Shown: in pieces, positions 1-64,000 of the stretch
Position numbering within the stretch: position 1 is the stretch's first letter
How the letters are laid out: every line of letters starts with the position of its first letter
NCBI GenBank assembly: GCA_944390805.1
Contig: CALXQW010000036.1
Span: 1-64,000 of the forward strand
From: an uncultured Opitutales bacterium
Lineage (GTDB): Bacteria; Verrucomicrobiota; Verrucomicrobiia; Opitutales; Intestinicryptomonadaceae
Direction: 5' to 3'
Length of the DNA stretch: 64,000 nucleotides
Notes under the pieces: generated by a model
Told to the model about the DNA's origin: nothing
Databases searched by the model: none
What the model saw: only the letters and a program-made list of their open reading frames with translations
Made by a program: the position numbers and the translations under genes

Positions 1-1
1 A

Positions 2-310
2 TTGAGTGGGGCGTTGGCGAAAGACACCTCTGATGTTGAAGGTTTTTACAATTTTGAGTTTACGATAACAAGTGGAGATGTTGCCGGCAAAGAATTTGCG
101 TTGATAACGTTTGACTCCACAGATTTCTCAACTGAAGACTTTAGTGCGAGTTTCAGCAATATGGGAGATAGCTGGTCGGCGACATTTGATGTAAGGGACA
201 ATACCGTTTATGCCACAATAATCCCAGAGCCGTCGACATATGCAGCAATATTTGGAATACTTGCGCTTGTTGCGGCATATATGCGCAAAAGAAAGTTTAA
301 TTCTAAATAA
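2..310 (+). CDS. PEP-CTERM surface protein, C-terminal part (5' end outside the window)
   Basis: This is the last 102 codons of a gene that begins before the window. The reading frame is open to the left edge, and the first codon (TTG) aligns with an internal Leu of the paralogue downstream, so it is not a real start. The protein ends in a PEP-CTERM signal: the PEPSTYAA motif, a hydrophobic stretch and a basic MRKRK end. In that family the tail directs a secreted protein to exosortase-type sorting. By eye about 80 of 102 residues match the C-terminus of the protein ending at 4004, and both segments have exactly the same length to the stop. No exosortase gene is in the window. The function of the passenger cannot be seen from this piece. 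Confidence 0.85.
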   Translation: MSGALAKDTSDVEGFYNFEFTITSGDVAGKEFALITFDSTDFSTEDFSASFSNMGDSWSATFDVRDNTVYATIIPEPSTYAAIFGILALVAAYMRKRKFNSK

Positions 311-322
311 ATAATTTTAAAG

Positions 323-514
323 TATGAAAACTCCACTCCGCTAAAATATCTTATGTGTCTGAAGATGAATTACGCAATGAATGTAATGATGTTGGGGAAG
401 ATAAGCATTAAGGAACTTGTCTCAGAGGTAGGTTTTGAAGATCTACTCTATTTCTCTAAGGTATTTAAAAAATATTTTGGATTTTCTCCGCGTAATTATG
501 TAAAGAATTTGTAA
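323..514 (+). pseudogene. AraC-family regulator remnant (C-terminal HTH only)
   Basis: A frame without a proper start reads through typical AraC/XylS second-helix sequence: TPLKYLMCLKM, then KELVSEVGFEDLLYFSKVFK, then KYFGFSPRNY, and stops at 512-514. This matches the usual pattern SP-x-Y-(x)n-I-x-E-V-A-x-x-V-G-F-x-D-x-x-Y-F-x-(x)-x-F-K-K-x-x-G-x-(S/T)-P-x-x-Y. Only about 64 codons remain of a domain of roughly 100 residues. The first helix-turn-helix and any sensor domain are missing, and a stop lies just upstream. It sits between two PEP-CTERM genes, so it may once have regulated one of them. I see it as a truncated relic. A short functional protein starting at an internal ATG is possible but unlikely. 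Confidence 0.7.
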
Positions 515-662
515 TATAAGTATTATTTTTTGTATCCAATTGTAAACTTATGTATAAATGTATGAAAGATTTTTATAAAAAGCTTGCCTATATGTAAAAC
601 ATCGTTTTATTTTTTAAATCGAAAACCTTAAGTTGCAACGTTATCATACATATTTACCTCAG

Positions 663-3600
663 ATGAAAACAAAATATTTTGTATTGGCTGCGCTTCTTGC
701 TGGCGCGGTGTCTCTATCTGCAGAGACCTATTATTGGACTGGAACTGTTAAGAATAAGTTATTTGATGATATAAATAACTGGGCTATGGATAAAGACGGT
801 ACGATTTCGGCGACATCTACCCCTACGGCTTCTGATATTATCGATATCTCTAATATTGCAACATCAGGCGATGGTTCTCAGATAGGTTTGGGTACTTATA
901 CTGAACTTGGAGACATCTCAAATAAAGGAGGAGCTTCCTCGACCGATTTTGAGATTTTTAATCTTGGCTCGGATAGTGATTTAATTGTAGGAGATATTAC
1001 TCAAAATTCCTTATCTACACCACTTAATATTCGAGGGAGAAATGGATACTCCAACTTTAATGTTACAGTTGGTAATATTAATATGTCTAATGGCATATTG
1101 CGTTTGGGAAACGAATCTGATGGTACGGCGCTTACAAATCTGACCATCACTGGTAATATAAATATGGAATCTGAAACAAGTCTTAGTATTTATGTTACAG
1201 ATAATTTAACTATAAATGGTAATATAAAAAATGATGGAAATTTCTTCCAGATTCTTCCTAGTAAAAATCATCTATTGACTTCAAACCAATATGTATCACT
1301 GGGAGATATAACTTCAAATGGTGGTTGGAATACGATATACTCCTATAATGGAGGAAATATTGGCGATGTTTCCGTCACAGATGGATCTTTCCGTCTTTAT
1401 ATTGCCCACTCTGGTAGGGCTGAGAATCAGGTTTTCAATATTAAAAGCATAAATGTAAATAATACTGTAACCTCGCTTTCTAATGTGATTTTGATAGGCA
1501 ATAATAATGATACTTATGAATATTCTGATTCAGCGGCAGTAGGAACTTTAAACGTGGGAGACCTCTATTACAAGATGGCCTCCGATGCTGCATGGTTTAT
1601 AAATACCCTTAATGTTAAGGCTGATTTATTCGAGGGGGCTACGGGTACAATGACTTTGGAGTCTATTGCTGATAACCGAGCTCGATTTGTAATTCAAAAT
1701 ATGAATGTGGACAATCTTATTGTTGGCATGCAAGACGGTCCGTCGGTTACTGCATTCGAGATGTCCCGCGGTTCAAATGCTACTAACGAGTTTGTTTCTG
1801 GGTCTGTAAACATCGGTAATTTGGATGTGAAGAATAATATACAGAACTTCCGTATGGGATATCTGTATGTAACGAGTGGAAACTCTTATGTTAAGTACTC
1901 AGATATAAATATAGGTTCGCTCAGTGTTTATAATACGGCTGAATTCTATGCGGATACTATTACTGTAGGCAGTATAAACAAGGCGGACACTTCCGCTGCG
2001 TTAAAATTTGGTGGCAATCAAGGATTGAATAGTAATTCCGTGACAATAGGCACAGATGCTTCCTCGCAGACCGTTGTAGCAGGTGGTACATTAAGTATAT
2101 ATACAAAGGACTTGTCGTCGAAAGGCAATATACTTATTGCGCCTGGATCTACAAATAATGCTTCTTTATACCTTAATGACGCAACAACCGCGATTGGAGA
2201 TTTTGAGTCTCAGACAATAAATTTGGATTCATTAACCCTTAATACAACTAACGCGCAGGCTTCTGCAAATTTAAATAGAAGTCATGTTACTACTACTAAT
2301 ATAAATAAGATATCTTTCACTGGGGCGAATAGCGCCATAGTATCTGTTTCATCTTCAGAATCAATGCATATTGGTGAGATTTCTGTTGATTCTTATGTAA
2401 ATGCCTCTGGAGAAACTAAAAACTCGTGGAATAACTGGGTGAATATATCCGGTGAGGGAGCGGTTACTATAGATACCATAAATGCAAATGCATATGATGT
2501 TGAAAATAATATAAGAAATGCTGTCACAATACAGTCGTCAGATACTCTTACAGATTTAGTAGTAGATACGGCAAATATAGAGGCTGGAGCTGCTCTTAAT
2601 TTTGGGCAGAGCACTTCAGGTGCATTAAATAGTCTGACTATAAACACGCTAAATCAGAATGGCGATAAAACATATGACAGAGGTTTTTATGTATCTTTAC
2701 AAGATCCGTCTTCCTGGGTAAATATTGGAGAGATGAATGTTACTATTGGAGTTACTCGCATGAGTGGTAATGCGAATTTTGAAATAGGAACAATGAATCT
2801 TGGTTCGGAGTGGCAATCTGGCGCTGCGGACTTGAGTTCTACAAGCATTGTCAAAATTGGGACTTTGAATAAGACTGGGTCCAGTACTATGCGTTTCGGC
2901 GGAAGCTCTGCGTACATAGATAGCGTTCAGATAGGAACATACAACATGGATAGCTCTGGTTGGGTTGCGTTCTACACTGCCGATAACAAGACAACAATAG
3001 ACAAACTTAATATTAATGCAAATGGTTCATTACAGTTCTATGAAGATGCGAGCATAGGAGAGCTGAATGTTATAAATGTTCCTTCCGGAATAGCTTCTTT
3101 GCAGTCTCAGGATAATCTGCTTACGATAGGTTCAACAAATATCGCCGGATCTGTAAGTCTTGATGGTAATGTTCAGATAAATGATTCCATAAATATAAAG
3201 AGCGGTGGTATAGTTACATTAGGCTCTACTGCTGCTGGATATACGGTAACAGCCAAGGGAATTACCGGAAATACGGGAACTTGGGTTGATAGAGTGCAGG
3301 CGTCTAATTCGGTATCGTTGGTATTGAATGGAGACGAAGGGCAGAGATATTTCTTTGATGGGAGGATAATGGATTTCAGTGAGAATCAGACAGATCCTAC
3401 GCAGTTGGGAGATGCCATACTTTCCCTCACTGTAAATTCTGGAATACAGGTTTTGGCATGCATAAACAGTTATAGAGGTACAACTACAGTAAATGGTGGA
3501 ACGCTGCTTTTGAATGGATCTCCGAACAATATGTCTGACACAACGCTTGGTGCGATAGTGTTGAATGGTGGAGAGTTTGGTGCGGTAGGCAGGAGTGCCG

Positions 3601-4004
3601 ACATAGGTGCGATAAAGGCGCAGAGTTTGTCTTGGAGCAATGGTGCGACGATGTTATTTGATATAAATTCAGCAACTGAGTTTGATCAGATAATATTAAG
3701 CGGGGCCTTGACGAAGGGTACATCAGATGCAGAAGGGTTATACAATTTTGAGTTTACGATAACCAATGGAGACATAGCAGGGCAGGAGTTTGCGTTGATA
3801 ACGTTTGATTCTACAGATTTTTCAGCTGAAGACTTCAGTGGCAGTTTCACTAACATGGGAGATAACTGGTCTGCAAAATTTGATGTAAGAGACAATACAG
3901 TCTATGCCACAATAATACCTGAGCCATCAACCTATGCGGCGATATTAGGTGTGATTACGCTATTTGCGGCATATATGCGCAAAAGAAGGCAGGTAAATAG
4001 ATAG
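663..4004 (+). CDS. Large secreted beta-helical PEP-CTERM protein (autotransporter-repeat type)
   Basis: The protein has about 1113 residues. I chose the ATG at 663 rather than the upstream TTG at 633 because a clean signal peptide follows it (MKTKYFVLAALLAG, ending LSA). The mature start, TYYWTGTVKN...NNWA, is the W-x-G/NW opening common to large beta-helical passengers. A long Asn/Ser/Thr/Gly-rich region follows with recurring short turns such as NVGNINM, VNIGNLDV and INIGSLSV, expected to form a parallel beta-helix. Near residue 940 an autotransporter-associated repeat appears (YRGTTTVNGGTLLLNG). The end is a PEP-CTERM signal (PEPSTYAA, hydrophobic segment, MRKRRQ). There is no autotransporter beta-barrel, so export and anchoring probably use Sec and an exosortase. 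Role inferred: cell-surface or matrix protein. The ligand is unknown. Confidence 0.85.
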   Translation: MKTKYFVLAALLAGAVSLSAETYYWTGTVKNKLFDDINNWAMDKDGTISATSTPTASDIIDISNIATSGDGSQIGLGTYTELGDISNKGGASSTDFEIFNLGSDSDLIVGDITQNSLSTPLNIRGRNGYSNFNVTVGNINMSNGILRLGNESDGTALTNLTITGNINMESETSLSIYVTDNLTINGNIKNDGNFFQILPSKNHLLTSNQYVSLGDITSNGGWNTIYSYNGGNIGDVSVTDGSFRLYIAHSGRAENQVFNIKSINVNNTVTSLSNVILIGNNNDTYEYSDSAAVGTLNVGDLYYKMASDAAWFINTLNVKADLFEGATGTMTLESIADNRARFVIQNMNVDNLIVGMQDGPSVTAFEMSRGSNATNEFVSGSVNIGNLDVKNNIQNFRMGYLYVTSGNSYVKYSDINIGSLSVYNTAEFYADTITVGSINKADTSAALKFGGNQGLNSNSVTIGTDASSQTVVAGGTLSIYTKDLSSKGNILIAPGSTNNASLYLNDATTAIGDFESQTINLDSLTLNTTNAQASANLNRSHVTTTNINKISFTGANSAIVSVSSSESMHIGEISVDSYVNASGETKNSWNNWVNISGEGAVTIDTINANAYDVENNIRNAVTIQSSDTLTDLVVDTANIEAGAALNFGQSTSGALNSLTINTLNQNGDKTYDRGFYVSLQDPSSWVNIGEMNVTIGVTRMSGNANFEIGTMNLGSEWQSGAADLSSTSIVKIGTLNKTGSSTMRFGGSSAYIDSVQIGTYNMDSSGWVAFYTADNKTTIDKLNINANGSLQFYEDASIGELNVINVPSGIASLQSQDNLLTIGSTNIAGSVSLDGNVQINDSINIKSGGIVTLGSTAAGYTVTAKGITGNTGTWVDRVQASNSVSLVLNGDEGQRYFFDGRIMDFSENQTDPTQLGDAILSLTVNSGIQVLACINSYRGTTTVNGGTLLLNGSPNNMSDTTLGAIVLNGGEFGAVGRSADIGAIKAQSLSWSNGATMLFDINSATEFDQIILSGALTKGTSDAEGLYNFEFTITNGDIAGQEFALITFDSTDFSAEDFSGSFTNMGDNWSAKFDVRDNTVYATIIPEPSTYAAILGVITLFAAYMRKRRQVNR
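3696..4004 (+). repeat. C-terminal module shared with the gene ending at 310
   Basis: This 309-base segment corresponds base for base in length to positions 2-310 and encodes a protein end that is about four-fifths identical. The DNA also shares long identical runs, for example around the shared block TTTGAGTTTACGATAAC. It marks the two PEP-CTERM genes as paralogues with a common sorting and anchoring module. Confidence 0.8.
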
Positions 4005-4041
4005 ATTTCTTCTGTTATTATTAGATTTTGTGATTTATGCA

Positions 4042-4078
4042 AAAAGAGTTCCCATAATAATAATGGGAACTCTTTTCA
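4042..4078. terminator. Intrinsic terminator after the PEP-CTERM gene
   Basis: AAAGAGTTCCCAT and its perfect complement ATGGGAACTCTTT flank a short AATAATA loop, with a T-run on the right and an A-run on the left. It can act in both directions. Confidence 0.85.
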
Positions 4079-4186
4079 TAATTACTTAAACCGGCATATA
4101 AGAATAGCAGTATTTCGATATAAAGGTTGGGATAACTCAATTTGGTTTGACTAACAAGTGCGCTAAAAATATCTGTTTTTTTAGAA

Positions 4187-5068
4187 ATGGTAAAACACTC
4201 AGACATATCGATAAATGTATTGAGTTCCGATTGGGACGCATATGAGCTTATAGATTCAGGAGACCGTTTGAAACTGGAGCGGTTTGGCGACTATGTTGTT
4301 ATTCGTCCGGAACCCAAAGCTTGGTGGCGTCCCCAGCTTGATGAGGCTGTATGGCGCAAGGCTGATGCCCGTTATGTAGATGATGATAAGATGAATACAG
4401 GGTGGCGTTTTGCCACTCGGGGCAAGGCGTTTCCTGTACTCGATTTAAACGGGATAAAATTCAGGACAAAGCTGATGGAAGGTTCTAAGCATTTGGGAGT
4501 TTTCCCCGAGCAGAAGCCTCATTGGGATTTTATATCCACAGCGCGGCATGAAGCTGGGGAGAAGAAGCTTTTAAATCTTTTTGGCTATACTGGGGCGGCA
4601 AGCCTTGTTGCGGCCAAGAGTGGATATAAAGTAACGCATGTTGACGCTTCCAAGCCCTCTGTAGCTTGGGCAAGGTCCAATCAAGAGGCGAGCGGGCTTA
4701 TAGATGCGCCTATACGCTGGATAATAGACGATGCGTTAAAATTTGTTAAGAGGCAGGAGCGCCGCGGAGAAGTTTACGATGCAATAATTTTGGATCCGCC
4801 GGCTTTTGGCAGGGGGCCAAAAAATGAATTGTGGAAATTAGAAAAGCTCCTGCCTGAGTTGTTGGCCTCATGCGGAAGGATACTGTCCAAGCGGGCGGGA
4901 AGTTATGCAATAATGACTTTGTATTCTATAGACGCATCGGCGATAATGGCTGCAAATATACTCAAAGACAGGCTTGGTAGCGGCAAGATTGATTGTGGGG
5001 AGCTAGTATTGAGAGGGAAATCTTCGTATGATCTTCCGCTTTCTATATGGGCAAGATTAGTCAGGTAA
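4187..5068 (+). CDS. RlmI/RlmK-like class I SAM-dependent methyltransferase
   Basis: The protein has 293 residues. It resembles the catalytic half of RlmI-type rRNA cytosine-C5 methyltransferases (Methyltrans_SAM family). Visible motifs are the SAM-binding glycine motif LLNLFGYTGAASL (around residue 122), the acidic end of strand 2 in VTHVDASKPSV, an acidic DDALKFV, and the catalytic-type motif IV ILDPPAFGRG (around residue 203). A short N-terminal beta-rich part precedes the Rossmann fold, but no clear PUA domain is present, so it is shorter than E. coli RlmI. It stands alone between terminator-bounded neighbours. The exact RNA target cannot be told from sequence. Confidence 0.8.
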   Translation: MVKHSDISINVLSSDWDAYELIDSGDRLKLERFGDYVVIRPEPKAWWRPQLDEAVWRKADARYVDDDKMNTGWRFATRGKAFPVLDLNGIKFRTKLMEGSKHLGVFPEQKPHWDFISTARHEAGEKKLLNLFGYTGAASLVAAKSGYKVTHVDASKPSVAWARSNQEASGLIDAPIRWIIDDALKFVKRQERRGEVYDAIILDPPAFGRGPKNELWKLEKLLPELLASCGRILSKRAGSYAIMTLYSIDASAIMAANILKDRLGSGKIDCGELVLRGKSSYDLPLSIWARLVR

Positions 5069-5149
5069 TATTTTATCTTTTATAAATTATGTATAATTAT
5101 GCATATTTGAAGATGAAAGTATCGATGCGAAAAAAAATAAAAAATTGTA

Positions 5150-5178
5150 TTGACGTAGAGTGAATAGATTGGAAAATA
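5150..5178 (+). promoter_or_regulatory. Possible promoter of tRNA-Phe
   Basis: A good -35-like TTGACG lies at 5150-5155. A 17-base spacer leads to a poor -10-like AAAATA, so only the -35 element is convincing. The start point would fall about 10 bases before the tRNA. Confidence 0.25.
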
Positions 5179-5195
5179 CCGACTTTAATTTCTAA

Positions 5196-5271
5196 GGCCG
5201 GATAGCTCAGATGGTAGAGCGGAGGACTGAAAATCCTTGTGTCACTGGTTCGATTCCAGTTCTGGCCACCA
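5196..5271 (+). tRNA. tRNA-Phe (GAA)
   Basis: A 76-base cloverleaf with encoded CCA. The acceptor arm GGCCGGA pairs with TCTGGCC with one G-T pair. The D-arm is AGCTCAGATGGTAGAGC, the anticodon loop reads CTGAAAA with GAA at 34-36, and the T-arm is CTGGTTCGATTCCAG. Confidence 0.97.
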
Positions 5272-5275
5272 CTTT

Positions 5276-5322
5276 AAAAGCCCGCAATTCGCGCAATCAA
5301 ACGCCTTGCGGGCTTTCTTGTT
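5276..5322 (+). terminator. Terminator of tRNA-Phe
   Basis: AAGCCCGCA pairs with TGCGGGCTT across a loop of about 20 bases, followed by TCTTGTTTTT. Confidence 0.75.
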
Positions 5323-5677
5323 TTTCGTACCGATTATACAAAAAAGCTTTAATTTTGTTTAATTTTTCGTTGTTTTTTGCCCACCTTTGCCCGCACATAA
5401 TGTGGCTATGAAAATAACCGTTTCAGGGAATCAGCGATTTCCATTTAAATTCTATATATCCTGAAGATAGAAAATTCTAAAAAAGGCTTTTAAAATAGTA
5501 GGGCGCTAACGTAAGTTTTCTCTGCTTTATAAATTTTATCTATATTAAATTTATACTCCTAAAATTTCTTTCGTAACCTCAGGCAGTTTCTTCTGCTGGA
5601 GTGTCTAACAAAAAAAGTTGCTTTTACGGTTTTTTTTGTGGGGATAGTACAAGCTTTTGGCATGTTGTATCCATAAG
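5323..5677. other. Intergenic stretch without a recognisable gene
   Basis: AT-rich sequence between tRNA-Phe and the convergent gene at 5678. I find no ORF with family features, no repeat of the tRNA 3' end that would mark an attachment site, and no integrase. Several T-runs are present but no convincing hairpin. Confidence 0.5.
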
Positions 5678-6283
5678 TTAACTTTTCTTACTTACAAATA
5701 CTTTTAACTTAGCTCTCCAGATGACAAATCCAAGAACATATCCAATTTTGGTTTCTCCAAAATGTTTATCGGAGTCTGAGTGAGCAACAGTTATAGTCTT
5801 GGGTGCGTCAAATCTAACAATACTTATAGGCTCTTTTGCGTTGTATATCTCGCGCCTTGTTAAATACTTTGCAGACTTAAATTCCGCTTCATTACAAAAG
5901 CATATTTCAACCCTGTTCCAGCCATTGCCGTAAAAGTTGGAATAAGAAACTCCGTCTATAACAAAATTGCCCATGTCGGAAATTGTGCGGAATTCACTTA
6001 TAATTTCTGATTTCAGTATTTGTTTTAGCAGAGCTTGCTTTTCTTCTAACTCTTTAGCGCGTTGCTCTTGCAGTTCGTCGGAATCAAAAGCCTTGGCTAT
6101 CAGAAAATACTCTCCTCTTTTACCTCCTCTTGGCGCGTCATTGCCTGATATGCATAAGCCCTTTGATTCAGCGTATCTTAACATTTGCAGTTCTTCCTCT
6201 GGAATTGCAGATTGGTAATTAGTCCACTTGCCGCTGCTTCCAAGTATATACTTTCTTATTTTTGTGTCTTTTGCGTATTTCAT
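5678..6283 (-). CDS. Unknown protein, probably co-transcribed with perR
   Basis: A 201-residue protein that I do not recognise. There is no signal peptide or membrane segment. The N-terminal half contains SSGKWTNYQSAIPEEELQML and a GGKRGEYFLIAKAF element. A short charged helix, likely coiled coil, follows at about residues 68-92. The C-terminal half is beta-rich, with many aromatic and charged residues. Its start lies only five bases after the stop of the Fur-type regulator on the same strand, so the two genes probably form an operon, and a role in the peroxide or metal response is a guess from context. The Shine-Dalgarno is weak (AAAGAAA before ATG). Confidence 0.65.
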   Translation of the reverse strand: MKYAKDTKIRKYILGSSGKWTNYQSAIPEEELQMLRYAESKGLCISGNDAPRGGKRGEYFLIAKAFDSDELQEQRAKELEEKQALLKQILKSEIISEFRTISDMGNFVIDGVSYSNFYGNGWNRVEICFCNEAEFKSAKYLTRREIYNAKEPISIVRFDAPKTITVAHSDSDKHFGETKIGYVLGFVIWRAKLKVFVSKKS

Positions 6284-6288
6284 TTTCT

Positions 6289-6720
6289 TTATTTTTTCTT
6301 TTTTGCGCAGTTAGGACATATCCCATTAAATGTTATACTGACATCGCTTGCTCCCAATAAAATAGTCGGCAAATGAATATCTGATGTGTCAACATCGGTT
6401 ATTCGCCCGCATTCTGAACAAAGAAAATGTCCGTGCTTTTCCGAGGCATATTCGTACTTTTTTACTCCTGGTACTCTAACTTTTCGTATGTATCCTTCTC
6501 GTTCGAAGTCATTTAAAATTCTATATATACTTTCCTGCCTAAGCTCTGGATTCTTAATAGAAATCTTGGCCATTATATCTTCCACACCAAGATGGCATCG
6601 GGCTTTGTAAAAAAGTTCATAAATAATCCTCCTTTGAATCGTTCTCCTTAAGCCAGCTCTCTTACAAAACGCGGCGAATGCCGCCTCAAATTCATCTTCA
6701 TTGTTTCTCATTGTTAACAT
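6289..6720 (-). CDS. Fur/PerR-family metal-dependent repressor
   Basis: About 144 residues when started at the ATG at 6720. A TTG 27 bases further upstream and an ATG at 6711 are alternatives. The N-terminal winged helix reads RTIQRRIIYELFYKARCHLG, with a recognition helix near ELRQESIYRILNDFEREG. The dimerisation domain has the HGHFLCSECGRITDVD block (His plus first CxxC) and ends with the second structural CxxC in ICPNCAKKKK. It is transcribed away from the catalase gene across a short shared region holding an AT palindrome, so PerR (peroxide sensing, repression of catalase) is the best guess. Sequence alone does not separate PerR from Fur or Zur. Confidence 0.85.
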   Translation of the reverse strand: MLTMRNNEDEFEAAFAAFCKRAGLRRTIQRRIIYELFYKARCHLGVEDIMAKISIKNPELRQESIYRILNDFEREGYIRKVRVPGVKKYEYASEKHGHFLCSECGRITDVDTSDIHLPTILLGASDVSITFNGICPNCAKKKK

Positions 6721-6820
6721 GTTGTACCCATCGTGAAATAATTGCAATAATTTTATAAATAATACTCGACTGCTATTGTTAATTATTTACATTAGCTGAA
6801 AAGAAAGAAACGCATATTCC

Positions 6821-6839
6821 TTATATTATTAATAATAAG
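6821..6839. promoter_or_regulatory. Candidate PerR/Fur operator between perR and katA
   Basis: The perfect 14-base palindrome TATTATTAATAATA (6824-6837), with flanking TTA and AG, resembles the AT-rich Per-box/Fur-box type (TTATAATnATTATAA). It lies about 100 bases before each start codon in the divergent region. The assignment is inferred from the neighbours. Confidence 0.45.
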
Positions 6840-6937
6840 TCCAGGTTTATCGTGATGCTTTCTTTAAAAACTAAAACTTAACGCAATAATTACACCCCCG
6901 CTATTGGGGAATAAGACCAAAGATAGGAGAACTAGCC

Positions 6938-8377
6938 ATGGAGAAAGATAAGCTGACAAATAATTTCGGTATACCTATAGCTGATAATCAGAATTCACGC
7001 ACAGCCGGACCAAGAGGTCCAATGTTGATGGAGGATGTCTGGTTTCAAGAGAAAATGGCCAATTTTAACCGAGAGGTAATTCCAGAAAGGCGTATGCATG
7101 CCAAAGGATCTGGAGCCTTTGGAACCTTTACGGTTACCCACGATATAACAAAATATACGCGGGCAAAATTATTCTCTGAAGTTGGAAAGAAAACAGACGT
7201 ATTTGTGCGTTTTTCGACTGTCGCAGGTGAACGCGGCGCTGCTGACGCAGAAAGAGATATTAGGGGATTTGCAGTAAAATTTTACACAGAGGAGGGCAAC
7301 TGGGATTTAGTAGGCAACAATACCCCTGTATTTTTCTTGAGAGATGGGCATCATTTTCCCGATCTTAATCATGCTGTTAAACGAGATCCAAAGACAAATA
7401 TGCGTTCTTCAAAGAATAATTGGGACTTTTGGACAAGTCTTCCCGAGGCGCTACATCAAATAACAATAACAATGAGCGACGATGGAATTCCCGCATCATA
7501 CCGCAATATGCATGGATTTGGGAGCCACACATTCAGCATGTACGACAAAGATTGCAATTTGGTTTGGGTAAAATTTCACTGGGTATGCCAACAACCCATA
7601 AAATTTCTCACCGATGCTGAAGCAGAAGCTGTTATTGCAAAAGATAGGGACAGCAATCAGAGGGATCTTTTTGAACATATAGAAAGGGGAGATTTTCCCA
7701 GATGGAAACTCTGCATTCAAGTTATGACTCAACAACAGGCAAAAGAGTTGCCATATAATCCATTTGATCTCACAAAAGAATGGTATACGGACGAATTTCC
7801 TCTGGAGGAAGTTGGTATAATGGAATTAAATAAGAATCCGGAGAATTATTTCCAAGATGTAGAACAGGCTGCGTTCAATCCGGCTAATGTAGTTCCAGGA
7901 ATAGGTTTTTCTCCAGACAAGATGCTGCAAGCGCGCTTATTCGGGTATGGAGACGCCCAGCGTTATAGGTTAGGAGTAAACCATTATCAGATTCCTGTAA
8001 ATAGGCCGCGTTGTCCAGTTACTGGCTATTCGCGAGATGGTCAGATGAGAGTCGATGGAAACCATGGAGCAAAAACCTCCTATGAGCCGAATTCTTATGG
8101 AGCCTGGACGGAGCAACCTGAATATAGAATTCCGCGTACTCCTATATTTGGAGATGGAGATTCGTGGAATTTTAGGGAGGATGACGATGATTATTATAGT
8201 CAGCCTGGCCGACGTTTTAGGGCTATGAATTCTGAGCAAAAAGAGAGGCTTTTTGCCAATACGGCAAGGGCTATGAGCGATGTTCCAGAATTTATAAAGC
8301 GCCGCCATATAGAGCACTGCACTAAGGCCGATCCTGAATATGGAAAAGGGGTAGCAAAAGCTCTTGGGTTGGAATAG
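6938..8377 (+). CDS. katA: Monofunctional haem catalase
   Basis: The 479-residue protein decomposes hydrogen peroxide to water and oxygen in the cytoplasm. The length fits small-subunit (clade 3) catalases. Visible signature parts are the distal His in [14 protein letters not shown] (near residue 53), the catalytic Asn in VGNNTPVFF (near residue 126), and the proximal haem-ligand Tyr in [14 protein letters not shown] (near residue 335). The region after the Asn reads [18 protein letters not shown], slightly unlike the usual IRDxxKFPDxIH. A good ribosome-binding site (AGGAGA) precedes ATG by seven bases. It is divergent from the PerR-like gene and probably controlled by it, and it is followed by a strong terminator, so it is monocistronic. 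Confidence 0.97.
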
Positions 8378-8392
8378 TTACCCAAAACATTC

Positions 8393-8430
8393 AGAAGCGT
8401 CTGCTCTTTGAAACAGACGCTTCTTTTTTA
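8393..8430 (+). terminator. Terminator of katA
   Basis: AGAAGCGTCTG pairs perfectly with CAGACGCTTCT around a CTCTTTGAAA loop, followed by TTTTTT. Confidence 0.9.
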
Positions 8431-8891
8431 ATATTCAATAGGTCTAAATATCTTTAAAGAGAAAAGTATAAATATAAAGGTGAACATTATTCTATCGATA
8501 GATGTTATTGTTCTGAATAACATTACTGTATTCTAGCTGTTTTATAATTGAAGCAATAACCACATCGCTTGTAAGATATAGACCTTAATATTATAAAGCT
8601 AAATTATTCTATAAGTACTTAAGGTATAAGACTTGAAATTTATCTTACTTATTTTCAACGGGAGATATTAAATTTTACAAACCAATTTGCGTGAGAATAA
8701 CTTCTTATCTCATAGAAAGTAGCAAGGACGGATTATGGTATAAGCACTACTTGCATAGAAATTTTGGTCTTCTATGCTTTACTTAAGGTTAGTATATTAC
8801 ATAATTGTGCGTACTTTACAAATAAATACATTAATGTTACCATACTAATTACTATTCTACAACCGTTTTAGATGCAATATAGGAGATAAAC
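8431..8891. other. AT-rich intergenic region, nothing recognised
   Basis: About 460 bases between the katA terminator and the next gene. No ORF of note, no tRNA and no clear hairpin with a T-run. It should contain the promoter of the gene at 8892, but no -35/-10 pair is convincing. Confidence 0.5.
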
Positions 8892-9275
8892 ATGAGAGCG
8901 AAAATTGAAGAATATAAAGCAGTGGAAGCTGCGGCTATGAAATTTGTTAAGAGTGTGGCAGAGGGAAATAGCTGTTATGCAAAGGAGTTGTTTATCGACG
9001 AGGCCGTATTGTTCGGCTATCTCGATGGAAAATTAGAACATGGAAATATTGAGCAATTCTATCATAATGTAGACACTGTAAGCGCTGGAGAGGCATTTAA
9101 GGCGCGCATAGATATAGTAGATATTGAAGAAACGCTTGCTGTAGTACGAGTTCTTGAGGAGAAATGGGGCGGACGAATAGATTTTACAGACTACCTTCTT
9201 CTTATGAAAATAGATGGAGAATGGAAATGTGTGGCAAAAGCTTACAATCAAAATTCAGACACTATAAAAAAATAG
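8892..9275 (+). CDS. NTF2-like (SnoaL/lumazine-binding type) small protein
   Basis: 127 residues. The pattern is that of the NTF2-like cone fold: an N-terminal helix (AVEAAAMKFVKSVAEGN), a central LFIDEAVLFGYLDGKLEHG segment, and C-terminal strands with TDYLLLMKIDGEWKCVAKAY, the usual D-G-x-W-K ending of the putative lumazine-binding and DUF4440-like groups. There is no signal peptide. A strong ribosome-binding site (AGGAG) precedes ATG. The next gene, a flavodoxin-family reductase, begins nine bases after its stop, so the pair forms an operon. It may be a flavin- or substrate-handling partner, but function cannot be assigned. Confidence 0.75.
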   Translation: MRAKIEEYKAVEAAAMKFVKSVAEGNSCYAKELFIDEAVLFGYLDGKLEHGNIEQFYHNVDTVSAGEAFKARIDIVDIEETLAVVRVLEEKWGGRIDFTDYLLLMKIDGEWKCVAKAYNQNSDTIKK

Positions 9276-9284
9276 GTTAAAATC

Positions 9285-9824
9285 ATGAAGATCACAGTTA
9301 TTACAGGAAGTCCGCGCAAGAATGGAAATAGTTTTGCTATGACAAAAGCCTTCATAGACGAAGCGGAGCGTCTTGGCCATACTGTAAAACGTTTCGATGC
9401 TGCATTTATGAAAATAGGCGGCTGTCACGCTTGCCAAACCTGCTATAAAACCGGCAAGGCGTGTTCTTTTGACGATGATTTCAACATTATTGCACCCCAT
9501 ATTTTAGAAGCAGACGCCATAGTTTTTACGATGCCAACATATTGGTATTCAATCCCGGCGCAGATAAAAGGCGTAATTGATAGAATGTTTTCTTTCGTTG
9601 TTGGTGGAAAGAAGATTGATGGTAAAAAATGCGGGTTGATAGTCTGCTGCGAGGAAGATGATATCTCTGTAATGGACGGTATTCGAATGCCAATAGAACG
9701 TTCCGCATCTCTTATGAAGTGGGAGATTTTTGGCGAAGTATTGCAGAGTGGTGTTCTTGAAGAGGGAGATATAAATAAGACAGACGGATGTAAACGGGCT
9801 GAAGAGCTTGCACATAAATTATAG
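9285..9824 (+). CDS. Flavodoxin-family NAD(P)H-dependent FMN reductase
   Basis: 179 residues. The N-terminus ITGSPRKNGNSFAM is the FMN-phosphate loop of the NADPH-dependent FMN reductase and iron-sulfur flavoprotein group. A CHACQTCYKTGKAC cysteine cluster follows (around residues 46-59), as in family members with a Cys motif. The second FMN-contact loop is VFTMPTYWYSIPAQIKGVIDR (residues near 85-105), with Pro-Thr-Tyr-Trp replacing the more common Pro-Val-Tyr. It probably reduces quinones, flavins or small electrophiles in the cytoplasm. A decayed paralogue lies directly downstream (9906-10199). Confidence 0.85.
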   Translation: MKITVITGSPRKNGNSFAMTKAFIDEAERLGHTVKRFDAAFMKIGGCHACQTCYKTGKACSFDDDFNIIAPHILEADAIVFTMPTYWYSIPAQIKGVIDRMFSFVVGGKKIDGKKCGLIVCCEEDDISVMDGIRMPIERSASLMKWEIFGEVLQSGVLEEGDINKTDGCKRAEELAHKL

Positions 9825-9905
9825 AACTACTTCAATAGCCTTATTGATAGGCAGAAGCATAAACAATGATAGTTGTGTTTACGCTGCCTAAAAAGAGCTA
9901 GAAGC

Positions 9906-10199
9906 AATATTGTAAGCCGGCGCAATGGTTGCATTTTGGTAAAACTTATTATCTGATGCATCGCATGCTCGGTTTGCATGAAAACAAGTTTATGCTTCTG
10001 AAATGATATATTTCGAGATATTAAAAAACGTATCGATGAATTTGATGGTTTTGTAATTGATTCTTTGGAATATTACAGTTCTTGCTCAGGATAGCTTTTT
10101 CCATTTTTTGATAAATTGTATGGTATTTTTAGCCGCATGGCTGAAAGAGTTTTAGCAACGCTTGTATTATGTAGGCGCGATTTTTTAGAGTCATTGTAA
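9906..10199 (+). pseudogene. Decayed flavodoxin-family protein gene
   Basis: One reading frame keeps family landmarks but is cut by stops: CIACSVCMKTSLCF (compare CHACQTCYKTGKAC in the intact gene upstream), stop, NDIFRDIKKRIDEFDGFVI, then DSLEYYSSCSG, stop, LFPFFDKLYGIFSRMAERVL, final stop. The frame itself is unbroken; only point nonsense codons at 9954 (TGA), 9999 (TGA) and 10092 (TAG) interrupt it. The TAG lies where the family has Gln (SGQ...FFDRLYG), consistent with CAG to TAG. The N-terminal FMN loop is not recognisable, so the 5' part is also lost. It lies about 80 bases after the intact reductase and looks like an ancient second copy. Confidence 0.65.
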
Positions 10200-10423
10200 T
10201 ACTCTGGCGGCGTCATGATTAATATTACTTTTTAATGTCATGTTATATTTTTGACAAAAAATACTCAGCAATCTTGTGCGGCCAGAAGATATCTTACATT
10301 GTATAAAGTACACAAGCAAACTGCAACAGTTTATGATATATGCGGCATGTAGCGAAATATGCCATATAAATATCTTTTAGTGTTGCAGTATCTTGATTAC
10401 TTTGGGGTAGGGTAGAACAGGCT

Positions 10424-12733
10424 TTATCTTGCATCAATAAGCCTGTTGCCCTGCACGAGCACTCCTTTGGCGGTATCGTCGTCTATGAATACTCCGGGGT
10501 TTTTTACGTATGGCGATTTCACCCAGGTGTTATTCAATATCTTTATATCTGAGGCGCTGTTTACATAGAACGCTCCCCTATAAGGCAGCTCGTTCTGGCG
10601 CGGAGTGATATTCTCAAACGTGTTGCCCATAAATATTATGTTGCTGGCAGACGATATCAATGCTATCAGCCCAAAGCTGTCTTTAAATTTATTGTTCTCA
10701 AAAAGTATGTTTCTAATTACCGGGTATTCCGTCTGCTCAAAAGACGGGTCTCTTCTCATGTAAACCCCAAAGAATATGTCGCGCGCTTTGCCCTGGTATT
10801 TTACGCCCTGCGGATTTACGGTGTCGAAAGTGCAATTTCTCACAACCACATTGTTTACCCCAAATCCTTCGCTCCAGACATTGAATGTATAGCCCGTCTC
10901 AAACTTTAGAGCTCCCATTTGGTTGTGTGTGAATTTGCAGTCTTCTATGGTTATATTGCTCGCCAATATCAGCAGGCCTCTGGCCCTGTTGCTGTGGAAT
11001 TTGCATCCGCGTATTATTACATTGGAGGAATCGTACGTACGGTTGAATAGCACAAAACCGTCGAATTCCGGATTTGGCAGAGCATCGGCAAAATCTATAT
11101 AGCGGGCATCTTTGCCCTTGTCTGATATGCTCTCAACTCTCGATTTGTAGCCGGTATCGGAGTAGTTGCCATGCCGCAACTCAACTATGTCTCCAACGCT
11201 TGGCATTGTTCCGGCCATAAGCTTTATGGTTTTGTCGCCACACTTTACTCCGAATGCGGAAAGATCGTGTATGTTTGTGCAATCGTCGGATCCGTAGGAG
11301 AATTCGCAGTTTATCATCTTAAAATGACCGTTTGACCGCGCAAAATGAAGGTGGTCTGCCGTGCAGCTTATAACCCTCTTGGAATCCCCTTCAGGAGGGC
11401 GTATGTTAACGTTTATAAACTGAAAATACTTCTGCTTGCCGCTTACAAGTATTCCGTGTCCCTTGCACGAGTATATGTTTATATTCTCCAGCGTAAGATG
11501 TGTATTGTCCACAAGAGCTATGCCGCCCATTCCGTAATAGTAATGTTGGAGCCGGTAATATTTGCCAAGCCTAGGGCGGGAATCGTTCTTATGGCTCTTT
11601 ATGCGCAATTTGTTGGGGGAAATCCACTCCGTATCAGGTCCTTTGTCTGTTGGGCTGAATCCAAATCCTAATGTTATTCCGCCTTCCTGTCCGACAGCCT
11701 TTGCTTTGATGTCGTAATTTTCCATATCGGCAACCCTAACCGGCTTGCCGTACAAGGGGTATCTTTCATAATCTATAAACTCAACATCTATGACGGTATT
11801 TTCTGCAGTCTTTTTTATGTCGGTTATCTTGACTATTGCAGCAAGGGGTTCGGTTTCCCAGTCGTAGTCGAAATTAAGGTTTGTTATTTTTGTTCGAGTG
11901 CAGCCTGCCACATATAAATTTGCCGTCTCTGTCTTTCTGGCTACAAATACGCTGGAATTCGCATCAAGCGTGAAATCTTCAAATCCTGTCAGGCTTATTA
12001 CAGTGTTCTCGTACATCTTGTAGCGCCCTTTGGGAATTATCAATTTTGTGGCGCCTTCTTTTTTGCAGTGCTCTATGGCTTTGTTTAATATGGTGGCTGC
12101 GTTTTCAATGGTTTCGTTCAATCCAAAATCCGCGGCGTTTACAACTTTTTCTGTCTTGGGGCGAGGAAGTTCTATTTCAAACTCGGCAGATCCAGTTGGA
12201 AGATTTTCTGGATAGGCGGCCTTGGGAGTGTCGACCCCACTTACGGGTAGAAACTTTTCTCCGTTACCGTCGGATACGGAAAATGAATTGATCTCTGCGC
12301 TAAATTTCCCGTAGCCGACAATCTCAACCCGGGCATTGGAGTCGTTCTCTAGCGTGGAAAATGCCATCTTCATAAACGTTTCTTCCGTTGAGGCTCCAAG
12401 ATGCCGCTCGGCAATAACTCCTCCCCAAGAGTTTATCGCGCGCAGCTTCATGTGGGGCAGTTCGGAGATGTTGTCGGCCTTCAGTTTATAGCGCACCCTT
12501 ACTGTATGTTCGCTGTTTTGCTCAAAAAGCCCCGGAAAAGTTGAAAGTATCTTACAGCCGTCTTTGCCAGAGCACTTAATTTTTAGAGAGTTCTTTTCTG
12601 CGTCGGCAAATTTAGCAACAGGGAATATCTCAACGTCAGACAAAGTTGCCGGCGGAGTCTGTGCATAGATGTTTGACGATATAGCCAGCGCATACAAAGC
12701 TGCCGATAGACATATACTCCAATAGCTCTTCAT
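10424..12733 (-). CDS. Secreted right-handed beta-helix protein, GH110 alpha-1,3-galactosidase-like
   Basis: About 769 residues. I set the start at the ATG at 12733, after AAGGAAGC, because a signal peptide follows (MKSYWSICLSAALYALA...IYAQ); the longer frame would overlap the upstream gene. Residues about 30-185 form a beta-sandwich-like domain, possibly carbohydrate binding. From about residue 215 the chain is a parallel beta-helix opening with NAADFGLNETIENAA. Features reminding me of GH110 are TNLNFDYDWETEPLAAIVK, ADHLHFARSNGHFKMINCEF and the acidic GSDDCTNIHD (around residue 481), comparable to the Gly-x-Asp-Asp active-site segment. Retaining or inverting chemistry and substrate cannot be read here. 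Other pectate-lyase-like families remain possible. It is translated after the AI-2E permease gene with a seven-base gap. Confidence 0.65.
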   Translation of the reverse strand: MKSYWSICLSAALYALAISSNIYAQTPPATLSDVEIFPVAKFADAEKNSLKIKCSGKDGCKILSTFPGLFEQNSEHTVRVRYKLKADNISELPHMKLRAINSWGGVIAERHLGASTEETFMKMAFSTLENDSNARVEIVGYGKFSAEINSFSVSDGNGEKFLPVSGVDTPKAAYPENLPTGSAEFEIELPRPKTEKVVNAADFGLNETIENAATILNKAIEHCKKEGATKLIIPKGRYKMYENTVISLTGFEDFTLDANSSVFVARKTETANLYVAGCTRTKITNLNFDYDWETEPLAAIVKITDIKKTAENTVIDVEFIDYERYPLYGKPVRVADMENYDIKAKAVGQEGGITLGFGFSPTDKGPDTEWISPNKLRIKSHKNDSRPRLGKYYRLQHYYYGMGGIALVDNTHLTLENINIYSCKGHGILVSGKQKYFQFINVNIRPPEGDSKRVISCTADHLHFARSNGHFKMINCEFSYGSDDCTNIHDLSAFGVKCGDKTIKLMAGTMPSVGDIVELRHGNYSDTGYKSRVESISDKGKDARYIDFADALPNPEFDGFVLFNRTYDSSNVIIRGCKFHSNRARGLLILASNITIEDCKFTHNQMGALKFETGYTFNVWSEGFGVNNVVVRNCTFDTVNPQGVKYQGKARDIFFGVYMRRDPSFEQTEYPVIRNILFENNKFKDSFGLIALISSASNIIFMGNTFENITPRQNELPYRGAFYVNSASDIKILNNTWVKSPYVKNPGVFIDDDTAKGVLVQGNRLIDAR

Positions 12734-12740
12734 AGCTTCC

Positions 12741-13916
12741 TTATCGGTTGATGTTGTTGGATTCCTCAGGATTTGATACCACGTTTGTGCGGTTTTCATA
12801 TAAAAAATCTTTCTTCAGATATTTTGAGAGCAGAAGTTTCCATAATACCTCTATAAACGCGCTCAGCGGTATTGCGAGTATCATTCCAAGTATTCCGTCG
12901 AGCGCAATCGCCCAGAAAAATACCGAAAATATTATTACCGCCGGATGCAACCCCGTGTTGGAACCCATTATCCGCGGGGTAAGATAGTAAGACTCAAGCA
13001 GCTGCACTGCCGCAAATATTGCTATGGCTGCCGCCACAAGCCCAAGCCCTCCGCCGTCTTGGAAAAATGCCGTTGGAAGTGTTGTTCCCAGGCCTATAAC
13101 AGTTCCAAAATAAGGAATTATGTTCAACATTCCCGCGCAGAATCCAAGCAGGAAACCGTATTTTATGCCTGATAGGGCAAATCCGGTTCCAAGAAGCATT
13201 CCCATTATAAATGCTATGGTCAGTTGCCCCCTGAAAAATGCCGCCATTATTGAAACAAATCTTCGCGCAAGAAAGACTATATCTTCCCTAACGCCGTCGG
13301 GCAGAAACGACATGTTTTTGTCCATAAGCGCGTATGAATCGAACTTTGCCGATAGCATATAGTACAGATATATTGGAGCCGCCGCAAAGGCCGCCATGAA
13401 TGAGCAAGTTGCAGCAACGCTTCCTGTTGCGCCGAGCAACGTCTTGAAGGTCTTTGATATTCCGTCGGCCGCTGCCGCCATTGAAATCTTTGGCAGGCTT
13501 TCAGGATTGCCGATACGCTCAACTATGCGGCTCTTAAGCTCCGGAAAATGCTCTCCTATGTATTTTAGCGCTCTTTGCGCTATTTCTGGCAGAGTTTTAA
13601 TTATGCCCATAACCTGTTCTGCCAAAAAAGGTAAAATCAACATTGCCACAGCGGACGCTAAAATTACCAGCAGTGTAAAGATTGCCAGAGTGGCAATTCC
13701 GGGAGATATCCTGAACCTGTTGGATATTCCGTCAACAATGGGCTTTAATATGAAGGATATTATTCCCGCAGTGGCCAATGGCCAGATTACGGAACTAAAT
13801 TTTCCCAAAAATTTTGCCGACAATACAAATGCCGATACGCAAAAAAATGCCAAAAACATTATTGCCGCGCATGTAATTGCGCACGATACCATTTTTTTCT
13901 GGAACGGTGAAAGCAT
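12741..13916 (-). CDS. AI-2E family transporter (PerM-like permease)
   Basis: 391 residues, inner membrane. Hydrophobic segments fill residues 10-80 and 150-360 in the usual seven-to-eight-helix pattern, with a soluble insert around residues 85-140 (GIIKTLPEIAQRALKYIGEH). The C-terminal family signature is clear: YYLTPRIMGSNTGLHPAVII and GILGMILAIPLSAFIEVLWK. The family exports or passively transports diverse small compounds, and the link to autoinducer-2 holds only for some members. It is divergent from uvrA across 54 bases and upstream of the beta-helix protein gene in the same operon. Confidence 0.9.
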   Translation of the reverse strand: MLSPFQKKMVSCAITCAAIMFLAFFCVSAFVLSAKFLGKFSSVIWPLATAGIISFILKPIVDGISNRFRISPGIATLAIFTLLVILASAVAMLILPFLAEQVMGIIKTLPEIAQRALKYIGEHFPELKSRIVERIGNPESLPKISMAAAADGISKTFKTLLGATGSVAATCSFMAAFAAAPIYLYYMLSAKFDSYALMDKNMSFLPDGVREDIVFLARRFVSIMAAFFRGQLTIAFIMGMLLGTGFALSGIKYGFLLGFCAGMLNIIPYFGTVIGLGTTLPTAFFQDGGGLGLVAAAIAIFAAVQLLESYYLTPRIMGSNTGLHPAVIIFSVFFWAIALDGILGMILAIPLSAFIEVLWKLLLSKYLKKDFLYENRTNVVSNPEESNNINR

Positions 13917-13970
13917 ATAGGTAATCTAATAGCACAATATTATCGCGCAAGATTTTTTGAAGCTCAAAAG

Positions 13971-16805
13971 ATGGATTTTGAAAATTCTATTCAGATAAGG
14001 GGCGCGCGCGTCCACAATTTGAAGAATGTCTCGGTTGACATACCCAGAGGCAAATTTACGGTCGTAACTGGGCTCAGCGGCTCGGGGAAGTCTTCATTGG
14101 CATTCGACACCCTTTATGCGGAGGGATACCGCAAATATATGGAGAGCCTTTCGATAGACGCCCGCAGGCTTCTTGAACAGGTTGGAAGGCCCGATGTTGA
14201 CTTTATAAAAGGTCTATCTCCGGTTGTAGCGATAGAGCAGAATAAAATACTCTCTTCAAATCCGCGCAGCACCGTTGCCACGGCAACCGAAATTGCCGAC
14301 TACGCCCGTCTTGTTTGGGCAACCATAGGCATTCAAAAGTGCCCCGCCTGCGGCGGTCTTATAACCAGCAGAACTCTCGACGAATGCGTAGACTGTGTGC
14401 TTTCTTTGGGCGACGGCACCCGGGCTTATTTGCTTGCGCGTTATTTTGAAGGCAAAAGCGCAGTGATAAAGGAGGAGCTTAAGGGGTTGGCTTCGCGCGG
14501 GTGGCAGCGGGCGCGTGTAAATGGGGAGATTGTTGAGCTCGATGAGCCCTCAACTTGGCCGAATGTAAAAGGGGCTAAGTCTGTTTTGGAAATAGTCGTT
14601 GACAGAATATCGGTTTCCGCGCAGTCGAGAAGCAGAATTGCCGATTCTCTCGAGCTTGCCCTCAAGGAGGGTGGAGGCACCGCCTGTGTATATTATAAAA
14701 AGCCGGATTCAGACTCTTGGCAGGAGCTGCATCTTAATACGTCGCTTGCTTGCGCAGATTGCGGAAAAGTCTATGCGCCCCTTTCTCCGAGGAGTTTTTC
14801 CCACAACCATCCGGACGGTGCATGCCCGGCTTGCGGAGGCATAGGCAGAAGCATGAAGTTTAGTCCCGCATTGCTTGTTCCGGACGACACAAAAAGCGTT
14901 CGCGGCGGAGCCATAAAAGCCATGCGTTTCGGGACAAAGTACATGATAATACGGCGCAACTCCATATTCAAGCAGCTCGCCGAGCAGATCCCCTTCAATC
15001 CTCTAACCCCGTGGCGCGATCTGCCCGAAGACGTAAAGCGGCTTCTTCTATTTGGAGATCCAAACCGGCTGTTTAAACTTAGAATAGGGCGTGGCAAACA
15101 CAAGACGGAGATTTTGCCGTATTGGGGAGCCATTGCCGAGCTCGATGAAACCTACAAGACTACATCCAGCGACGGCCTTCGGGCGCGACTTGCTGCTTTT
15201 CAGATTTCCGACACTTGTTCCGCATGTGGAGGTTCTCGTTTGAATGCGCGCGCGCGCAATGTATTTGTAAACGGGGTTTCCTTTCCGGAATTTCTGGCTA
15301 TGAGCGTAGAGGCGGCGTCGGCCTTTGCAAAGTCGATAGAGCTGAAAGGCGATGTTGCCGCAGCTGTTTCAGAGGCTGTTGCGGGGCTTAGGCAGCGGCT
15401 TGATTTCCTAATGAGGGTGGGGCTATCATATGTTCAGTTGGGCAGGGAATACTCTACGCTTTCCGGAGGCGAAGCTCAGCGCATAAGGTTGGCAACCCAG
15501 CTTGGCATGGATCTTACCGGAGTTACATATATTCTCGACGAGCCGAGCATAGGCTTGCATCCGTCCGACAACGACATGCTCTTTTCCGCGCTTGAGAGCC
15601 TGCGTGACAGAGGCAACACACTTGTTGTTGTCGAGCACGACCGCGATGCCATGGAACGCGCCGATTGGCTCGTAGAGCTTGGGCCTGGCGCCGGGCATTG
15701 CGGCGGAAATATCGTATTTTGCGGAACTCCGCAAGACTGCGCTAAAGAATCTAAAACTCTTACTGGAAAATTCCTTTCTGGAGAGGCCAAACTCTCCGCG
15801 CGCCCAGCAGAATCCCTTGTTCCTGACGGCAGAATGTTAACTATCAAAGGGGCGAGCGCCCGCAATCTTAAAAATATAGACGTCTCCTTCCCAGTCGGGC
15901 TTATGACTGTTGTCTGCGGAGTTAGCGGTTCGGGGAAAAGTACCCTTGTAAATGAGATTTTGGCTAAGCACGCCGCGCGCGTTCTAAATGGCGCAAAGGA
16001 GATATGCGGAGCCCACAAGGGTATAGAGGGGCTTGAATTCTTTGAAAAATGCGTTAGGGTGGACCAGTCGCCCATAGGCCGTTCTCCGAGATCAAATCCG
16101 GCAACCTACACTAAGATTTTCGATCTTCTCCGCGAGCTTTACTCAAAATGCCCCGTAGCGCGTGCCCGCGGTTATGCTCCCGGCAGATTTAGCTTCAATA
16201 TAAAAGGCGGCCGCTGCGAGCATTGCCAGGGCGAAGGCTTTATAGAGCTTGATATGCAGTTTCTCGGCAGCGTATTTGTAAAATGTCCAAGCTGCGGCGG
16301 AACGCGATACAATAGGGAAACTCTCGATGTTCTTTACAAGGGCTTGAACATAGCCCAGGCACTAGACCTGACTGTAGACGAAGCCTGCGAGTTCTTCCGC
16401 TCCCAAATAAAGATAAAGGAAAAGCTTGAGACTTTAAAGGCAGTTGGGCTTGGCTATGTGAAGTTGGGGCAGGCCTCCAATACGCTTTCCGGCGGAGAGG
16501 CCCAGCGTATAAAGCTTTCGCTGGAGTTGAGCAGGCGCCAGCAGGGAAAGAATCTGTACATACTCGACGAACCCTCTACCGGATTGCATTTCGACGATCT
16601 TTGCAAGCTTGTCTCACTTCTTTTCAAACTGCGCGACGCCGGCAACACCATAATAGTTATAGAACACAATCCGGACTTTATCCGCGCCGCCGATTGGCTT
16701 GTTGAACTCGGCCCTAAAGGCGGAATTGAGGGCGGACATCTGGTATTCGAAGGCACTTATGCCCAGATGAAACGCAAAAAAACTCTCACCGCAAAATACG
16801 TCTGA
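13971..16805 (+). CDS. uvrA: UvrABC system protein A (excinuclease ABC subunit A)
   Basis: 944 residues, close to the E. coli length (940). It is the DNA-damage-recognition ATPase of nucleotide excision repair, with two ABC ATPase modules: Walker [10 protein letters not shown] (residues 34-42) and GVSGSGKST (near 650), and signature LSGGEAQR near 497 and 839. The first zinc module (CADCGK...CPACGG, about 261-287) and the C-terminal zinc finger (CEHCQG...CPSCGG, about 749-775) are intact. The UvrB-binding insert before the first zinc module is present, which argues against the short UvrA2 class. Oddities are [18 protein letters not shown] where most UvrA have RRYVESLSAYARQFL, and [18 protein letters not shown] instead of STVGTxTEIxDYLRLL. 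It may therefore be a lineage variant or a second UvrA. Confidence 0.9.
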
Positions 16806-16828
16806 GCCGCATTTTTATATGCCTATAA

Positions 16829-16858
16829 AAAAAACCCCCTTCCAGAGGGGGTTTTTGC
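16829..16858. terminator. Bidirectional terminator between uvrA and the cyclophilin gene
   Basis: AAAAACCCCCT and AGGGGGTTTTT pair perfectly around TCCAG, with A- and T-runs on both sides. It serves the two convergent genes. Confidence 0.9.
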
Positions 16859-16875
16859 TTTATTCTATTACTCTA

Positions 16876-17358
16876 CTATTTGTCGAGAACTTCAGCCTTA
16901 ATTATGTACTGCTTTTCCACGGGCTTATCCATAAAGCCAGTGCGGCAATTTTCTATGCTCTCGACAGCATCGTAGCCGTCTATAACTTCTCCAAATATGG
17001 TATGGTGCATATTTAGCCATGGAGTTAACGCCGTCGTTATGAAAAACTGGCTGCCGTTGGTGTTAGGCCCAGCATTGGCCATTGCAAGCAAGCCCTTCTT
17101 ATCGAAAGTTAGGCTTGGAGAGCATTCGTCCTCAAAAGGCTTTCCCCAGATGCTTTCTCCGCCACAGCCAGTTCCTGTTGGGTCGCCTCCCTGTATCATG
17201 AAGTCCTTTATCACGCGGTGGAAGGTTATTCCGTCGTAATATCCCTTGTTTACCAAACCTACAAAATTTTCGCAGGTCTTTGGCGCAACCTCCGGATAAA
17301 GCTTTATCTTGATGTCGCCCTTGTTTGTCTTAAGAACTACGATAGTATCTTCTGCCAT
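16876..17358 (-). CDS. Cyclophilin-type peptidyl-prolyl cis-trans isomerase
   Basis: 160 residues starting at the [12 protein letters not shown] longer in-frame extension would overlap ilvB and adds no family sequence. It catalyses cis-trans isomerisation of peptide bonds before proline. Clear cyclophilin motifs are [20 protein letters not shown] (catalytic Arg, Phe and Gln), [15 protein letters not shown], and [17 protein letters not shown]. There is no signal peptide, so it is cytoplasmic. The start lies only five bases after the ilvB stop, so it is the last gene of an ilvB-ppi operon and is possibly translationally coupled. Confidence 0.95.
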
Positions 17359-17363
17359 ATCTG

Positions 17364-19196
17364 CTAGTCTTTCTGTTTTGTGCATTTTCTCGTCTTGGCG
17401 CATTCTCCAAATGCGTCGCAATTGTCGCAGCCGGTTATCATCTCCTTTGCGGACTTTCCCGGCGGAATAAACGGCAATACATGCTCGTCGTAAGGTACCA
17501 CAACCTCCAAAAGGAAAGACTCTTTACTATCGAGCATCTCCTTTATTGCATCTTTCAACTGTGCCTTATCGCTTACGCGTCGCGCGCGCCAGCCATAGGC
17601 CTTGGCTATCCCAACATAATCAGGATACAGCGCCTTCAAATTGTGCGGGCCTCCCATATTGTCGTGCCAACCCAACTCCGTGTTGCCGCGGGTGCTCCCG
17701 TAAAATACGTCTTCCCACTGCATGACCATGCCCAAAAATTGGTTGTTCATGAGCATAACCTTCACAGGAATATTCTCCATTACGGAAGTTGCCATCTCCT
17801 GAATGTTCATCTGGAAAGAGCCGTCTCCGTCTATGTCGACAACCTCCGCCTTCGGATTTGCAACCTTAACACCGAGTGCCGCCGGAAGACCAAATCCCAT
17901 TGTTCCAGCTCCCAAAGAACTTACAAACTGCCTCGGACGCTTGAATATGAAATGCTGTGGAGTCCACATTTGGTGCTGACCCACTCCGGTTGTCACAAAG
18001 GGCTTACCTTTGCTGAGCTCGTAGAAGGTCTCTATGGCTTCCTGAACGGTTATCTCGTCCTTGCGCAATTTTTCTGGGAAGGGGTAGGGATGTTCTGTCT
18101 TCCACTCCTTTATGCGCTTTAGCCAGTCTCTTAAATCCGGCTTCTTGCCGCCGCGGGTCTTCGCCAACTGCAACAGGCGCTCTACGGCATAGTCGGCCTC
18201 GGAAACTATGCTTAAGTCTATATGCACATTCTTATTCTGCTCGGCAGGATCTATATCTATGTGAACTATTGTCGCGTCGGGCGCAAATTTTGTTACATCT
18301 CCTGTTACACGGTCGCAAAAACGTGCTCCGACAGATATCAGCAAATCTGCATAGTAAACAGCCTGGTTGCCGGCATATGTCCCGTGCATTCCAAGCCAAT
18401 ATAGGTTCTTGTCCTCCATGGGATCAACACAACCTATACCCATTAGTGTTGTAACTACTGGAATATTATATAGCTTGGAAAATTCATTCAACGCCTTTGC
18501 CGCATTTGAACTCGTCACTCCGCCGCCGGCGTATATCACAGGCTTCTTGGAATTTTCAACCAAGTCCAAAAGCTTAAGAAGAGCCTCGTCTGAGGCCAAC
18601 GGAGTCTCCGGTATACCGGGTAAATCCATAGGTTCGTCAAAATCGGGCTCCGTGTACGACAGCTGCACATCTTTGGGTATGTCTATTATAACCGGACCCG
18701 GCCTGCCTGACGCCGCCAAAAAGAACGCTTCCTTCACTATGCGGGGTAAGTCTTTTACGTCCATGCACAGATAACTGTGCTTTACAACAGGTAAAGTCAT
18801 TCCAAAAACGTCAGTCTCCTGAAAGGCGTTCTTGCCTATGAATTTGCTCATAACCTGGCCAGTTATTGCAACAATCGGAATACTGTCCTGATAGGCGTCG
18901 GCAATGGCTGTTATAAGATTCATAGCTCCCGGACCGCTGGTTGTCATGCAGACTCCAACTTTTCCGGTTGAACGCGCGTAGCCTTGCGCCATAAAACCGC
19001 ATCCTTGCTCGTGTCTCGGCAATATTACACGTATCTTCTTTGAGCGCGTGAAGGCGTTGTGCAGATCTATAGACTGCCCACCCGGATATGCGAATACAAC
19101 TTCGACACCCTCGTTTTCAAGGCTCTTTACCAATATGTCGGAGCCTTTCATGAGTTTCGATGTTTTCTTTGGGGTGTCTTTTTGAACTTTTTTCAT
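17364..19196 (-). CDS. ilvB: Acetolactate synthase, large (catalytic) subunit
   Basis: About 610 residues from the ATG at 19196; a TTG seven codons earlier is an alternative. It condenses pyruvate with pyruvate or 2-oxobutyrate in valine, leucine and isoleucine synthesis, using thiamine diphosphate, FAD and Mg. The catalytic Glu lies in [17 protein letters not shown] (near residue 63). The ThDP fingerprint is [15 protein letters not shown] ending in LMNNQFLG. A central FAD domain and the region [16 protein letters not shown] are typical of anabolic AHAS. The C-terminus carries an unusual tail with CX2CX5CX5C ([16 protein letters not shown]). The regulatory subunit ilvN lies about 24 kb away at 43361. 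Confidence 0.95.
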
Positions 19197-19462
19197 GTTT
19201 TTACTGTCTGTTTCCAATTAGATAATATCGAAATACACACTACCTCATTTGAATCATACTTCAAGGCTTTTTTAAGCCTTTATAAGATAAACTTTTGTTC
19301 TTTTAATCCCCGAAAAGTTCCACAACCTCAAAAAAATGAAAAAAATGCTGGAAAATTTTTGGAGATGTATATTCAATAACTCTAAAACAAGTGTGGTTTT
19401 GTCTGAAGGCAAAATCGCACATTTTGGCTATTTGAAAATACCATACCCTAATTTATTTAGAA

Positions 19463-22400
19463 ATGCACAATATTAATAAATTGTTAAGGCGCGCCGCCTC
19501 GGCGTCGGTTTTAATGCTCTCTTGCGTCGGTGTTTGCGCGCAGGATGCGGAGCTTGCTCAGCGCTCTACGGCGGATATCCGTAAAGAGGCATCTTCGTTG
19601 ATTGCAGACAGAGATTACATTTCGGCTCGTCCTCTCCTGAAAGAACTTATAACACGTTTTGAGAATTTGGAAGACGGCGCCCTAAAGGCACAGCTCGAAA
19701 CTTTCGAGTTCTATATGGCATATTCCTATGTTCAGGAATACGCAAATAATCAAGGCAATAAGGGGGCGTTGATTACGGCTACAAATCTCCTTAATAATTT
19801 TATGGAGAAGTATCCGAACAGCAAACATGCTGTAGACGCGCTCAGGACTCTTGCATCATGCTATGCCGGACAAGACAAGCTTGAGCAAAGCGCTGCTGTT
19901 TTGGAGAAACTGGTGAACCCGCCTTATATAGAGAGGCTCAATGCGGCAGAGTATCTTGCAATCGTAAAGCAGATTTCCGAGACACTTTATCTTAAGAGCG
20001 ATTGGACAAACGGACAGAAGTGGTTTGAACGTCTTTTTGCACGCGCCAATACACTCGACACCAAGGTGTATGCCGCAGTTGCTTTGATGCGTTCTGCAAT
20101 AGCCAGAAACGATTTTGACGCGGTAATGAAGCTTATGCCTTATATGGTTTACGATGCTCCAGCGCGTTATGATATTTTCTTGAATATGGATTTTCTCCGT
20201 GCTGGAGACGAGCTTGTTAAGCGCAAGGAATTCAGCAAGGCATCTTTGATGTTTAGCATGGTGTATTCTAGGTCGCAGATTCTTGCGGGGCTGAAGGCGT
20301 ACAAAGCAAGGCTCGACAGGGAGATGAAGCGTCTTGCCGGATCAGAGAATAACACGCGTCTTGACGAATTGAAAACTGCCTCCACGGTAAATGATTCCAT
20401 CATTAAGAACATAGAGGATATGCAGGATTACACTTCGAGTTTGATGGCAAGAACTGCGCAGAATTATCTTCTTACAAAAAGAACGTACGAGAGTTATTGG
20501 TCGTTCCGCAGGCTCATAGACGAATATCCGCAAGATCCAAATCTTGAGGCGTTCTACTATGCGGCGTTTATAGGCGCAAGCCAGATAGGCAAAGATAACG
20601 AGATGTTCGAACTCGGCCAGGAATATCTCAAGAAGTTCCCGAGTGGAACTTATGTTCGCGATGTAATCTTGAATACGGCGCAGTACTATTTGCGCACAAA
20701 GCAAAAGCCTCTTTTCTTCTCCACGGCGCTTGATTTTATAGCTAAGAATCCAGATGACGACTACAACAGGCTCTTCGTATTCCTTCTTGGAAAGACCTGG
20801 TTGGAAGATGAAAACTACAAGGAGCTCAACAGTACATTTTCAAACTTTATAAAGAAGTATCCCGACACTCCGCAGATAGAAGGGTGTTATTATTGGTTGG
20901 GTCTTTCTGATTTGGTGCAGTCCAATTACAAGGGGGCCTTGGCGAGATTTTCGTATCTTGTTGAGAACTATCCTAACGGCGAGTACATAGAAGACGCGTG
21001 CTATCGCAAGGGTATATCTGCATTCGGAACGGCGGATTACGACAAGGCGGACGAGGCTTTCACATATTTTATGGATAGGTTCCCCGACAGCAAGCTTGTT
21101 GGTGAGGCGGAGTTCTTCCTTGGTGATGTGGCCGGTTTGGTAGGCGATTTGGAAGGTGCTGTTAAGCATTATATGAATGTCGAGAAGAAGACCGACAATC
21201 AGAGTTTTATAAATAATGCGTATTTGCAGTCTGCAAAATTGTATTCGGCCGCAGAGCGTTATGAAGACCAGATAAAGGTTTTGGACACCTTCATAGAGAA
21301 GTTCCCAAAGGAGAATTTGGGAATGTACATATACCAGAAGGGCGAGGCTCTCAGAAAGCTTGGAAAGCCTGCCGATACCTTGAATTTGTTTGCTTCGGCA
21401 ATAGAAAAATATGGCGATAAGGTTGCCGACGACGGCATAGATAAAATGATACTTGCGTATTCGGATTTTTACGACAAAGGCAAGAAGCAGATAGATGCAA
21501 CGATAGCTTTCCTTGAGAAGGCTATATCAGATAGTGCTTTCAGGGAGATGTTGGTAAAAGTTCCTGCGAAGCGTTATCGTCATTTTGAGGACAATCCCAA
21601 TATAGATAAGAATATATATCGGAGCTTAAAGAAAGATCCAGCTTATGGTGATGTTCTTTTGACTGACACTACTGTGCTTAAGAAGCTTCTCGATTCATAC
21701 AAAGCGCAGCAGGCTTCTTTCCCGAAGGCTGATCCGGAGAAGTTCTTAAAAGATTTGCTGGCAAAAGCGCAGGCGTCAAACAATACGGCGTTGGCATATC
21801 GTTGTCAGATGGGGCTTGATGCGATAGGCAAGCCTATTGTCCAGAATAAGGTATTTGGCGCGGAAGACTTCAAGAAGGCATCGGTGCGTACATTGGTATG
21901 GATGGCCAAAGAGATGCGCAAGTATGGTCCGGAGAATGCAGAGAAGGCGTATAAGGCGGCACTTGCTCGCGAGGAGTACGAGTATATGTGCAATGCTCTT
22001 ATGGATTATGCAGATTTCCTTGAGACGCAGGCGCAGTGGCAGAAGGCATATGATATATATAAGCAGGTAGAGAGGGATTATCCTTCCGATGATAGGGCTG
22101 GAGTTGCCGCTTTGAATCAGGCGCAGATGCTTTTAAAGATGAAGAAGCGCGATGCCGCAGCGAAGAGGTATGAGCAAGTTCTCAAGACTCCGTCATGGCG
22201 CGGAGAGACGCATGCCCAGGCTCTGTACGAGCTTGGAAGAATGGCGCAGGAGGATGGTAAGACAGACGATGCCCTCATGTGGTACGACAGGTGCTTCCTG
22301 ACATATTCCAACTGCTATAAGTTCTCCGGCAAGGCGTTGTCGGCGGCGGCGAGGCTGCTTGTTACGGGAGGCAAGATAGACGAGGCCAAGAAGGTTTGCG

Positions 22401-22477
22401 ACGAGTTCCTAAAGGACGTCAAGAACAAGGCCTGTGCGGAGTATGAGGAGATACGCAGGTTTAGGACATCACTTTAA
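19463..22477 (+). CDS. Large periplasmic TPR protein
   Basis: 1004 residues. A signal peptide is evident (MHNINKLLRRAASASVLMLSCVGVCAQ). The rest is almost wholly alpha-helical tetratricopeptide-type repeats. Clear units include YVQEYANN...ITATNLLNNFMEKYPNSKHA (about 95-120), RRLIDEYPQDPN, the pair GALARFSYLVENYPNGEYIEDACYR and ADEAFTYFMDRFPDSKLVGEA (about 480-560), and YDIYKQVERDYPSDDRAGVAALN (about 850-880). The YPxS endings of helix B resemble the YbgF/BamD-like outer-membrane TPR type. It is the first gene of an operon with a second TPR protein and a VWA-like membrane protein, with gaps of about 27 and 32 bases. Inferred role: envelope scaffold. No enzymatic domain is seen. Confidence 0.85.
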   Translation: MHNINKLLRRAASASVLMLSCVGVCAQDAELAQRSTADIRKEASSLIADRDYISARPLLKELITRFENLEDGALKAQLETFEFYMAYSYVQEYANNQGNKGALITATNLLNNFMEKYPNSKHAVDALRTLASCYAGQDKLEQSAAVLEKLVNPPYIERLNAAEYLAIVKQISETLYLKSDWTNGQKWFERLFARANTLDTKVYAAVALMRSAIARNDFDAVMKLMPYMVYDAPARYDIFLNMDFLRAGDELVKRKEFSKASLMFSMVYSRSQILAGLKAYKARLDREMKRLAGSENNTRLDELKTASTVNDSIIKNIEDMQDYTSSLMARTAQNYLLTKRTYESYWSFRRLIDEYPQDPNLEAFYYAAFIGASQIGKDNEMFELGQEYLKKFPSGTYVRDVILNTAQYYLRTKQKPLFFSTALDFIAKNPDDDYNRLFVFLLGKTWLEDENYKELNSTFSNFIKKYPDTPQIEGCYYWLGLSDLVQSNYKGALARFSYLVENYPNGEYIEDACYRKGISAFGTADYDKADEAFTYFMDRFPDSKLVGEAEFFLGDVAGLVGDLEGAVKHYMNVEKKTDNQSFINNAYLQSAKLYSAAERYEDQIKVLDTFIEKFPKENLGMYIYQKGEALRKLGKPADTLNLFASAIEKYGDKVADDGIDKMILAYSDFYDKGKKQIDATIAFLEKAISDSAFREMLVKVPAKRYRHFEDNPNIDKNIYRSLKKDPAYGDVLLTDTTVLKKLLDSYKAQQASFPKADPEKFLKDLLAKAQASNNTALAYRCQMGLDAIGKPIVQNKVFGAEDFKKASVRTLVWMAKEMRKYGPENAEKAYKAALAREEYEYMCNALMDYADFLETQAQWQKAYDIYKQVERDYPSDDRAGVAALNQAQMLLKMKKRDAAAKRYEQVLKTPSWRGETHAQALYELGRMAQEDGKTDDALMWYDRCFLTYSNCYKFSGKALSAAARLLVTGGKIDEAKKVCDEFLKDVKNKACAEYEEIRRFRTSL

Positions 22478-22504
22478 AGAGCAACCCGAAGAATTATTTT
22501 AGAG

Positions 22505-23641
22505 ATGAAAAAACTTTTTATTACAGTAATGGCAGCGGTGATGGCGATATCGGCGCGTGCCCAGCAGGAAGACAGGGATTATGTAAAGGATTATTCCGGT
22601 ACAAAAGCGTCGGTAAGCATGCTTGACGAGTCCACCGGGAGGGCTAAAGCGCTTGTGTATAAAGACACTACCGATGTATCCGGGGTTAAGAATTTTGTAT
22701 TTACTGCGGCAGACGGAAGTTCTGGAGAGATGCTGGTTCCAGTAAATACAAAGTACAAGTTTGCCACACGCCAGAATGAGACGTTTAAGGCAGGGTCTTC
22801 TGCTTACGACAAGGGCAACTACGAGGGAGCAATAAATGCATGGCGCGACACAATATATACATATCTACCAATATTGGAGATGCCCGAGCAGCCGACGTTT
22901 TCAATGCATACCGACGTTGCAAATTACATAGATGCATTGATAAAGACAAAGCGTATGAAGGAGGCCGAGGGATTATCTAAGGCTATTCCGTATGGCACGG
23001 CACCGCAGAGTTTGTCGGTTGCCGGTTTGGCGTTGGCTAGGGCATTTGTTGCTGCAGATATGTTTGATGCGGCGCAGGATGTGTTGTCTCGCGTGAATTT
23101 TTCCGGGGATAATATAGATTTAATTCCGGACGGAATGCTTGTGCTTGCGGATCTTCGCAAGAAGAACAGGGCAAAGCAGGCGCTATTGTGGTATACAAAG
23201 CTCTCAAACATAGCGGAGAATCCGCAGAAGCAGGGAGCTTTGGTATGGATGGTCTATTGCGATTTAGTCTCAGGGAACAAGGCGTCGGCGGAGGTTTATT
23301 TGTCGCAGATAGGTAAGCTTGAGAGGTCGGACAAATATTTTTCTCTTTTGCAGATGATAAAAGGAATATTTAAGGTTCAGGAGAAGAAGTATTCTGAGGC
23401 TCTCGATTTGTTCGCCGAAGGAATTGTATACGGAGATGTTGCAGCTGACTGGATGCCGGAACTTCTATACAGATCTGGGCTTGCCTATAAGACCCTGAAG
23501 CAGAATATGCCGGCAAATGAGATTTTCTCTCAGTGCCTTATGCTGTATCCAGAAGATGCATACTCCAAGCTTGGAGCAAAAGAGATAGTAAAGATACCTG
23601 CTGAACAGCAGAAGAAAGCCCAAGCGGAGTCTCAACAATAA
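22505..23641 (+). CDS. Periplasmic TPR protein
   Basis: 378 residues with a signal peptide (MKKLFITVMAAVMAISARAQ). After a beta-rich segment (residues 25-95, containing VFTAADGSSGEMLVPVNTKY) the protein is helical TPR: SSAYDKGNYEGAINAWRDTI, AFVAADMFDAAQDVLSRVNF, SALLWYTKLSNIAENPQK-like units, and AYKTLKQNMPANEIFSQCLM, ending in a Gln/Ala-rich tail. The position between the large TPR protein and the VWA-like protein, with short gaps, indicates a shared complex. I do not recognise a more specific family. Confidence 0.8.
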   Translation: MKKLFITVMAAVMAISARAQQEDRDYVKDYSGTKASVSMLDESTGRAKALVYKDTTDVSGVKNFVFTAADGSSGEMLVPVNTKYKFATRQNETFKAGSSAYDKGNYEGAINAWRDTIYTYLPILEMPEQPTFSMHTDVANYIDALIKTKRMKEAEGLSKAIPYGTAPQSLSVAGLALARAFVAADMFDAAQDVLSRVNFSGDNIDLIPDGMLVLADLRKKNRAKQALLWYTKLSNIAENPQKQGALVWMVYCDLVSGNKASAEVYLSQIGKLERSDKYFSLLQMIKGIFKVQEKKYSEALDLFAEGIVYGDVAADWMPELLYRSGLAYKTLKQNMPANEIFSQCLMLYPEDAYSKLGAKEIVKIPAEQQKKAQAESQQ

Positions 23642-23673
23642 ATTTATTGTCCCCAAACAAAATTTAGACGAAC

Positions 23674-25089
23674 ATGAAAATATATCGTTTCAAACCCAAG
23701 AAACAGAAAAACTCCCTACTATTTAAGGTATTTGTAATAGTAGCGATCATTCAGATTGCCTTGTTGGTGGGATTCAGCGGTATGATAATATCGCAATCAA
23801 TAATCGATTTGGGAACGGAGATGGAAGCTCCCAAAGTGACGGAGAAAGTTGAGCCTCAGCGACAAGAGGTTAGGGCAAGGCTTAATCAGACCCAGCGCAA
23901 GTCTACAAAGCTTACAAAGCGCATTAGTGTAGTAAATCCAAATAATATAAATGCGCCAGAAGTAGATATAAAACTGCCTTCCGGATTGGGTGGAGGCTTT
24001 GGCGGATTTGCTCCTATAACCGGAGTAAATATAGATAACTCCGTAATTATTGCAGAGATTCCCGTAAATCTTTTTGGATTAAAAAGTAAAACGGAGAGAG
24101 TCTTGATCTGCATAGATGCCGGAAAGCATCTTATGACTGACGAGCGCGGCGGTCTGGATACATACAAGGTTATTAGGGAAGATGTAAAGAAGCTTGTGAA
24201 TGAATTGCCCGGAACGGTGCTTTTCAATTTGATGGCCTTTGAGTGCGCGGGAAGGGTAAATATAAATTTATTTATGCCCACACTTGTTCCTGCAAGCGAT
24301 GCCAATAAACGTAGAGTGGATGCATGGATAGATCCTATAAATGCAAGTCTTAATCGTTTGGGCACAAGCAATAATTACACTTTGAAATATCCGTTTATGC
24401 CGCAGCCTCCGTCGACGCGTTATTATAATCCTGGATTATCAGATAAATACAGGGTCTATCAGGCGGCTCTCGAGCAGGGTGCAGATACGATATACATATT
24501 AACTACTGGTTGGACCGATCCTGATAGAATAAAATATCCGTGGACTGATGCGGAGACAGAGCGTTTTGCCCGCGAGGAAGAAAAATATCAGCGCGATGTG
24601 GAAAAGGCTCTTAAGCAGGCTGGCTGGACAGAGGAAAAGCAACTTGAATACGATAAGCAGCTTGCCATAAATAGGACAAAGGCCATAGCAAAGGCCAGAG
24701 ATTGGATAGAAAAAGAAAATGCAAAACGTAAAGCGGCAGGTAAACCGTTGTATACTGGAGATCCAAATAGGGTTATATCGGAACAGAAGCTTTTGGTATA
24801 TCCAGAGCCAAGGCCTCCGTCAACAGCAGGAATAAAGCGTCCGGTTCCAAAGTTTAAGAGTTATGGTAGAAGCGGACTATTTAAGTTCTACGAGCCTTTG
24901 TTCAAAGAGGTTTACGATCTTAAAAATATCAAGAGGCCTCAGGTTAATCTGATAATTTTTAAGGGCGAGAAAGAGGAATGGAGTGCCGCAGAAAATAAGG
25001 TTGCTCGCTCTTTTGCCTCGATGAATAGCGGTGGAAAAGTTAGAGTACTTAGAGGGCTTAAGCCTGTTGACGAATACGATAATAAGTAG
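23674..25089 (+). CDS. Membrane-anchored VWA-like protein, metal site degenerate
   Basis: 471 residues. There is a short basic cytoplasmic start and one transmembrane helix at about residues 20-42 (FKVFVIVAIIQIALLVGFSG). A Gln/Arg-rich linker and a Gly-rich stretch (GLGGGFGGF) follow, then a von Willebrand A-like Rossmann domain from about residue 140. Strand 1 reads RVLICIDAGKHLMTDERGG, and FNLMAFECAGRVNINLFMP plus an ANKRRVDAWIDPI segment match the layout of VWA proteins found beside TonB/ExbBD-like genes in Verrucomicrobia. The MIDAS motif DxSxS is absent (D-A-G-K-H), so metal binding is doubtful. The C-terminal third has a charged insertion (about 290-370) and a final alpha/beta segment. 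It is the third gene of the TPR operon and is followed by a terminator. Confidence 0.7.
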   Translation: MKIYRFKPKKQKNSLLFKVFVIVAIIQIALLVGFSGMIISQSIIDLGTEMEAPKVTEKVEPQRQEVRARLNQTQRKSTKLTKRISVVNPNNINAPEVDIKLPSGLGGGFGGFAPITGVNIDNSVIIAEIPVNLFGLKSKTERVLICIDAGKHLMTDERGGLDTYKVIREDVKKLVNELPGTVLFNLMAFECAGRVNINLFMPTLVPASDANKRRVDAWIDPINASLNRLGTSNNYTLKYPFMPQPPSTRYYNPGLSDKYRVYQAALEQGADTIYILTTGWTDPDRIKYPWTDAETERFAREEEKYQRDVEKALKQAGWTEEKQLEYDKQLAINRTKAIAKARDWIEKENAKRKAAGKPLYTGDPNRVISEQKLLVYPEPRPPSTAGIKRPVPKFKSYGRSGLFKFYEPLFKEVYDLKNIKRPQVNLIIFKGEKEEWSAAENKVARSFASMNSGGKVRVLRGLKPVDEYDNK

Positions 25090-25101
25090 AGACACTCTTA
25101 T

Positions 25102-25139
25102 AAAAACGGCTGGAATAAAAATTATTCCAGCCGTTTTTT
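25102..25139 (+). terminator. Terminator of the TPR/VWA operon
   Basis: AAAACGGCTGGAATAA and TTATTCCAGCCGTTTT form a perfect long stem with a three-base loop and a T-run. Confidence 0.95.
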
Positions 25140-25264
25140 GTATGCTATATATAGAGTTTTTATTCTCTCAGATAGAGTAAATGGAGAAGAAATCTTTTTA
25201 CTTAGACATTCTCAATAAGAATTGTAGCCATCTGGCAAAGGCCTTGGGGAATTTTGGCTATAAA

Positions 25265-26998
25265 TTATATTGCTTCAAGTATGTTCAGTGCGTGTGATGT
25301 TACCCTTTCGCACTGGCTGAGCACTTCAATAAATAGGATTGCTCCCTTTGTTGCGCCGGTGCTTTCCATCTGAGATATAGCTTCTTTTCTTAGGCTTTTC
25401 CTAATAAGGTCAAGTTTACTGCGCATATTCATGGCAAAAGATAGATCCTCCTTTGAGATAGTCTGCTTTTCAAGGTTAGACTCCATGAATTTTATGAAGG
25501 ATTTTATCTCCGAGCAGAAATCTACAAATGCCGGCGTATGCCAAATCATGTCTGTAAATTGTTTCCGATAACGTTTTCTTGCAAAAGTTATAAGCCTGTA
25601 GCAAGCGTCGCTCATGTCTTCAAGCTCAGCTACAACTATCATATTTCTCGTTACGAGCTTTATGGATTGATCACTCAATTCATGGTTTGAACACTGTACA
25701 AAGAAAGATGTCAAATCCATGGCAAGAACGTCTGTTTCCTGCTCAAGGTCCCGAAGGCGTTTTACTTCTGTACTTAGATCTTTATCTGTATTTTGAAAGA
25801 CATTCATAAAGCCTTCGAACATTTCGTCGGCTATCTTAGCAAGGGTTATTACCTGCTTTTGGCCCTCGAGAAGGGCAATTTCTCCCATTTCCTTAAAGTT
25901 GTTGGATATGTACTGCAACTTTTGAGATACCGTAATTTTGCTGTCTTCCTTCTTGCTTTTTACCGCCCATGTTACAATTTTTTCTATTTGCGGCACAAAC
26001 CATATAAGCAAGAGTATATTTACAGCGTTAAACATTGTGTGGAACAACGCGAGCCTATCCGGAAGTATTGCGCGGTTTGCAAGTTCGGCCATAGCTTGGG
26101 GCGATAGCGCGGCAACGTCTTCGACACCCGACATAGCCAGAAATTCCGGAGATATGGTATTTCCTGCCGGCAGCAGATACTCTATCATGCCTATAAAGAA
26201 ATGATATATAAGGAGCATCCAGCATACGCCAAGTATATTGAAAGTTAAGTGAGCTGCCGCAGTTCTACGGGCATTTGTATTTGCCGGAATGGAGGCTATT
26301 ATAGCGGTGACGGTAGTTCCTATATTTTCTCCTAGAACTATAGCTGCGGCAAGATCAAACCCAAACCATCCTTTTGCAGCCATAGTGATTGTTATTGCAA
26401 TTGCCACCGAAGATGATTGCACAACAAGAGTAAGCGCAACGCCAAATCCGAGAAATATCAGTACAGAGAGGAATCCGAGATTTGTATAGCCTTGTATCCA
26501 CTCAAATATTGCGGAATCTGTCTGTATGTCTGGCATGGATTCTTTCAGGAAGTCCAGCCCCATGAACAAAAGCCCGAATCCCACTAGGAATTCTCCCGTA
26601 TTTTTGAATTCAGACTTCTTTACAAATGTCAGAAACACTCCTATACCAAGGAGGGGAAGCGCAAGGGACGATATAGAAAATTTAAATGCAAAAATTGCTA
26701 TTATCCAAGCTGTTGCTGTAGTGCCGAGGTTTGCTCCCATTATCACGCCTATGGCCTCTCTCAGCTTTATAAGCCCTGCATTTACAAAGCTTACAAGCAT
26801 TACGGTTGTCGCTGAGGACGATTGTATTACGCTTGTTACTATGAGGCCAGATAATAGGCCCATAAAGCGATTCTTTGTCATGGAACGCAACACAGCTCTC
26901 AGTCTTTCGCCCGAAAGTTTCTGTAGGCCGTCGCTCATGAGCTTCATTCCGAATAGGAACATGCCCAAGCTTCCCAAAATCTCGAAAAAAGTAGACAT
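25265..26998 (-). CDS. Na/Pi cotransporter family protein with PhoU-like C-terminus
   Basis: 577 residues. The first about 340 residues are hydrophobic, with the two inverted Na_Pi_cotrans repeats, each marked by a QSSS motif: VTSVIQSSSATTVMLVSFV (near 56) and LVVQSSSVAIAITITMA (near 193), and by GANLGTTATAW and GENIGTTVTAI. The C-terminal about 200 residues form helical PhoU-like bundles (VKRLRDLEQETDVLAMDLTS, MIVVAELEDMSDACYRLI). This is the NptA/YjbB layout: sodium-driven phosphate movement across the inner membrane with a regulatory cytoplasmic part. It is divergent from queC and monocistronic. Substrate direction cannot be told. Confidence 0.9.
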   Translation of the reverse strand: MSTFFEILGSLGMFLFGMKLMSDGLQKLSGERLRAVLRSMTKNRFMGLLSGLIVTSVIQSSSATTVMLVSFVNAGLIKLREAIGVIMGANLGTTATAWIIAIFAFKFSISSLALPLLGIGVFLTFVKKSEFKNTGEFLVGFGLLFMGLDFLKESMPDIQTDSAIFEWIQGYTNLGFLSVLIFLGFGVALTLVVQSSSVAIAITITMAAKGWFGFDLAAAIVLGENIGTTVTAIIASIPANTNARRTAAAHLTFNILGVCWMLLIYHFFIGMIEYLLPAGNTISPEFLAMSGVEDVAALSPQAMAELANRAILPDRLALFHTMFNAVNILLLIWFVPQIEKIVTWAVKSKKEDSKITVSQKLQYISNNFKEMGEIALLEGQKQVITLAKIADEMFEGFMNVFQNTDKDLSTEVKRLRDLEQETDVLAMDLTSFFVQCSNHELSDQSIKLVTRNMIVVAELEDMSDACYRLITFARKRYRKQFTDMIWHTPAFVDFCSEIKSFIKFMESNLEKQTISKEDLSFAMNMRSKLDLIRKSLRKEAISQMESTGATKGAILFIEVLSQCERVTSHALNILEAI

Positions 26999-27084
26999 TT
27001 GGCGGATATAAAAATTTGAATTGAGTATGCCACATAATAGCTCCTATTGTAAAACATAAATTTTTTTTTAAGGAATTTTTTACA

Positions 27085-27747
27085 ATGAAAAAGGCACTTT
27101 TGGTATATTCAGGTGGATTGGATTCTACTGTATTATTATATAAGCTCAAGTCGGAGGGCATATTGGGCGGAGCTATAAGCGTCAATTATTCTCAGAAGCA
27201 CTCAAAAGAGCTTTTTTTTGCGAGGAAAAATTGTGAGAAGTTGGGGGTAGATTTCCTTGAGGTAGACTTGCGATGCTTGCGGGATATTTTTGGTAATAGT
27301 TCGCTAGTAGACAATAAGACAAATGTTCCTGCTGCTATGTACGAGGAGACAGTTATGCATTCTACGGTTGTACCCAATCGCAATATGATACTTCTTTCCA
27401 TTGCTGCAGCAAGAGCTATAAGTGCAAAATGCAACTGCATAGCATACGCAGCTCACAGTGGAGACCACGCAATATATCCAGATTGCCGGCCTGAATTTGT
27501 AAATGCTATGGCTGGTGCCTTAAAGGTCTGCGATTACACTCCCATAGAGCTGTATGCTCCGTTTGTGAATCTTTCAAAGGCGCAGATAATAGCAGAGGGA
27601 GCCAAGCTTGGTGTGGATTTTTCCATGACATGGTCTTGTTATCGGGGTGGGGAATCTCATTGCGGGGTTTGTCCAACCTGTGTTGAACGCAAGGAGTCTT
27701 TCAAGATAGCTGGAGTTCCAGATCCTACAGTCTATTCCAATCCATAG
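27085..27747 (+). CDS. queC: 7-cyano-7-deazaguanine synthase
   Basis: 220 residues. It converts 7-carboxy-7-deazaguanine to preQ0 with ATP and ammonia in queuosine synthesis. The PP-loop ATPase motif is at the N-terminus (VYSGGLDSTVLLY). The family core VPNRNMILLSIAAARAI and AAHSGDHAIYPDCRPEFV is present, and the zinc site is WSCYRGGESHCGVCPTCVER near residues 180-200. A ribosome-binding site (AAGGA) stands ahead of ATG. I looked for a preQ1 riboswitch in the 85-base upstream region and saw none. No other que gene is in the window. Confidence 0.95.
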   Translation: MKKALLVYSGGLDSTVLLYKLKSEGILGGAISVNYSQKHSKELFFARKNCEKLGVDFLEVDLRCLRDIFGNSSLVDNKTNVPAAMYEETVMHSTVVPNRNMILLSIAAARAISAKCNCIAYAAHSGDHAIYPDCRPEFVNAMAGALKVCDYTPIELYAPFVNLSKAQIIAEGAKLGVDFSMTWSCYRGGESHCGVCPTCVERKESFKIAGVPDPTVYSNP

Positions 27748-27864
27748 GTATCTTATTACATCTATAGAACTGGAATTATCGGCGTTTGCTGTCTTATGGC
27801 AATATGAGTTGCCATTGGCCGAGTAGTATTGCATGTCTGCACAAAGGATAGCAAAGGTTTTTCC

Positions 27865-28761
27865 TTACTGTTCAACGGCAAGAAGTCCGCTTCTGCCTTT
27901 AAACGGAGCCATTTTTATCTCTTTAAAAGCAACTTCATTGGGCTTTTCAAGCAGAGTTTGGGCTATATTTTCAAACGAGTCAAACTCAACTCCGGCAGAT
28001 TTTGCTGCCTTAAGAAATTTATCCAGCCAAGATAAATATGCCATTCCCTCAAGCTCGGCATGGCATGTCATTACAGATAATCCATTTTTTTGCCGTTCTA
28101 TGGACTTTAAATAGGAGCTTATTGCAGATTCCGCGCTTGTTGTGCCCAAGATTTCGTCGAGAGTGGGCAGCGTACTGGGAATTTGCAAAGTTTTAAAGCG
28201 TCTTTCTTCAATCATCGGGAAGAACGGTGCATATCCGCGTGCATCTGATGCAAATAGCATAGAATGCTCATCTTGTACCCTCAAGCTTTCAAAAGATACT
28301 TGCCAGCCTGCTGCTCCGCAACAACGGGCACTCTCTCCAAAAATATTTTCATATGCGGCAAAGGCTTTTTCAAACTCATGCTTTGTCCAATCGTAGCCTC
28401 GTTTGCAAAGTTTGGTTTGCCAATCGAAATGGTTCCAGGAATGTATCCCGCAGGCAAATCCGCGCTTTTTTACTTCAAGCATCTCTTTGCGGCACTTTTT
28501 ATATATTATAGGTGCGGGCAATAGAGTTCCGTACATAAGGGTTTTTAGCCCGTAATTTCCGGCGACGTTTGACCTTAGGCATTTTTTTACAAACCCTCTT
28601 TGAAACACTCTGCTTAGAGCTTTGCCCGTATTGTCCGGTCCAAATGAAAAGAGAAATAGGGCGGGCATTCCGTGTTTTTCAAAAATGTCGCACAGAGGCT
28701 TTAAGCCTTCGCGGGTCCCACGATAGGTGTCTATATCTACCTTTATCAAGAGCTTCTTCAT
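27865..28761 (-). CDS. arnD: ArnD-like polysaccharide deacetylase
   Basis: 298 residues. It follows E. coli ArnD along its length: KVDIDTYRGTREGLKPL at the start (metal-binding Asp-x-Asp), LFSFGPDNTGKALSRV, VKKCLRSNVAGNYGLKTLMYGT, the metal-binding HSWNHFDWQ, GAAGWQ, ASDARGYAPFFP, IPSTLPTLDEILG and VMTCHAELEGMAY (His). ArnD removes a formyl group from formamido-arabinose on undecaprenyl phosphate, on the way to 4-amino-arabinose lipid A. No other arn gene is nearby, so a different lipid-linked substrate is possible. It is convergent with queC and divergent from the SBF-like transporter. I am confident of the family, less so of the exact substrate. Confidence 0.8.
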   Translation of the reverse strand: MKKLLIKVDIDTYRGTREGLKPLCDIFEKHGMPALFLFSFGPDNTGKALSRVFQRGFVKKCLRSNVAGNYGLKTLMYGTLLPAPIIYKKCRKEMLEVKKRGFACGIHSWNHFDWQTKLCKRGYDWTKHEFEKAFAAYENIFGESARCCGAAGWQVSFESLRVQDEHSMLFASDARGYAPFFPMIEERRFKTLQIPSTLPTLDEILGTTSAESAISSYLKSIERQKNGLSVMTCHAELEGMAYLSWLDKFLKAAKSAGVEFDSFENIAQTLLEKPNEVAFKEIKMAPFKGRSGLLAVEQ

Positions 28762-28914
28762 GCCTTAAATAAAGGGCGGAGTATGTATCTTAGCGCGTCA
28801 AAATCAAGTAATAACAGATATGCTAGGCATTTTCTGGATTTTCGCAGAGGAAATTTCTTAAAAGTTTTGTTGATTAAGCCATTTTGGAAGTTCAGTTTAT
28901 TAAGGAATATTTTT

Positions 28915-29925
28915 ATGGTGAGAATGTTTAATATAATTTCGGCAATGTTAAAGAAGGTCGGGCTGGATATGTTCATACTGAGCATATTTGCGGCAATATT
29001 GGTTGCGTATCTTGCTCCGTCCGTAGGGGTGGACCACGGCATATTTTCTTTGCGTTCCGCCGCCGAATGGGGTGTTGGGCTTATATTCTTTTTCTATGGA
29101 CTTCGCCTTAGCCCTCAGAAACTCAAACTTGGCTTAGTAAATGTAAAGCTGCATTTCATTGTGCAGATCTCAACATTTGTTGTATTTCCTATAGTGGTGT
29201 TGGCCGCCATGTTTCTTCTTGGATATTCAAGGAACGACTATTTGTGGACCGGTACATTTTTTCTTGCGAGTCTGCCTTCCACAGTTTCTTCATCTGTAGT
29301 GATGGTTGGCATAGCCCGGGGAAATATTCCTGCCGCCATATTCAATGCGAGTATCTCAAGCTTGCTTGGGGTTTTTATAACTCCGGCACTTATGGCATTA
29401 TATCTTTCTGGAGGTTTTGATGGAGTATCCTCAAATGGGCTTGGACAGACACTTCTAAAACTTATATTCCAGGTTATAGTTCCTCTTTCTGCCGGAGTTA
29501 TCTTAAATAAGAGGTGGGGAGAGTTTGCGGAGCGCAAGAAAAAGCTTTTGCGGCTATTTGACGAAACTATAATTGTTCTGATAGTTTACACATCGTTTTG
29601 TTCGTCGTTTGAGGACGGAATGTTTAAAGACTTTGCATTTTCCACGCTTTTGATTTTGTCGGCATGCATGATAGGTCTTTTCTTTTTTGTATTCCTGCTT
29701 GTGTGGTCTTTTTGTTCGGTTCTTAAATTTCCAATCGAAGACAGAATAACCGCAACATTTTGCGGCTCAAAGAAATCTTTGGTTCATGGTTCAGTGATGT
29801 CTAAAGTGATATTTCCAGATCCTGCTGTTGTGGGAATAATTCTTCTGCCTACTATGCTGTATCATGCCTTGCAGCTTATTATAGTTAGCATAATTGCACA
29901 GAAATTGGGAACTCGTAAGGATTAA
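28915..29925 (+). CDS. SBF-like (bile acid:sodium symporter superfamily) transporter
   Basis: 336 residues from the ATG at 28915, chosen because AAGGAA stands eight bases upstream. The frame is open 44 codons further, but that stretch is basic and has no family sequence. About nine to ten hydrophobic segments fill the chain. The PF13593-type pattern is visible: FFFYGLRLSPQKLKLGL, LPSTVSSSVVMVGIARGN, ASISSLLGVFITPAL and the C-terminal FCGSKKSLVHGSVMSKVIF. YfeH-like members are sodium-coupled organic-anion transporters of unknown substrate. The gene is divergent from arnD and followed by a terminator. Confidence 0.85.
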   Translation: MVRMFNIISAMLKKVGLDMFILSIFAAILVAYLAPSVGVDHGIFSLRSAAEWGVGLIFFFYGLRLSPQKLKLGLVNVKLHFIVQISTFVVFPIVVLAAMFLLGYSRNDYLWTGTFFLASLPSTVSSSVVMVGIARGNIPAAIFNASISSLLGVFITPALMALYLSGGFDGVSSNGLGQTLLKLIFQVIVPLSAGVILNKRWGEFAERKKKLLRLFDETIIVLIVYTSFCSSFEDGMFKDFAFSTLLILSACMIGLFFFVFLLVWSFCSVLKFPIEDRITATFCGSKKSLVHGSVMSKVIFPDPAVVGIILLPTMLYHALQLIIVSIIAQKLGTRKD

Positions 29926-29961
29926 ATCTTCTTTCTTCGGCAGAAATTAAGAGCTTTATTT

Positions 29962-30013
29962 AAAAAAATAACCGTTCCTTTAAGCTACCTATTTAAGGGC
30001 GGTTATTTTTTTG
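29962..30013. terminator. Terminator between the convergent SBF-like and bat genes
   Basis: AAAATAACCG and CGGTTATTTT pair, with an inner imperfect CCTTTAA/TTAAGG extension and T- and A-runs on either side. Confidence 0.75.
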
Positions 30014-30060
30014 CCTAATCTCTTGAATCCGGTTTTACTGATTCAAAACTTATAAAGTAT

Positions 30061-30792
30061 TTATCTATTTATAACCGGAACCAATTCCTTTGTGTCGGCC
30101 CAGCCTTTTTTGCCGTTTGCAGCCTCGACGTAAATGAATGAGTTTTTATCGCCTTTCTTTATATATGCAAGCTGGGCGGGCTGCAATACTGCAGATACGG
30201 GAGCTGTCGCAGCGGGCGAGAATCTCAGAGGCGTATCTGGAGATATTGCAACTGCCGTCGATGCGTATTCTCGCCAGTATGCTATTCCCATGGTCGAGAA
30301 AATAAATGCAGCAACTGATATCGCAAAGAGAAAGACTGTTGCGGCGGATCTTTTGCCATATAGAGTGGGCAGCGCATACAGAGCAATAGAAATCCAGAAG
30401 AACAGTGCTGCTATCCATGTCCATTCTGAATTGCTTAGCTCGTCGAAAAACTCATTGAATAGCCCATCAGATAGCGGAGAAAGAGAGTTTTCCTTCCTGA
30501 GTAACTCAAGCGCAGCCTTTGCTTCCGGAAAACGCGGATCTGCATATATGGAACGCATAAAATACAGTTCTGCCGTTCCAATTTCTCCAAGTTTTTGTGA
30601 GCAGCATGCAATATTGTAATATGTGCCAGATGCAGGCGCGTCTTTTGCCGACTCTAAAAAGTATGATTTTGCCTTTGCGTAGTCTGCCGACGCATACGCA
30701 TTGCAGCCAAGCCTGAACAGTTCGTCCGCATTTTGGGCATTAGCGCCCAACGCAGCAAAGAACATTAAAATTGCCAATCTTAAGATTCTCAT
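30061..30792 (-). CDS. batE: BatE-like TPR and SH3 membrane protein
   Basis: 243 residues: a signal peptide (MRILRLAILMFFAALGANAQ), two TPR units (ELFRLGCNAYASADYAKAKS; TYYNIACCSQKLGEIGTAEL), two transmembrane helices at about residues 127-185, and a small bacterial-SH3-like end (PAQLAYIKKGDKNSFIYVEA...GWADTKELVPV). This order is that of BatE, the last member of Bacteroides/Verrucomicrobia aerotolerance operons. Its start overlaps the batD stop by four bases (ATGA type). Partner role inferred: periplasmic scaffold for the BatA/B VWA proteins. It ends the operon. Confidence 0.8.
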   Translation of the reverse strand: MRILRLAILMFFAALGANAQNADELFRLGCNAYASADYAKAKSYFLESAKDAPASGTYYNIACCSQKLGEIGTAELYFMRSIYADPRFPEAKAALELLRKENSLSPLSDGLFNEFFDELSNSEWTWIAALFFWISIALYALPTLYGKRSAATVFLFAISVAAFIFSTMGIAYWREYASTAVAISPDTPLRFSPAATAPVSAVLQPAQLAYIKKGDKNSFIYVEAANGKKGWADTKELVPVINR

Positions 30793-32729
30793 TTTTGCAA
30801 GGTGTTTATAAGTTTCTTCAATCCTTCATTTAGCTCAGCAAGATTGAGGTCTTTTGTTTCAAAGTTTCCAAAGGCGAGTGCGTCTGCTCCGTCAAAATAG
30901 GTGCATAGGGCCTCTTTGTCTGCGTCTGACAGGTCTTTAGAGGATAGAATCTCCTTTGCCTCTCTGAGAGTAATTGCACCTATCTCATAGTCTGACATAC
31001 CGCTTAATACCGATTGCAACGCGCGGCGAGAGCTTAGGAAAAAGTCGTTTACTTTGCCCGCCGAGGCCGCCGCATTTGCGGCTTTTAATGCCTTTGAGAG
31101 AGTCTTTCTTGAAAGCACCCTGCGCGCGTACGCACTGTCTGAAAGTAGCCTGTTATTTCTTATCTTCCAAAATGCCCATGCCGAGAATATTGCAAGTATA
31201 AGAATTTGCAGCGCTATAAATTTTGGAGTGTCAACGCTCCATTCCTGTTTAGAGTTGTCTTTCTTGCCCGGAGCTTGCGTTATATTGCCAACAGTTGTCT
31301 GAGGGGAGTTTTGCTGGCTTTTATTCTGCACTTGCGCCTTTGATGGCCTTCCAGAATTAGATACGCCATTTTTTGCTGATACTAAGATCTCTATTTTTGG
31401 AGATTTTATTGTCTGATATTTCTGAGTGTCGGGGTCAAAATACGACATCTCAAATACTGGCGCCTCTTTTATATCGGGCGAGTTTGGCACCACAACATAT
31501 TCAAAGGTCTTTGTTCCCGCATATCCAAGGTTTTGGCTGTCGTCGGCAAATCCCGCAACTTTGGGAGTGTAGAATTTCCACTTTGGATTTTCCTGAAGCG
31601 GCGGCGGAGTTATTCTGTCGAAATTTCCAATACCGCTAACCTGCACCGTAAATGTACACGGGTCTCCTGCCGCAGTAGATACGGGGTCTATCTTTGCTCC
31701 CAATATTGAAAATTTCCCAACTGCACCGGAATAATTTACAGGGCGGCCTTGGAGGGGTAGGGGAAGTATTTCAATATCTTTGTTGTCCAGCGATTTCTTA
31801 AAGGGCAAAGACATTCCTCCTCCAAAACTCATACGGTCGAAGAAAGACATGTCCATCATCTCGTCGATGGAAATCTCCTTTGTGAAGACTCCTTGTACCT
31901 CAAAATCTAGCTGGTACTTTCCCACTTTAAGCGGAGTCAGCGCCGTAGTGTAAGTTATTGTAACCTTTTCCGGGTCTAAATCCTTATCTACAACGGGCTC
32001 CTCTTTAAAGCCGGGGCAGTTAAATTCATTAAGATTCTTTATCTGGGGAATTATCTGCGTTGGAATTATCCGAGCATTGAGAAGAGATTTATCGAAGGAA
32101 AATACAAGCTCCACCGGAACAGTTTCTCCTACATAAAGTTTCTCTCTTGGCAGTTTTAAATTTAAATGTATTTTTCCGTCTAAAGGCGCCTCTGCTGTCC
32201 TTGATAAGTTCTGCCTGGCAGCGGTTCTCATCATTCCAAAGTTTGACATAATCTGCGCAATAGAAGGCATTCCGCCACCTCCAAATCCGGTCATTCCTCC
32301 AAATGCCGCGCTTGCTGCGCTATTGGCGGATGAGGCGTTATCTGGAGCGTTATTGTCAACCTTAAGTGTGGCTTCAGGCACGGTGAAAGTTTTTCCTCCA
32401 TATGCTATGTTCCAAGATGGAATTGTATATGTGCCCTCCCTTTCAGCCGCGAAACCCAATGATAATGCTACTTGGGCTGATACCTCACCATTTATAATAG
32501 ATGTCTGGCTGCTTTGCGAAGATCCCGCATAGCGCAATCCAGAAGGAATCGGTATTTTATCCAGGCTTATCTGTGGAGACATATTCTTTAGAATAAGCGT
32601 ATATTGCGCAACCGCACCCGGACGGACCTCTTCTGGAGAAAAGGCCTTCAGTTCAATCCCAGGCTCTCCCGCCCCGAAAACTCGGGGCAGCGCGCTTAAA
32701 AATATTGCTATTGCAAGTAGTTTTCTCAT
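30789..32729 (-). CDS. batD: BatD-like oxygen-tolerance protein
   Basis: 646 residues with a signal peptide (MRKLLAIAIFLSALPRVFGA). The periplasmic part holds repeated immunoglobulin-like beta domains typical of BatD: PGIELKAFSPEEVRPGAVAQ then YTLILKNMSP; LYVGETVPVELVFSF; FTVQVSGIGNFDRITPPPL followed by FEYVVVPNSPDIKEAPVF. A Met/Gly-rich patch lies near residues 145-160. One transmembrane helix is near residue 520 (FIALQILILAIFSAWAFW), followed by a cytoplasmic helical region with a LPGRTREV-like helix bundle (SDYEIGAITLREAKEILSS). It sits between batBC and batE with tight spacing. Confidence 0.85.
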   Translation of the reverse strand: MRKLLAIAIFLSALPRVFGAGEPGIELKAFSPEEVRPGAVAQYTLILKNMSPQISLDKIPIPSGLRYAGSSQSSQTSIINGEVSAQVALSLGFAAEREGTYTIPSWNIAYGGKTFTVPEATLKVDNNAPDNASSANSAASAAFGGMTGFGGGGMPSIAQIMSNFGMMRTAARQNLSRTAEAPLDGKIHLNLKLPREKLYVGETVPVELVFSFDKSLLNARIIPTQIIPQIKNLNEFNCPGFKEEPVVDKDLDPEKVTITYTTALTPLKVGKYQLDFEVQGVFTKEISIDEMMDMSFFDRMSFGGGMSLPFKKSLDNKDIEILPLPLQGRPVNYSGAVGKFSILGAKIDPVSTAAGDPCTFTVQVSGIGNFDRITPPPLQENPKWKFYTPKVAGFADDSQNLGYAGTKTFEYVVVPNSPDIKEAPVFEMSYFDPDTQKYQTIKSPKIEILVSAKNGVSNSGRPSKAQVQNKSQQNSPQTTVGNITQAPGKKDNSKQEWSVDTPKFIALQILILAIFSAWAFWKIRNNRLLSDSAYARRVLSRKTLSKALKAANAAASAGKVNDFFLSSRRALQSVLSGMSDYEIGAITLREAKEILSSKDLSDADKEALCTYFDGADALAFGNFETKDLNLAELNEGLKKLINTLQK

Positions 32730-32743
32730 ATCGAAATTATCTT

Positions 32744-35638
32744 CTACCAGTCTTTATAACTTTTTTCTTCGTATCTATCTTGGACATCGCCGTAGCCTTT
32801 AAATGGCAGGCGTTTTTCGTCCGCCTTTAGAGAGTTGAGCATCTGGACGGCCTCGCGGCGGGTCATGACACCCTCGGCACTCCTATAATTTTCGTCAATT
32901 GCGCCCCCCGTTTCCTCTCCGGGAGCAACACCTTTTTGCTCTTCTTCTGAGTCTTTTTTCTCTTCAGATGCATTTGCGGCGGCAAGTTCCTGTTCCTTTT
33001 TGTCGGCGGCTTGCTCTTCTTTGCCTTCAGAGGCTGCCTTTTTATCTTCCTTCTTGTCTGCGGAATCTACGGCCTGTTCCTGAGGCCCTTTTTGAGAGCC
33101 TGCAGATTCTGTTTCCGAAGAGTCTTTTTTAGGTTGCTGTTCGGAAGATTGTCCGGATTGATCCTTTTTATCCTGATTGTCTTGACCTTGAGGTTCAGAC
33201 TTATCCTTGTCGGCATTCTGTTTGTTCTGCTCTTGCCCGGATTTGTCTTTATTCTCATCGGATTGCTTGGATTTATCCTTATCCGCCTGGTCTTCCTTTT
33301 GGTTGTTGTTCTTGTTCTCCTGATTGTTGCCGTTTTGGTTATCCTTCCCGGATTGTTCGTTATTCTGGTTCTGTTGGCTATTTTGATTATCCTTATTTTG
33401 CTGCTTGTCCTGATTCTCCTTATTTTGGCTGTCTTTCTGATCTTGATTTTGCTGGTTCTGATTATTCTGTTGTTGATTCTGTTGATCTTGGTTGCTGTTC
33501 TGATTTTGCTGGTTATTCTGATTGTTTTGCTGATTCTGTTGGTCTTGGTTCTGTTGGTTATTCTGCTGATTTTGGTTATTCTGATCCTGTTGGTTATTCT
33601 GCTGGTTTTGGTTCTGCTGATTATTCTGGTTATCCTGATTCTGGTTGTTATCTTGCTTGTCGCGCAGGAGTTTTTTAAGTTCTTCGATTATCTTAGATAA
33701 AGTTTCAGAACTTTTGTCCAACATTGAAACAATATCGTTGTTTTTTGACAGCGACGCTTTGAGAGAGTTTTTTACTCCTCTTACATTTTTTAAACTTTGA
33801 TCTGTCTGGGGAAGTTCGGAGTCTAGCGTCTTTGCGCTCTCAAAGTTTCTTATGGATTTATCTAGCAGTTCATCAACATTCTTTGCACCTGCGCTTATCG
33901 ACTCATTTTGTGCTTTAGCATCGTCTGAAGCTTTTTTTGCGGCTTCGCACTGCGATATTGCCTGCTTTACTTTCTGTTGAAACTCGTCCGACTCTATTTT
34001 CGGCCTGGCTTGTCCCTCCTGTTTCGGCCCAATAGCATCATTTTCCGCACTTTGCTGTTTTGCGGCCTTAGGCTCATCGTTCTTGTTTGGATTATTCTTT
34101 AAGAACTCCTTCTCCTCTTTCAATAGCGGAACCGCCTCTTGGAGAATAGCCATTCCTCCATTTATGCAGGCCATATTTGCAGCCTGTGCTTGCGAAGCAT
34201 TCTTCTGAAATTCAGATATCGATGCAATTTTTTCATAGGCGTTTTTTGCATCTTTATAATCGGCTATTGCTGTGTTGAAATATGCTTTTGCGTGAAGTTT
34301 AAGATCGTCTGAAATTTTTACCGCATGCGCGTATAGCTTTCTTGCATGCGCTAAGTCTCCGTATGCTTGGGCATCGACTGCAGCGTTGAAAACCTCGCGA
34401 GGGGTACTGTCGGCATCCGGCTCAAATTTTTCTGCAGCCTCGCTCTTTTCTTCCTTTTGCACATTTTCTGCTGAAGTGTTGCCTACTTCTTCTGAGGGCT
34501 GCACAATAGCCTTCGGAGCTGATTGCACTCCGCTGGAAGTATCGGATACGGTTTGCCCCCTTGATATCTGCGGAAGAACTGTAAGGCAGAGCGCAAGCAT
34601 TCCAAGCATTGCGTTGCGTGCGGCTTTCGCCCTTGCTCGTTTTGCGAACAACTTGCGGGTGCCGATGAGAGTCTCAAGCGCAAGCAATATAAGCGCCAAT
34701 GCCAGCGGTATTTGGAATCTCTCTATGGCCATATGTTTCATCTTTGCCGACAGTTCCTGTTGAGGTATGCTTTTCAATCCGTCCTCGTATATCTTTTCCA
34801 TTCCGTCTGCGGATAGATTTTCGTAGAACCCGCCTGTAGCCGAGGCTATCTCCTTTAAGGTTTTTTCGTTCAAGCGGCTTGTTATGACGCGTCCATTCTC
34901 GTCTTTTACATAGCTTATATTTCCGTATTCGTCTGCCACGGGAACCGGCTCTCCGGAGGCGCTACCAACCCCGAGCGTGAATATCTTAACACCGCGCCCT
35001 GCGGCGGCCTTAGCCGTAGATACAGCCTCGTCCTCGAGCTCTTCGCCGTCGCTTATAAGTATTATTATCTTGTGGTTTGTAGTTCCGGCAAATGCGCTTT
35101 CTGCTTCTTTTATGGCGGCTGAGATGTTTGTTCCGCCGCGCTGGATTATCCTTGTATTTATGGCATCGAGCGACATCTCAAATGCGTGGTAGTCGAGCGT
35201 CATAGGGCATTGCAAAAATGCCTGACCGCTGAACGCCACAAGACCTATCCGGTCTCCCTTGAGCTTCCCAAGCAAATCTGTTATTGCAAGTTTTGCCCTT
35301 GTGAGCCTATCTGGCCTGACGTCTTTTGCGAGCATGCTTTTGCTTGTGTCTATCGCAAATACTATATCTATGCCCCTGCTTTTAGCCTCCTGCCATATGT
35401 ATCCATATTGCGGGCGCGCAAGCGCAACAAAAAGGGCAGCAATGCCAGCCACAACAAGAGCCTGCTTAAGTATTATTCTGCCTCTACTCGCACTGCTCGA
35501 CAGAAGATTTATGAGCTTGGCAGACACAAATTTTGCCAGCATGTCAGCCCTGGTCCTGTAAGACCATACTGAAACTGCAACCGCCAAAACTACGGCAACT
35601 GCGCCTATATAAAGCCAATATTGATGAAAAAATGTCAT
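32744..35638 (-). CDS. Fused BatB-BatC: VWA domain, TPR and Q/N-rich tail
   Basis: 964 residues. There are N-terminal transmembrane helices (about 10-25 and 58-78), a VWA domain with an intact MIDAS (FAIDTSKSMLAKDVRPDRL, near 95; RGGTNISAAIKEA; SDGEELEDEA), and a transmembrane segment near 310-330, which together form BatB. After a Ser/Glu-rich linker, TPR-like helices (VDAQAYGDLAHARKLYAHAV, KAYFNTAIADYKDAKNAYEK, about 410-470) represent BatC. Residues about 659-780 are almost pure Gln/Asn/Asp, then Lys/Glu/Asp-rich to about 920. The end (MLNSLKADEKRLPFKGYGD, KSYKDW) is the conserved BatC terminus. In other genomes batB and batC are usually separate. The start overlaps the batA stop by four bases. 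Confidence 0.85.
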   Translation of the reverse strand: MTFFHQYWLYIGAVAVVLAVAVSVWSYRTRADMLAKFVSAKLINLLSSSASRGRIILKQALVVAGIAALFVALARPQYGYIWQEAKSRGIDIVFAIDTSKSMLAKDVRPDRLTRAKLAITDLLGKLKGDRIGLVAFSGQAFLQCPMTLDYHAFEMSLDAINTRIIQRGGTNISAAIKEAESAFAGTTNHKIIILISDGEELEDEAVSTAKAAAGRGVKIFTLGVGSASGEPVPVADEYGNISYVKDENGRVITSRLNEKTLKEIASATGGFYENLSADGMEKIYEDGLKSIPQQELSAKMKHMAIERFQIPLALALILLALETLIGTRKLFAKRARAKAARNAMLGMLALCLTVLPQISRGQTVSDTSSGVQSAPKAIVQPSEEVGNTSAENVQKEEKSEAAEKFEPDADSTPREVFNAAVDAQAYGDLAHARKLYAHAVKISDDLKLHAKAYFNTAIADYKDAKNAYEKIASISEFQKNASQAQAANMACINGGMAILQEAVPLLKEEKEFLKNNPNKNDEPKAAKQQSAENDAIGPKQEGQARPKIESDEFQQKVKQAISQCEAAKKASDDAKAQNESISAGAKNVDELLDKSIRNFESAKTLDSELPQTDQSLKNVRGVKNSLKASLSKNNDIVSMLDKSSETLSKIIEELKKLLRDKQDNNQNQDNQNNQQNQNQQNNQQDQNNQNQQNNQQNQDQQNQQNNQNNQQNQNSNQDQQNQQQNNQNQQNQDQKDSQNKENQDKQQNKDNQNSQQNQNNEQSGKDNQNGNNQENKNNNQKEDQADKDKSKQSDENKDKSGQEQNKQNADKDKSEPQGQDNQDKKDQSGQSSEQQPKKDSSETESAGSQKGPQEQAVDSADKKEDKKAASEGKEEQAADKKEQELAAANASEEKKDSEEEQKGVAPGEETGGAIDENYRSAEGVMTRREAVQMLNSLKADEKRLPFKGYGDVQDRYEEKSYKDW
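33295..33663. repeat. Low-complexity CAR/AAY codon tract in batBC
   Basis: The DNA is a run of near-repeats of CAG/CAA and AAT/AAC codons on the minus strand, seen here as TTGTTGGTTATTCTG-like units. It encodes the Q/N-rich segment and creates a long hydrophobic open frame on the plus strand that is only a shadow. Such tracts can expand or contract by slippage. Confidence 0.85.
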
Positions 35639-36672
35639 GGCAAAGTCCTGTATCTTGTGTTGGCTAAAAGACTCTCAAGCCCAAGCAAAAGCAGCGCCGC
35701 TATAACCGGCCACGCGAAAAGTTCCGTGTATGTTGTAAAGCTCCTGAGCTTTACGCTTGTCTTCTCAAGCCTGTCTATCTGGTTGTATATAGAGCTTAAC
35801 TGGTCGAAATCCATTGCCCTGTAAAATCTGCCGTTCGTCATTTTTGCTATGCTTTCCAGCGTGCTTTCGTCCATAGCGCTTTGGGCGTCGCCCCCGTAAA
35901 TAGGCCTCCCGCGAGAATCCCTAAGCAAGTTGCCAGATTCGTCCAATCTCGCCATGGGAACTATTCCGTTTTCTCCTGCGGCTATTGTGTATATCTTTAT
36001 GTCGAAACTCTTCGCAGCTTCTGCGGCAGCCAGCGGAGTTATCTTTCCGGCATTATTTTCGCCGTCGGTAAGCAGTATTATCACCTTGGACTTTGAATTT
36101 TTAACTTCCCTAAGGCAGTTTACACTCATAGCTATGGCGGAACCTATCGCAGTTCTGTTGCCGTCTATGACGCCTATTTCAAGCCTGTCCAAATTCTTTA
36201 GAAGCCAGTCGTGGTCGAGCGTTATAGGAGAGACTAAAAATGAGTTCGCCGCAAAGGCTATCATTCCTATCCTGTCGTTCGGGCGCTTTTTTATAAAGTC
36301 GTCAACAACTCTCTTGACCGCATCGAGCCTTGTGAGCATTTCATTTGCTCCCCTTGAAAAATCGAGAGCCGACATAGAACCCGACACGTCCACAGCAAGC
36401 ATTATGTCTATGCCGCTTTCCTCCCTTTCACTGTATCCCTCGCCGAGCCTAGGACGCGCTATTGCCACTATTATAAGCGCCAGCGCCAACAGTCTTAGCG
36501 TAAAGAGCAAAGAGCCCATGCGGGTTTTTCTTTTCTTCATTGCCACCTTGGCAATGGCTACACTCGAAAACAGCAGTGTTGCACCCTTGCCGCTCCTCGA
36601 GCGCAGAAACGCCAAGACGGGCAGAGCAAGCAACAGCCAGAGAAATTCGGGATTGTTAAATTCAAAATTCAT
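35635..36672 (-). CDS. batA: BatA, membrane VWA protein
   Basis: 345 residues. There are two N-terminal hydrophobic segments (FLWLLLALPVLAFLRSR and LLFTLRLLALALIIVAIARP), a VWA domain with canonical MIDAS DVSGS (MLAVDVSGSMSALDF, near 92), GNRTAIGSAIAMSV (Thr of the site) and LLTDGENNAG (Asp), and a C-terminal transmembrane helix (LFAWPVIAALLLLGLESLL). This is the aerotolerance-type BatA layout (N-terminal helices, VWA, C-terminal helix). The four-base overlaps with both neighbours suggest translational coupling. Confidence 0.92.
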   Translation of the reverse strand: MNFEFNNPEFLWLLLALPVLAFLRSRSGKGATLLFSSVAIAKVAMKKRKTRMGSLLFTLRLLALALIIVAIARPRLGEGYSEREESGIDIMLAVDVSGSMSALDFSRGANEMLTRLDAVKRVVDDFIKKRPNDRIGMIAFAANSFLVSPITLDHDWLLKNLDRLEIGVIDGNRTAIGSAIAMSVNCLREVKNSKSKVIILLTDGENNAGKITPLAAAEAAKSFDIKIYTIAAGENGIVPMARLDESGNLLRDSRGRPIYGGDAQSAMDESTLESIAKMTNGRFYRAMDFDQLSSIYNQIDRLEKTSVKLRSFTTYTELFAWPVIAALLLLGLESLLANTRYRTLP

Positions 36673-37289
36673 TTTTTTGCATTTATTTTATCTTCGTGCG
36701 CCTTAGAGGCGGACGTTTTTGCGCTTTCCCTGCGTTTGTTGTCCGATTGGATAAAATCGCAGGCTATGTCAAAAAGCTCGTCGCGTTCTGCGGCCATGAA
36801 TGAGTGCTTTGCAAATTTTGCCTTGTCGGCAAGTTCAAGCATCTTTGAGAGCTTATCGCGCGAGGTTTCATCGAATTGGTCGGATTCTGCCGCAGCCGCT
36901 ATAAATTCCGGCGTTGTCTGTTCCGGGGCTGGTATGCCGCATACAGCGCCTATATATCCTCTTACAGCGTCGGATATGCGCTCTGCATATTTCTTTTCGC
37001 CGTCATTTTCTGGCTGTGCCTTCGCCCTCATAAGGAGCAGCATTGCTGCTTCATATGGAGTTGGCGGCGGCGCCGCCGGACGCCTGAATATTATGTATGA
37101 TACCAGCGCCAAAATCAGAACCCCAAGAAGAATGTACAGCCAATACGCCTCCCAAAAACCTTCTCCTATCTTTCCGATAGGCGCGGCTATTTCCGGAAAA
37201 TTTACACCGTCTGTCTGGGCCGCAAGACGCGCGCAAAATAGCGCGGCCGAACCCAAAATTAAAGCCGTTTTACCATGCCTTAAAAACAT
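36669..37289 (-). CDS. DUF4381-like membrane protein of the Bat operon
   Basis: 206 residues: a signal-like start (MFLRHGKTALILGSAALFCARLAAQ), a short periplasmic part, one transmembrane helix at about residues 50-68 (YWLYILLGVLILALVSYIIF), and a cytoplasmic helical domain (RISDAVRGYIGAVCGIPAPE, TTPEFIAAAAESDQ, LADKAKFAKHSF). This is the pattern of the small protein between DUF58 and batA in such operons. Its end is Lys/Ala/Ser-rich and overlaps the batA start. The molecular role is unknown. Confidence 0.75.
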   Translation of the reverse strand: MFLRHGKTALILGSAALFCARLAAQTDGVNFPEIAAPIGKIGEGFWEAYWLYILLGVLILALVSYIIFRRPAAPPPTPYEAAMLLLMRAKAQPENDGEKKYAERISDAVRGYIGAVCGIPAPEQTTPEFIAAAAESDQFDETSRDKLSKMLELADKAKFAKHSFMAAERDELFDIACDFIQSDNKRRESAKTSASKAHEDKINAKK

Positions 37290-37292
37290 ATA

Positions 37293-38216
37293 TTAAACGC
37301 CTCTCTTTCTTCTGTCGAAGAATTTCTTCAGTTCCACCGCAAAAGGCTCTCCGGCTGTAAGCTCGACAGAGTCAACCCCTATCTTTGCCAGCCCCTTGGA
37401 AAATGCCTCCCGCCTTTGCTCGTTTAGCTTTTCATAGGCGTCGCGGGCGCTTTTGCTCGAAGTGTCCAACTCAACTATCTCGCCGGTCTCGGAGTCTTCC
37501 AGCGTTATTATTCCTACGGCAGGAATCCGCCTTTCCCTCTCGTCGGATATGACGAAACATACAAGGTCGTGCCTGCGGTTGGTCAAATCTAAAGCCCTTA
37601 TCACCTTTGTCTCGCTCTTGCCGTCGGGATCGGGCAATCGCCCGTCTGGCCCTTGTAGGAAATCGCTTATAAGCACCACTATAGACCTGCGCTTTAACAG
37701 CATGTTGATGTCATCAAGCGTCTTTGCTATATCCGTATTCCTGCGCTTTGGCTCGAAAAACAAAACCTCCCTTATAAGGCGTAGTATATGTTCCCTGCCT
37801 TTCCTCGGCGGAATTAAAAGCTCTATGCCGTCGGTAAAAATAGCAAGCCCAACCTTGTCACCATTGCGGGCCGCAGAGAAGGCTATTGTGCTTGCAGCCT
37901 CCGCGGCAAGTTCGCGCTTTGACGCATTTGAACTTCCAAAAGATTCGCTCGCAGAAAGGTCAACTGCTATCATTACTGTTAGTTCGCGCTCTTCACGGTA
38001 TGTCTTTACATGGGCCTTGCCGGTGCGCGCGGTTACATTCCAGTCTATAGACCTTATCTCGTCTCCAGGTTGGTATTCGCGCGACTCCTCAAAGTCCATG
38101 CCCCTGCCTTTGAACACGCTGTGGTACGCCCCGGCAAGCGCCTCCGTGACATCTCTGCGGGTGCGGATTTCTATATTCCGCACCTTCTTTAGCATCTGGG
38201 ATACCCTGTCGTCCAT
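37293..38216 (-). CDS. DUF58 domain protein (VWA-like)
   Basis: 307 residues, cytoplasmic. The DUF58 core is clear: FKGRGMDFEESREYQPGDEI then RSIDWNVTARTGKAHVKTYR (residues about 34-75). A VWA-like domain follows, with AVDLSASESFG keeping the DxSxS form, FSAARNGDKVGLAIFTDGIE and VVLISDFLQGPDG. In MoxR operons this protein pairs with the AAA+ ATPase. Its start comes five bases after the moxR stop, so co-expression is near certain. Confidence 0.9.
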   Translation of the reverse strand: MDDRVSQMLKKVRNIEIRTRRDVTEALAGAYHSVFKGRGMDFEESREYQPGDEIRSIDWNVTARTGKAHVKTYREERELTVMIAVDLSASESFGSSNASKRELAAEAASTIAFSAARNGDKVGLAIFTDGIELLIPPRKGREHILRLIREVLFFEPKRRNTDIAKTLDDINMLLKRRSIVVLISDFLQGPDGRLPDPDGKSETKVIRALDLTNRRHDLVCFVISDERERRIPAVGIITLEDSETGEIVELDTSSKSARDAYEKLNEQRREAFSKGLAKIGVDSVELTAGEPFAVELKKFFDRRKRGV

Positions 38217-38221
38217 ATTTA

Positions 38222-39211
38222 TTAGGGAACTGCCACCGTGGCAAGAACCTTGTCTATGATTTCCTCGCTGGATATGCCTTCGGCCTCGGCCTCATAACTT
38301 ACAATTATTCTGTGGCGCAATACGTCTGCGGCTATATCCTTTACGTCCTGCGGAACCACATATCCGCGCGCCTGCATGAAAGCATGCGCCTTAGATGCAA
38401 GCGCCAATGCTATTGTCGCCCTCGGCGAGGCTCCAAACTGTATCATGTTGGACAAATCCAACCCGTAGCTTTTTGGATCTCTTGTGGCAAATACTATGGA
38501 TACTATATAGTCTTTTATCTTATCGTCGAGATATATCTCGTCTACCACCTTGCGCGAATCAAGCAGCTGCTGCGGGGAGACTATAGTGTTTATTGAAATC
38601 TCGCTTAAGGTTTTTCCCATAAGATCGAGAATCTCTCGCTCCTCAGGCTTAGACGGATAACCTATCTTAAGCTTGAACATGAATCTGTCCACCTGGGCTT
38701 CAGGCAGCTGGTATGTTCCCTCCTGATCTATCGGGTTTTGCGTAGCAAGAACAAGGAATGGTTCGGGCAGCTTGAATGTTTCACCGCCTATGGTAACTTG
38801 GCGCTCTTGCATTGCCTCCAAAAGTGCGCTCTGCACTTTTGCAGGAGCTCGGTTTATCTCGTCGGCAAGAATCAAATTAGCAAAAATCGGACCCTTTTGT
38901 GTTACAAATTTTCCGCTTTGCTGGTTGAATATAAGAGTTCCTATTATATCGGAAGGCAGAAGGTCTGGCGTGAACTGTATCCTGTTGAATTTTGCGTCCA
39001 TAGCCTGCGCCAGCGTCTTAACTGCCAGCGTTTTTGCCAAACCTGGAACACCTTCAAGAAGTATGTGCCCGTTTGCAAGCATTCCTTCTATAAGGCGGTC
39101 CACCAGATATTTCTGGCCCACTACCGCCTTTGCTATCTCGGTTCGCAGCAAATTTGTCCATGCTGCGGCCTCTCTGACTTTATCGTTTATAACTGCAAGA
39201 TTGGTGCTCAT
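38222..39211 (-). CDS. MoxR-family AAA+ ATPase
   Basis: 329 residues. Walker A is GHILLEGVPGLAKTL (near 53), Walker B LILADEINRAPAKVQSALLE, sensor 1 FLVLATQNPIDQEGTYQLPE, and the MoxR C-terminal lid with FGASPRATIALALASKAHAF. MoxR ATPases act as chaperone-like partners of VWA proteins. It is the first gene of the tight minus-strand operon that runs to batE. A TATAAT-like element lies in the T/A-rich DNA just upstream (39220-39250). Confidence 0.95.
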   Translation of the reverse strand: MSTNLAVINDKVREAAAWTNLLRTEIAKAVVGQKYLVDRLIEGMLANGHILLEGVPGLAKTLAVKTLAQAMDAKFNRIQFTPDLLPSDIIGTLIFNQQSGKFVTQKGPIFANLILADEINRAPAKVQSALLEAMQERQVTIGGETFKLPEPFLVLATQNPIDQEGTYQLPEAQVDRFMFKLKIGYPSKPEEREILDLMGKTLSEISINTIVSPQQLLDSRKVVDEIYLDDKIKDYIVSIVFATRDPKSYGLDLSNMIQFGASPRATIALALASKAHAFMQARGYVVPQDVKDIAADVLRHRIIVSYEAEAEGISSEEIIDKVLATVAVP

Positions 39212-39387
39212 ATTTTTTTATTTTATTATAAAATATCTATTTTTCTCTTTCTATTTTGTTATCTATCGGCCAATAGGCAATCTGCATTAAGACCGCCAAT
39301 TTGAATTTTTCCGACAACGGCTTTGTCCAAGTGTTCCGAAAATTTCCTCATCCAAATACTTTTGGAAATTTGTGGCAGGGCTTCATG

Positions 39388-40527
39388 TTATTGAACGCTC
39401 TCTCCCGTACTGAAAAACTCAAATATTATTTTTGGCAAAGGTTCTGTGCTTGTGTCTGAAGCGTCTTCCAAGGGTATTTCAGCCGATGTTTTATCCTCGT
39501 CTTTCCCATTCTTATCTGCGTTCTTATCGACACTTTCCTTTTCCTCTTGTTCCATCAATAAAGATACAAGTTTTTCTTCTCTGAGTATGGCTTTTGCAAG
39601 AGCAGATATTTCTTTACCTTGAGCGTCTACTGACGATGTATCTTGGAGATTGCCGCCTTTTAATGCGCTCTCTGAGTCTTTGAAACTCTCTTGCGCCAAA
39701 ATATCGCCATTTTCTTTGGGATCTTTCCCATTATGGGATTTGTCTGGCGCAGTGTTTTCTGCTATATTCTTATTGTGTTTTTCAACGCGCTTTTCGGCGG
39801 CAAGCTTTTGCGCCTCTTTATTTGAGTTGTAGTCGGCAGAACATATAAGCAGGCCTTCGGCTCCCGAAATCTGTTTTAAAATTATTGTGATGTGCCTTAA
39901 GAAATCTCTGCCTGTAACTATTGGAAGCTTTCTACCAGGATCTTTTACTCCGCATGCAAAGTTTAAAAATTCCCTTAGGCTATCTTCGGCAAAAATTATC
40001 TTGCGGCTCTTTAGAAAATCTTCATCGAGCAAGTCAACGTGTATTTCACCCAGAAACACTAGGCCGGAAGCGTCCATGTTTAGCGATGCGCAGTCGTGCT
40101 TTGGCGCTGGGAATTTATGTTCTCCGTCCCACGAGACTGGCATTTTACCCTCGGCAGGATCAAAACATTCCTCGTCTATGACGGCGTAGACATTCATCTT
40201 TATCTTTGCGGTCTCTCGTCTTCTTTCATCGTCCGTTTCAGAGTCCAGGTTGGGCAGGGCATAGGCTGTCAGTTCCAGCCTTGCATCGATTACTTTTCCG
40301 CCCTTGTCGGGCAGCAATCCAAACTCGAGCGGCTCCACCTTGAATGTCAGGTATGCTAACGCTCCTGTTCCTTCTGAAGACGATACTCCTAAAAAGGGCA
40401 TTGAGGAAAATTCTTTTGATGGCATCGCCTCAAAAATAAATGTGTCCGTAGATTCACCCACAATCTCAGCCGCCCTGGCAAGCGATAGGCACATCAGAAG
40501 CAGTATATAGATGAAAATCGTTTTCAT
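39388..40527 (-). CDS. Secreted protein of unknown function, DNRLRE-like N-terminal part
   Basis: 379 residues. Signal peptide MKTIFIYILLLMCLSLARA. Residues about 20-215 are beta-rich and recall DNRLRE-type domains (ESTDTFIFEAMPSKEFSSM then GALAYLTFKVEPLEFGLLPD, VIDARLELTAYAL, FLNFACGVKDPGRKL). The remaining about 160 residues are charged, low complexity and probably disordered or coiled (KRVEKHNKNIAENTA, LLMEQEEKESVDKNADK). It precedes moxR on the same strand with a 176-base gap, so membership in that operon is open. I do not recognise a function. Confidence 0.65.
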   Translation of the reverse strand: MKTIFIYILLLMCLSLARAAEIVGESTDTFIFEAMPSKEFSSMPFLGVSSSEGTGALAYLTFKVEPLEFGLLPDKGGKVIDARLELTAYALPNLDSETDDERRRETAKIKMNVYAVIDEECFDPAEGKMPVSWDGEHKFPAPKHDCASLNMDASGLVFLGEIHVDLLDEDFLKSRKIIFAEDSLREFLNFACGVKDPGRKLPIVTGRDFLRHITIILKQISGAEGLLICSADYNSNKEAQKLAAEKRVEKHNKNIAENTAPDKSHNGKDPKENGDILAQESFKDSESALKGGNLQDTSSVDAQGKEISALAKAILREEKLVSLLMEQEEKESVDKNADKNGKDEDKTSAEIPLEDASDTSTEPLPKIIFEFFSTGESVQ

Positions 40528-40754
40528 AGTAGCATTTCCGAAAGATGTTTTAGATGCTTAAAGAATATTTGTCCAGATGTTTGTCTTATTAAGATTTTTA
40601 AGGTGTGTTTTTCCCATTAACAGCCAATGAAAAATCTAAAAACGCAAAATGCGGTTTTAGATATGATTTTTATGCCGGTTTTAATATTTCTGAATTTTAC
40701 CGGAAATCCAGATGGGATTACCTCGAGAAAAATGTAAATTTTAAAAGAAAAGTA

Positions 40755-40782
40755 TTGCATTGAATATTTTTTATGCTACAAC
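40755..40782 (+). promoter_or_regulatory. Likely promoter of the first tRNA-Leu
   Basis: TTGCAT (40755-40760), a 16-base spacer and TACAAC (40777-40782). The predicted start lies about ten bases before the tRNA. Confidence 0.35.
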
Positions 40783-40799
40783 GAGAACTTTCTTTTAAA

Positions 40800-40884
40800 G
40801 CTCAGGTGGTGAAATTGGTAGACACGTACGTTTGAGGTGCGTATGGCTTACGCCTTGCGGGTTCAAGTCCCGCCCTGAGCACCA
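40800..40884 (+). tRNA. tRNA-Leu (GAG)
   Basis: An 85-base class II tRNA with encoded CCA. The acceptor GCTCAGG pairs with CCTGAGC. The anticodon stem TACGT/GCGTA encloses the loop TTGAGGT with anticodon GAG. A variable arm (TGGCTTACGCC region) and the T-arm GCGGGTTCAAGTCCCGC follow. Confidence 0.96.
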
Positions 40885-40889
40885 TTTTT

Positions 40890-40923
40890 AAACCCGCAAA
40901 TTGAATGTTTGCGGGTTTTTTTT
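40890..40923 (+). terminator. Terminator of tRNA-Leu (GAG)
   Basis: AACCCGCAAA pairs perfectly with TTTGCGGGTT around TTGAATG, followed by a T-run. The same unit with two changes follows the second tRNA-Leu. Confidence 0.9.
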
Positions 40924-41537
40924 ATGTGGTCAAACCAGCCATAAGGTGGGGCAAGAGTATGGCTATGTAGAGTAAACTTTTTTTAGAAATAAAAATTCCC
41001 ATAATTTCACCCTTTATACTAAGAGTTGTATCAAAAACAAAGTTTGTGGAATCTGAATTTCTCTTAAGCGACTATTTTGTATAGTATTGTTCAATATTCT
41101 ACGAATTTCTTGATCTGATAGTTTTTAAAATTCCTATATTCACAAAGACTCGTCTTTTTATTTGTCTTATCTTGCGGAGAAACTTCTCCATTATCACGTG
41201 CTTTTCTTTGTGAGTCTACATATTATTATTATCGGCGCAAGCTATATAATATTTTACCAACTTCTTAAGCTCTATTATTGCAAAATTCTGTGAAGTAGCA
41301 TTCGCAAGTCTATGGCATTGAATTAAGCTTTGTTGCTATGTTTATTTCTATTTTATATATTTTATTCTTATGTGAAGTACGTTCTTTTAGTCTCAAAACA
41401 ATTTAGCATATTATGTTTATTAGCTATATAATAGGCCCTATATAATCTTATTTCGCAGTGTGATTGTGGTAAATTTTTCCAACAATATCTTGACACTAAC
41501 AAGGAATGTGGATTTTCTTCTGAGAATAAATTTTTCT
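40924..41537. other. Intergenic DNA between the two tRNA-Leu genes
   Basis: About 610 AT-rich bases. No gene with recognisable features. A short minus-strand stretch near 41225-41335 reads CHRLANATSQNFAIIELKKL without a start and with nearby stops, which may be a relic of a gene I cannot identify. A GGAGAAACTTCTCC inverted repeat lies near 41176. The 75-residue minus-strand frame at 41368-41595 overlaps the tRNA and is not credible. Confidence 0.4.
41490..41518 (+). promoter_or_regulatory. Possible promoter of the second tRNA-Leu
   Basis: A perfect -35 TTGACA (41490-41495), then 17 bases and a weak TTTTCT at the -10 position. Confidence 0.3.
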
Positions 41538-41623
41538 GCTCAGGTGGTGAAATTGGTAGACACGCATGATTCAGGTTCATGTGTCGTTGAGACATGCGGG
41601 TTCGAGTCCCGCCCTGAGCACCA
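41538..41623 (+). tRNA. tRNA-Leu (CAG)
   Basis: An 86-base class II tRNA with encoded CCA. Same acceptor and D-arm as the tRNA-Leu at 40800. The anticodon stem CATGA/TCATG encloses TTCAGGT with anticodon CAG. The variable arm differs (GTCGTTGAGAC), and the T-arm is GCGGGTTCGAGTCCCGC. Confidence 0.96.
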
Positions 41624-41628
41624 TTTTT

Positions 41629-41662
41629 AAGCCCGCAAATTGAATGTTTGCTGGCTTTTTTA
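41629..41662 (+). terminator. Terminator of tRNA-Leu (CAG), duplicated unit
   Basis: AAGCCCGCAAA and TTTGCTGGCTT pair with one mismatch around the same TTGAATG loop as the terminator at 40890, followed by TTTTT. The shared loop and the shared CCATTTTTAA before it show common descent. Confidence 0.8.
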
Positions 41663-41973
41663 GTTTCGCAAAGCTTGGGGAAATTCTAAGATTATTAGGA
41701 TTACGCATTCTTTATAAATGGCGTTGCTGATATTATCTTAAAAATATTGAACTATATAGGTGGTTATATATCGGAGGCTCATGCAAAGATGGGCGTATAA
41801 TTGCTATTGTTCTTATGGACTATATTCCAATGCGGCAGCTGCAAAAATTACATAGATAAAAACTAATCTATTATATTTTTGCCGGGCTTGCTGCGGTAGA
41901 TAGGAAATTTTCCAGTTTTGTGTTGATTTGGCGTGTCCATCATATAAATCCATATTATATATACATTGTTTGT
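41663..41973. other. Intergenic region before the ThrE-like gene
   Basis: About 310 AT-rich bases without a recognisable gene or hairpin. It should contain the promoter for the gene starting at 41974. Confidence 0.4.
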
Positions 41974-43272
41974 ATGTCCCAAAAAACTAAAGATATTGCC
42001 TCCATAGAAGCCGTGTCGGATTTTCTCGCAGACTTTGCGATATCTTTGTTGGGTTCCGGAACTCAAACCTCAAGAGTTCTGAGAAATGTGGATAGATTGG
42101 CTGAAAGCTTCGGCTACAAGGCCGAGACAATCATCCTGCCGAGAACTATAATTATGACACTTTCATCATCGGCAGATGTATCGCTTTACCGAACTGTTGT
42201 AAGAAAAGTTTCTCCCATGCCATTAAATTTTACTCTCCTATCAAAATTGAGAATATTAACTTGGCAGGTGAGACGCACAAAAATGCCTTTTGAAGAGTGC
42301 AAACGTCGATATGAGGAAATTTTATCTATGCCGGCCCTCTCAGGCTGGCCATTAGTGTTTATTGTGTCTTTGGGGAATGCCGCATTCTGCCAGCTATTCG
42401 GCGGATTTTACTCAATTCCGGTGGTTTTCATAGGAACTTTCTTTGGATTTCTAGCAAAGAATTTTTTGTTGTCGCGCAGAGTAAATACTTTGCTTACATT
42501 CATGTTGAGCGCGTTTGTATCGTCTTTTATAACGGGAATAATGGTCGAGATATTAAAATTTAAAACGGATATAGCCCTGTCGACAAGCGTTCTATTTCTA
42601 ATTCCGGGAGTTCCTCTTATAAATTCGGTAATAGACCTTATAGAAGGTCATGTACTTGCTGGAATCTCCCGCCTTATAAATGCTGTTTCAATGATAATAG
42701 CCCTGGCTCTTGGACTGGGTGCTACGATATTGCTGCTTGATATCAACTATCATTTGGAATTCTCGCGCAATGCGGTTGCCTCAGGAATATTTTACGCAGC
42801 TTCGCTCGATGCGGTTTTTGCGGCGATTGCGGGTATAGGTTTTGGCGCGGTTTTTAATCCTCCAAAAGCCGCTCTTGCAGCGGCCGCTATCTTGGCAGCA
42901 CTTGGGCACTCCTTTAGATTCATGCTTATGAATGCCTATTCTTTGGATATAACCCTTGCAACGCTTTTGGCGGCGTTCTTAGTTGGGATAGGAGCATTTG
43001 TCTTTGGACGGGTGTCTAAATCTCCGGCTGAAATCTGCGCATTTCCTGCTTTATTGCCCATGATACCTGGGCTTATGGCTTACAGGGCGTTCTTGTCTGT
43101 CCTAAAATTTCTTCACGCCCAAGATATGGATGCGGCTGCAAAGATTCTCCCGGATTTGTTCTCCTACGGATTTACCGCGGTATTTGTGATATTTGCCATT
43201 GTAATCGGAGCGTCTTTTGCGGTGTTCTTGGATACGCTGTCGGTTAGAATGTCTATCAATACAAAGCCCTGA
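41974..43272 (+). CDS. ThrE-type threonine/serine exporter family protein
   Basis: About 432 residues from ATG MSQKTKDIAS; an upstream in-frame ATG at 41920 adds only a non-family stretch. The N-terminal soluble domain (residues 10-115) shows the family signature LLGSGTQTSRVLRNVDRLAESFGY and the ILPRTIIMTL strand. Ten hydrophobic segments follow in two five-helix halves: residues 130-280 with VLFLIPGVPLINSVIDLIEG (the typical PGVPLINS element) and 290-430 with FPALLPMIPGLMAYRAFLSV. ThrE homologues export threonine or serine at the inner membrane. It lies just upstream of ilvN. Confidence 0.9.
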   Translation: MSQKTKDIASIEAVSDFLADFAISLLGSGTQTSRVLRNVDRLAESFGYKAETIILPRTIIMTLSSSADVSLYRTVVRKVSPMPLNFTLLSKLRILTWQVRRTKMPFEECKRRYEEILSMPALSGWPLVFIVSLGNAAFCQLFGGFYSIPVVFIGTFFGFLAKNFLLSRRVNTLLTFMLSAFVSSFITGIMVEILKFKTDIALSTSVLFLIPGVPLINSVIDLIEGHVLAGISRLINAVSMIIALALGLGATILLLDINYHLEFSRNAVASGIFYAASLDAVFAAIAGIGFGAVFNPPKAALAAAAILAALGHSFRFMLMNAYSLDITLATLLAAFLVGIGAFVFGRVSKSPAEICAFPALLPMIPGLMAYRAFLSVLKFLHAQDMDAAAKILPDLFSYGFTAVFVIFAIVIGASFAVFLDTLSVRMSINTKP

Positions 43273-43360
43273 TTGCTTGTCTCTGTCTTTATGCTGCCTT
43301 AAAAAAGCTTGCAAGAGTTCTTTATTTGGCGCATCTTTAAAGAGTTATTTTTATTGAATT

Positions 43361-43870
43361 ATGAATCATACAATATCAGCGCTTGTTGAAAATAAATTCG
43401 GGGTGCTCGCAAGGGTGGCGGGCATGTTCAGCGGCAGGGGGTTCAATATCGAAACCCTCAATGTTGGCCCCATGTACGGCGGAAAATACTCGCGCATAAC
43501 CGTCACGGTCAAAGACGGCCAAAATAGCGTTGACCAGTGCGTAAAGCAGCTGTCAAAGCTTGTTAATGTAATAGAGGTGGAGGATTTTGAAGATCCGGCA
43601 AAGTTCGTTGCAAGAGAGCTTGTTCTCATAAAGATAAAATGCGACTCCTCCAACAGAAGCGAGCTTCTTGAAATTGCTGGCCTATTCCGCGGCAAGGTAA
43701 TAGATGTTGATAAGAACAGCCTAATAATAGAATGCACGGGCAATACAAATAAAATTAAGGCGTTCTTCGGAATGGTTGCACCATACGGAATATTGGAAAT
43801 GGCCCGCACGGGAAATGTGGCTTTAAAGCGCGGCAAGGCAGCTGAACTCTTTGAAGAGGCTAAAGAATAA
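43361..43870 (+). CDS. ilvN: Acetolactate synthase, small (regulatory) subunit
   Basis: 169 residues. The N-terminal ACT domain (ISALVENKFGVLARVAGMFS then GRGFNIETLNVGPM) binds the feedback inhibitor valine in this family. The C-terminal ALS_ss domain (ELVLIKIKCDSSNRSELLEI, GKVIDVDKNSLIIECTGN) contacts and activates the catalytic subunit. The partner ilvB is on the opposite strand at 17364-19196. No clear ribosome-binding site is present before ATG. A terminator at 43926 separates it from ilvC, so each has its own transcript. Confidence 0.95.
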   Translation: MNHTISALVENKFGVLARVAGMFSGRGFNIETLNVGPMYGGKYSRITVTVKDGQNSVDQCVKQLSKLVNVIEVEDFEDPAKFVARELVLIKIKCDSSNRSELLEIAGLFRGKVIDVDKNSLIIECTGNTNKIKAFFGMVAPYGILEMARTGNVALKRGKAAELFEEAKE

Positions 43871-43925
43871 TAATTCTTTTTGCTTTGCTGATGTAAGATA
43901 TAAGCTGTAAAATTGATTGTATCCA

Positions 43926-43968
43926 TATGCGGGGTGGCGGTATTTATCGCGGCCCCGCATTTGTTTTA
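43926..43968 (+). terminator. Terminator of ilvN
   Basis: ATGCGGGG pairs with CCCCGCAT around an 18-base loop, followed by TTGTTTTATAG. Confidence 0.7.
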
Positions 43969-44144
43969 TAGTTTTTAAAATAAGGATTTCTTGTAGCTAG
44001 TATTCTATATTCAATATGTGAAATTCCATTCTGAAGAATTTTTATAATAGATACTGATAAAGAAAGTTTTTTTACCATTCGGAGACCTGACTAGAACAGA
44101 GAGTGTAAGAATATAATGTCCGTAAAATTAAAAAAGAGCTTTTT

Positions 44145-44173
44145 TTGTTGACGCAGCGGCCTATTGGTACAAT
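44145..44173 (+). promoter_or_regulatory. Likely sigma-70-type promoter of ilvC
   Basis: TTGTTG (44145-44150), a 17-base spacer and TACAAT (44168-44173). Transcription would start near 44180, just before the palindrome at 44191. Confidence 0.4.
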
Positions 44174-44190
44174 CTGTCGAACAACTATAC

Positions 44191-45275
<1,085 letters not shown>

Positions 45276-45295
45276 TAAATTGTTTTTACAAAAGG

Positions 45296-45329
45296 GGCGC
45301 AGACGCGAAAGTCTGCGTCTCTTTTTCTT
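45296..45329 (+). terminator. Terminator of ilvC abutting hemC
   Basis: CGCAGAC and GTCTGCG around GCGAAA, followed by TCTCTTTTTCTTT. The hemC ATG begins right after the T-run. Confidence 0.7.
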
Positions 45330-45330
45330 T

Positions 45331-46182
45331 ATGAAGAGAATTTACAGAGTTGCTACGCGCGCAAGCACATTGGCGATGGCGCAGACACACATGGCGGTTG
45401 ATGCGTTGTCGGTGGCGTTTCCGGAGGCGGATTTTGAGATTGTGGAGATTAAGACCACCGGGGACAGGCGGCTGGAATGGTCGCTTGAGAAAGCTGGCGG
45501 AAAGGGGCTTTTCACGAAGGAAATAGAGGATGCCCTGTTGGACGGTTCAGTAGATTTAGCTGTGCATAGCGCTAAAGATTTGCCGGCGGAAAGTCCGGTT
45601 GGCCTCAAGATTGCCGCAGTTTTGCCGAGGGACGATTCAAGGGATGTTCTCGTGCTTAAGAAAGAGCCTCCGTCTGTAATAGCAAGCGGTTCTCCGAGGA
45701 GGCGTTCGCAGCTTAAGAAGATTTTCCCGCAGGCTGTTTGGAAAGATATAAGGGGAAATATAGAGACCCGCTTGAAGAAGCTTGACGGCGGATATGCAGA
45801 GGCTGGTGTGGTGTCGGCTGCGGCTCTTGATAGATTGAAAATTGAGAGTTTTGGCGGTTTGCGCTTCATGAGATTGAAAGTTCAAAATTGTGTTCCGGCC
45901 GCGGGGCAGGGGATAATAGCGCTACAGTGCAGGCAGCAGGATGCTGAAATGTTTTCAAAGATATCGGATTTGAAAACTATGCTTGCGCTCAAGCTTGAAA
46001 GGGAATTTTTGTCATCTCTTGGCGGCGGTTGCCAGTCTGCGTATGCGGCGCATTTCGACGGATCGATTTTACATGTGTATCACGAAAATTGTGGGTATGC
46101 TGCTTTCGAGATGGATACGTCGCTTTCCGTGGCCGATTTGAAGGGGAAAGTTCGGGAAATTACTTCAGGGCTGGGAAAATAA
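45331..46182 (+). CDS. hemC: Hydroxymethylbilane synthase (porphobilinogen deaminase)
   Basis: 283 residues. It polymerises four porphobilinogens to hydroxymethylbilane in haem synthesis. Family motifs are RVATRASTLAMAQTHMAVDA, GKGLFTKEIEDALLDG, AVHSAKDLPAES (catalytic Asp), SGSPRRRSQLKKIFP, DIRGNIETRLKKLDGG and VPAAGQGIIALQCR. The dipyrromethane cofactor Cys is in SLGGGCQSAYAAHF. It is about 25-30 residues shorter than E. coli HemC, mostly in domain 3. There is no Shine-Dalgarno: the ilvC terminator stem and T-run lie directly before the ATG. An in-frame upstream extension would read through that hairpin and is unlikely. Confidence 0.92.
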   Translation: MKRIYRVATRASTLAMAQTHMAVDALSVAFPEADFEIVEIKTTGDRRLEWSLEKAGGKGLFTKEIEDALLDGSVDLAVHSAKDLPAESPVGLKIAAVLPRDDSRDVLVLKKEPPSVIASGSPRRRSQLKKIFPQAVWKDIRGNIETRLKKLDGGYAEAGVVSAAALDRLKIESFGGLRFMRLKVQNCVPAAGQGIIALQCRQQDAEMFSKISDLKTMLALKLEREFLSSLGGGCQSAYAAHFDGSILHVYHENCGYAAFEMDTSLSVADLKGKVREITSGLGK

Positions 46183-46296
46183 AATTTTGACGGGTATTTT
46201 AAATAAAGGTTGATAGTCGGCAAAAATATTGTTTCATAATTTTTATTTAATGCGCGGCATTGCGCGTACATAAAATGCAAAGGCGTTTTTATAGAT

Positions 46297-48306
46297 ATGT
46301 CCAACGATAACAATCAAGATCAAAGCAAGCCTTCCGAGAACAACTCGGTAGATTTAAGCTCTCTGGAGAATATCCAGTTTCAAACGGCATGGACACCGAG
46401 TTCATCGTCGGAAGACGGAAAATTTCTGAAGAGAAGCTTCGAGCCTCGTCGCAAGCCGTTCGGAGGTGGGAAGCCCCGCAGGGAGGATTCGGGGGACGCG
46501 GAATTTCAGCGCAGGGATAGGCCGCGCGGAGAATTTAAAGATTCGCGGCGCAAGCGTTTCGATAGGGACGGCGGAAGGAAATCTGGCGAGGGAGCTCCTT
46601 CTGGAAAGCGTTTCGCCGACGGAGGTCGCTTCCATAAGAAAGGGCGCGACGGCAAATTCGACAAAAAAGGCTTTGTGCCGTTTAAGTTTACAATGGATGT
46701 TCTCTTCTATCCTGAGGATGCGGCGTTTTCAAAGCTTTCCTCGTTGATGAAGAGGCTTAAACGCACATATCAGCTTTTCGACATTGCAAATCTCATTTTG
46801 GAAAAGCCGGAAAGATTTATTGTTGTAGCAAAAAATCTGCCCGATACCGACGGCAAGATAGCTCCGTTATATTGCGCTCAGCCGCTTAATCTGCCGTTTG
46901 AAACGCAGGAGGAAGCACGCAAGTCTGCTTTAGATTATTATGTGTCGGAGTTGTTTGTAAAGGAGACAATAGATGTTGAGCCTCCTAAGGGGAATTTCCA
47001 GGTTGTAAATATCTGTTCTCTTGGAGGCGAGTTGCTCGGAGCTCCAAATTGGCACAGATATGGCGAATTTCTGAAGGAGTTCCATGCGGAGAAATATCCA
47101 AATGTTCCGTATGATAAATTTTTGGCGTCAATAGAATCTTCCCGCGATGCCGACAAGATTTCCGAATGGCTTGAAAGCATGAAGAAGCGTGAGGTTTACA
47201 AGCTTAAGGAAATACCAGAGGGAGAAAGTGGAGACTCTTCCGTATTTGAGACCCGCGAGGCTGCCTCGAATTATGTTGCCTTGAAGCATGCTGACAATCT
47301 TGTGAAAGTTTATGAGACAGTCCGCATGAAGGGTGCAAACATTGCTCTCTTACCCCATGGACGCATACGCCGAAACATGGAGGAGATGCTCAGAAACCAG
47401 AGAAGATTCCCAATTGTAACGGCAAATAATTTGCGCGGCAGATTGCGCCGTTCGGGCTTTGCGATATACAAGAGAGGCTCTAAAAGCTATGCGTTTGTAT
47501 CGGCGGTAAAGCGTAAATTCTTATTCGAGGGAGAGTCTTTTGCCGAGAGGCCCCAGAAGATATTTGACTTTATAACTGCAAATCCGGGAATAAGCTCTTT
47601 TGCGCTTCCCTATATGTTCCTTGGGCTTGAGGCTCCTGAGTTAAAGCGAAAAGCCAAAACTCTTGCAGAAGAGCACAACAGTCTTTCTAAAGACGTTCAG
47701 GCGCAGCCTGAAGAACAGATACAGGAAACAAAGGACAATTCTTCTGATCAGGGCGCTCCAACAGAGGCGAAGGCTGAAGTGGAAGCCTCTGAAATGAAAG
47801 ATGAGAGCGCAAATGGCGAGTCTATACAAAAGCAAAATGTAGAGGAGGCATCTGGAAAAGAGTCTGAGATTAAGCCTGCGGCTAATCCGAAATATACGCC
47901 TGAGCAGCTTGAGAAGCTCAGCGAGGTATCGAGGGAGTTATTGTGGCTTGTATCTGAAGGCTATGTGGTTGAATATGCAGATGCAACTCTTCAGGCAAAT
48001 CCGTATATGCCAAAGCCAAAGGCTTCTCAGAAGGCTGTAAAGGCCTCAGAAGAAGGAGAAAATGCCGCGGTGCAAATTCCGGTGGAGAAAGACGAACCTG
48101 TATTGAAGGAAGATGTCTTATCTGCGGCTGAAACAGATATTCCCTCTGACGAAGAGGCTTCTGTGGAGACCCCTAAGGAGGAGAATAAGAGCGCAGATTT
48201 GCCGGACGCAGACTCTTATGGAGCTGAATGCAATCTGAAAGAGTGCCTTCCCGGAAACGGCGGGCATGAGCAGGACTCTTCCGCGGCCGATCAGAAACAA
48301 GAGTAG
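46297..48306 (+). CDS. Arg/Gly-rich protein with winged-helix-like segments, unknown function
   Basis: 669 residues in three parts. Residues 1-125 are disordered and strongly basic with RGG-like sequence (EPRRKPFGGGKPRR; KRFDRDGGRKSGEGAP), as in RNA-binding proteins. Residues about 126-475 form a folded region (FKFTMDVLFYPEDAAFSKLS near the start; LPHGRIRRNMEEMLRNQRRF; IYKRGSKSYAFVSAVKRKFL; KIFDFITANPGISSFALPYM). After an acidic Glu/Ala-rich linker, residues about 530-565 (YTPEQLEKLSEVSRELLWLV) look like a small helical module. The acidic tail runs to the end. I know no named family. Similar proteins seem confined to Verrucomicrobia, but that is memory and not checked. Possible RNA metabolism role. 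Confidence 0.6.
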   Translation: MSNDNNQDQSKPSENNSVDLSSLENIQFQTAWTPSSSSEDGKFLKRSFEPRRKPFGGGKPRREDSGDAEFQRRDRPRGEFKDSRRKRFDRDGGRKSGEGAPSGKRFADGGRFHKKGRDGKFDKKGFVPFKFTMDVLFYPEDAAFSKLSSLMKRLKRTYQLFDIANLILEKPERFIVVAKNLPDTDGKIAPLYCAQPLNLPFETQEEARKSALDYYVSELFVKETIDVEPPKGNFQVVNICSLGGELLGAPNWHRYGEFLKEFHAEKYPNVPYDKFLASIESSRDADKISEWLESMKKREVYKLKEIPEGESGDSSVFETREAASNYVALKHADNLVKVYETVRMKGANIALLPHGRIRRNMEEMLRNQRRFPIVTANNLRGRLRRSGFAIYKRGSKSYAFVSAVKRKFLFEGESFAERPQKIFDFITANPGISSFALPYMFLGLEAPELKRKAKTLAEEHNSLSKDVQAQPEEQIQETKDNSSDQGAPTEAKAEVEASEMKDESANGESIQKQNVEEASGKESEIKPAANPKYTPEQLEKLSEVSRELLWLVSEGYVVEYADATLQANPYMPKPKASQKAVKASEEGENAAVQIPVEKDEPVLKEDVLSAAETDIPSDEEASVETPKEENKSADLPDADSYGAECNLKECLPGNGGHEQDSSAADQKQE

Positions 48307-48340
48307 AAGCTTGCTCTAGAATATAATTGCAGCATTTATT

Positions 48341-48370
48341 GCGCGCACCTTAAAGGTGCGCGCTTTTTTT
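48341..48370 (+). terminator. Terminator after the Arg-rich protein gene
   Basis: GCGCGCACC pairs with GGTGCGCGC around TTAAA, then TTTTTTT. Confidence 0.92.
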
Positions 48371-48605
48371 ATGGCAGTGCAAGTATTTATATCTGTGAAA
48401 ATTGGATTGGGATTTTTAGATTTTTGGTGTACAAGTAGCCAATGATAGTTTGAACCATTTTGACTTTTACTGTTAAAAAAATAAAAGATACTTGCCAAGC
48501 AAGGCTACGAATTCAAAAATCTGCGGAAATAAAAGCGAGGATTTTGGCGGATTATAAATTACACGTCGAATTATAAGATAGCTATTTATAATAAAGGATA
48601 ATTAT

Positions 48606-49679
48606 ATGGAAAAAATAAAAGTAATGATAGTAGGCTGCGGGAATATGGGAACATCCCATGCCAAGGCTTATCACAATATAGACGGCTACGAGCTCTGCGC
48701 GATTGTCGATAAATCCGAGGCGAACCGCCAAAAGGTAAACAATCTTCTTGGAGGTGGATATGCTCTTTATGAGGATTTTGACGAGGCTCTTGCAAAGTCT
48801 AAGCCAGACGTTGTATCAATATGCACATATCCGGATTCTCACGAGGGATTTGCCATAAAAGCCCTTGAGGCAGGGTGCCATGTTTTTGTTGAAAAGCCTC
48901 TTGCAACAACTGTTGAAGGTGCAGAAAATATAGTTTCAACCGCAAGGAGACTTGGCAAGAAGGTTGTGGTAGGCTACATATTGCGCCAGCATCCAAGTTG
49001 GAAGAAGTTTATAGAGCTGGCTAAGGGATTGGGCAAGCCACTGGTAATGCGCATGAATTTAAACCAGCAGTCGCACGGGTTTATGTGGAATGTGCACAAG
49101 AATCTTATGAAGGGAGCATCGCCTATAGTAGATTGCGGGGTTCACTATGTTGATGTTATGTGCCAGATGACGGGTGCAAAGCCGGTAAGTGTTCATGCGA
49201 TAGGCGCGCGGCTCACAGATGAGATTGCTCCAGACCAGTACAACTACGGACAACTTCAGGTTAAATTTGACGACGGTTCAGTTGGCTGGTACGAGGCCGG
49301 TTGGGGTCCGATGGTTTCGCAGAAGGCATTCTTTGTAAAAGACGTATGGGGACCTAAAGGTTCGGCAACTATAGACGCCAAGAATGCCGGTGCGGAGGGG
49401 AAGTCGGACAATGTGGATTCCCACACCAAGACAGAACAAATCAGGGTTCATTACGCAGAGCAGAATTCCCAGAATGAATTTGTCCGTCAGGACGAATGGT
49501 TCAGCACTGAAGACGAGCCCGACCACGATGGATTGTGCCGCCGCGAGCAGGAATTCCTGCTTGATGCCATAATCAACAATAAGGACATATCAGAGCATAT
49601 GGATGCTGCAATTCAGAGCCTGAGAATAGTTCTTGCCGCCGATAAATCTGTAAAGACGGGAGAGGTAATAAAGCTCTAA
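48606..49679 (+). CDS. Gfo/Idh/MocA-family oxidoreductase
   Basis: 357 residues. The N-terminal NAD(P) fold is MIVGCGNMGTSHAKAYHN (GxGxxG type). The family Lys motif appears as HVFVEKPLATTVEGA (near residue 95-105), followed by VVVGYILRQHPSWKKFIELA. The C-terminal domain carries the catalytic-type DCGVHYVDVMCQMTG (Asp/His, near residue 177). Such enzymes oxidise or reduce sugars, inositols or related compounds, and some are glycosidases. The substrate cannot be set from sequence. A good ribosome-binding site (AAAGGA) is present, and terminators lie on both sides, so it is monocistronic. Confidence 0.9.
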   Translation: MEKIKVMIVGCGNMGTSHAKAYHNIDGYELCAIVDKSEANRQKVNNLLGGGYALYEDFDEALAKSKPDVVSICTYPDSHEGFAIKALEAGCHVFVEKPLATTVEGAENIVSTARRLGKKVVVGYILRQHPSWKKFIELAKGLGKPLVMRMNLNQQSHGFMWNVHKNLMKGASPIVDCGVHYVDVMCQMTGAKPVSVHAIGARLTDEIAPDQYNYGQLQVKFDDGSVGWYEAGWGPMVSQKAFFVKDVWGPKGSATIDAKNAGAEGKSDNVDSHTKTEQIRVHYAEQNSQNEFVRQDEWFSTEDEPDHDGLCRREQEFLLDAIINNKDISEHMDAAIQSLRIVLAADKSVKTGEVIKL

Positions 49680-49702
49680 CGGAAAAGTTTTAGATTAAAT
49701 AG

Positions 49703-49743
49703 TGCGCCGGGATAGGTTTTTTCTATTCCGGCGCATTTTTTAT
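49703..49743 (+). terminator. Terminator of the oxidoreductase gene
   Basis: TGCGCCGGGATAG pairs with CTATTCCGGCGCA (one G-T) around GTTTTTT, then TTTTTT. Confidence 0.92.
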
Positions 49744-50054
49744 AATAGGTTTTCCTTATATCTTTTTTTGATATTTTCTATTGCATCAAATAATTTTAAT
49801 ACGCCAATGGCTTTTCTGAAACCTTTATTTGAACTTTCTAATATGTTAATAATTTATCAGTTTATTTTAATGATATGTTTTGTTATATGTATATGAAAGT
49901 TAATTTGTTGAAAAAATAATATATAAACGAAACATTCTTGTGGTAGGCGGCGTTTAAATATAAAGCGCATATGGGCGTTATTAGCAAACGCAGTTTGCGT
50001 TTGCAAAACTGAAATACTATGTTTAGCGTATTTAAAAATTTTGCATGAAGTTTT
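49744..50054. other. AT-rich leader region of the type II secretion operon
   Basis: About 310 bases without a gene. The only clear structure is the inverted repeat at 49984-50004. Promoter elements of the T2SS operon are expected here, but no -35/-10 pair stands out in the AT-rich background. Confidence 0.5.
49984..50004. promoter_or_regulatory. Inverted repeat 50 bases before gspG, candidate operator
   Basis: GCAAACGCA and TGCGTTTGC are perfect complements separated by GTT. There is no T-run after it, so it is not a terminator. It could be a repressor site or an mRNA leader hairpin. Confidence 0.4.
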
Positions 50055-50474
50055 ATGAAAAATAAAAGACAGAAGAATAGAAGGGCATTCACCCTGTTTG
50101 AGATATTGATAGTGATAGGTCTTATGGCGCTGCTCGTATCGTTTGTAGTGGGCAACTTGGACAGGATAATGACGGGGGCTCAGGAAAGTTTGGCAAAGTC
50201 TTTTGTCAAAGGTTCTGTGCAGACTCCGCTTATGGCTTATAAATTGGCGATAGGCAGGTATCCGACTACGGAAGAGGGCTTATCTGCCCTCATAAAGGCT
50301 CCGGAAAATGCGTCGGAAAATTGGAAGGGCCCATATATAAAAGAAATTCCTCTGGATCCGTGGAATAATCCGTATCAGTACTGTTTTCCGGGAGTACATA
50401 ACAAGGACTCTTTCGATATATGGTCTCTCGGCCCCGACGGGGTTGCAAGCGACGATGATATAGGGAATTGGTAG
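50055..50474 (+). CDS. gspG: Type II secretion major pseudopilin
   Basis: 139 residues. The prepilin signal is RRAFTLFEILIVIGLMALLV: Ala instead of Gly at -1, Phe at +1 and Glu at +5. The GspG body is clear: PLMAYKLAIGRYPTTEEGLS, WKGPYIKEIPLDPWNNPYQY, and the calcium-site loop IWSLGPDGVASDDDIGNW. It forms the main shaft of the periplasmic pseudopilus. It is the first gene of an operon of eleven genes running to gspF at 61388. Confidence 0.95.
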   Translation: MKNKRQKNRRAFTLFEILIVIGLMALLVSFVVGNLDRIMTGAQESLAKSFVKGSVQTPLMAYKLAIGRYPTTEEGLSALIKAPENASENWKGPYIKEIPLDPWNNPYQYCFPGVHNKDSFDIWSLGPDGVASDDDIGNW

Positions 50475-50537
50475 TATCTGAAACTGCCGCATTTATTGCG
50501 TTTCCATTTGCAAAAGTTCTGTTGTTGGCCGGTTTAC

Positions 50538-51119
50538 ATGATAGGCAAAAGGGCCTTTACGCTGTTTGAAGTGCTTGCGGTGCTTGCGCTTATTGCGCTT
50601 GTCGCATCGCTTGCGGCAGTCGATTTTGCGTTTTTGGACTCCATGTCGACAAGGCCTGTTGACGTGGTTTTAAAAAATGCAATAAGGCAGGCTAAAGCCT
50701 CTGCCGATTTCGACGGAAAAGAGCGTGCGCTGTATTTTAATGCTGATGGCAGAGAGTTTGTCCTAAGAGATTATGAAAGCGCAAAGATATTGGCAAGAAT
50801 TCCGCTATATCCAAAGGCGAAGAAGGCTGGCAAAGATGGTGCTGAAAAGAACAGCGGAGTGGAAGGCGCTTTGGATCAATCTGAAAGTTCAGATGTTGGG
50901 CCGGCTGTGCGCGTAGTCTTTAAGCCGGTTATACCGGAGTCTGAAAATTCTTTCGAGTCTGCCTTTGGAAGGCTCGAGGAAATTCCATGCTTGCGCTTTT
51001 ACCCCGACGGAGCGTCTACAGAATGCATAATTTCATTATCTGAAGGCGGTAAGGCTGAGAGGTTCTTTAAACTTAATCCATTTGCGGAGGTGCCCGTTGA
51101 AACATCCGGCGAAGAATAG
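50538..51119 (+). CDS. GspH-like minor pseudopilin
   Basis: 193 residues from ATG MIGKRAFTLFE; the longer TTG-started frame would put 14 residues before the short prepilin leader. The prepilin motif is KRAFTLFEVLAVLALIALVA (again Ala at -1). The rest is a beta-rich body (DVVLKNAIRQAKASADFDGK, RALYFNADGREFVLRDYESA) with an inserted low-complexity segment near 105-125. Position between gspG and the gspI-like gene and the body layout point to GspH. Sequence similarity to named GspH is low. Confidence 0.75.
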   Translation: MIGKRAFTLFEVLAVLALIALVASLAAVDFAFLDSMSTRPVDVVLKNAIRQAKASADFDGKERALYFNADGREFVLRDYESAKILARIPLYPKAKKAGKDGAEKNSGVEGALDQSESSDVGPAVRVVFKPVIPESENSFESAFGRLEEIPCLRFYPDGASTECIISLSEGGKAERFFKLNPFAEVPVETSGEE

Positions 51120-51567
51120 AAAAAACGGATTTTCCCTGTTGGAATGTATAGTTTCCCTTGCGCTCTTCGCTACGGCAAGTGTAATGGTGGGGCAGGCGTG
51201 CTTTAACACGTTGACGTGCTTGGATTCTCTTAAGAAAGATTCGTATTCCGACGGATTGAAAGACTATATAAGGGCAAATATTGTGGCGCAGGAATCTCTT
51301 GACGAGATAGAATCGGGATTCGATATAGACGATCCTGACGGCGGGCAAATAAATGTTATAGGAATATCTGAAATGACGTCCATTGCGGATTTATTCAGAT
51401 TGGATTATACGGTATCTTCAGATAGGGGAGAATATTCTGAGTCTATGTTGCTAATTCGTAAAAATTGGTATGAGCGCAGTTCCGATAGGGATACCATAGT
51501 TGACGACCGCACCGACTGGCTAGATGAAACCCGCAGACAATATGAGCCGGAGAGGGAGAATCCATAA
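51097..51567 (+). CDS. GspI-like minor pseudopilin (TTG start)
   Basis: 156 residues. I chose the TTG at 51097 (MKHPAKNRKNGFSLLE) because GGAGG stands six bases upstream and the leader before the cleavage Gly is then of normal length. The gene overlaps the end of the GspH-like gene. Motif KNGFSLLECIVSLALFATAS has the canonical Gly-Phe and Glu+5. The remainder (LTCLDSLKKDS, IVAQESLDEIESGF) is compatible with GspI, including the A-x-N-x-x-x-E/D-type segment (RANIVAQESLDEI). Confidence 0.75.
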   Translation: MKHPAKNRKNGFSLLECIVSLALFATASVMVGQACFNTLTCLDSLKKDSYSDGLKDYIRANIVAQESLDEIESGFDIDDPDGGQINVIGISEMTSIADLFRLDYTVSSDRGEYSESMLLIRKNWYERSSDRDTIVDDRTDWLDETRRQYEPERENP

Positions 51568-51575
51568 GAAGTAAT

Positions 51576-52370
51576 ATGCCGGCATATAGCACGACAAATT
51601 CTGTTGTAAGGCGCCGAAACTCCAGAGGCAGTTGCGGCGGATTCTCATTGTTTGAAGTGCTGCTAGCAATGTCAATTGCGGGAATTGTAATGACGGCGGC
51701 TTGCGGAATGCTGTTTAATATGGTGTCAATTATGGAGTCGTTTGAAAGCGAGAATCCGTTTTCGTCGCACGTAGACAGGGTTGAGAAGTTTTTGAACGCA
51801 AGGTTGTCAATGTCTCGATTTTCCGCGGAGGCGGACGAGTCTTTACGTGGAAGCAGCCTTTCTCAAGACTTGAACATATCGTATTCCCGTCCGCCAGACG
51901 CAAATACTTCTGAGGATTTACGCTTATGTTTCGGGGTGTTGGACGACCATCCTTTATTTATATCGTCAAAGTCAATTTCTTCAGAGAAAGTCTGCTGGCT
52001 TGATTTTTCCGAGGACGAGGGCTTGTCTTTATTGTGGTGTTTCGCAAAAAAGGAGGATACATTCTCCGAAGATTCCCAGAGGCCTGTTTACAGGACAAAA
52101 ATTTCTCCGTATGTGAAAAGTATTGAATATCTGTATTATTACTCCGACGGCTTTGGCTGGACATGGGAAACTGAAATTGCGGAAGGTTCCGACGCTTCTA
52201 AGCAGTTGCCCGCATTCATAAAGCTTAGTTTTGAAAATGGAACGGAAAAGGCGGAGCGATATATTCCAATATTCGGCATTGTGGATACGTCTTTTTACAA
52301 GCCTTCGTCGTACAAGAGTTCGGGGTCTTCAGGCGGCGGAGGCGGGGCGTCTGGAGGAGGCGGAAAGTGA
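51576..52370 (+). CDS. GspJ-like minor pseudopilin
   Basis: 264 residues. A long leader of about 22 residues precedes GGFSLFEVLLAMSIAGIVMT (canonical Gly-Phe, Glu+5). The middle matches GspJ in layout (DRVEKFLNARLSMSRFSAE; VKSIEYLYYYSDGFGWTWE; LPAFIKLSFENGTEKAERYI). The C-terminus is a Gly/Ser-rich run (SGGGGGASGGGGK), unusual for a pseudopilin. The stop overlaps the start codon of the next gene (GTGA). Confidence 0.75.
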   Translation: MPAYSTTNSVVRRRNSRGSCGGFSLFEVLLAMSIAGIVMTAACGMLFNMVSIMESFESENPFSSHVDRVEKFLNARLSMSRFSAEADESLRGSSLSQDLNISYSRPPDANTSEDLRLCFGVLDDHPLFISSKSISSEKVCWLDFSEDEGLSLLWCFAKKEDTFSEDSQRPVYRTKISPYVKSIEYLYYYSDGFGWTWETEIAEGSDASKQLPAFIKLSFENGTEKAERYIPIFGIVDTSFYKPSSYKSSGSSGGGGGASGGGGK

Positions 52371-53413
52371 ATGTGAAAAGGAAGATGTTCAGCTGCTGTA
52401 GAGTCCGCCGGGGGGCGCTTTTGCTGTTTGTCCTTGGAATGATAGCGATGCTTTCATTTGTGATGGTGCAGATAATAAATTACGCACAGACACAGTTTCA
52501 ATCGAAGGCGTCGGACATGGTTGCAAATTCCATGCGGCTAGACGCCTACAATGCGTTGTATGCCGTTATAGCCGAGCTTGAAGAGTTTGTTGAGGTTGAC
52601 GGCGGGTTGTACTCCGCCGACCAGGGATGGGGCAGATGTTTTTCTGAAGGCCGCGTTGAGTTGCCGAGCGGTTCGGAAGTTGAAATAAAAATAGAGGATT
52701 TATGCTCTAAGATTTCCCTTCCGAATATATCGCACGACGATTTTAAAGCTGTGTTTGAATTTCTTGGTTTTACCGATGTAGACGCCCAGGCCATAGCCGA
52801 CTGTTTTTTCGATTGGACCGATTCCGACGACGCAGTCAGGCAGGATGGCGCCGAAAAGGACGATTACGACGATTACTCCGCAAAACCTCCCAATCGACCC
52901 CTTGAGAGTTTCAGTGAGCTTCGGCTAATAAAGGGTTTTGACGTTTTGTTCTTCGATGAAAACGGCGCCCCAAATGAATTATACGAGACATTCACTAGGA
53001 TATTCAGCCTTGAGCAATTTAGGGAGACCAACGTGAACTCGGCTTCTGCGGAGGTGCTGGAGGTATTGTGCGAGATGTCGTTGTACGATTACGACGAGAG
53101 AATCTTCGATGCAATACGCGGCAAGACCGTTCCTATAAGCGACGGAATAACATGGCTGAAAAATTCTGAGGAGCTCGAAAGTAGAGGATTTTCCCTTCCT
53201 CCTAAAAATATAGGATATCAGACAAGCCGCCTGAAAATAGAAGTGCGCGTAAAACGAGGTTTGGCTGAGTATGTGCTTTGCGCAATATATGGAACGCCGC
53301 TTTCGTCGTCGGCTTCAAATACGAAGAATTCTACTGGCAATGTAACTAAGGCGGCCGACACAAAATCTGGATTTTACATACTCAAAATATCGGAAAGAGC
53401 CGACAATGACTAA
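52367..53413 (+). CDS. gspK: GspK-like minor pseudopilin (GTG start)
   Basis: 348 residues. The GTG start overlaps the preceding TGA, and GGAGGAGG stands upstream. The N-terminal hydrophobic segment is RRGALLLFVLGMIAMLSFVM, with Gly-Ala-Leu as in GspK, which lacks Glu+5. The large helical body carries the helix-hairpin-helix-like T2SSK features: CSKISLPNISHDDFKAVFEF, IADCFFDWTDSDDA, SFSELRLIKGFD, and ETNVNSASAEVLEVLCEM. It caps the pseudopilus tip with the I and J proteins. Confidence 0.85.
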   Translation: MNVKRKMFSCCRVRRGALLLFVLGMIAMLSFVMVQIINYAQTQFQSKASDMVANSMRLDAYNALYAVIAELEEFVEVDGGLYSADQGWGRCFSEGRVELPSGSEVEIKIEDLCSKISLPNISHDDFKAVFEFLGFTDVDAQAIADCFFDWTDSDDAVRQDGAEKDDYDDYSAKPPNRPLESFSELRLIKGFDVLFFDENGAPNELYETFTRIFSLEQFRETNVNSASAEVLEVLCEMSLYDYDERIFDAIRGKTVPISDGITWLKNSEELESRGFSLPPKNIGYQTSRLKIEVRVKRGLAEYVLCAIYGTPLSSSASNTKNSTGNVTKAADTKSGFYILKISERADND

Positions 53414-53481
53414 TAATTTCTTGTTTTTTATGGTGCAAAAACGAAACAAATTCTTTTTAATGGCATTTATATAGATAACCA

Positions 53482-54546
53482 ATGCAAACACAGAAGGGGT
53501 CGGATAATAATAATGTAGTTTTGGAAGACTCCGCGTTCTTCATGAAAATATTGGACGCGGATGCATCTTTGTCTGACTCGGACTGCCGGGCGATAGCCGG
53601 AAATTTCTTGGAGACATCGGCGCCGCTGCCCATGGAGCAGCTGATGTGGGGAGTGTCGAGGCGCGGCGGCAAAATTCTTGTCTATGCAGCCGGAACACAC
53701 CGCCTTCTTGCCGACGAAGATACAGCAGAGAAGCTCTCCTTTGCAAGAAGGGCATTCCCGTCTTTTGCGGCTATCTTTGCTGCGCCTTTTCAGGACGGAT
53801 GCTATTCTTACGATACTTCCTCAGGCAGAATATTCTTTAAGGTTGCAAACGGCAACGTTGTAGATTTCGACATTTACGGAAGCCCAGACAATGCCATAGA
53901 TGCTGAGAACTCAGAATGTGCAGTATTTTCCCTATCTTTAGCTGATGGTGCGGGCGGAGTAAAATTTTCGGCGGATTTTAAAGAAAATGGCAATGCGCCG
54001 TTAAAGTGGAAAATTTCAAATTCGCGAATAAAGAATCTTTGCGATATACGCTCAAAGGCGCAGCTGGCAGAAATTTCAAAACGCGTATTTAGGCAGACTA
54101 TGGTGTCGGCGTTTTTTGCATGCGCGGCGCTTTTATTTGTGTATATGGCGGTATGGCAGATATATTTGATATTTGAATCCGCAAAGGTTTCCCAAGTACA
54201 GAAGGCCTTTGATGAAATATCACCTAAGGCAAAAGAAGTTGAAGCTATGAGCGAGCAGCTTGCGTTTATAACTTCGCTTTCTAAGAAACCTTTGGAAAAT
54301 ACAAGGCTGATAGCCATCGCAAATAGGGCAAGATCGGCGGATATAGAATTCTCAAAAACTTCGGCAACAACGCCTACAGACTTGCAGATATATGGCAAAG
54401 CGGAAAGCGCCGGCTCTGTAAATAGATTTGAGGAAAACTTAAGAAAATCTCCCTATGTTAAGTCTGTCAGGGCAAGTGTTCCAAGTTCGAAATCTGGCAA
54501 TGCCCAGTTTGAAATAAATATAACTTTTACCTCTAACGATAAATGA
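53482..54546 (+). CDS. GspL/PilN-like inner-membrane protein
   Basis: 354 residues. The N-terminal about 190 residues would be cytoplasmic (GspL-type actin-like position, but with weak similarity: PMEQLMWGVSRRGGKILVYA). A transmembrane helix lies near residues 212-232 (SAFFACAALLFVYMAVWQIY). A coiled segment (AKVSQVQKAFDEISPKAKEV) and a ferredoxin-like periplasmic end (TDLQIYGKAESAGSVNRFEE) follow, as in PilN/GspL. Its stop overlaps the next start (ATGA). Assignment rests mainly on layout and gene order. Confidence 0.7.
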   Translation: MQTQKGSDNNNVVLEDSAFFMKILDADASLSDSDCRAIAGNFLETSAPLPMEQLMWGVSRRGGKILVYAAGTHRLLADEDTAEKLSFARRAFPSFAAIFAAPFQDGCYSYDTSSGRIFFKVANGNVVDFDIYGSPDNAIDAENSECAVFSLSLADGAGGVKFSADFKENGNAPLKWKISNSRIKNLCDIRSKAQLAEISKRVFRQTMVSAFFACAALLFVYMAVWQIYLIFESAKVSQVQKAFDEISPKAKEVEAMSEQLAFITSLSKKPLENTRLIAIANRARSADIEFSKTSATTPTDLQIYGKAESAGSVNRFEENLRKSPYVKSVRASVPSSKSGNAQFEINITFTSNDK

Positions 54547-55100
54547 AAAATATCGCAAAAAAGGTATCTGAATTTTATATGTCGCGCACTAAGCGCGAGA
54601 AATTCATGCTGTATGCCTTTATAATTGCGGGATTGGGGCTTTGGTATACAAATTTGGCGGATAAATCTGCTCTCTTGGAGGAAAGAATGTTGGATTTATC
54701 TGCGCGCCTTGATGCGGCAAGAATGGTTGTTGCAAGTGAAGAGTCCATAGTATCTAAACTTGCTGAGGCAAGAAAAGCTTTCGATAAGTCCAAGACGGTT
54801 TCCGCAAGAGCATTGCAGGATATGGTTGAGAAAAGCGCAAGCGAAAGTTCTTTGCAATATGAGACAAGCCTGCCGCAATCGTCGGAAGGAAATTTGTCTG
54901 GAGGGGTTTCCGTTTCGACTTTGCGTTTCAGCGCGCAGCATGCGCCCATAGGCAATCTTGTTGAGTTTGAGCGCAAATTAAAGCGCCTTGAGCCATATGC
55001 GGTTGTTAAGGAGGCGTCGTTTTCGGCCGACGGTAAGGGCCTTGTAAATGCGCGCTATAAGATATGTTCTTTCGATTTTCCAAACCAAACAGAAAAATGA
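54543..55100 (+). CDS. GspM/PilO-like inner-membrane protein
   Basis: 185 residues: a short cytoplasmic N-terminus with SRTKREKFMLYAF (GspM-like), one transmembrane helix at about residues 22-38, a coiled coil (LLEERMLDLSARLDAARMVV), and a ferredoxin-like domain (STLRFSAQHAPIGNLVEFER, LEPYAVVKEASFSAD). It overlaps both the gspL-like gene (ATGA) and gspD (ATGA). It is expected to pair with the GspL-like protein in the inner-membrane platform. Confidence 0.75.
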   Translation: MKNIAKKVSEFYMSRTKREKFMLYAFIIAGLGLWYTNLADKSALLEERMLDLSARLDAARMVVASEESIVSKLAEARKAFDKSKTVSARALQDMVEKSASESSLQYETSLPQSSEGNLSGGVSVSTLRFSAQHAPIGNLVEFERKLKRLEPYAVVKEASFSADGKGLVNARYKICSFDFPNQTEK

Positions 55101-57721
55101 AAAAGTTTTTTGCGATAGTTTTAGCTTTATTTGCTTTTTTTGCAGCCTATTGCCAGGATTCGGAAACGGGTGGAATGCAGGCGGCAAATGAACGTGTGCA
55201 AGATTCTGCCGCAGTGCCGCCGACAAATGGGGCGGTGGGTGCCGGTGGAGCAGAATTAGTAGATGATGAATCAGCAGCAGGTGTAGAGCCTTTGGAGAAT
55301 CCACCTCCGCCGCCGGACGGATCCGATATGCGCAGCTTCGGCCCCCCGCCGCCCATGCAGGACGGAGGAGGTGCTCCTTCTGGTAATATTTCAGCCGACC
55401 AACAGACTTACAATGCTGGAACATCACAGGCAGACGCTTTAAAAAATTTGGTGGAATCTTCAGGCAGACCGCGGGGTGGAGGCATATCTGTGCCTGAAGG
55501 AGTTTCTTTGGAAAATGATTTGCAAGGGCCTTTTTATTTTGTGGATGAGTCTCCTATTCAAGTAATAAAAATTCTTGAGGCGCTCTCAGGTAAGTTGATC
55601 CTGCAAAGTTCCAATTTGCCAAATGCAAAGATAAATTTTGCTACAAAATCTAGAATGAATAGGCAGGAGGCCGTTGCGGCTTTTGAGTCTCTATTGAGCT
55701 TAAACGGAATAGCAATTATTCCCGTTGGCGATAAATATCTTAAGGCAGTGCCGAGCGACGCAGTGGCAACACAGGCTCCTCAATTTATAATGGGAAGTCC
55801 CTCGGAGCTGCCTCCAAGCTTGAAGTTTTATACGAAGCTGTTCGAGCTTGAATATATGGAGATGGACAAGCTTGGAGATAAATTAAAGCCTTTTTTAAGT
55901 TCTGGGAAGGTGTCATCGGCTGAGGTTTTCCCGCGAAGCAATGCGGTGCTTATCACTGATACGCTGACTAATTTGCAGCGCATAGAATTGCTAATTAAGA
56001 AACTTGATGTTCCGGCGCAGATAAGGGAAGACATCGCGTTTATACAGCTAAAAAATATATCGGCGGACGATATGAAATTGCGTCTGACAAATATGCAGTC
56101 GGATATTCTGAAGCGCTACTTTGAGAATACCACGATAGACGTAGACGCCCGCACAAACCAAGTTATAATACTAACTCAAAAGGGTAATATGCCCTATATT
56201 AGGAAATTGATAGAGGGGCTGGACATCCCGGCAGATCCACTTTTGAAAAGCGATGTGGTATATATAAAACATGGAGATGCTAAAGATGTAGTACAGGTGT
56301 TAAATACTGTTATATCTGGGCAGCAGCAGGCGGCACGCGCGGTTGAAAATTCAAAGAGCAGGCAGACAGCGGCAACACGCGCGGCAACCAAGACTGCAAA
56401 AGGTGCTACTACAAAAACTTCAAACCAGCCAAAGGCTTCAAGAGATACAGATTCTGGCATGCAGTTTAGCGAGTATGTTACTACAACAGCTGACGAATGG
56501 AGCAATTCCATTGTAGTCTACGGTACCCCCTCAGACATAACGCAGGTTAGAAGCCTTATAGAAAAGCTCGATATACAGCTTTATCAGGTGCGCATAGACG
56601 TGATTATAACAGAGGTCACTTTGGCCGACAACCAGGTTTCAGGCTTAAGCACGTTTGGACTGTCTTTTGGCGGAGGATCAACGGAATGGCCAAGCCAAGA
56701 AGGAGCGTTCTCTGGGAACACATCCACGTATGCTCTTTCTTCTAACACTAATCCGGCATTTTCAATAGGCGCAAACGAAAGCGGTTTTGACGCTGTATTT
56801 AATGCGGCTCAAGAGAATTCAAATGTTAAAGTATTGTCTTCTCCAAGTATTACAACGTCGCACAACAAAGAGGCGTATGTAAATGTCGGACAGAAGTATC
56901 CTGTTATAACAAGTTCAACCTCTGATATTGTTAATACCAATACGACAAAAAGTTCTGTAGAGCTGCGAGATATAGGTATAAAGCTTACAGTAACGCCTAG
57001 GATAGGGGAAAACGGCATAGTTCAGATGGAGGTCAAGCAGGTTGTTGATACCATAGTTAGCTATACAACCATAGACCAAAACCAGCAGCCTGTTATAGGT
57101 ACAAGAGAGGCTGAGAGCTTTATAAGTGTTCAAAGCGGAGAGACCATAGTTATGGCAGGTTTGCAGCAAGTTGACGTCTCTGATAAGGATGGAAAAGTAT
57201 GGCTGCTTGGCGATTTGCCCGTATTAGGTTGGTTGTTTTCACCCTCAAGTGCCGAGTTGACGCGTAGGGAACTTATAATATTCATACGCCCAACGGTGAT
57301 AAAAAGTTCCAAGATAAGCGAAATTATGGCGGATAAATCCATAGCCAATTCCGCATTCGGCGAAGAGATTAGAGATTTCTTTGAAGATGGAAGATTCTAT
57401 TCGAGAAAATCTGTAGAAGATAGGGAGCGCCAGTTTGAGAACAATCGTTTCTACAATCGGTTGTGGAGAGCACCATGGTCGCTGATTGTTCCGCCGGATA
57501 CAAATACGGTGTCAGATATGCTCAATGATGAAATATCTGAGCGTAAAAAAGCCGACGAAGAAGCTCGTAGAAATGGGGATCCGGCTCCGGAGTCCGAAGA
57601 GGGGGAAGTTGTAAATCCCAAAGTTAATGCTGATACTTCCGGAGAAGATTCCGAGCCTTCTGAAGAGGGAACGGAAAATGTAGTAAGGTCTAAATACAAG
57701 AGTAGAAATTTTAGAAGATAG
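55097..57721 (+). CDS. gspD: Type II secretion secretin
   Basis: About 874 residues from ATG MKKFFAIVLALFAFFAAYCQ (signal peptide), whose ATG overlaps the previous stop. A Pro/Gly-rich stretch (about 30-125) precedes N-domains: SPIQVIKILEALSGKLILQS (N0/N1), FYTKLFELEYMEMDKLGDKL, AFIQLKNISADDMKLRL, and DVVYIKHGDAKDVVQVLNTV, with a Thr/Lys/Ala-rich insert. The secretin domain carries VRIDVIITEVTLADNQVSG, VLSSPSITTSHNKEAYVNVG, LRDIGIKLTVTPRI, SGETIVMAGLQ and DLPVLGWLFSP, ending ELIIFIRPTVI (near 735). A charged tail of about 130 residues follows and might bind a pilotin or lack a role. It forms the outer-membrane channel. Confidence 0.93.
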   Translation: MKKFFAIVLALFAFFAAYCQDSETGGMQAANERVQDSAAVPPTNGAVGAGGAELVDDESAAGVEPLENPPPPPDGSDMRSFGPPPPMQDGGGAPSGNISADQQTYNAGTSQADALKNLVESSGRPRGGGISVPEGVSLENDLQGPFYFVDESPIQVIKILEALSGKLILQSSNLPNAKINFATKSRMNRQEAVAAFESLLSLNGIAIIPVGDKYLKAVPSDAVATQAPQFIMGSPSELPPSLKFYTKLFELEYMEMDKLGDKLKPFLSSGKVSSAEVFPRSNAVLITDTLTNLQRIELLIKKLDVPAQIREDIAFIQLKNISADDMKLRLTNMQSDILKRYFENTTIDVDARTNQVIILTQKGNMPYIRKLIEGLDIPADPLLKSDVVYIKHGDAKDVVQVLNTVISGQQQAARAVENSKSRQTAATRAATKTAKGATTKTSNQPKASRDTDSGMQFSEYVTTTADEWSNSIVVYGTPSDITQVRSLIEKLDIQLYQVRIDVIITEVTLADNQVSGLSTFGLSFGGGSTEWPSQEGAFSGNTSTYALSSNTNPAFSIGANESGFDAVFNAAQENSNVKVLSSPSITTSHNKEAYVNVGQKYPVITSSTSDIVNTNTTKSSVELRDIGIKLTVTPRIGENGIVQMEVKQVVDTIVSYTTIDQNQQPVIGTREAESFISVQSGETIVMAGLQQVDVSDKDGKVWLLGDLPVLGWLFSPSSAELTRRELIIFIRPTVIKSSKISEIMADKSIANSAFGEEIRDFFEDGRFYSRKSVEDRERQFENNRFYNRLWRAPWSLIVPPDTNTVSDMLNDEISERKKADEEARRNGDPAPESEEGEVVNPKVNADTSGEDSEPSEEGTENVVRSKYKSRNFRR

Positions 57722-57729
57722 GCTTTTGT

Positions 57730-58371
57730 GTGAAGATATTAAGAATACAGATTGCGTTATATGTATTTTTCTGCGGAATGATTTTTGCGCAGGAAAATGC
57801 GGGTGGCGCGCCGCGCCCAGGCGGAGTGGAATCTTCAAATGTATCATCGCAAGGCCGACCGGAGTTAAAAGCGATTGAAGACGAAGACTTCAAACTTTTG
57901 GAATCTCTGAAGTTGAATAGTCCTTTTGGTCGTCTGACTGCGGGACCAAATGGCAATGGAGCTTCTCCAGAAGAGCAGCAGGTTTCTAATGTTAAACTTC
58001 AGGGTATTGCGTATATAAACGGGAAATGGCTTTTCAGCATTGCCGACGTAAAGCAGAAAAGATCTGAATGGGCGCAGTTGGGAGAGACAAAATTGGGTTG
58101 TATGGTACAGTCTTACGATCCAAAGACAGGAATACTTGGGGTGTCGATAGATGGCAAGAATTATCCTATCACGCTAAAAGAGCGCGACAGTTTGAAAGAT
58201 GCAGCTCCGCCGCCTCCTCCACAGGGTGGTCCGCCAAGGCATGGCCCCAGAGGTGGATTCCGTTCTCTTTCTCCTGAAAAGCGCAAGGAATTTTTGCAGA
58301 ATGCCATAAAGAATATAGATAGAGAAATTGCAGCTAAGAAGAGAAATGCCGAAGCAAACAAAAAGCGCTGA
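57730..58371 (+). CDS. GspC/PilP-like small periplasmic T2SS component
   Basis: 213 residues with a GTG start and a signal peptide or N-terminal anchor (MKILRIQIALYVFFCGMIFA). A disordered region precedes a small beta domain at about residues 85-155 (VKLQGIAYINGKWLFSIADV; WAQLGETKLGCMVQSYD; GILGVSIDGKNYPITL) that matches the HR/PilP style domain contacting secretin N0. A Pro-rich segment (PPPPPQGGPPRHGP) and a helical basic tail follow. Its location between gspD and gspE supports a role linking secretin and inner-membrane platform. Similarity is at the level of pattern only. Confidence 0.6.
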   Translation: MKILRIQIALYVFFCGMIFAQENAGGAPRPGGVESSNVSSQGRPELKAIEDEDFKLLESLKLNSPFGRLTAGPNGNGASPEEQQVSNVKLQGIAYINGKWLFSIADVKQKRSEWAQLGETKLGCMVQSYDPKTGILGVSIDGKNYPITLKERDSLKDAAPPPPPQGGPPRHGPRGGFRSLSPEKRKEFLQNAIKNIDREIAAKKRNAEANKKR

Positions 58372-58435
58372 GCAATTTATCCAAAGGCGGCAGTGGTTGT
58401 GAATCGGACAAATTAAAATATAAAATAAGAGAAAA

Positions 58436-60139
58436 ATGCTTTCTGATAATTCAGATAAAGACGCTCTTGAAAGGGTCTTTAAGTTGATAAATCCTCCGCT
58501 TTCGGAAGATGCCAAGACGGAAGTGCGCCTTGCGGAGCGTTCGCGCAGGGCGTTATCCTTGTTGGAGAAGAGTTCGTTGAGCGAATTGGAACTTCTGGAT
58601 ATATTGGCTAAGGCAAGCTCTCTTAAGGCTACGCATGAGCTTAAGCCGATGGACAACCCGCAAAAGATACTTCCTATCCGCCTGATAAATGAATACCAGT
58701 GCCTGCCTTTATCGGCCGATGATAAATCCATAACTTTGGCGGTCTCACTGCCGCCGGATGAGGATATGTCGGCGTGGATAAAATCACTTACGGGGAAGTC
58801 TCCCGTATGGATTCTGGCGCCGGCGGTGAAAATGTCTGAATGCATAGCCGAGAAGTTCGGAGTGGGCGCGGACAGCCTTTCTGACGACGATGCCGGAGAT
58901 TTTGCCTCGGAATCTGCCGACGAGGTTGAAGAGGATGAAAACGCCGCCATAATAAAATTCGTAAATGAAATTATAACCCGCGCAATGTCGGATAGGGCAA
59001 CGGATATACATATAGAGCCACAGAGCGATTCTCTCGACATACGTTATAGGATAGATGGAAATCTTGTTCCTGTGCGCGTCCCAGACAATCTTTTGAAATT
59101 TAAAGACGCCATAATATCGCGCATAAAGATTATGGCAAAGCTCAACATATCCGAAAAGCGCCGCCCACAGGACGGCCGTATAGGCTTTACCCTCAAGAGC
59201 GGAGAGGAGATAGACATAAGAATTTCATCTTTGCCGACTATGTACGGGGAAAGCATATCTATGCGTCTGCTAAGCAAGAAGACCCAGCCGGTAGGGATAG
59301 AAGACTTGGGGTTTCTTCCGGACGATATTGAGAAAATATTAAAGCCGCTCGGCAGGCCGCATGGAATAATTCTGGTTACAGGTCCTACAGGATCGGGAAA
59401 GTCAACTACGCTGACTGCCTTTATCAGGAAGCTGCGCTCGCCGGAGATTAGAATAATAACGGTTGAAGATCCTGTCGAATACGAGGTTGAAGGGGTAAAT
59501 CAAACCCAGGTTCACCCGGAGATAGGTCTTACGTTTTCATCGGTTTTGCGTTCTGTTTTGCGACAGGATCCGGACGTAATAATGATAGGGGAAATCCGCG
59601 ACCGCGAAACCGCAGATATAGCCATAAGAGCCTCTCTTACCGGACACCTTGTTCTCAGCACGCTTCATACCAACGACGCCGCTGGAGCCTTTGCCAGGCT
59701 CATAGATATGGATATAGAGCCCTTCTTGATATCGTCGAGTGTGGAGATGGTTATGGCGCAAAGGCTCGTAAGAAAGCTTTGCTATTGCAAGCAGCCGGCA
59801 AATCTTGATTTGTCTTATTTGGCGTCTTGCTTGAGTTCTTTGGGGGTGGATCAATCTGAGTTGTCGAATGCGGGCGGCATATGCAAGCCAGTTGGGTGCC
59901 AGAATTGCAAGGGGATAGGCTATAAAGGCAGACTCGCCATTGTTGAAGTAATTCTTGCAACAGATTCCCTCCGCGAGGCTGTATTGCACAGAAAAACTGC
60001 TGCAGAAATTAGGGCTCTTGCGGAAAAACAAGGCATGCGGTCTTTGCAAAAATGCGGCTGGGAACTCCTAAAATTAGGACGCACAGGACTTGAGGAAATT
60101 ATGCCGTATGCGTCTATAAGCGAAAATTCTGCCGATTAG
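58436..60139 (+). CDS. gspE: Type II secretion ATPase
   Basis: 567 residues, a cytoplasmic hexameric ATPase driving pseudopilus assembly. The N1E-like start contains the gspE-type VRLAERSRRALSLLEKSS. The core shows ATDIHIEPQSDSLDIRYRID, Walker A TGPTGSGKSTTL (near 316), Asp box ITVEDPVEYEVEGVNQTQVH, Walker B DPDVIMIGEIRDRETADIAI, and the His box GHLVLSTLHTNDA. The metal domain is odd: the first pair reads CYC (CxC), followed much later by CQNC, whereas GspE normally has two CxxC pairs. A gap of about 64 bases separates it from the preceding gene. Confidence 0.95.
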   Translation: MLSDNSDKDALERVFKLINPPLSEDAKTEVRLAERSRRALSLLEKSSLSELELLDILAKASSLKATHELKPMDNPQKILPIRLINEYQCLPLSADDKSITLAVSLPPDEDMSAWIKSLTGKSPVWILAPAVKMSECIAEKFGVGADSLSDDDAGDFASESADEVEEDENAAIIKFVNEIITRAMSDRATDIHIEPQSDSLDIRYRIDGNLVPVRVPDNLLKFKDAIISRIKIMAKLNISEKRRPQDGRIGFTLKSGEEIDIRISSLPTMYGESISMRLLSKKTQPVGIEDLGFLPDDIEKILKPLGRPHGIILVTGPTGSGKSTTLTAFIRKLRSPEIRIITVEDPVEYEVEGVNQTQVHPEIGLTFSSVLRSVLRQDPDVIMIGEIRDRETADIAIRASLTGHLVLSTLHTNDAAGAFARLIDMDIEPFLISSSVEMVMAQRLVRKLCYCKQPANLDLSYLASCLSSLGVDQSELSNAGGICKPVGCQNCKGIGYKGRLAIVEVILATDSLREAVLHRKTAAEIRALAEKQGMRSLQKCGWELLKLGRTGLEEIMPYASISENSAD

Positions 60140-60164
60140 CACTTAGCACTCTGGAATATCATAC

Positions 60165-61388
60165 ATGGCAACATTCTCATATAAAGCTACAGATAAAACG
60201 GGGAAAATCGTCGAGGGAAGCATTTCCGCGGCTGATAGGAGGGCGGCATTGAGAAATTTGTCTGTAGCGGGAATGAATGTAGTAAAGCTCGTTCAGGAGG
60301 CGGAGGCATCTGTACGCGCGCAGACGGGAGCGGAGTCAGATGTTGAGATAAAAGGCGGAGAGAAGACTGCATTGGCATTTTTTAAAAAACTTTTGCAGTT
60401 GTGCAAATCTGGAACTCCCGTCGGAGATGCCTTGCGCGGCCTAAGCCAGCGTTCGTTAAATAAGAATATGACGGCGCTTTCCAAGCAGATGTACAAATCT
60501 CTTAGCGAAGGCCGGAGTCTGGCGCAGGCTATGGAGTCTTATCCGCAAATATTTGAAAAGAGCCTATGTCATCTTGTAGAAGCAGGAGAGAGTACGGCAA
60601 ATCTGGTTCCGGTATTCCAAAATATAATAGATTACTTGGAGAATAGAAGAACTCTAAGAAAGCAGGTTGTAGCGGCGCTTGTGTATCCAGTAATACTGTT
60701 TACGGTGGCGTTTGCGGTAGTTATGCTATTTTTATTTGTGTTGCTCCCGCAGATAGAAACCATGATGAAAAGCCTCGGCGGACAAATGAGCCTTCCGGTA
60801 AAAGTCTTGATGGCCTTTGGAGATTTCATGCTTGCGGGTGGCCCAGTAATTTTAGCGCTTACTGCTCTGGCAGCGCTTGTGATTTTCAAGATAAGGCGTT
60901 CTCCAAAGGGAACCCTTGCTACAGACAGGCTATTTCTTAAGATTCCACTCATAGGGAAGATAGCACTTGATGCGGATATATGCAGATTTACAAATCTTAT
61001 ATCCACATTATTCGATTCCGGTGTAAATACTACTGAAACTTTCAGGCTGGCGGAGAAATCTGTAAAAAATTCCGATATACGCGCACGTTTTGCCTTATGC
61101 AGAACTGCCGTAAACGATGGAGCTCCGGTTTCTGCCTCGTTTAAAAAATTTGGGCTTCTTGCCGACGACGATGTGGATATAATATCCGTTGGCGATAGAA
61201 CTGGAGATATGGTTGAATGTTTCAAGGAGGTAAAAGATTCCCATATGGAGATGCTCGGTGCGAGAGTTAAGTTTGCCATATCTGCTCTTTCTGCGGCAGC
61301 TCTTTTGAGCGCATTTGCATTGGTCTTTATGGTTGCTTTGGGTATAGTCTCAGCCGTGTTGGGATTGAGCCAGAGCCTCATAAAATAG
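60165..61388 (+). CDS. gspF: Type II secretion inner-membrane platform protein
   Basis: 407 residues. The N-terminal FSYKATDKTGKIVEGSISAA then DRRAALRNLSVAGMNV is the standard GspF opening. Two T2SSF domains are present: FFKKLLQLCKSGTPVGDALR to ALVYPVILFTVAFAVV, and ICRFTNLISTLFDSGVNTTE to the C-terminal transmembrane helix (LLSAFALVFMVALGIVSAVL). Three transmembrane segments lie at about 165-195, 215-240 and 375-400. SLCHLVEAGESTANLVPVFQ is a typical turn. It follows gspE by 25 bases and ends the operon. Confidence 0.95.
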   Translation: MATFSYKATDKTGKIVEGSISAADRRAALRNLSVAGMNVVKLVQEAEASVRAQTGAESDVEIKGGEKTALAFFKKLLQLCKSGTPVGDALRGLSQRSLNKNMTALSKQMYKSLSEGRSLAQAMESYPQIFEKSLCHLVEAGESTANLVPVFQNIIDYLENRRTLRKQVVAALVYPVILFTVAFAVVMLFLFVLLPQIETMMKSLGGQMSLPVKVLMAFGDFMLAGGPVILALTALAALVIFKIRRSPKGTLATDRLFLKIPLIGKIALDADICRFTNLISTLFDSGVNTTETFRLAEKSVKNSDIRARFALCRTAVNDGAPVSASFKKFGLLADDDVDIISVGDRTGDMVECFKEVKDSHMEMLGARVKFAISALSAAALLSAFALVFMVALGIVSAVLGLSQSLIK

Positions 61389-61441
61389 CCTTATTATAGC
61401 CTCTAAACAAATGTTTCTCACATGTGGGAGAAAATCTCTTT

Positions 61442-62998
61442 ATGAATATAAAAATATTAACACATATATTTTCTAATAAAATAGTATATGTATCATGTAT
61501 GTGCTTGTTTGCTTTTGGCAGCGTGTTTGCCTCGGAATCAGACAGACAGAGACCAAACGTGATGATATTTATAACCGACGATGAAAGCTGGTTAGATAGA
61601 TCTTCTTATGGTTGGTCAAACTTGAATACTCCTAATTTCGATTCTTTGTCTAAGCAGGGGGCGTTGTTTTTAAGATGTTATTCATCGGCGCCAAGCTGTG
61701 CTCCGGCAAGGGCAAGTTTGCTTACAGGCAGAAACTTTTGGGAGCTTGAGCAGGGAGCCTACATTCAAAGCTGGTTGCCAACAAAATTTGCAAGGCTTCC
61801 GGATATAATGGAAAAGAACGGTTATTTTTCTGGATACACAGGAAAAGGTTGGGGGCCAGGAGTAAATCCTCCCGAGGCTCCAAAGTTGGAAAATCCCGCA
61901 GGAAAGGCGTTCAACAGCATTAAAAGGAAGGGAGTTCCAGAGGGTATAAGCCCTATTGACTATGCAAAAAATTTTGAAGATTTCTTAGATAAGAACAAGT
62001 CTGGCAAACCGTGGATTTTCTGGGTTGGGTGCATAGAGCCGCACAGTCCGTATGCGCCCGATGCTCCAAAACGGCTTAAGGAGGAATTTGGAATGGATCC
62101 TGCCGATATAAAGATGCCGGGATTTATTCCGAACGACAAAACCATGCGCGACCTTCGCGCAAGCATATATTACGAGCTCAGATGGGCCGACAGGGATTTG
62201 GGGAGGATAATAGAGATACTCAAGCAGCGCGGCATGCTTGATAACACTTTGATATTCATAACCGGCGATAATGGCACGCAGATTCCGTATTCAAAGGCAA
62301 CTCCGTACGACTGGGGCGTTCATGTTCCGCTTGCTGTATATTGGAAGGGGTGCATAACTGAGGGAACGCGCATAGACGACTTTGTAAAGTTCCCCGATTT
62401 TGCTCCCACGATACTTGAAGCTGCGGGGATTCCGATACCTGCTGACATGAGCGGCAAGAGCTTTTTAAAGTCTTTGCTTTCTGGTAAATCCGGGCGAGTT
62501 GACGAGTCGAGAGACCATGTTGTAACAGGGCTTGAATGGCATGGAGAGCTGCCGCCTTACAATTCTGCGGCGCGTGCTATAAGAGATGAAAATTACGAGT
62601 ATATAATAAACTATGCCCGCAGGCCGGCAAACCGCATTCCGCCGAATCGTGGTCCGAAGAAAGAAGGAGACCCCTGGGAGGAGCTTTACGATTTGAAGAA
62701 AGACCCGTGGACACTCAAGAATGTTGCGGACGATCCTGCCTATGCTGAAATAAAGGCAAAGATGATCGCAAAGATGAATGAGTATCTTCTAAAGACGGGG
62801 GATCCGCGAGCAACCGGAGATATGAAGATATTTGACGAGACCAGAAAATTTGTGGAGTCGCGCAAGAGCGACGGATACGGTAAAAAGAGTAAAACTAAAG
62901 CTGCGCAAGCCGCAAAAAAATCTGTGTCTAAAAAAGCGACGTCGAAAAAAGTCGCACAAAAGAGGTCTGCTGAAAAAAAGCAGTCTAGCGATAAATAA
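61442..62998 (+). CDS. Secreted family S1 sulfatase with lysine-rich tail
   Basis: About 518 residues from ATG MNIKILTHIF; a GTG six codons earlier is possible. The N-terminal signal region ends near FGSVFAS. Metal ligands are in VMIFITDDESW. The formylglycine site is SAPSCAPARASLLTGR (C-x-P-x-R), so a sulfatase-maturing enzyme is needed. LPDIMEKNGYFSGYTGKGWG, VGCIEPHSPY and FITGDNGTQIPYSK follow. The LPDxxEKxGY...TGKGWGPG block reminds me of heparan-N-sulfatase-like S1 members; the subfamily is not certain. The last about 45 residues are Lys/Ala/Ser-rich (KKSKTKAAQAAKKSVSKKA), rare for this family. TTTCTC/GAGAAA arms around the presumed GGGAG ribosome site may form a hairpin. It follows gspF by about 50 bases. 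Confidence 0.9.
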   Translation: MNIKILTHIFSNKIVYVSCMCLFAFGSVFASESDRQRPNVMIFITDDESWLDRSSYGWSNLNTPNFDSLSKQGALFLRCYSSAPSCAPARASLLTGRNFWELEQGAYIQSWLPTKFARLPDIMEKNGYFSGYTGKGWGPGVNPPEAPKLENPAGKAFNSIKRKGVPEGISPIDYAKNFEDFLDKNKSGKPWIFWVGCIEPHSPYAPDAPKRLKEEFGMDPADIKMPGFIPNDKTMRDLRASIYYELRWADRDLGRIIEILKQRGMLDNTLIFITGDNGTQIPYSKATPYDWGVHVPLAVYWKGCITEGTRIDDFVKFPDFAPTILEAAGIPIPADMSGKSFLKSLLSGKSGRVDESRDHVVTGLEWHGELPPYNSAARAIRDENYEYIINYARRPANRIPPNRGPKKEGDPWEELYDLKKDPWTLKNVADDPAYAEIKAKMIAKMNEYLLKTGDPRATGDMKIFDETRKFVESRKSDGYGKKSKTKAAQAAKKSVSKKATSKKVAQKRSAEKKQSSDK

Positions 62999-63013
62999 CA
63001 ATATGATATAAGA

Positions 63014-64000
63014 ATGGTTCTTCCCGGAAAGATTTGCACGGTATTGTCGCTGTTATCATTGCTTCCGGTAATCTTGCCTGCAGCTGTGAATAATTGCGCA
63101 ACTTGCCATCAATATGAATGGAGCATGCAAAATTCCGTAAAGGCTGTGCATCATACATTGGCTGGACGCAAGCTTTCAGATAAGTTAGATTCTGGCGTCT
63201 TTTCGGGAAGAACTTTTTCCGACTCTTCCGGAACATACAAGTTTTTCAAAGAGGGGGAGAAGTTCAAAATTTCAGTTGAAGATAAAGAAAGTTCAAAAAC
63301 ATTAACTTACGATGCTATATATTCCATAGGAGTTGAGCCTCTCATTCAGTACGTGGTTTCGGCAGAGCGCGGGGCGTTTCAAGTCTTAAATATAGCCTAC
63401 GATACCAAAAAAGACGAGTTTTTCGATGTGTTTTCAGGAGAAAAACGCCTTAAAGGAGAATGGGGGCATTGGTTGTCGCGCGGAATGAATTGGAATTCAA
63501 ACTGCGCCTATTGCCATAATGTTGCCTTCAAGAAAAATTACAGCTTTGAATCTGATTCATACAATAGCTCTATGCTTGAACCAGGCATAGGGTGTTTGCA
63601 ATGCCATCCGGCTCTGCCTGGGGCTTGCGGACATAAGGAGTTGCCTCTTCTGAAAAAACGACCCTCGCATAGAGAGAGAATGTTTGCGTGTGCGTCGTGC
63701 CACAGCAGGCGTGAACAGCTAAATGCCGATAGATTTATAGCAGGGGAAGATTATTTTGATTCATTTCGCCCGGAGCTGCCGGTTGTAAAAGGTATATATT
63801 ATCCAGATGGAAAGGTAAAAGAAGAGGATTTTGTATTCTCATCTTTCATGATGTGCCGCCAGTTCACAGCCGGATTAACCTGCACAGACTGCCACGACAA
63901 ACATCTTTTAAGGACATTTCGGCCTATAGACAATAACCAGTTATGCTTAAGCTGCCATGCCCCGGATGCCCGCGGATTTAAAGGTGCCCCCACAATTATT
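63014..64000 (+). CDS. Multihaem cytochrome c family protein (3' end outside the window)
   Basis: 329 codons are open to the right edge with a signal peptide (MVLPGKICTVLSLLSLLPVI). Six CXXCH haem sites are visible: CATCH (28), CAYCH (164), CLQCH (194), CASCH (226), CTDCH (290) and CLSCH (311). The text between them (IGVEPLIQYVVSAERGAFQV, MNWNSNCAYCHNVAFKKNY, CASCHSRREQLNADRF, GLTCTDCHDKH) follows the cytochrome c554-like proteins with C-terminal TPR repeats known from Planctomycetes/Verrucomicrobia. It would be a periplasmic electron carrier or redox enzyme. It lies 15 bases after the sulfatase stop, so co-transcription is likely. Whether TPRs follow cannot be seen. Confidence 0.85.
   Translation, partial: MVLPGKICTVLSLLSLLPVILPAAVNNCATCHQYEWSMQNSVKAVHHTLAGRKLSDKLDSGVFSGRTFSDSSGTYKFFKEGEKFKISVEDKESSKTLTYDAIYSIGVEPLIQYVVSAERGAFQVLNIAYDTKKDEFFDVFSGEKRLKGEWGHWLSRGMNWNSNCAYCHNVAFKKNYSFESDSYNSSMLEPGIGCLQCHPALPGACGHKELPLLKKRPSHRERMFACASCHSRREQLNADRFIAGEDYFDSFRPELPVVKGIYYPDGKVKEEDFVFSSFMMCRQFTAGLTCTDCHDKHLLRTFRPIDNNQLCLSCHAPDARGFKGAPTII

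Follow-up and report, generated by a model that had tools for sequence, protein, structure and literature searches.

The genes P1, P2 and P3 of the window (the whole 64,000-nucleotide stretch of DNA that was analysed) are likely to encode one half, the one without the motor, of a trans-envelope machine driven by protons; the machine would be split between two loci, still coupled and remodelled at its motor contact, and this is the explanation that best accounts for the data. Judging from the sequences of its relatives, the ExbB–ExbD1–ExbD2 motor of this machine is relocated as an intact cassette in the family of the window organism (hereafter f1), not lost. The most informative feature, which the first-pass annotation of the window did not mention, is the TonB/TolA-like transmembrane helix of P3, in which the key His is replaced by Gln.

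The three-gene unit

According to the ORF list, the unit consists of P1 (TPR1; 19463–22477, 1004 amino acids), P2 (TPR2; 22505–23641, 378 amino acids) and P3 (23674–25089, 471 amino acids), all on the + strand. The lengths and strand agree with the first-pass annotation, and its spacing of about 30 bases corresponds to measured gaps of 27 (P1–P2) and 32 (P2–P3) bases. The closing terminator that it described is also present: sequence and fold place an intrinsic terminator at about 25103–25139 (+) at the 3' end of the unit (−23.3 kcal/mol for 50 nt), although this hairpin is absent from the output of the generic terminator scan. No ExbB or ExbD gene is found between or beside P1, P2 and P3 in the window.

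Both P1 and P2 had been called signal-peptide TPR proteins, and both contain a Sec-type signal sequence, read directly from their N-termini, together with TPR matches. Those of P1 are strong and of the YfiO/YbgF type (also given as YbgF/BamD type); P1 also scores above the TIGR02795 YbgF cut-off, which is probably a reflection of its TPRs. The matches of P2 (TPR_19) are weaker, and a low-confidence secondary-structure prediction places a small N-terminal beta-rich region before the TPRs.

P3 is, as previously described, a single-pass protein: it contains one hydrophobic segment, which follows a basic N-terminus and peaks in the 19-residue windows starting at residues 14–21. The transmembrane helix (about residues 15–44; 23716–23805, +) is followed by a Pro-rich periplasmic linker (about residues 45–135; 23806–24078, +) and a periplasmic domain, which is the layout of TonB and TolA. 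Directly after the membrane, the linker carries a conserved EAPP-type segment, and P53 is invariant in the linker consensus of the alignment; by analogy with published systems (PMC12204202, PMC10907165) this segment is a candidate motor box/D-box. The P3 of the window has no Pfam or NCBIfam match, and hence no TonB_C/TolA C-terminal domain. Because this protein alone is insufficient for a VWA call, the assignment of its degenerate vWA domain relies on homologues that take the equivalent place among the genes: of the 13 members of the P3 alignment, two match Pfam VWA (the better one with E = 3.2e-6, over the cut-off). A PDB profile search with P3 returns weak vWA matches only (ITIH1/ITIH4, best E = 0.005), and AlphaFold2 models built from two sequences each are poor (pLDDT 40 for P3 and 43 for P2). 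The VWA-like fold of the earlier description is thus retained as an assignment by homology, the Pfam matches belonging to the homologues and not to the window protein itself.

Loss of the metal site

At residues 148–152 of P3 (24115–24129, +) the motif DAGKH stands in place of DxSxS, so IDAGKH had been read correctly at this position. D148 is invariant in the P3 alignment; G150 and H152 stand where the motif has its two Ser. Where a metal-binding vWA domain has DxSxS and a downstream Asp, the window protein has DAGKH and TTGW. Among the orthologues, 20 of 24 P3 proteins outside Opitutales have an intact DxSxS, against 2 of 14 from other Opitutales and none of the 15 from f1; based on these counts, the ancestral P3 probably had a metal site. 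The alignment therefore indicates a genuine loss of the MIDAS, which extends to all f1 proteins and predates f1. This answers the question, raised earlier, of whether the loss is fixed among the orthologues, and the 15 degenerate f1 proteins rule out a single mutated gene.

Ancestral six-gene operon

Orthologues of P1, P2 and P3 occur in f1 as well as in many further families of Opitutales; a scan for loci related to the window unit returned the sister genome only. The three genes directly follow one another in each of the 14 f1 loci in which all three are readable (P2–P3 gap 16–51 bases), which bears out the conserved multi-gene envelope complex that had been proposed. Outside f1, the gene order is P1–P2–ExbB–ExbD1–ExbD2–P3 in many Opitutales families and also in other, distant Verrucomicrobiota families. 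The motor genes are linked to P1–P2–P3 in nearly all families other than f1, and P1 orthologues adjoin P2 throughout the order and the phylum. The listing of conserved neighbours suggested by the first-pass annotation thus yields ExbB–ExbD1–ExbD2 in the operons of relatives; around the operon, no conserved neighbour beyond the six genes, as a possible clue to a substrate, was found. The distribution of P1–P2–P3 within the order is patchy and some genomes of the phylum contain several P1 or P3 copies, which together suggest an accessory, perhaps substrate-specific, role.

Relocated motor cassette

The genome of the window contains six ExbB matches, all outside the three-gene locus. One of them, located where contig C3 ends, lies much nearer to the operon ExbBs than the other five, which are paralogues, do. 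An orthologue of the operon ExbB is present in 17 of the 19 f1 genomes, and these 17 genomes also have P3; the one-contig genome G009, assigned to f1, gave no candidates in any search that included it, may not be readable and was treated as uninformative. Wherever the contig continues, the relocated f1 ExbB is followed by ExbD1 and ExbD2, and motor loss in f1 is ruled out by this cassette. In the maximum-likelihood tree, 16 f1 ExbBs cluster together (100/100) within the operon clade, with operon ExbBs from other Opitutales as their neighbours and apart from the five paralogues of the window genome; this rules out that the relocated ExbB is itself a paralogue and not an orthologue. The earlier statement that ExbB and ExbD genes are lacking therefore holds beside the three genes but not for the genome, where one of the six ExbB matches is the operon orthologue.

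In the window assembly, the first 210 residues of ExbB precede the contig end and ExbD1 and ExbD2 are missing there; at L062:2-631 and L117:2-634 both related assemblies stop inside ExbB, at residue 210/211, hiding ExbD1 and ExbD2. Since the contigs of the window assembly and its sister assembly end within ExbB, ExbD1 and ExbD2 are presumed there from the relatives. In the motors of the f1 relatives, both ExbDs retain their pore Asp and ExbB retains its threonines. In several f1 genomes the cassette is located between leuS–(FecR-like)–lpxI–sufE and hexapeptide–GT2–formyltransferase genes (L104:3610-10189), surroundings which possibly represent a lipid A/envelope neighbourhood.

Covariation of the P3–ExbB contact

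In cryo-EM structures from E. coli, TonB Ser16/His20 touch ExbB Ser34/Trp38 and TolA Ser18/His22 touch TolQ Ser28/Trp32, and the His is required by both TonB and TolA (PMC12215075). In linked operons, most P3 helices contain the SxxxH core of the SHLS motif, with the His present in 35 of 38. In the window protein and all f1 P3 proteins, V and Q/M replace the S and H of this core; the equivalents of TonB S16 and H20 in the window are V23 and Q27, the latter encoded at 23752–23754 (+). Across f1 the His position is occupied by Gln (13/15) or Met (2/15). The ExbB column aligned to Ser34 contains Ala or Gly in f1, not Ser; this equivalence comes from a gap-free alignment of TM1, where the paralogue at L058 has the canonical SxxxW in the same column, the PDB profile alignment having stopped short of TM1. 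The locus L058:7328-9661 of the window genome is a canonical ExbB–ExbD–TonB_2 locus, with SxxxH in the transducer and SxxxW in ExbB, and serves as an internal control.

Among 53 P3–ExbB pairs, His occurs with Ser in 35, neither is present in 18 and mixed pairs are absent. The His–Ser pair ranks first of 4,940 P3–ExbB column pairs (phi 1.00), and is still first of 4,950 when f1 is left out (phi 1.00). The idea of covariation predated the collection of 30 further loci, and all 16 pairs obtained from these fit it, two losses included. Besides f1, joint losses are seen at L190 (Thr/Phe), L254 (Leu/Ala) and L245 (Tyr/Asn), all three in operons which are still complete and linked. On the tree of P1, a protein that is not part of the contact, the His–Ser pair requires four changes, at least three of which are forced by well-supported branches. 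We put at about even the chance that coupling without the transducer His is what these changes represent, i.e. that the contact was jointly swapped in at least three, probably four, lineages and that the machine still works, even when split.

Comparison with known systems

Force transducers with a vWA domain were proposed in 2025 (MBE) from bioinformatics in PVC bacteria (Tichowtungia family), with no function assigned; their genes follow a TPR gene, a tolQ-like gene and a pair of tolR-like genes, and 'many' of them, not all, have the SHLS motif in the N-terminal transmembrane helix (PMC12204202). P3 shares with them the transmembrane helix, the disordered/Pro-rich linker and the vWA domain, and its relatives share the TPR, tolQ-like and two tolR-like neighbours. 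The f1 unit differs in that the TPR genes are adjacent while the motor genes are at another locus, and in the replacement of the motor-contact His by Gln/Met and the lost MIDAS; also, the unit here includes P2 as another conserved TPR gene. Although the SxxxH core is absent from the window P3 and all f1, homology and descent place P3 in the vWA force-transducer family, despite the lost SHLS motif. The unit is a real, conserved and under-studied machine. The view of it as an undescribed system survives in part: the class was described in 2025 (PMC12204202), and what is added here is a further TPR gene, the splitting of the operon and a contact that covaries.

Two further sets of proteins were seen. 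G085 and G130 contain many extra ORFs (about 370–650 amino acids) which match the transmembrane and linker part of P3 only, suggesting transducer families with other C-terminal domains. The loci L066, L067, L068, L071 and L196 encode another class of membrane-anchored vWA proteins, which have Gln in place of the His and DxSxS or near-DxSxS motifs, and none of these fetched loci contains operon-type ExbB or ExbD.

The TonB–ExbB–ExbD and TolA–TolQ–TolR systems resemble the unit in the membrane-helix docking site, the pmf motor residues and the three-part architecture of the transducer. They differ from it in that P3 has a vWA domain and TPR partners instead of a TonB_C/TolA C-terminal domain, and in that the unit has two different ExbDs and no linked receptor, TolB or Pal. 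Neither TolB nor Pal is adjacent to it, and an OmpA-domain gene is on another contig.

A putative locus of the Akkermansia MUL complex was considered in genome G161, a putative A. muciniphila genome. At L205:2891-9119 it contains ExbB–ExbD1–ExbD2 followed by two TPR genes and no P3; it resembles the unit in TPR proteins adjoining ExbB–ExbD–ExbD and differs in gene order, in the missing P3 and in weak or absent TPR orthology. Direct orthology to the MUL1 locus is unsupported, as there is no clear P3, the TPR match is unspecific and the ExbB grouping is weak.

Proposed mechanism and alternative explanations

Concerning the assembly, the coupling in f1 and the direction of force, P3 would be anchored in the inner membrane beside ExbB–ExbD1–ExbD2, as TonB is beside ExbBD. 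Its linker would span the periplasm and its metal-free vWA domain would bind a partner, most likely P1 and/or P2, as gene order suggests. Proton flow via ExbB/ExbD would pull or rotate P3, and the TPR proteins would hand the force on to an outer-membrane or cell-wall target. In f1, P3 and the relocated ExbB would cooperate via a Gln/Met–Ala/Gly contact instead of His–Ser.

As the His is indispensable to TonB and TolA of E. coli, its loss in f1 could mean uncoupling; P3 would then hold the TPR proteins at the inner membrane as a passive scaffold that has neither motor docking nor MIDAS, while the relocated ExbBD would serve another transducer. We consider this rather unlikely. The His and the MIDAS are both absent from all f1 P3 proteins, the ExbB Ser is likewise gone and the two genes are unlinked; however, the replacements on both sides are conserved and not drifting, the three other joint losses sit in complete operons, and P3 and ExbB co-occur in the same genomes. 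The loss of the MIDAS does not track that of the His either, which makes them two separate events. That the unit is a self-contained periplasmic complex and at no time had a motor, as the first-pass annotation read it, is highly improbable: this suits the lack of ExbB/ExbD in or beside the three genes, but is contradicted by the linked motor of nearly all other families and by the orthologous motor at another locus in f1, where the cassette and the nesting of its ExbB among operon ExbBs show that the motor genes moved elsewhere.

The remaining alternatives concern function. A MUL-like role, i.e. the use of energy to capture or take up large glycans of the host, is compatible with the split, still-coupled machine but doubtful. 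The motor block adjoining two TPR genes in the candidate Akkermansia genome speaks for it, and several P1 or P3 copies in some genomes of the phylum suit substrate-specific use. On the other side, a clear P3 is not found in that genome, the gene order differs, P1 is as close to another TPR protein encoded there as to the TPR gene of the block, or closer, and its ExbB is a long branch with a weak grouping (96/62). MUL genes (pili, periplasmic complexes) are required for the accumulation of mucin products (PMC12418764); the link of the unit to Akkermansia mucin use is weak. It is less probable still that the unit is a second Tol-Pal-like system which stabilises the outer membrane, with P1 as a CpoB/YbgF analogue. 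The TIGR02795 score of P1, probably due to its TPRs, fits this, but the unit lacks a TolB or Pal gene, an OmpA/Pal-type gene and an ExbB–ExbD–TonB_2 locus are present elsewhere in the genome, and the patchy distribution is unlike that of a housekeeping system.

Significance

Transducers that are driven by a proton motor and belong to neither Ton nor Tol have been proposed as a group only recently, and the source paper reports no phenotypes for them (PMC12204202). The covariation provides independent evidence, from sequence, for docking of vWA transducers on ExbB at the site used by TonB, and it supplies naturally occurring alternatives to a contact that is considered essential in TonB and TolA. 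For genetic work in cultured Verrucomicrobiota, the six genes, in their complete and in their split form, offer a well-delimited unit.
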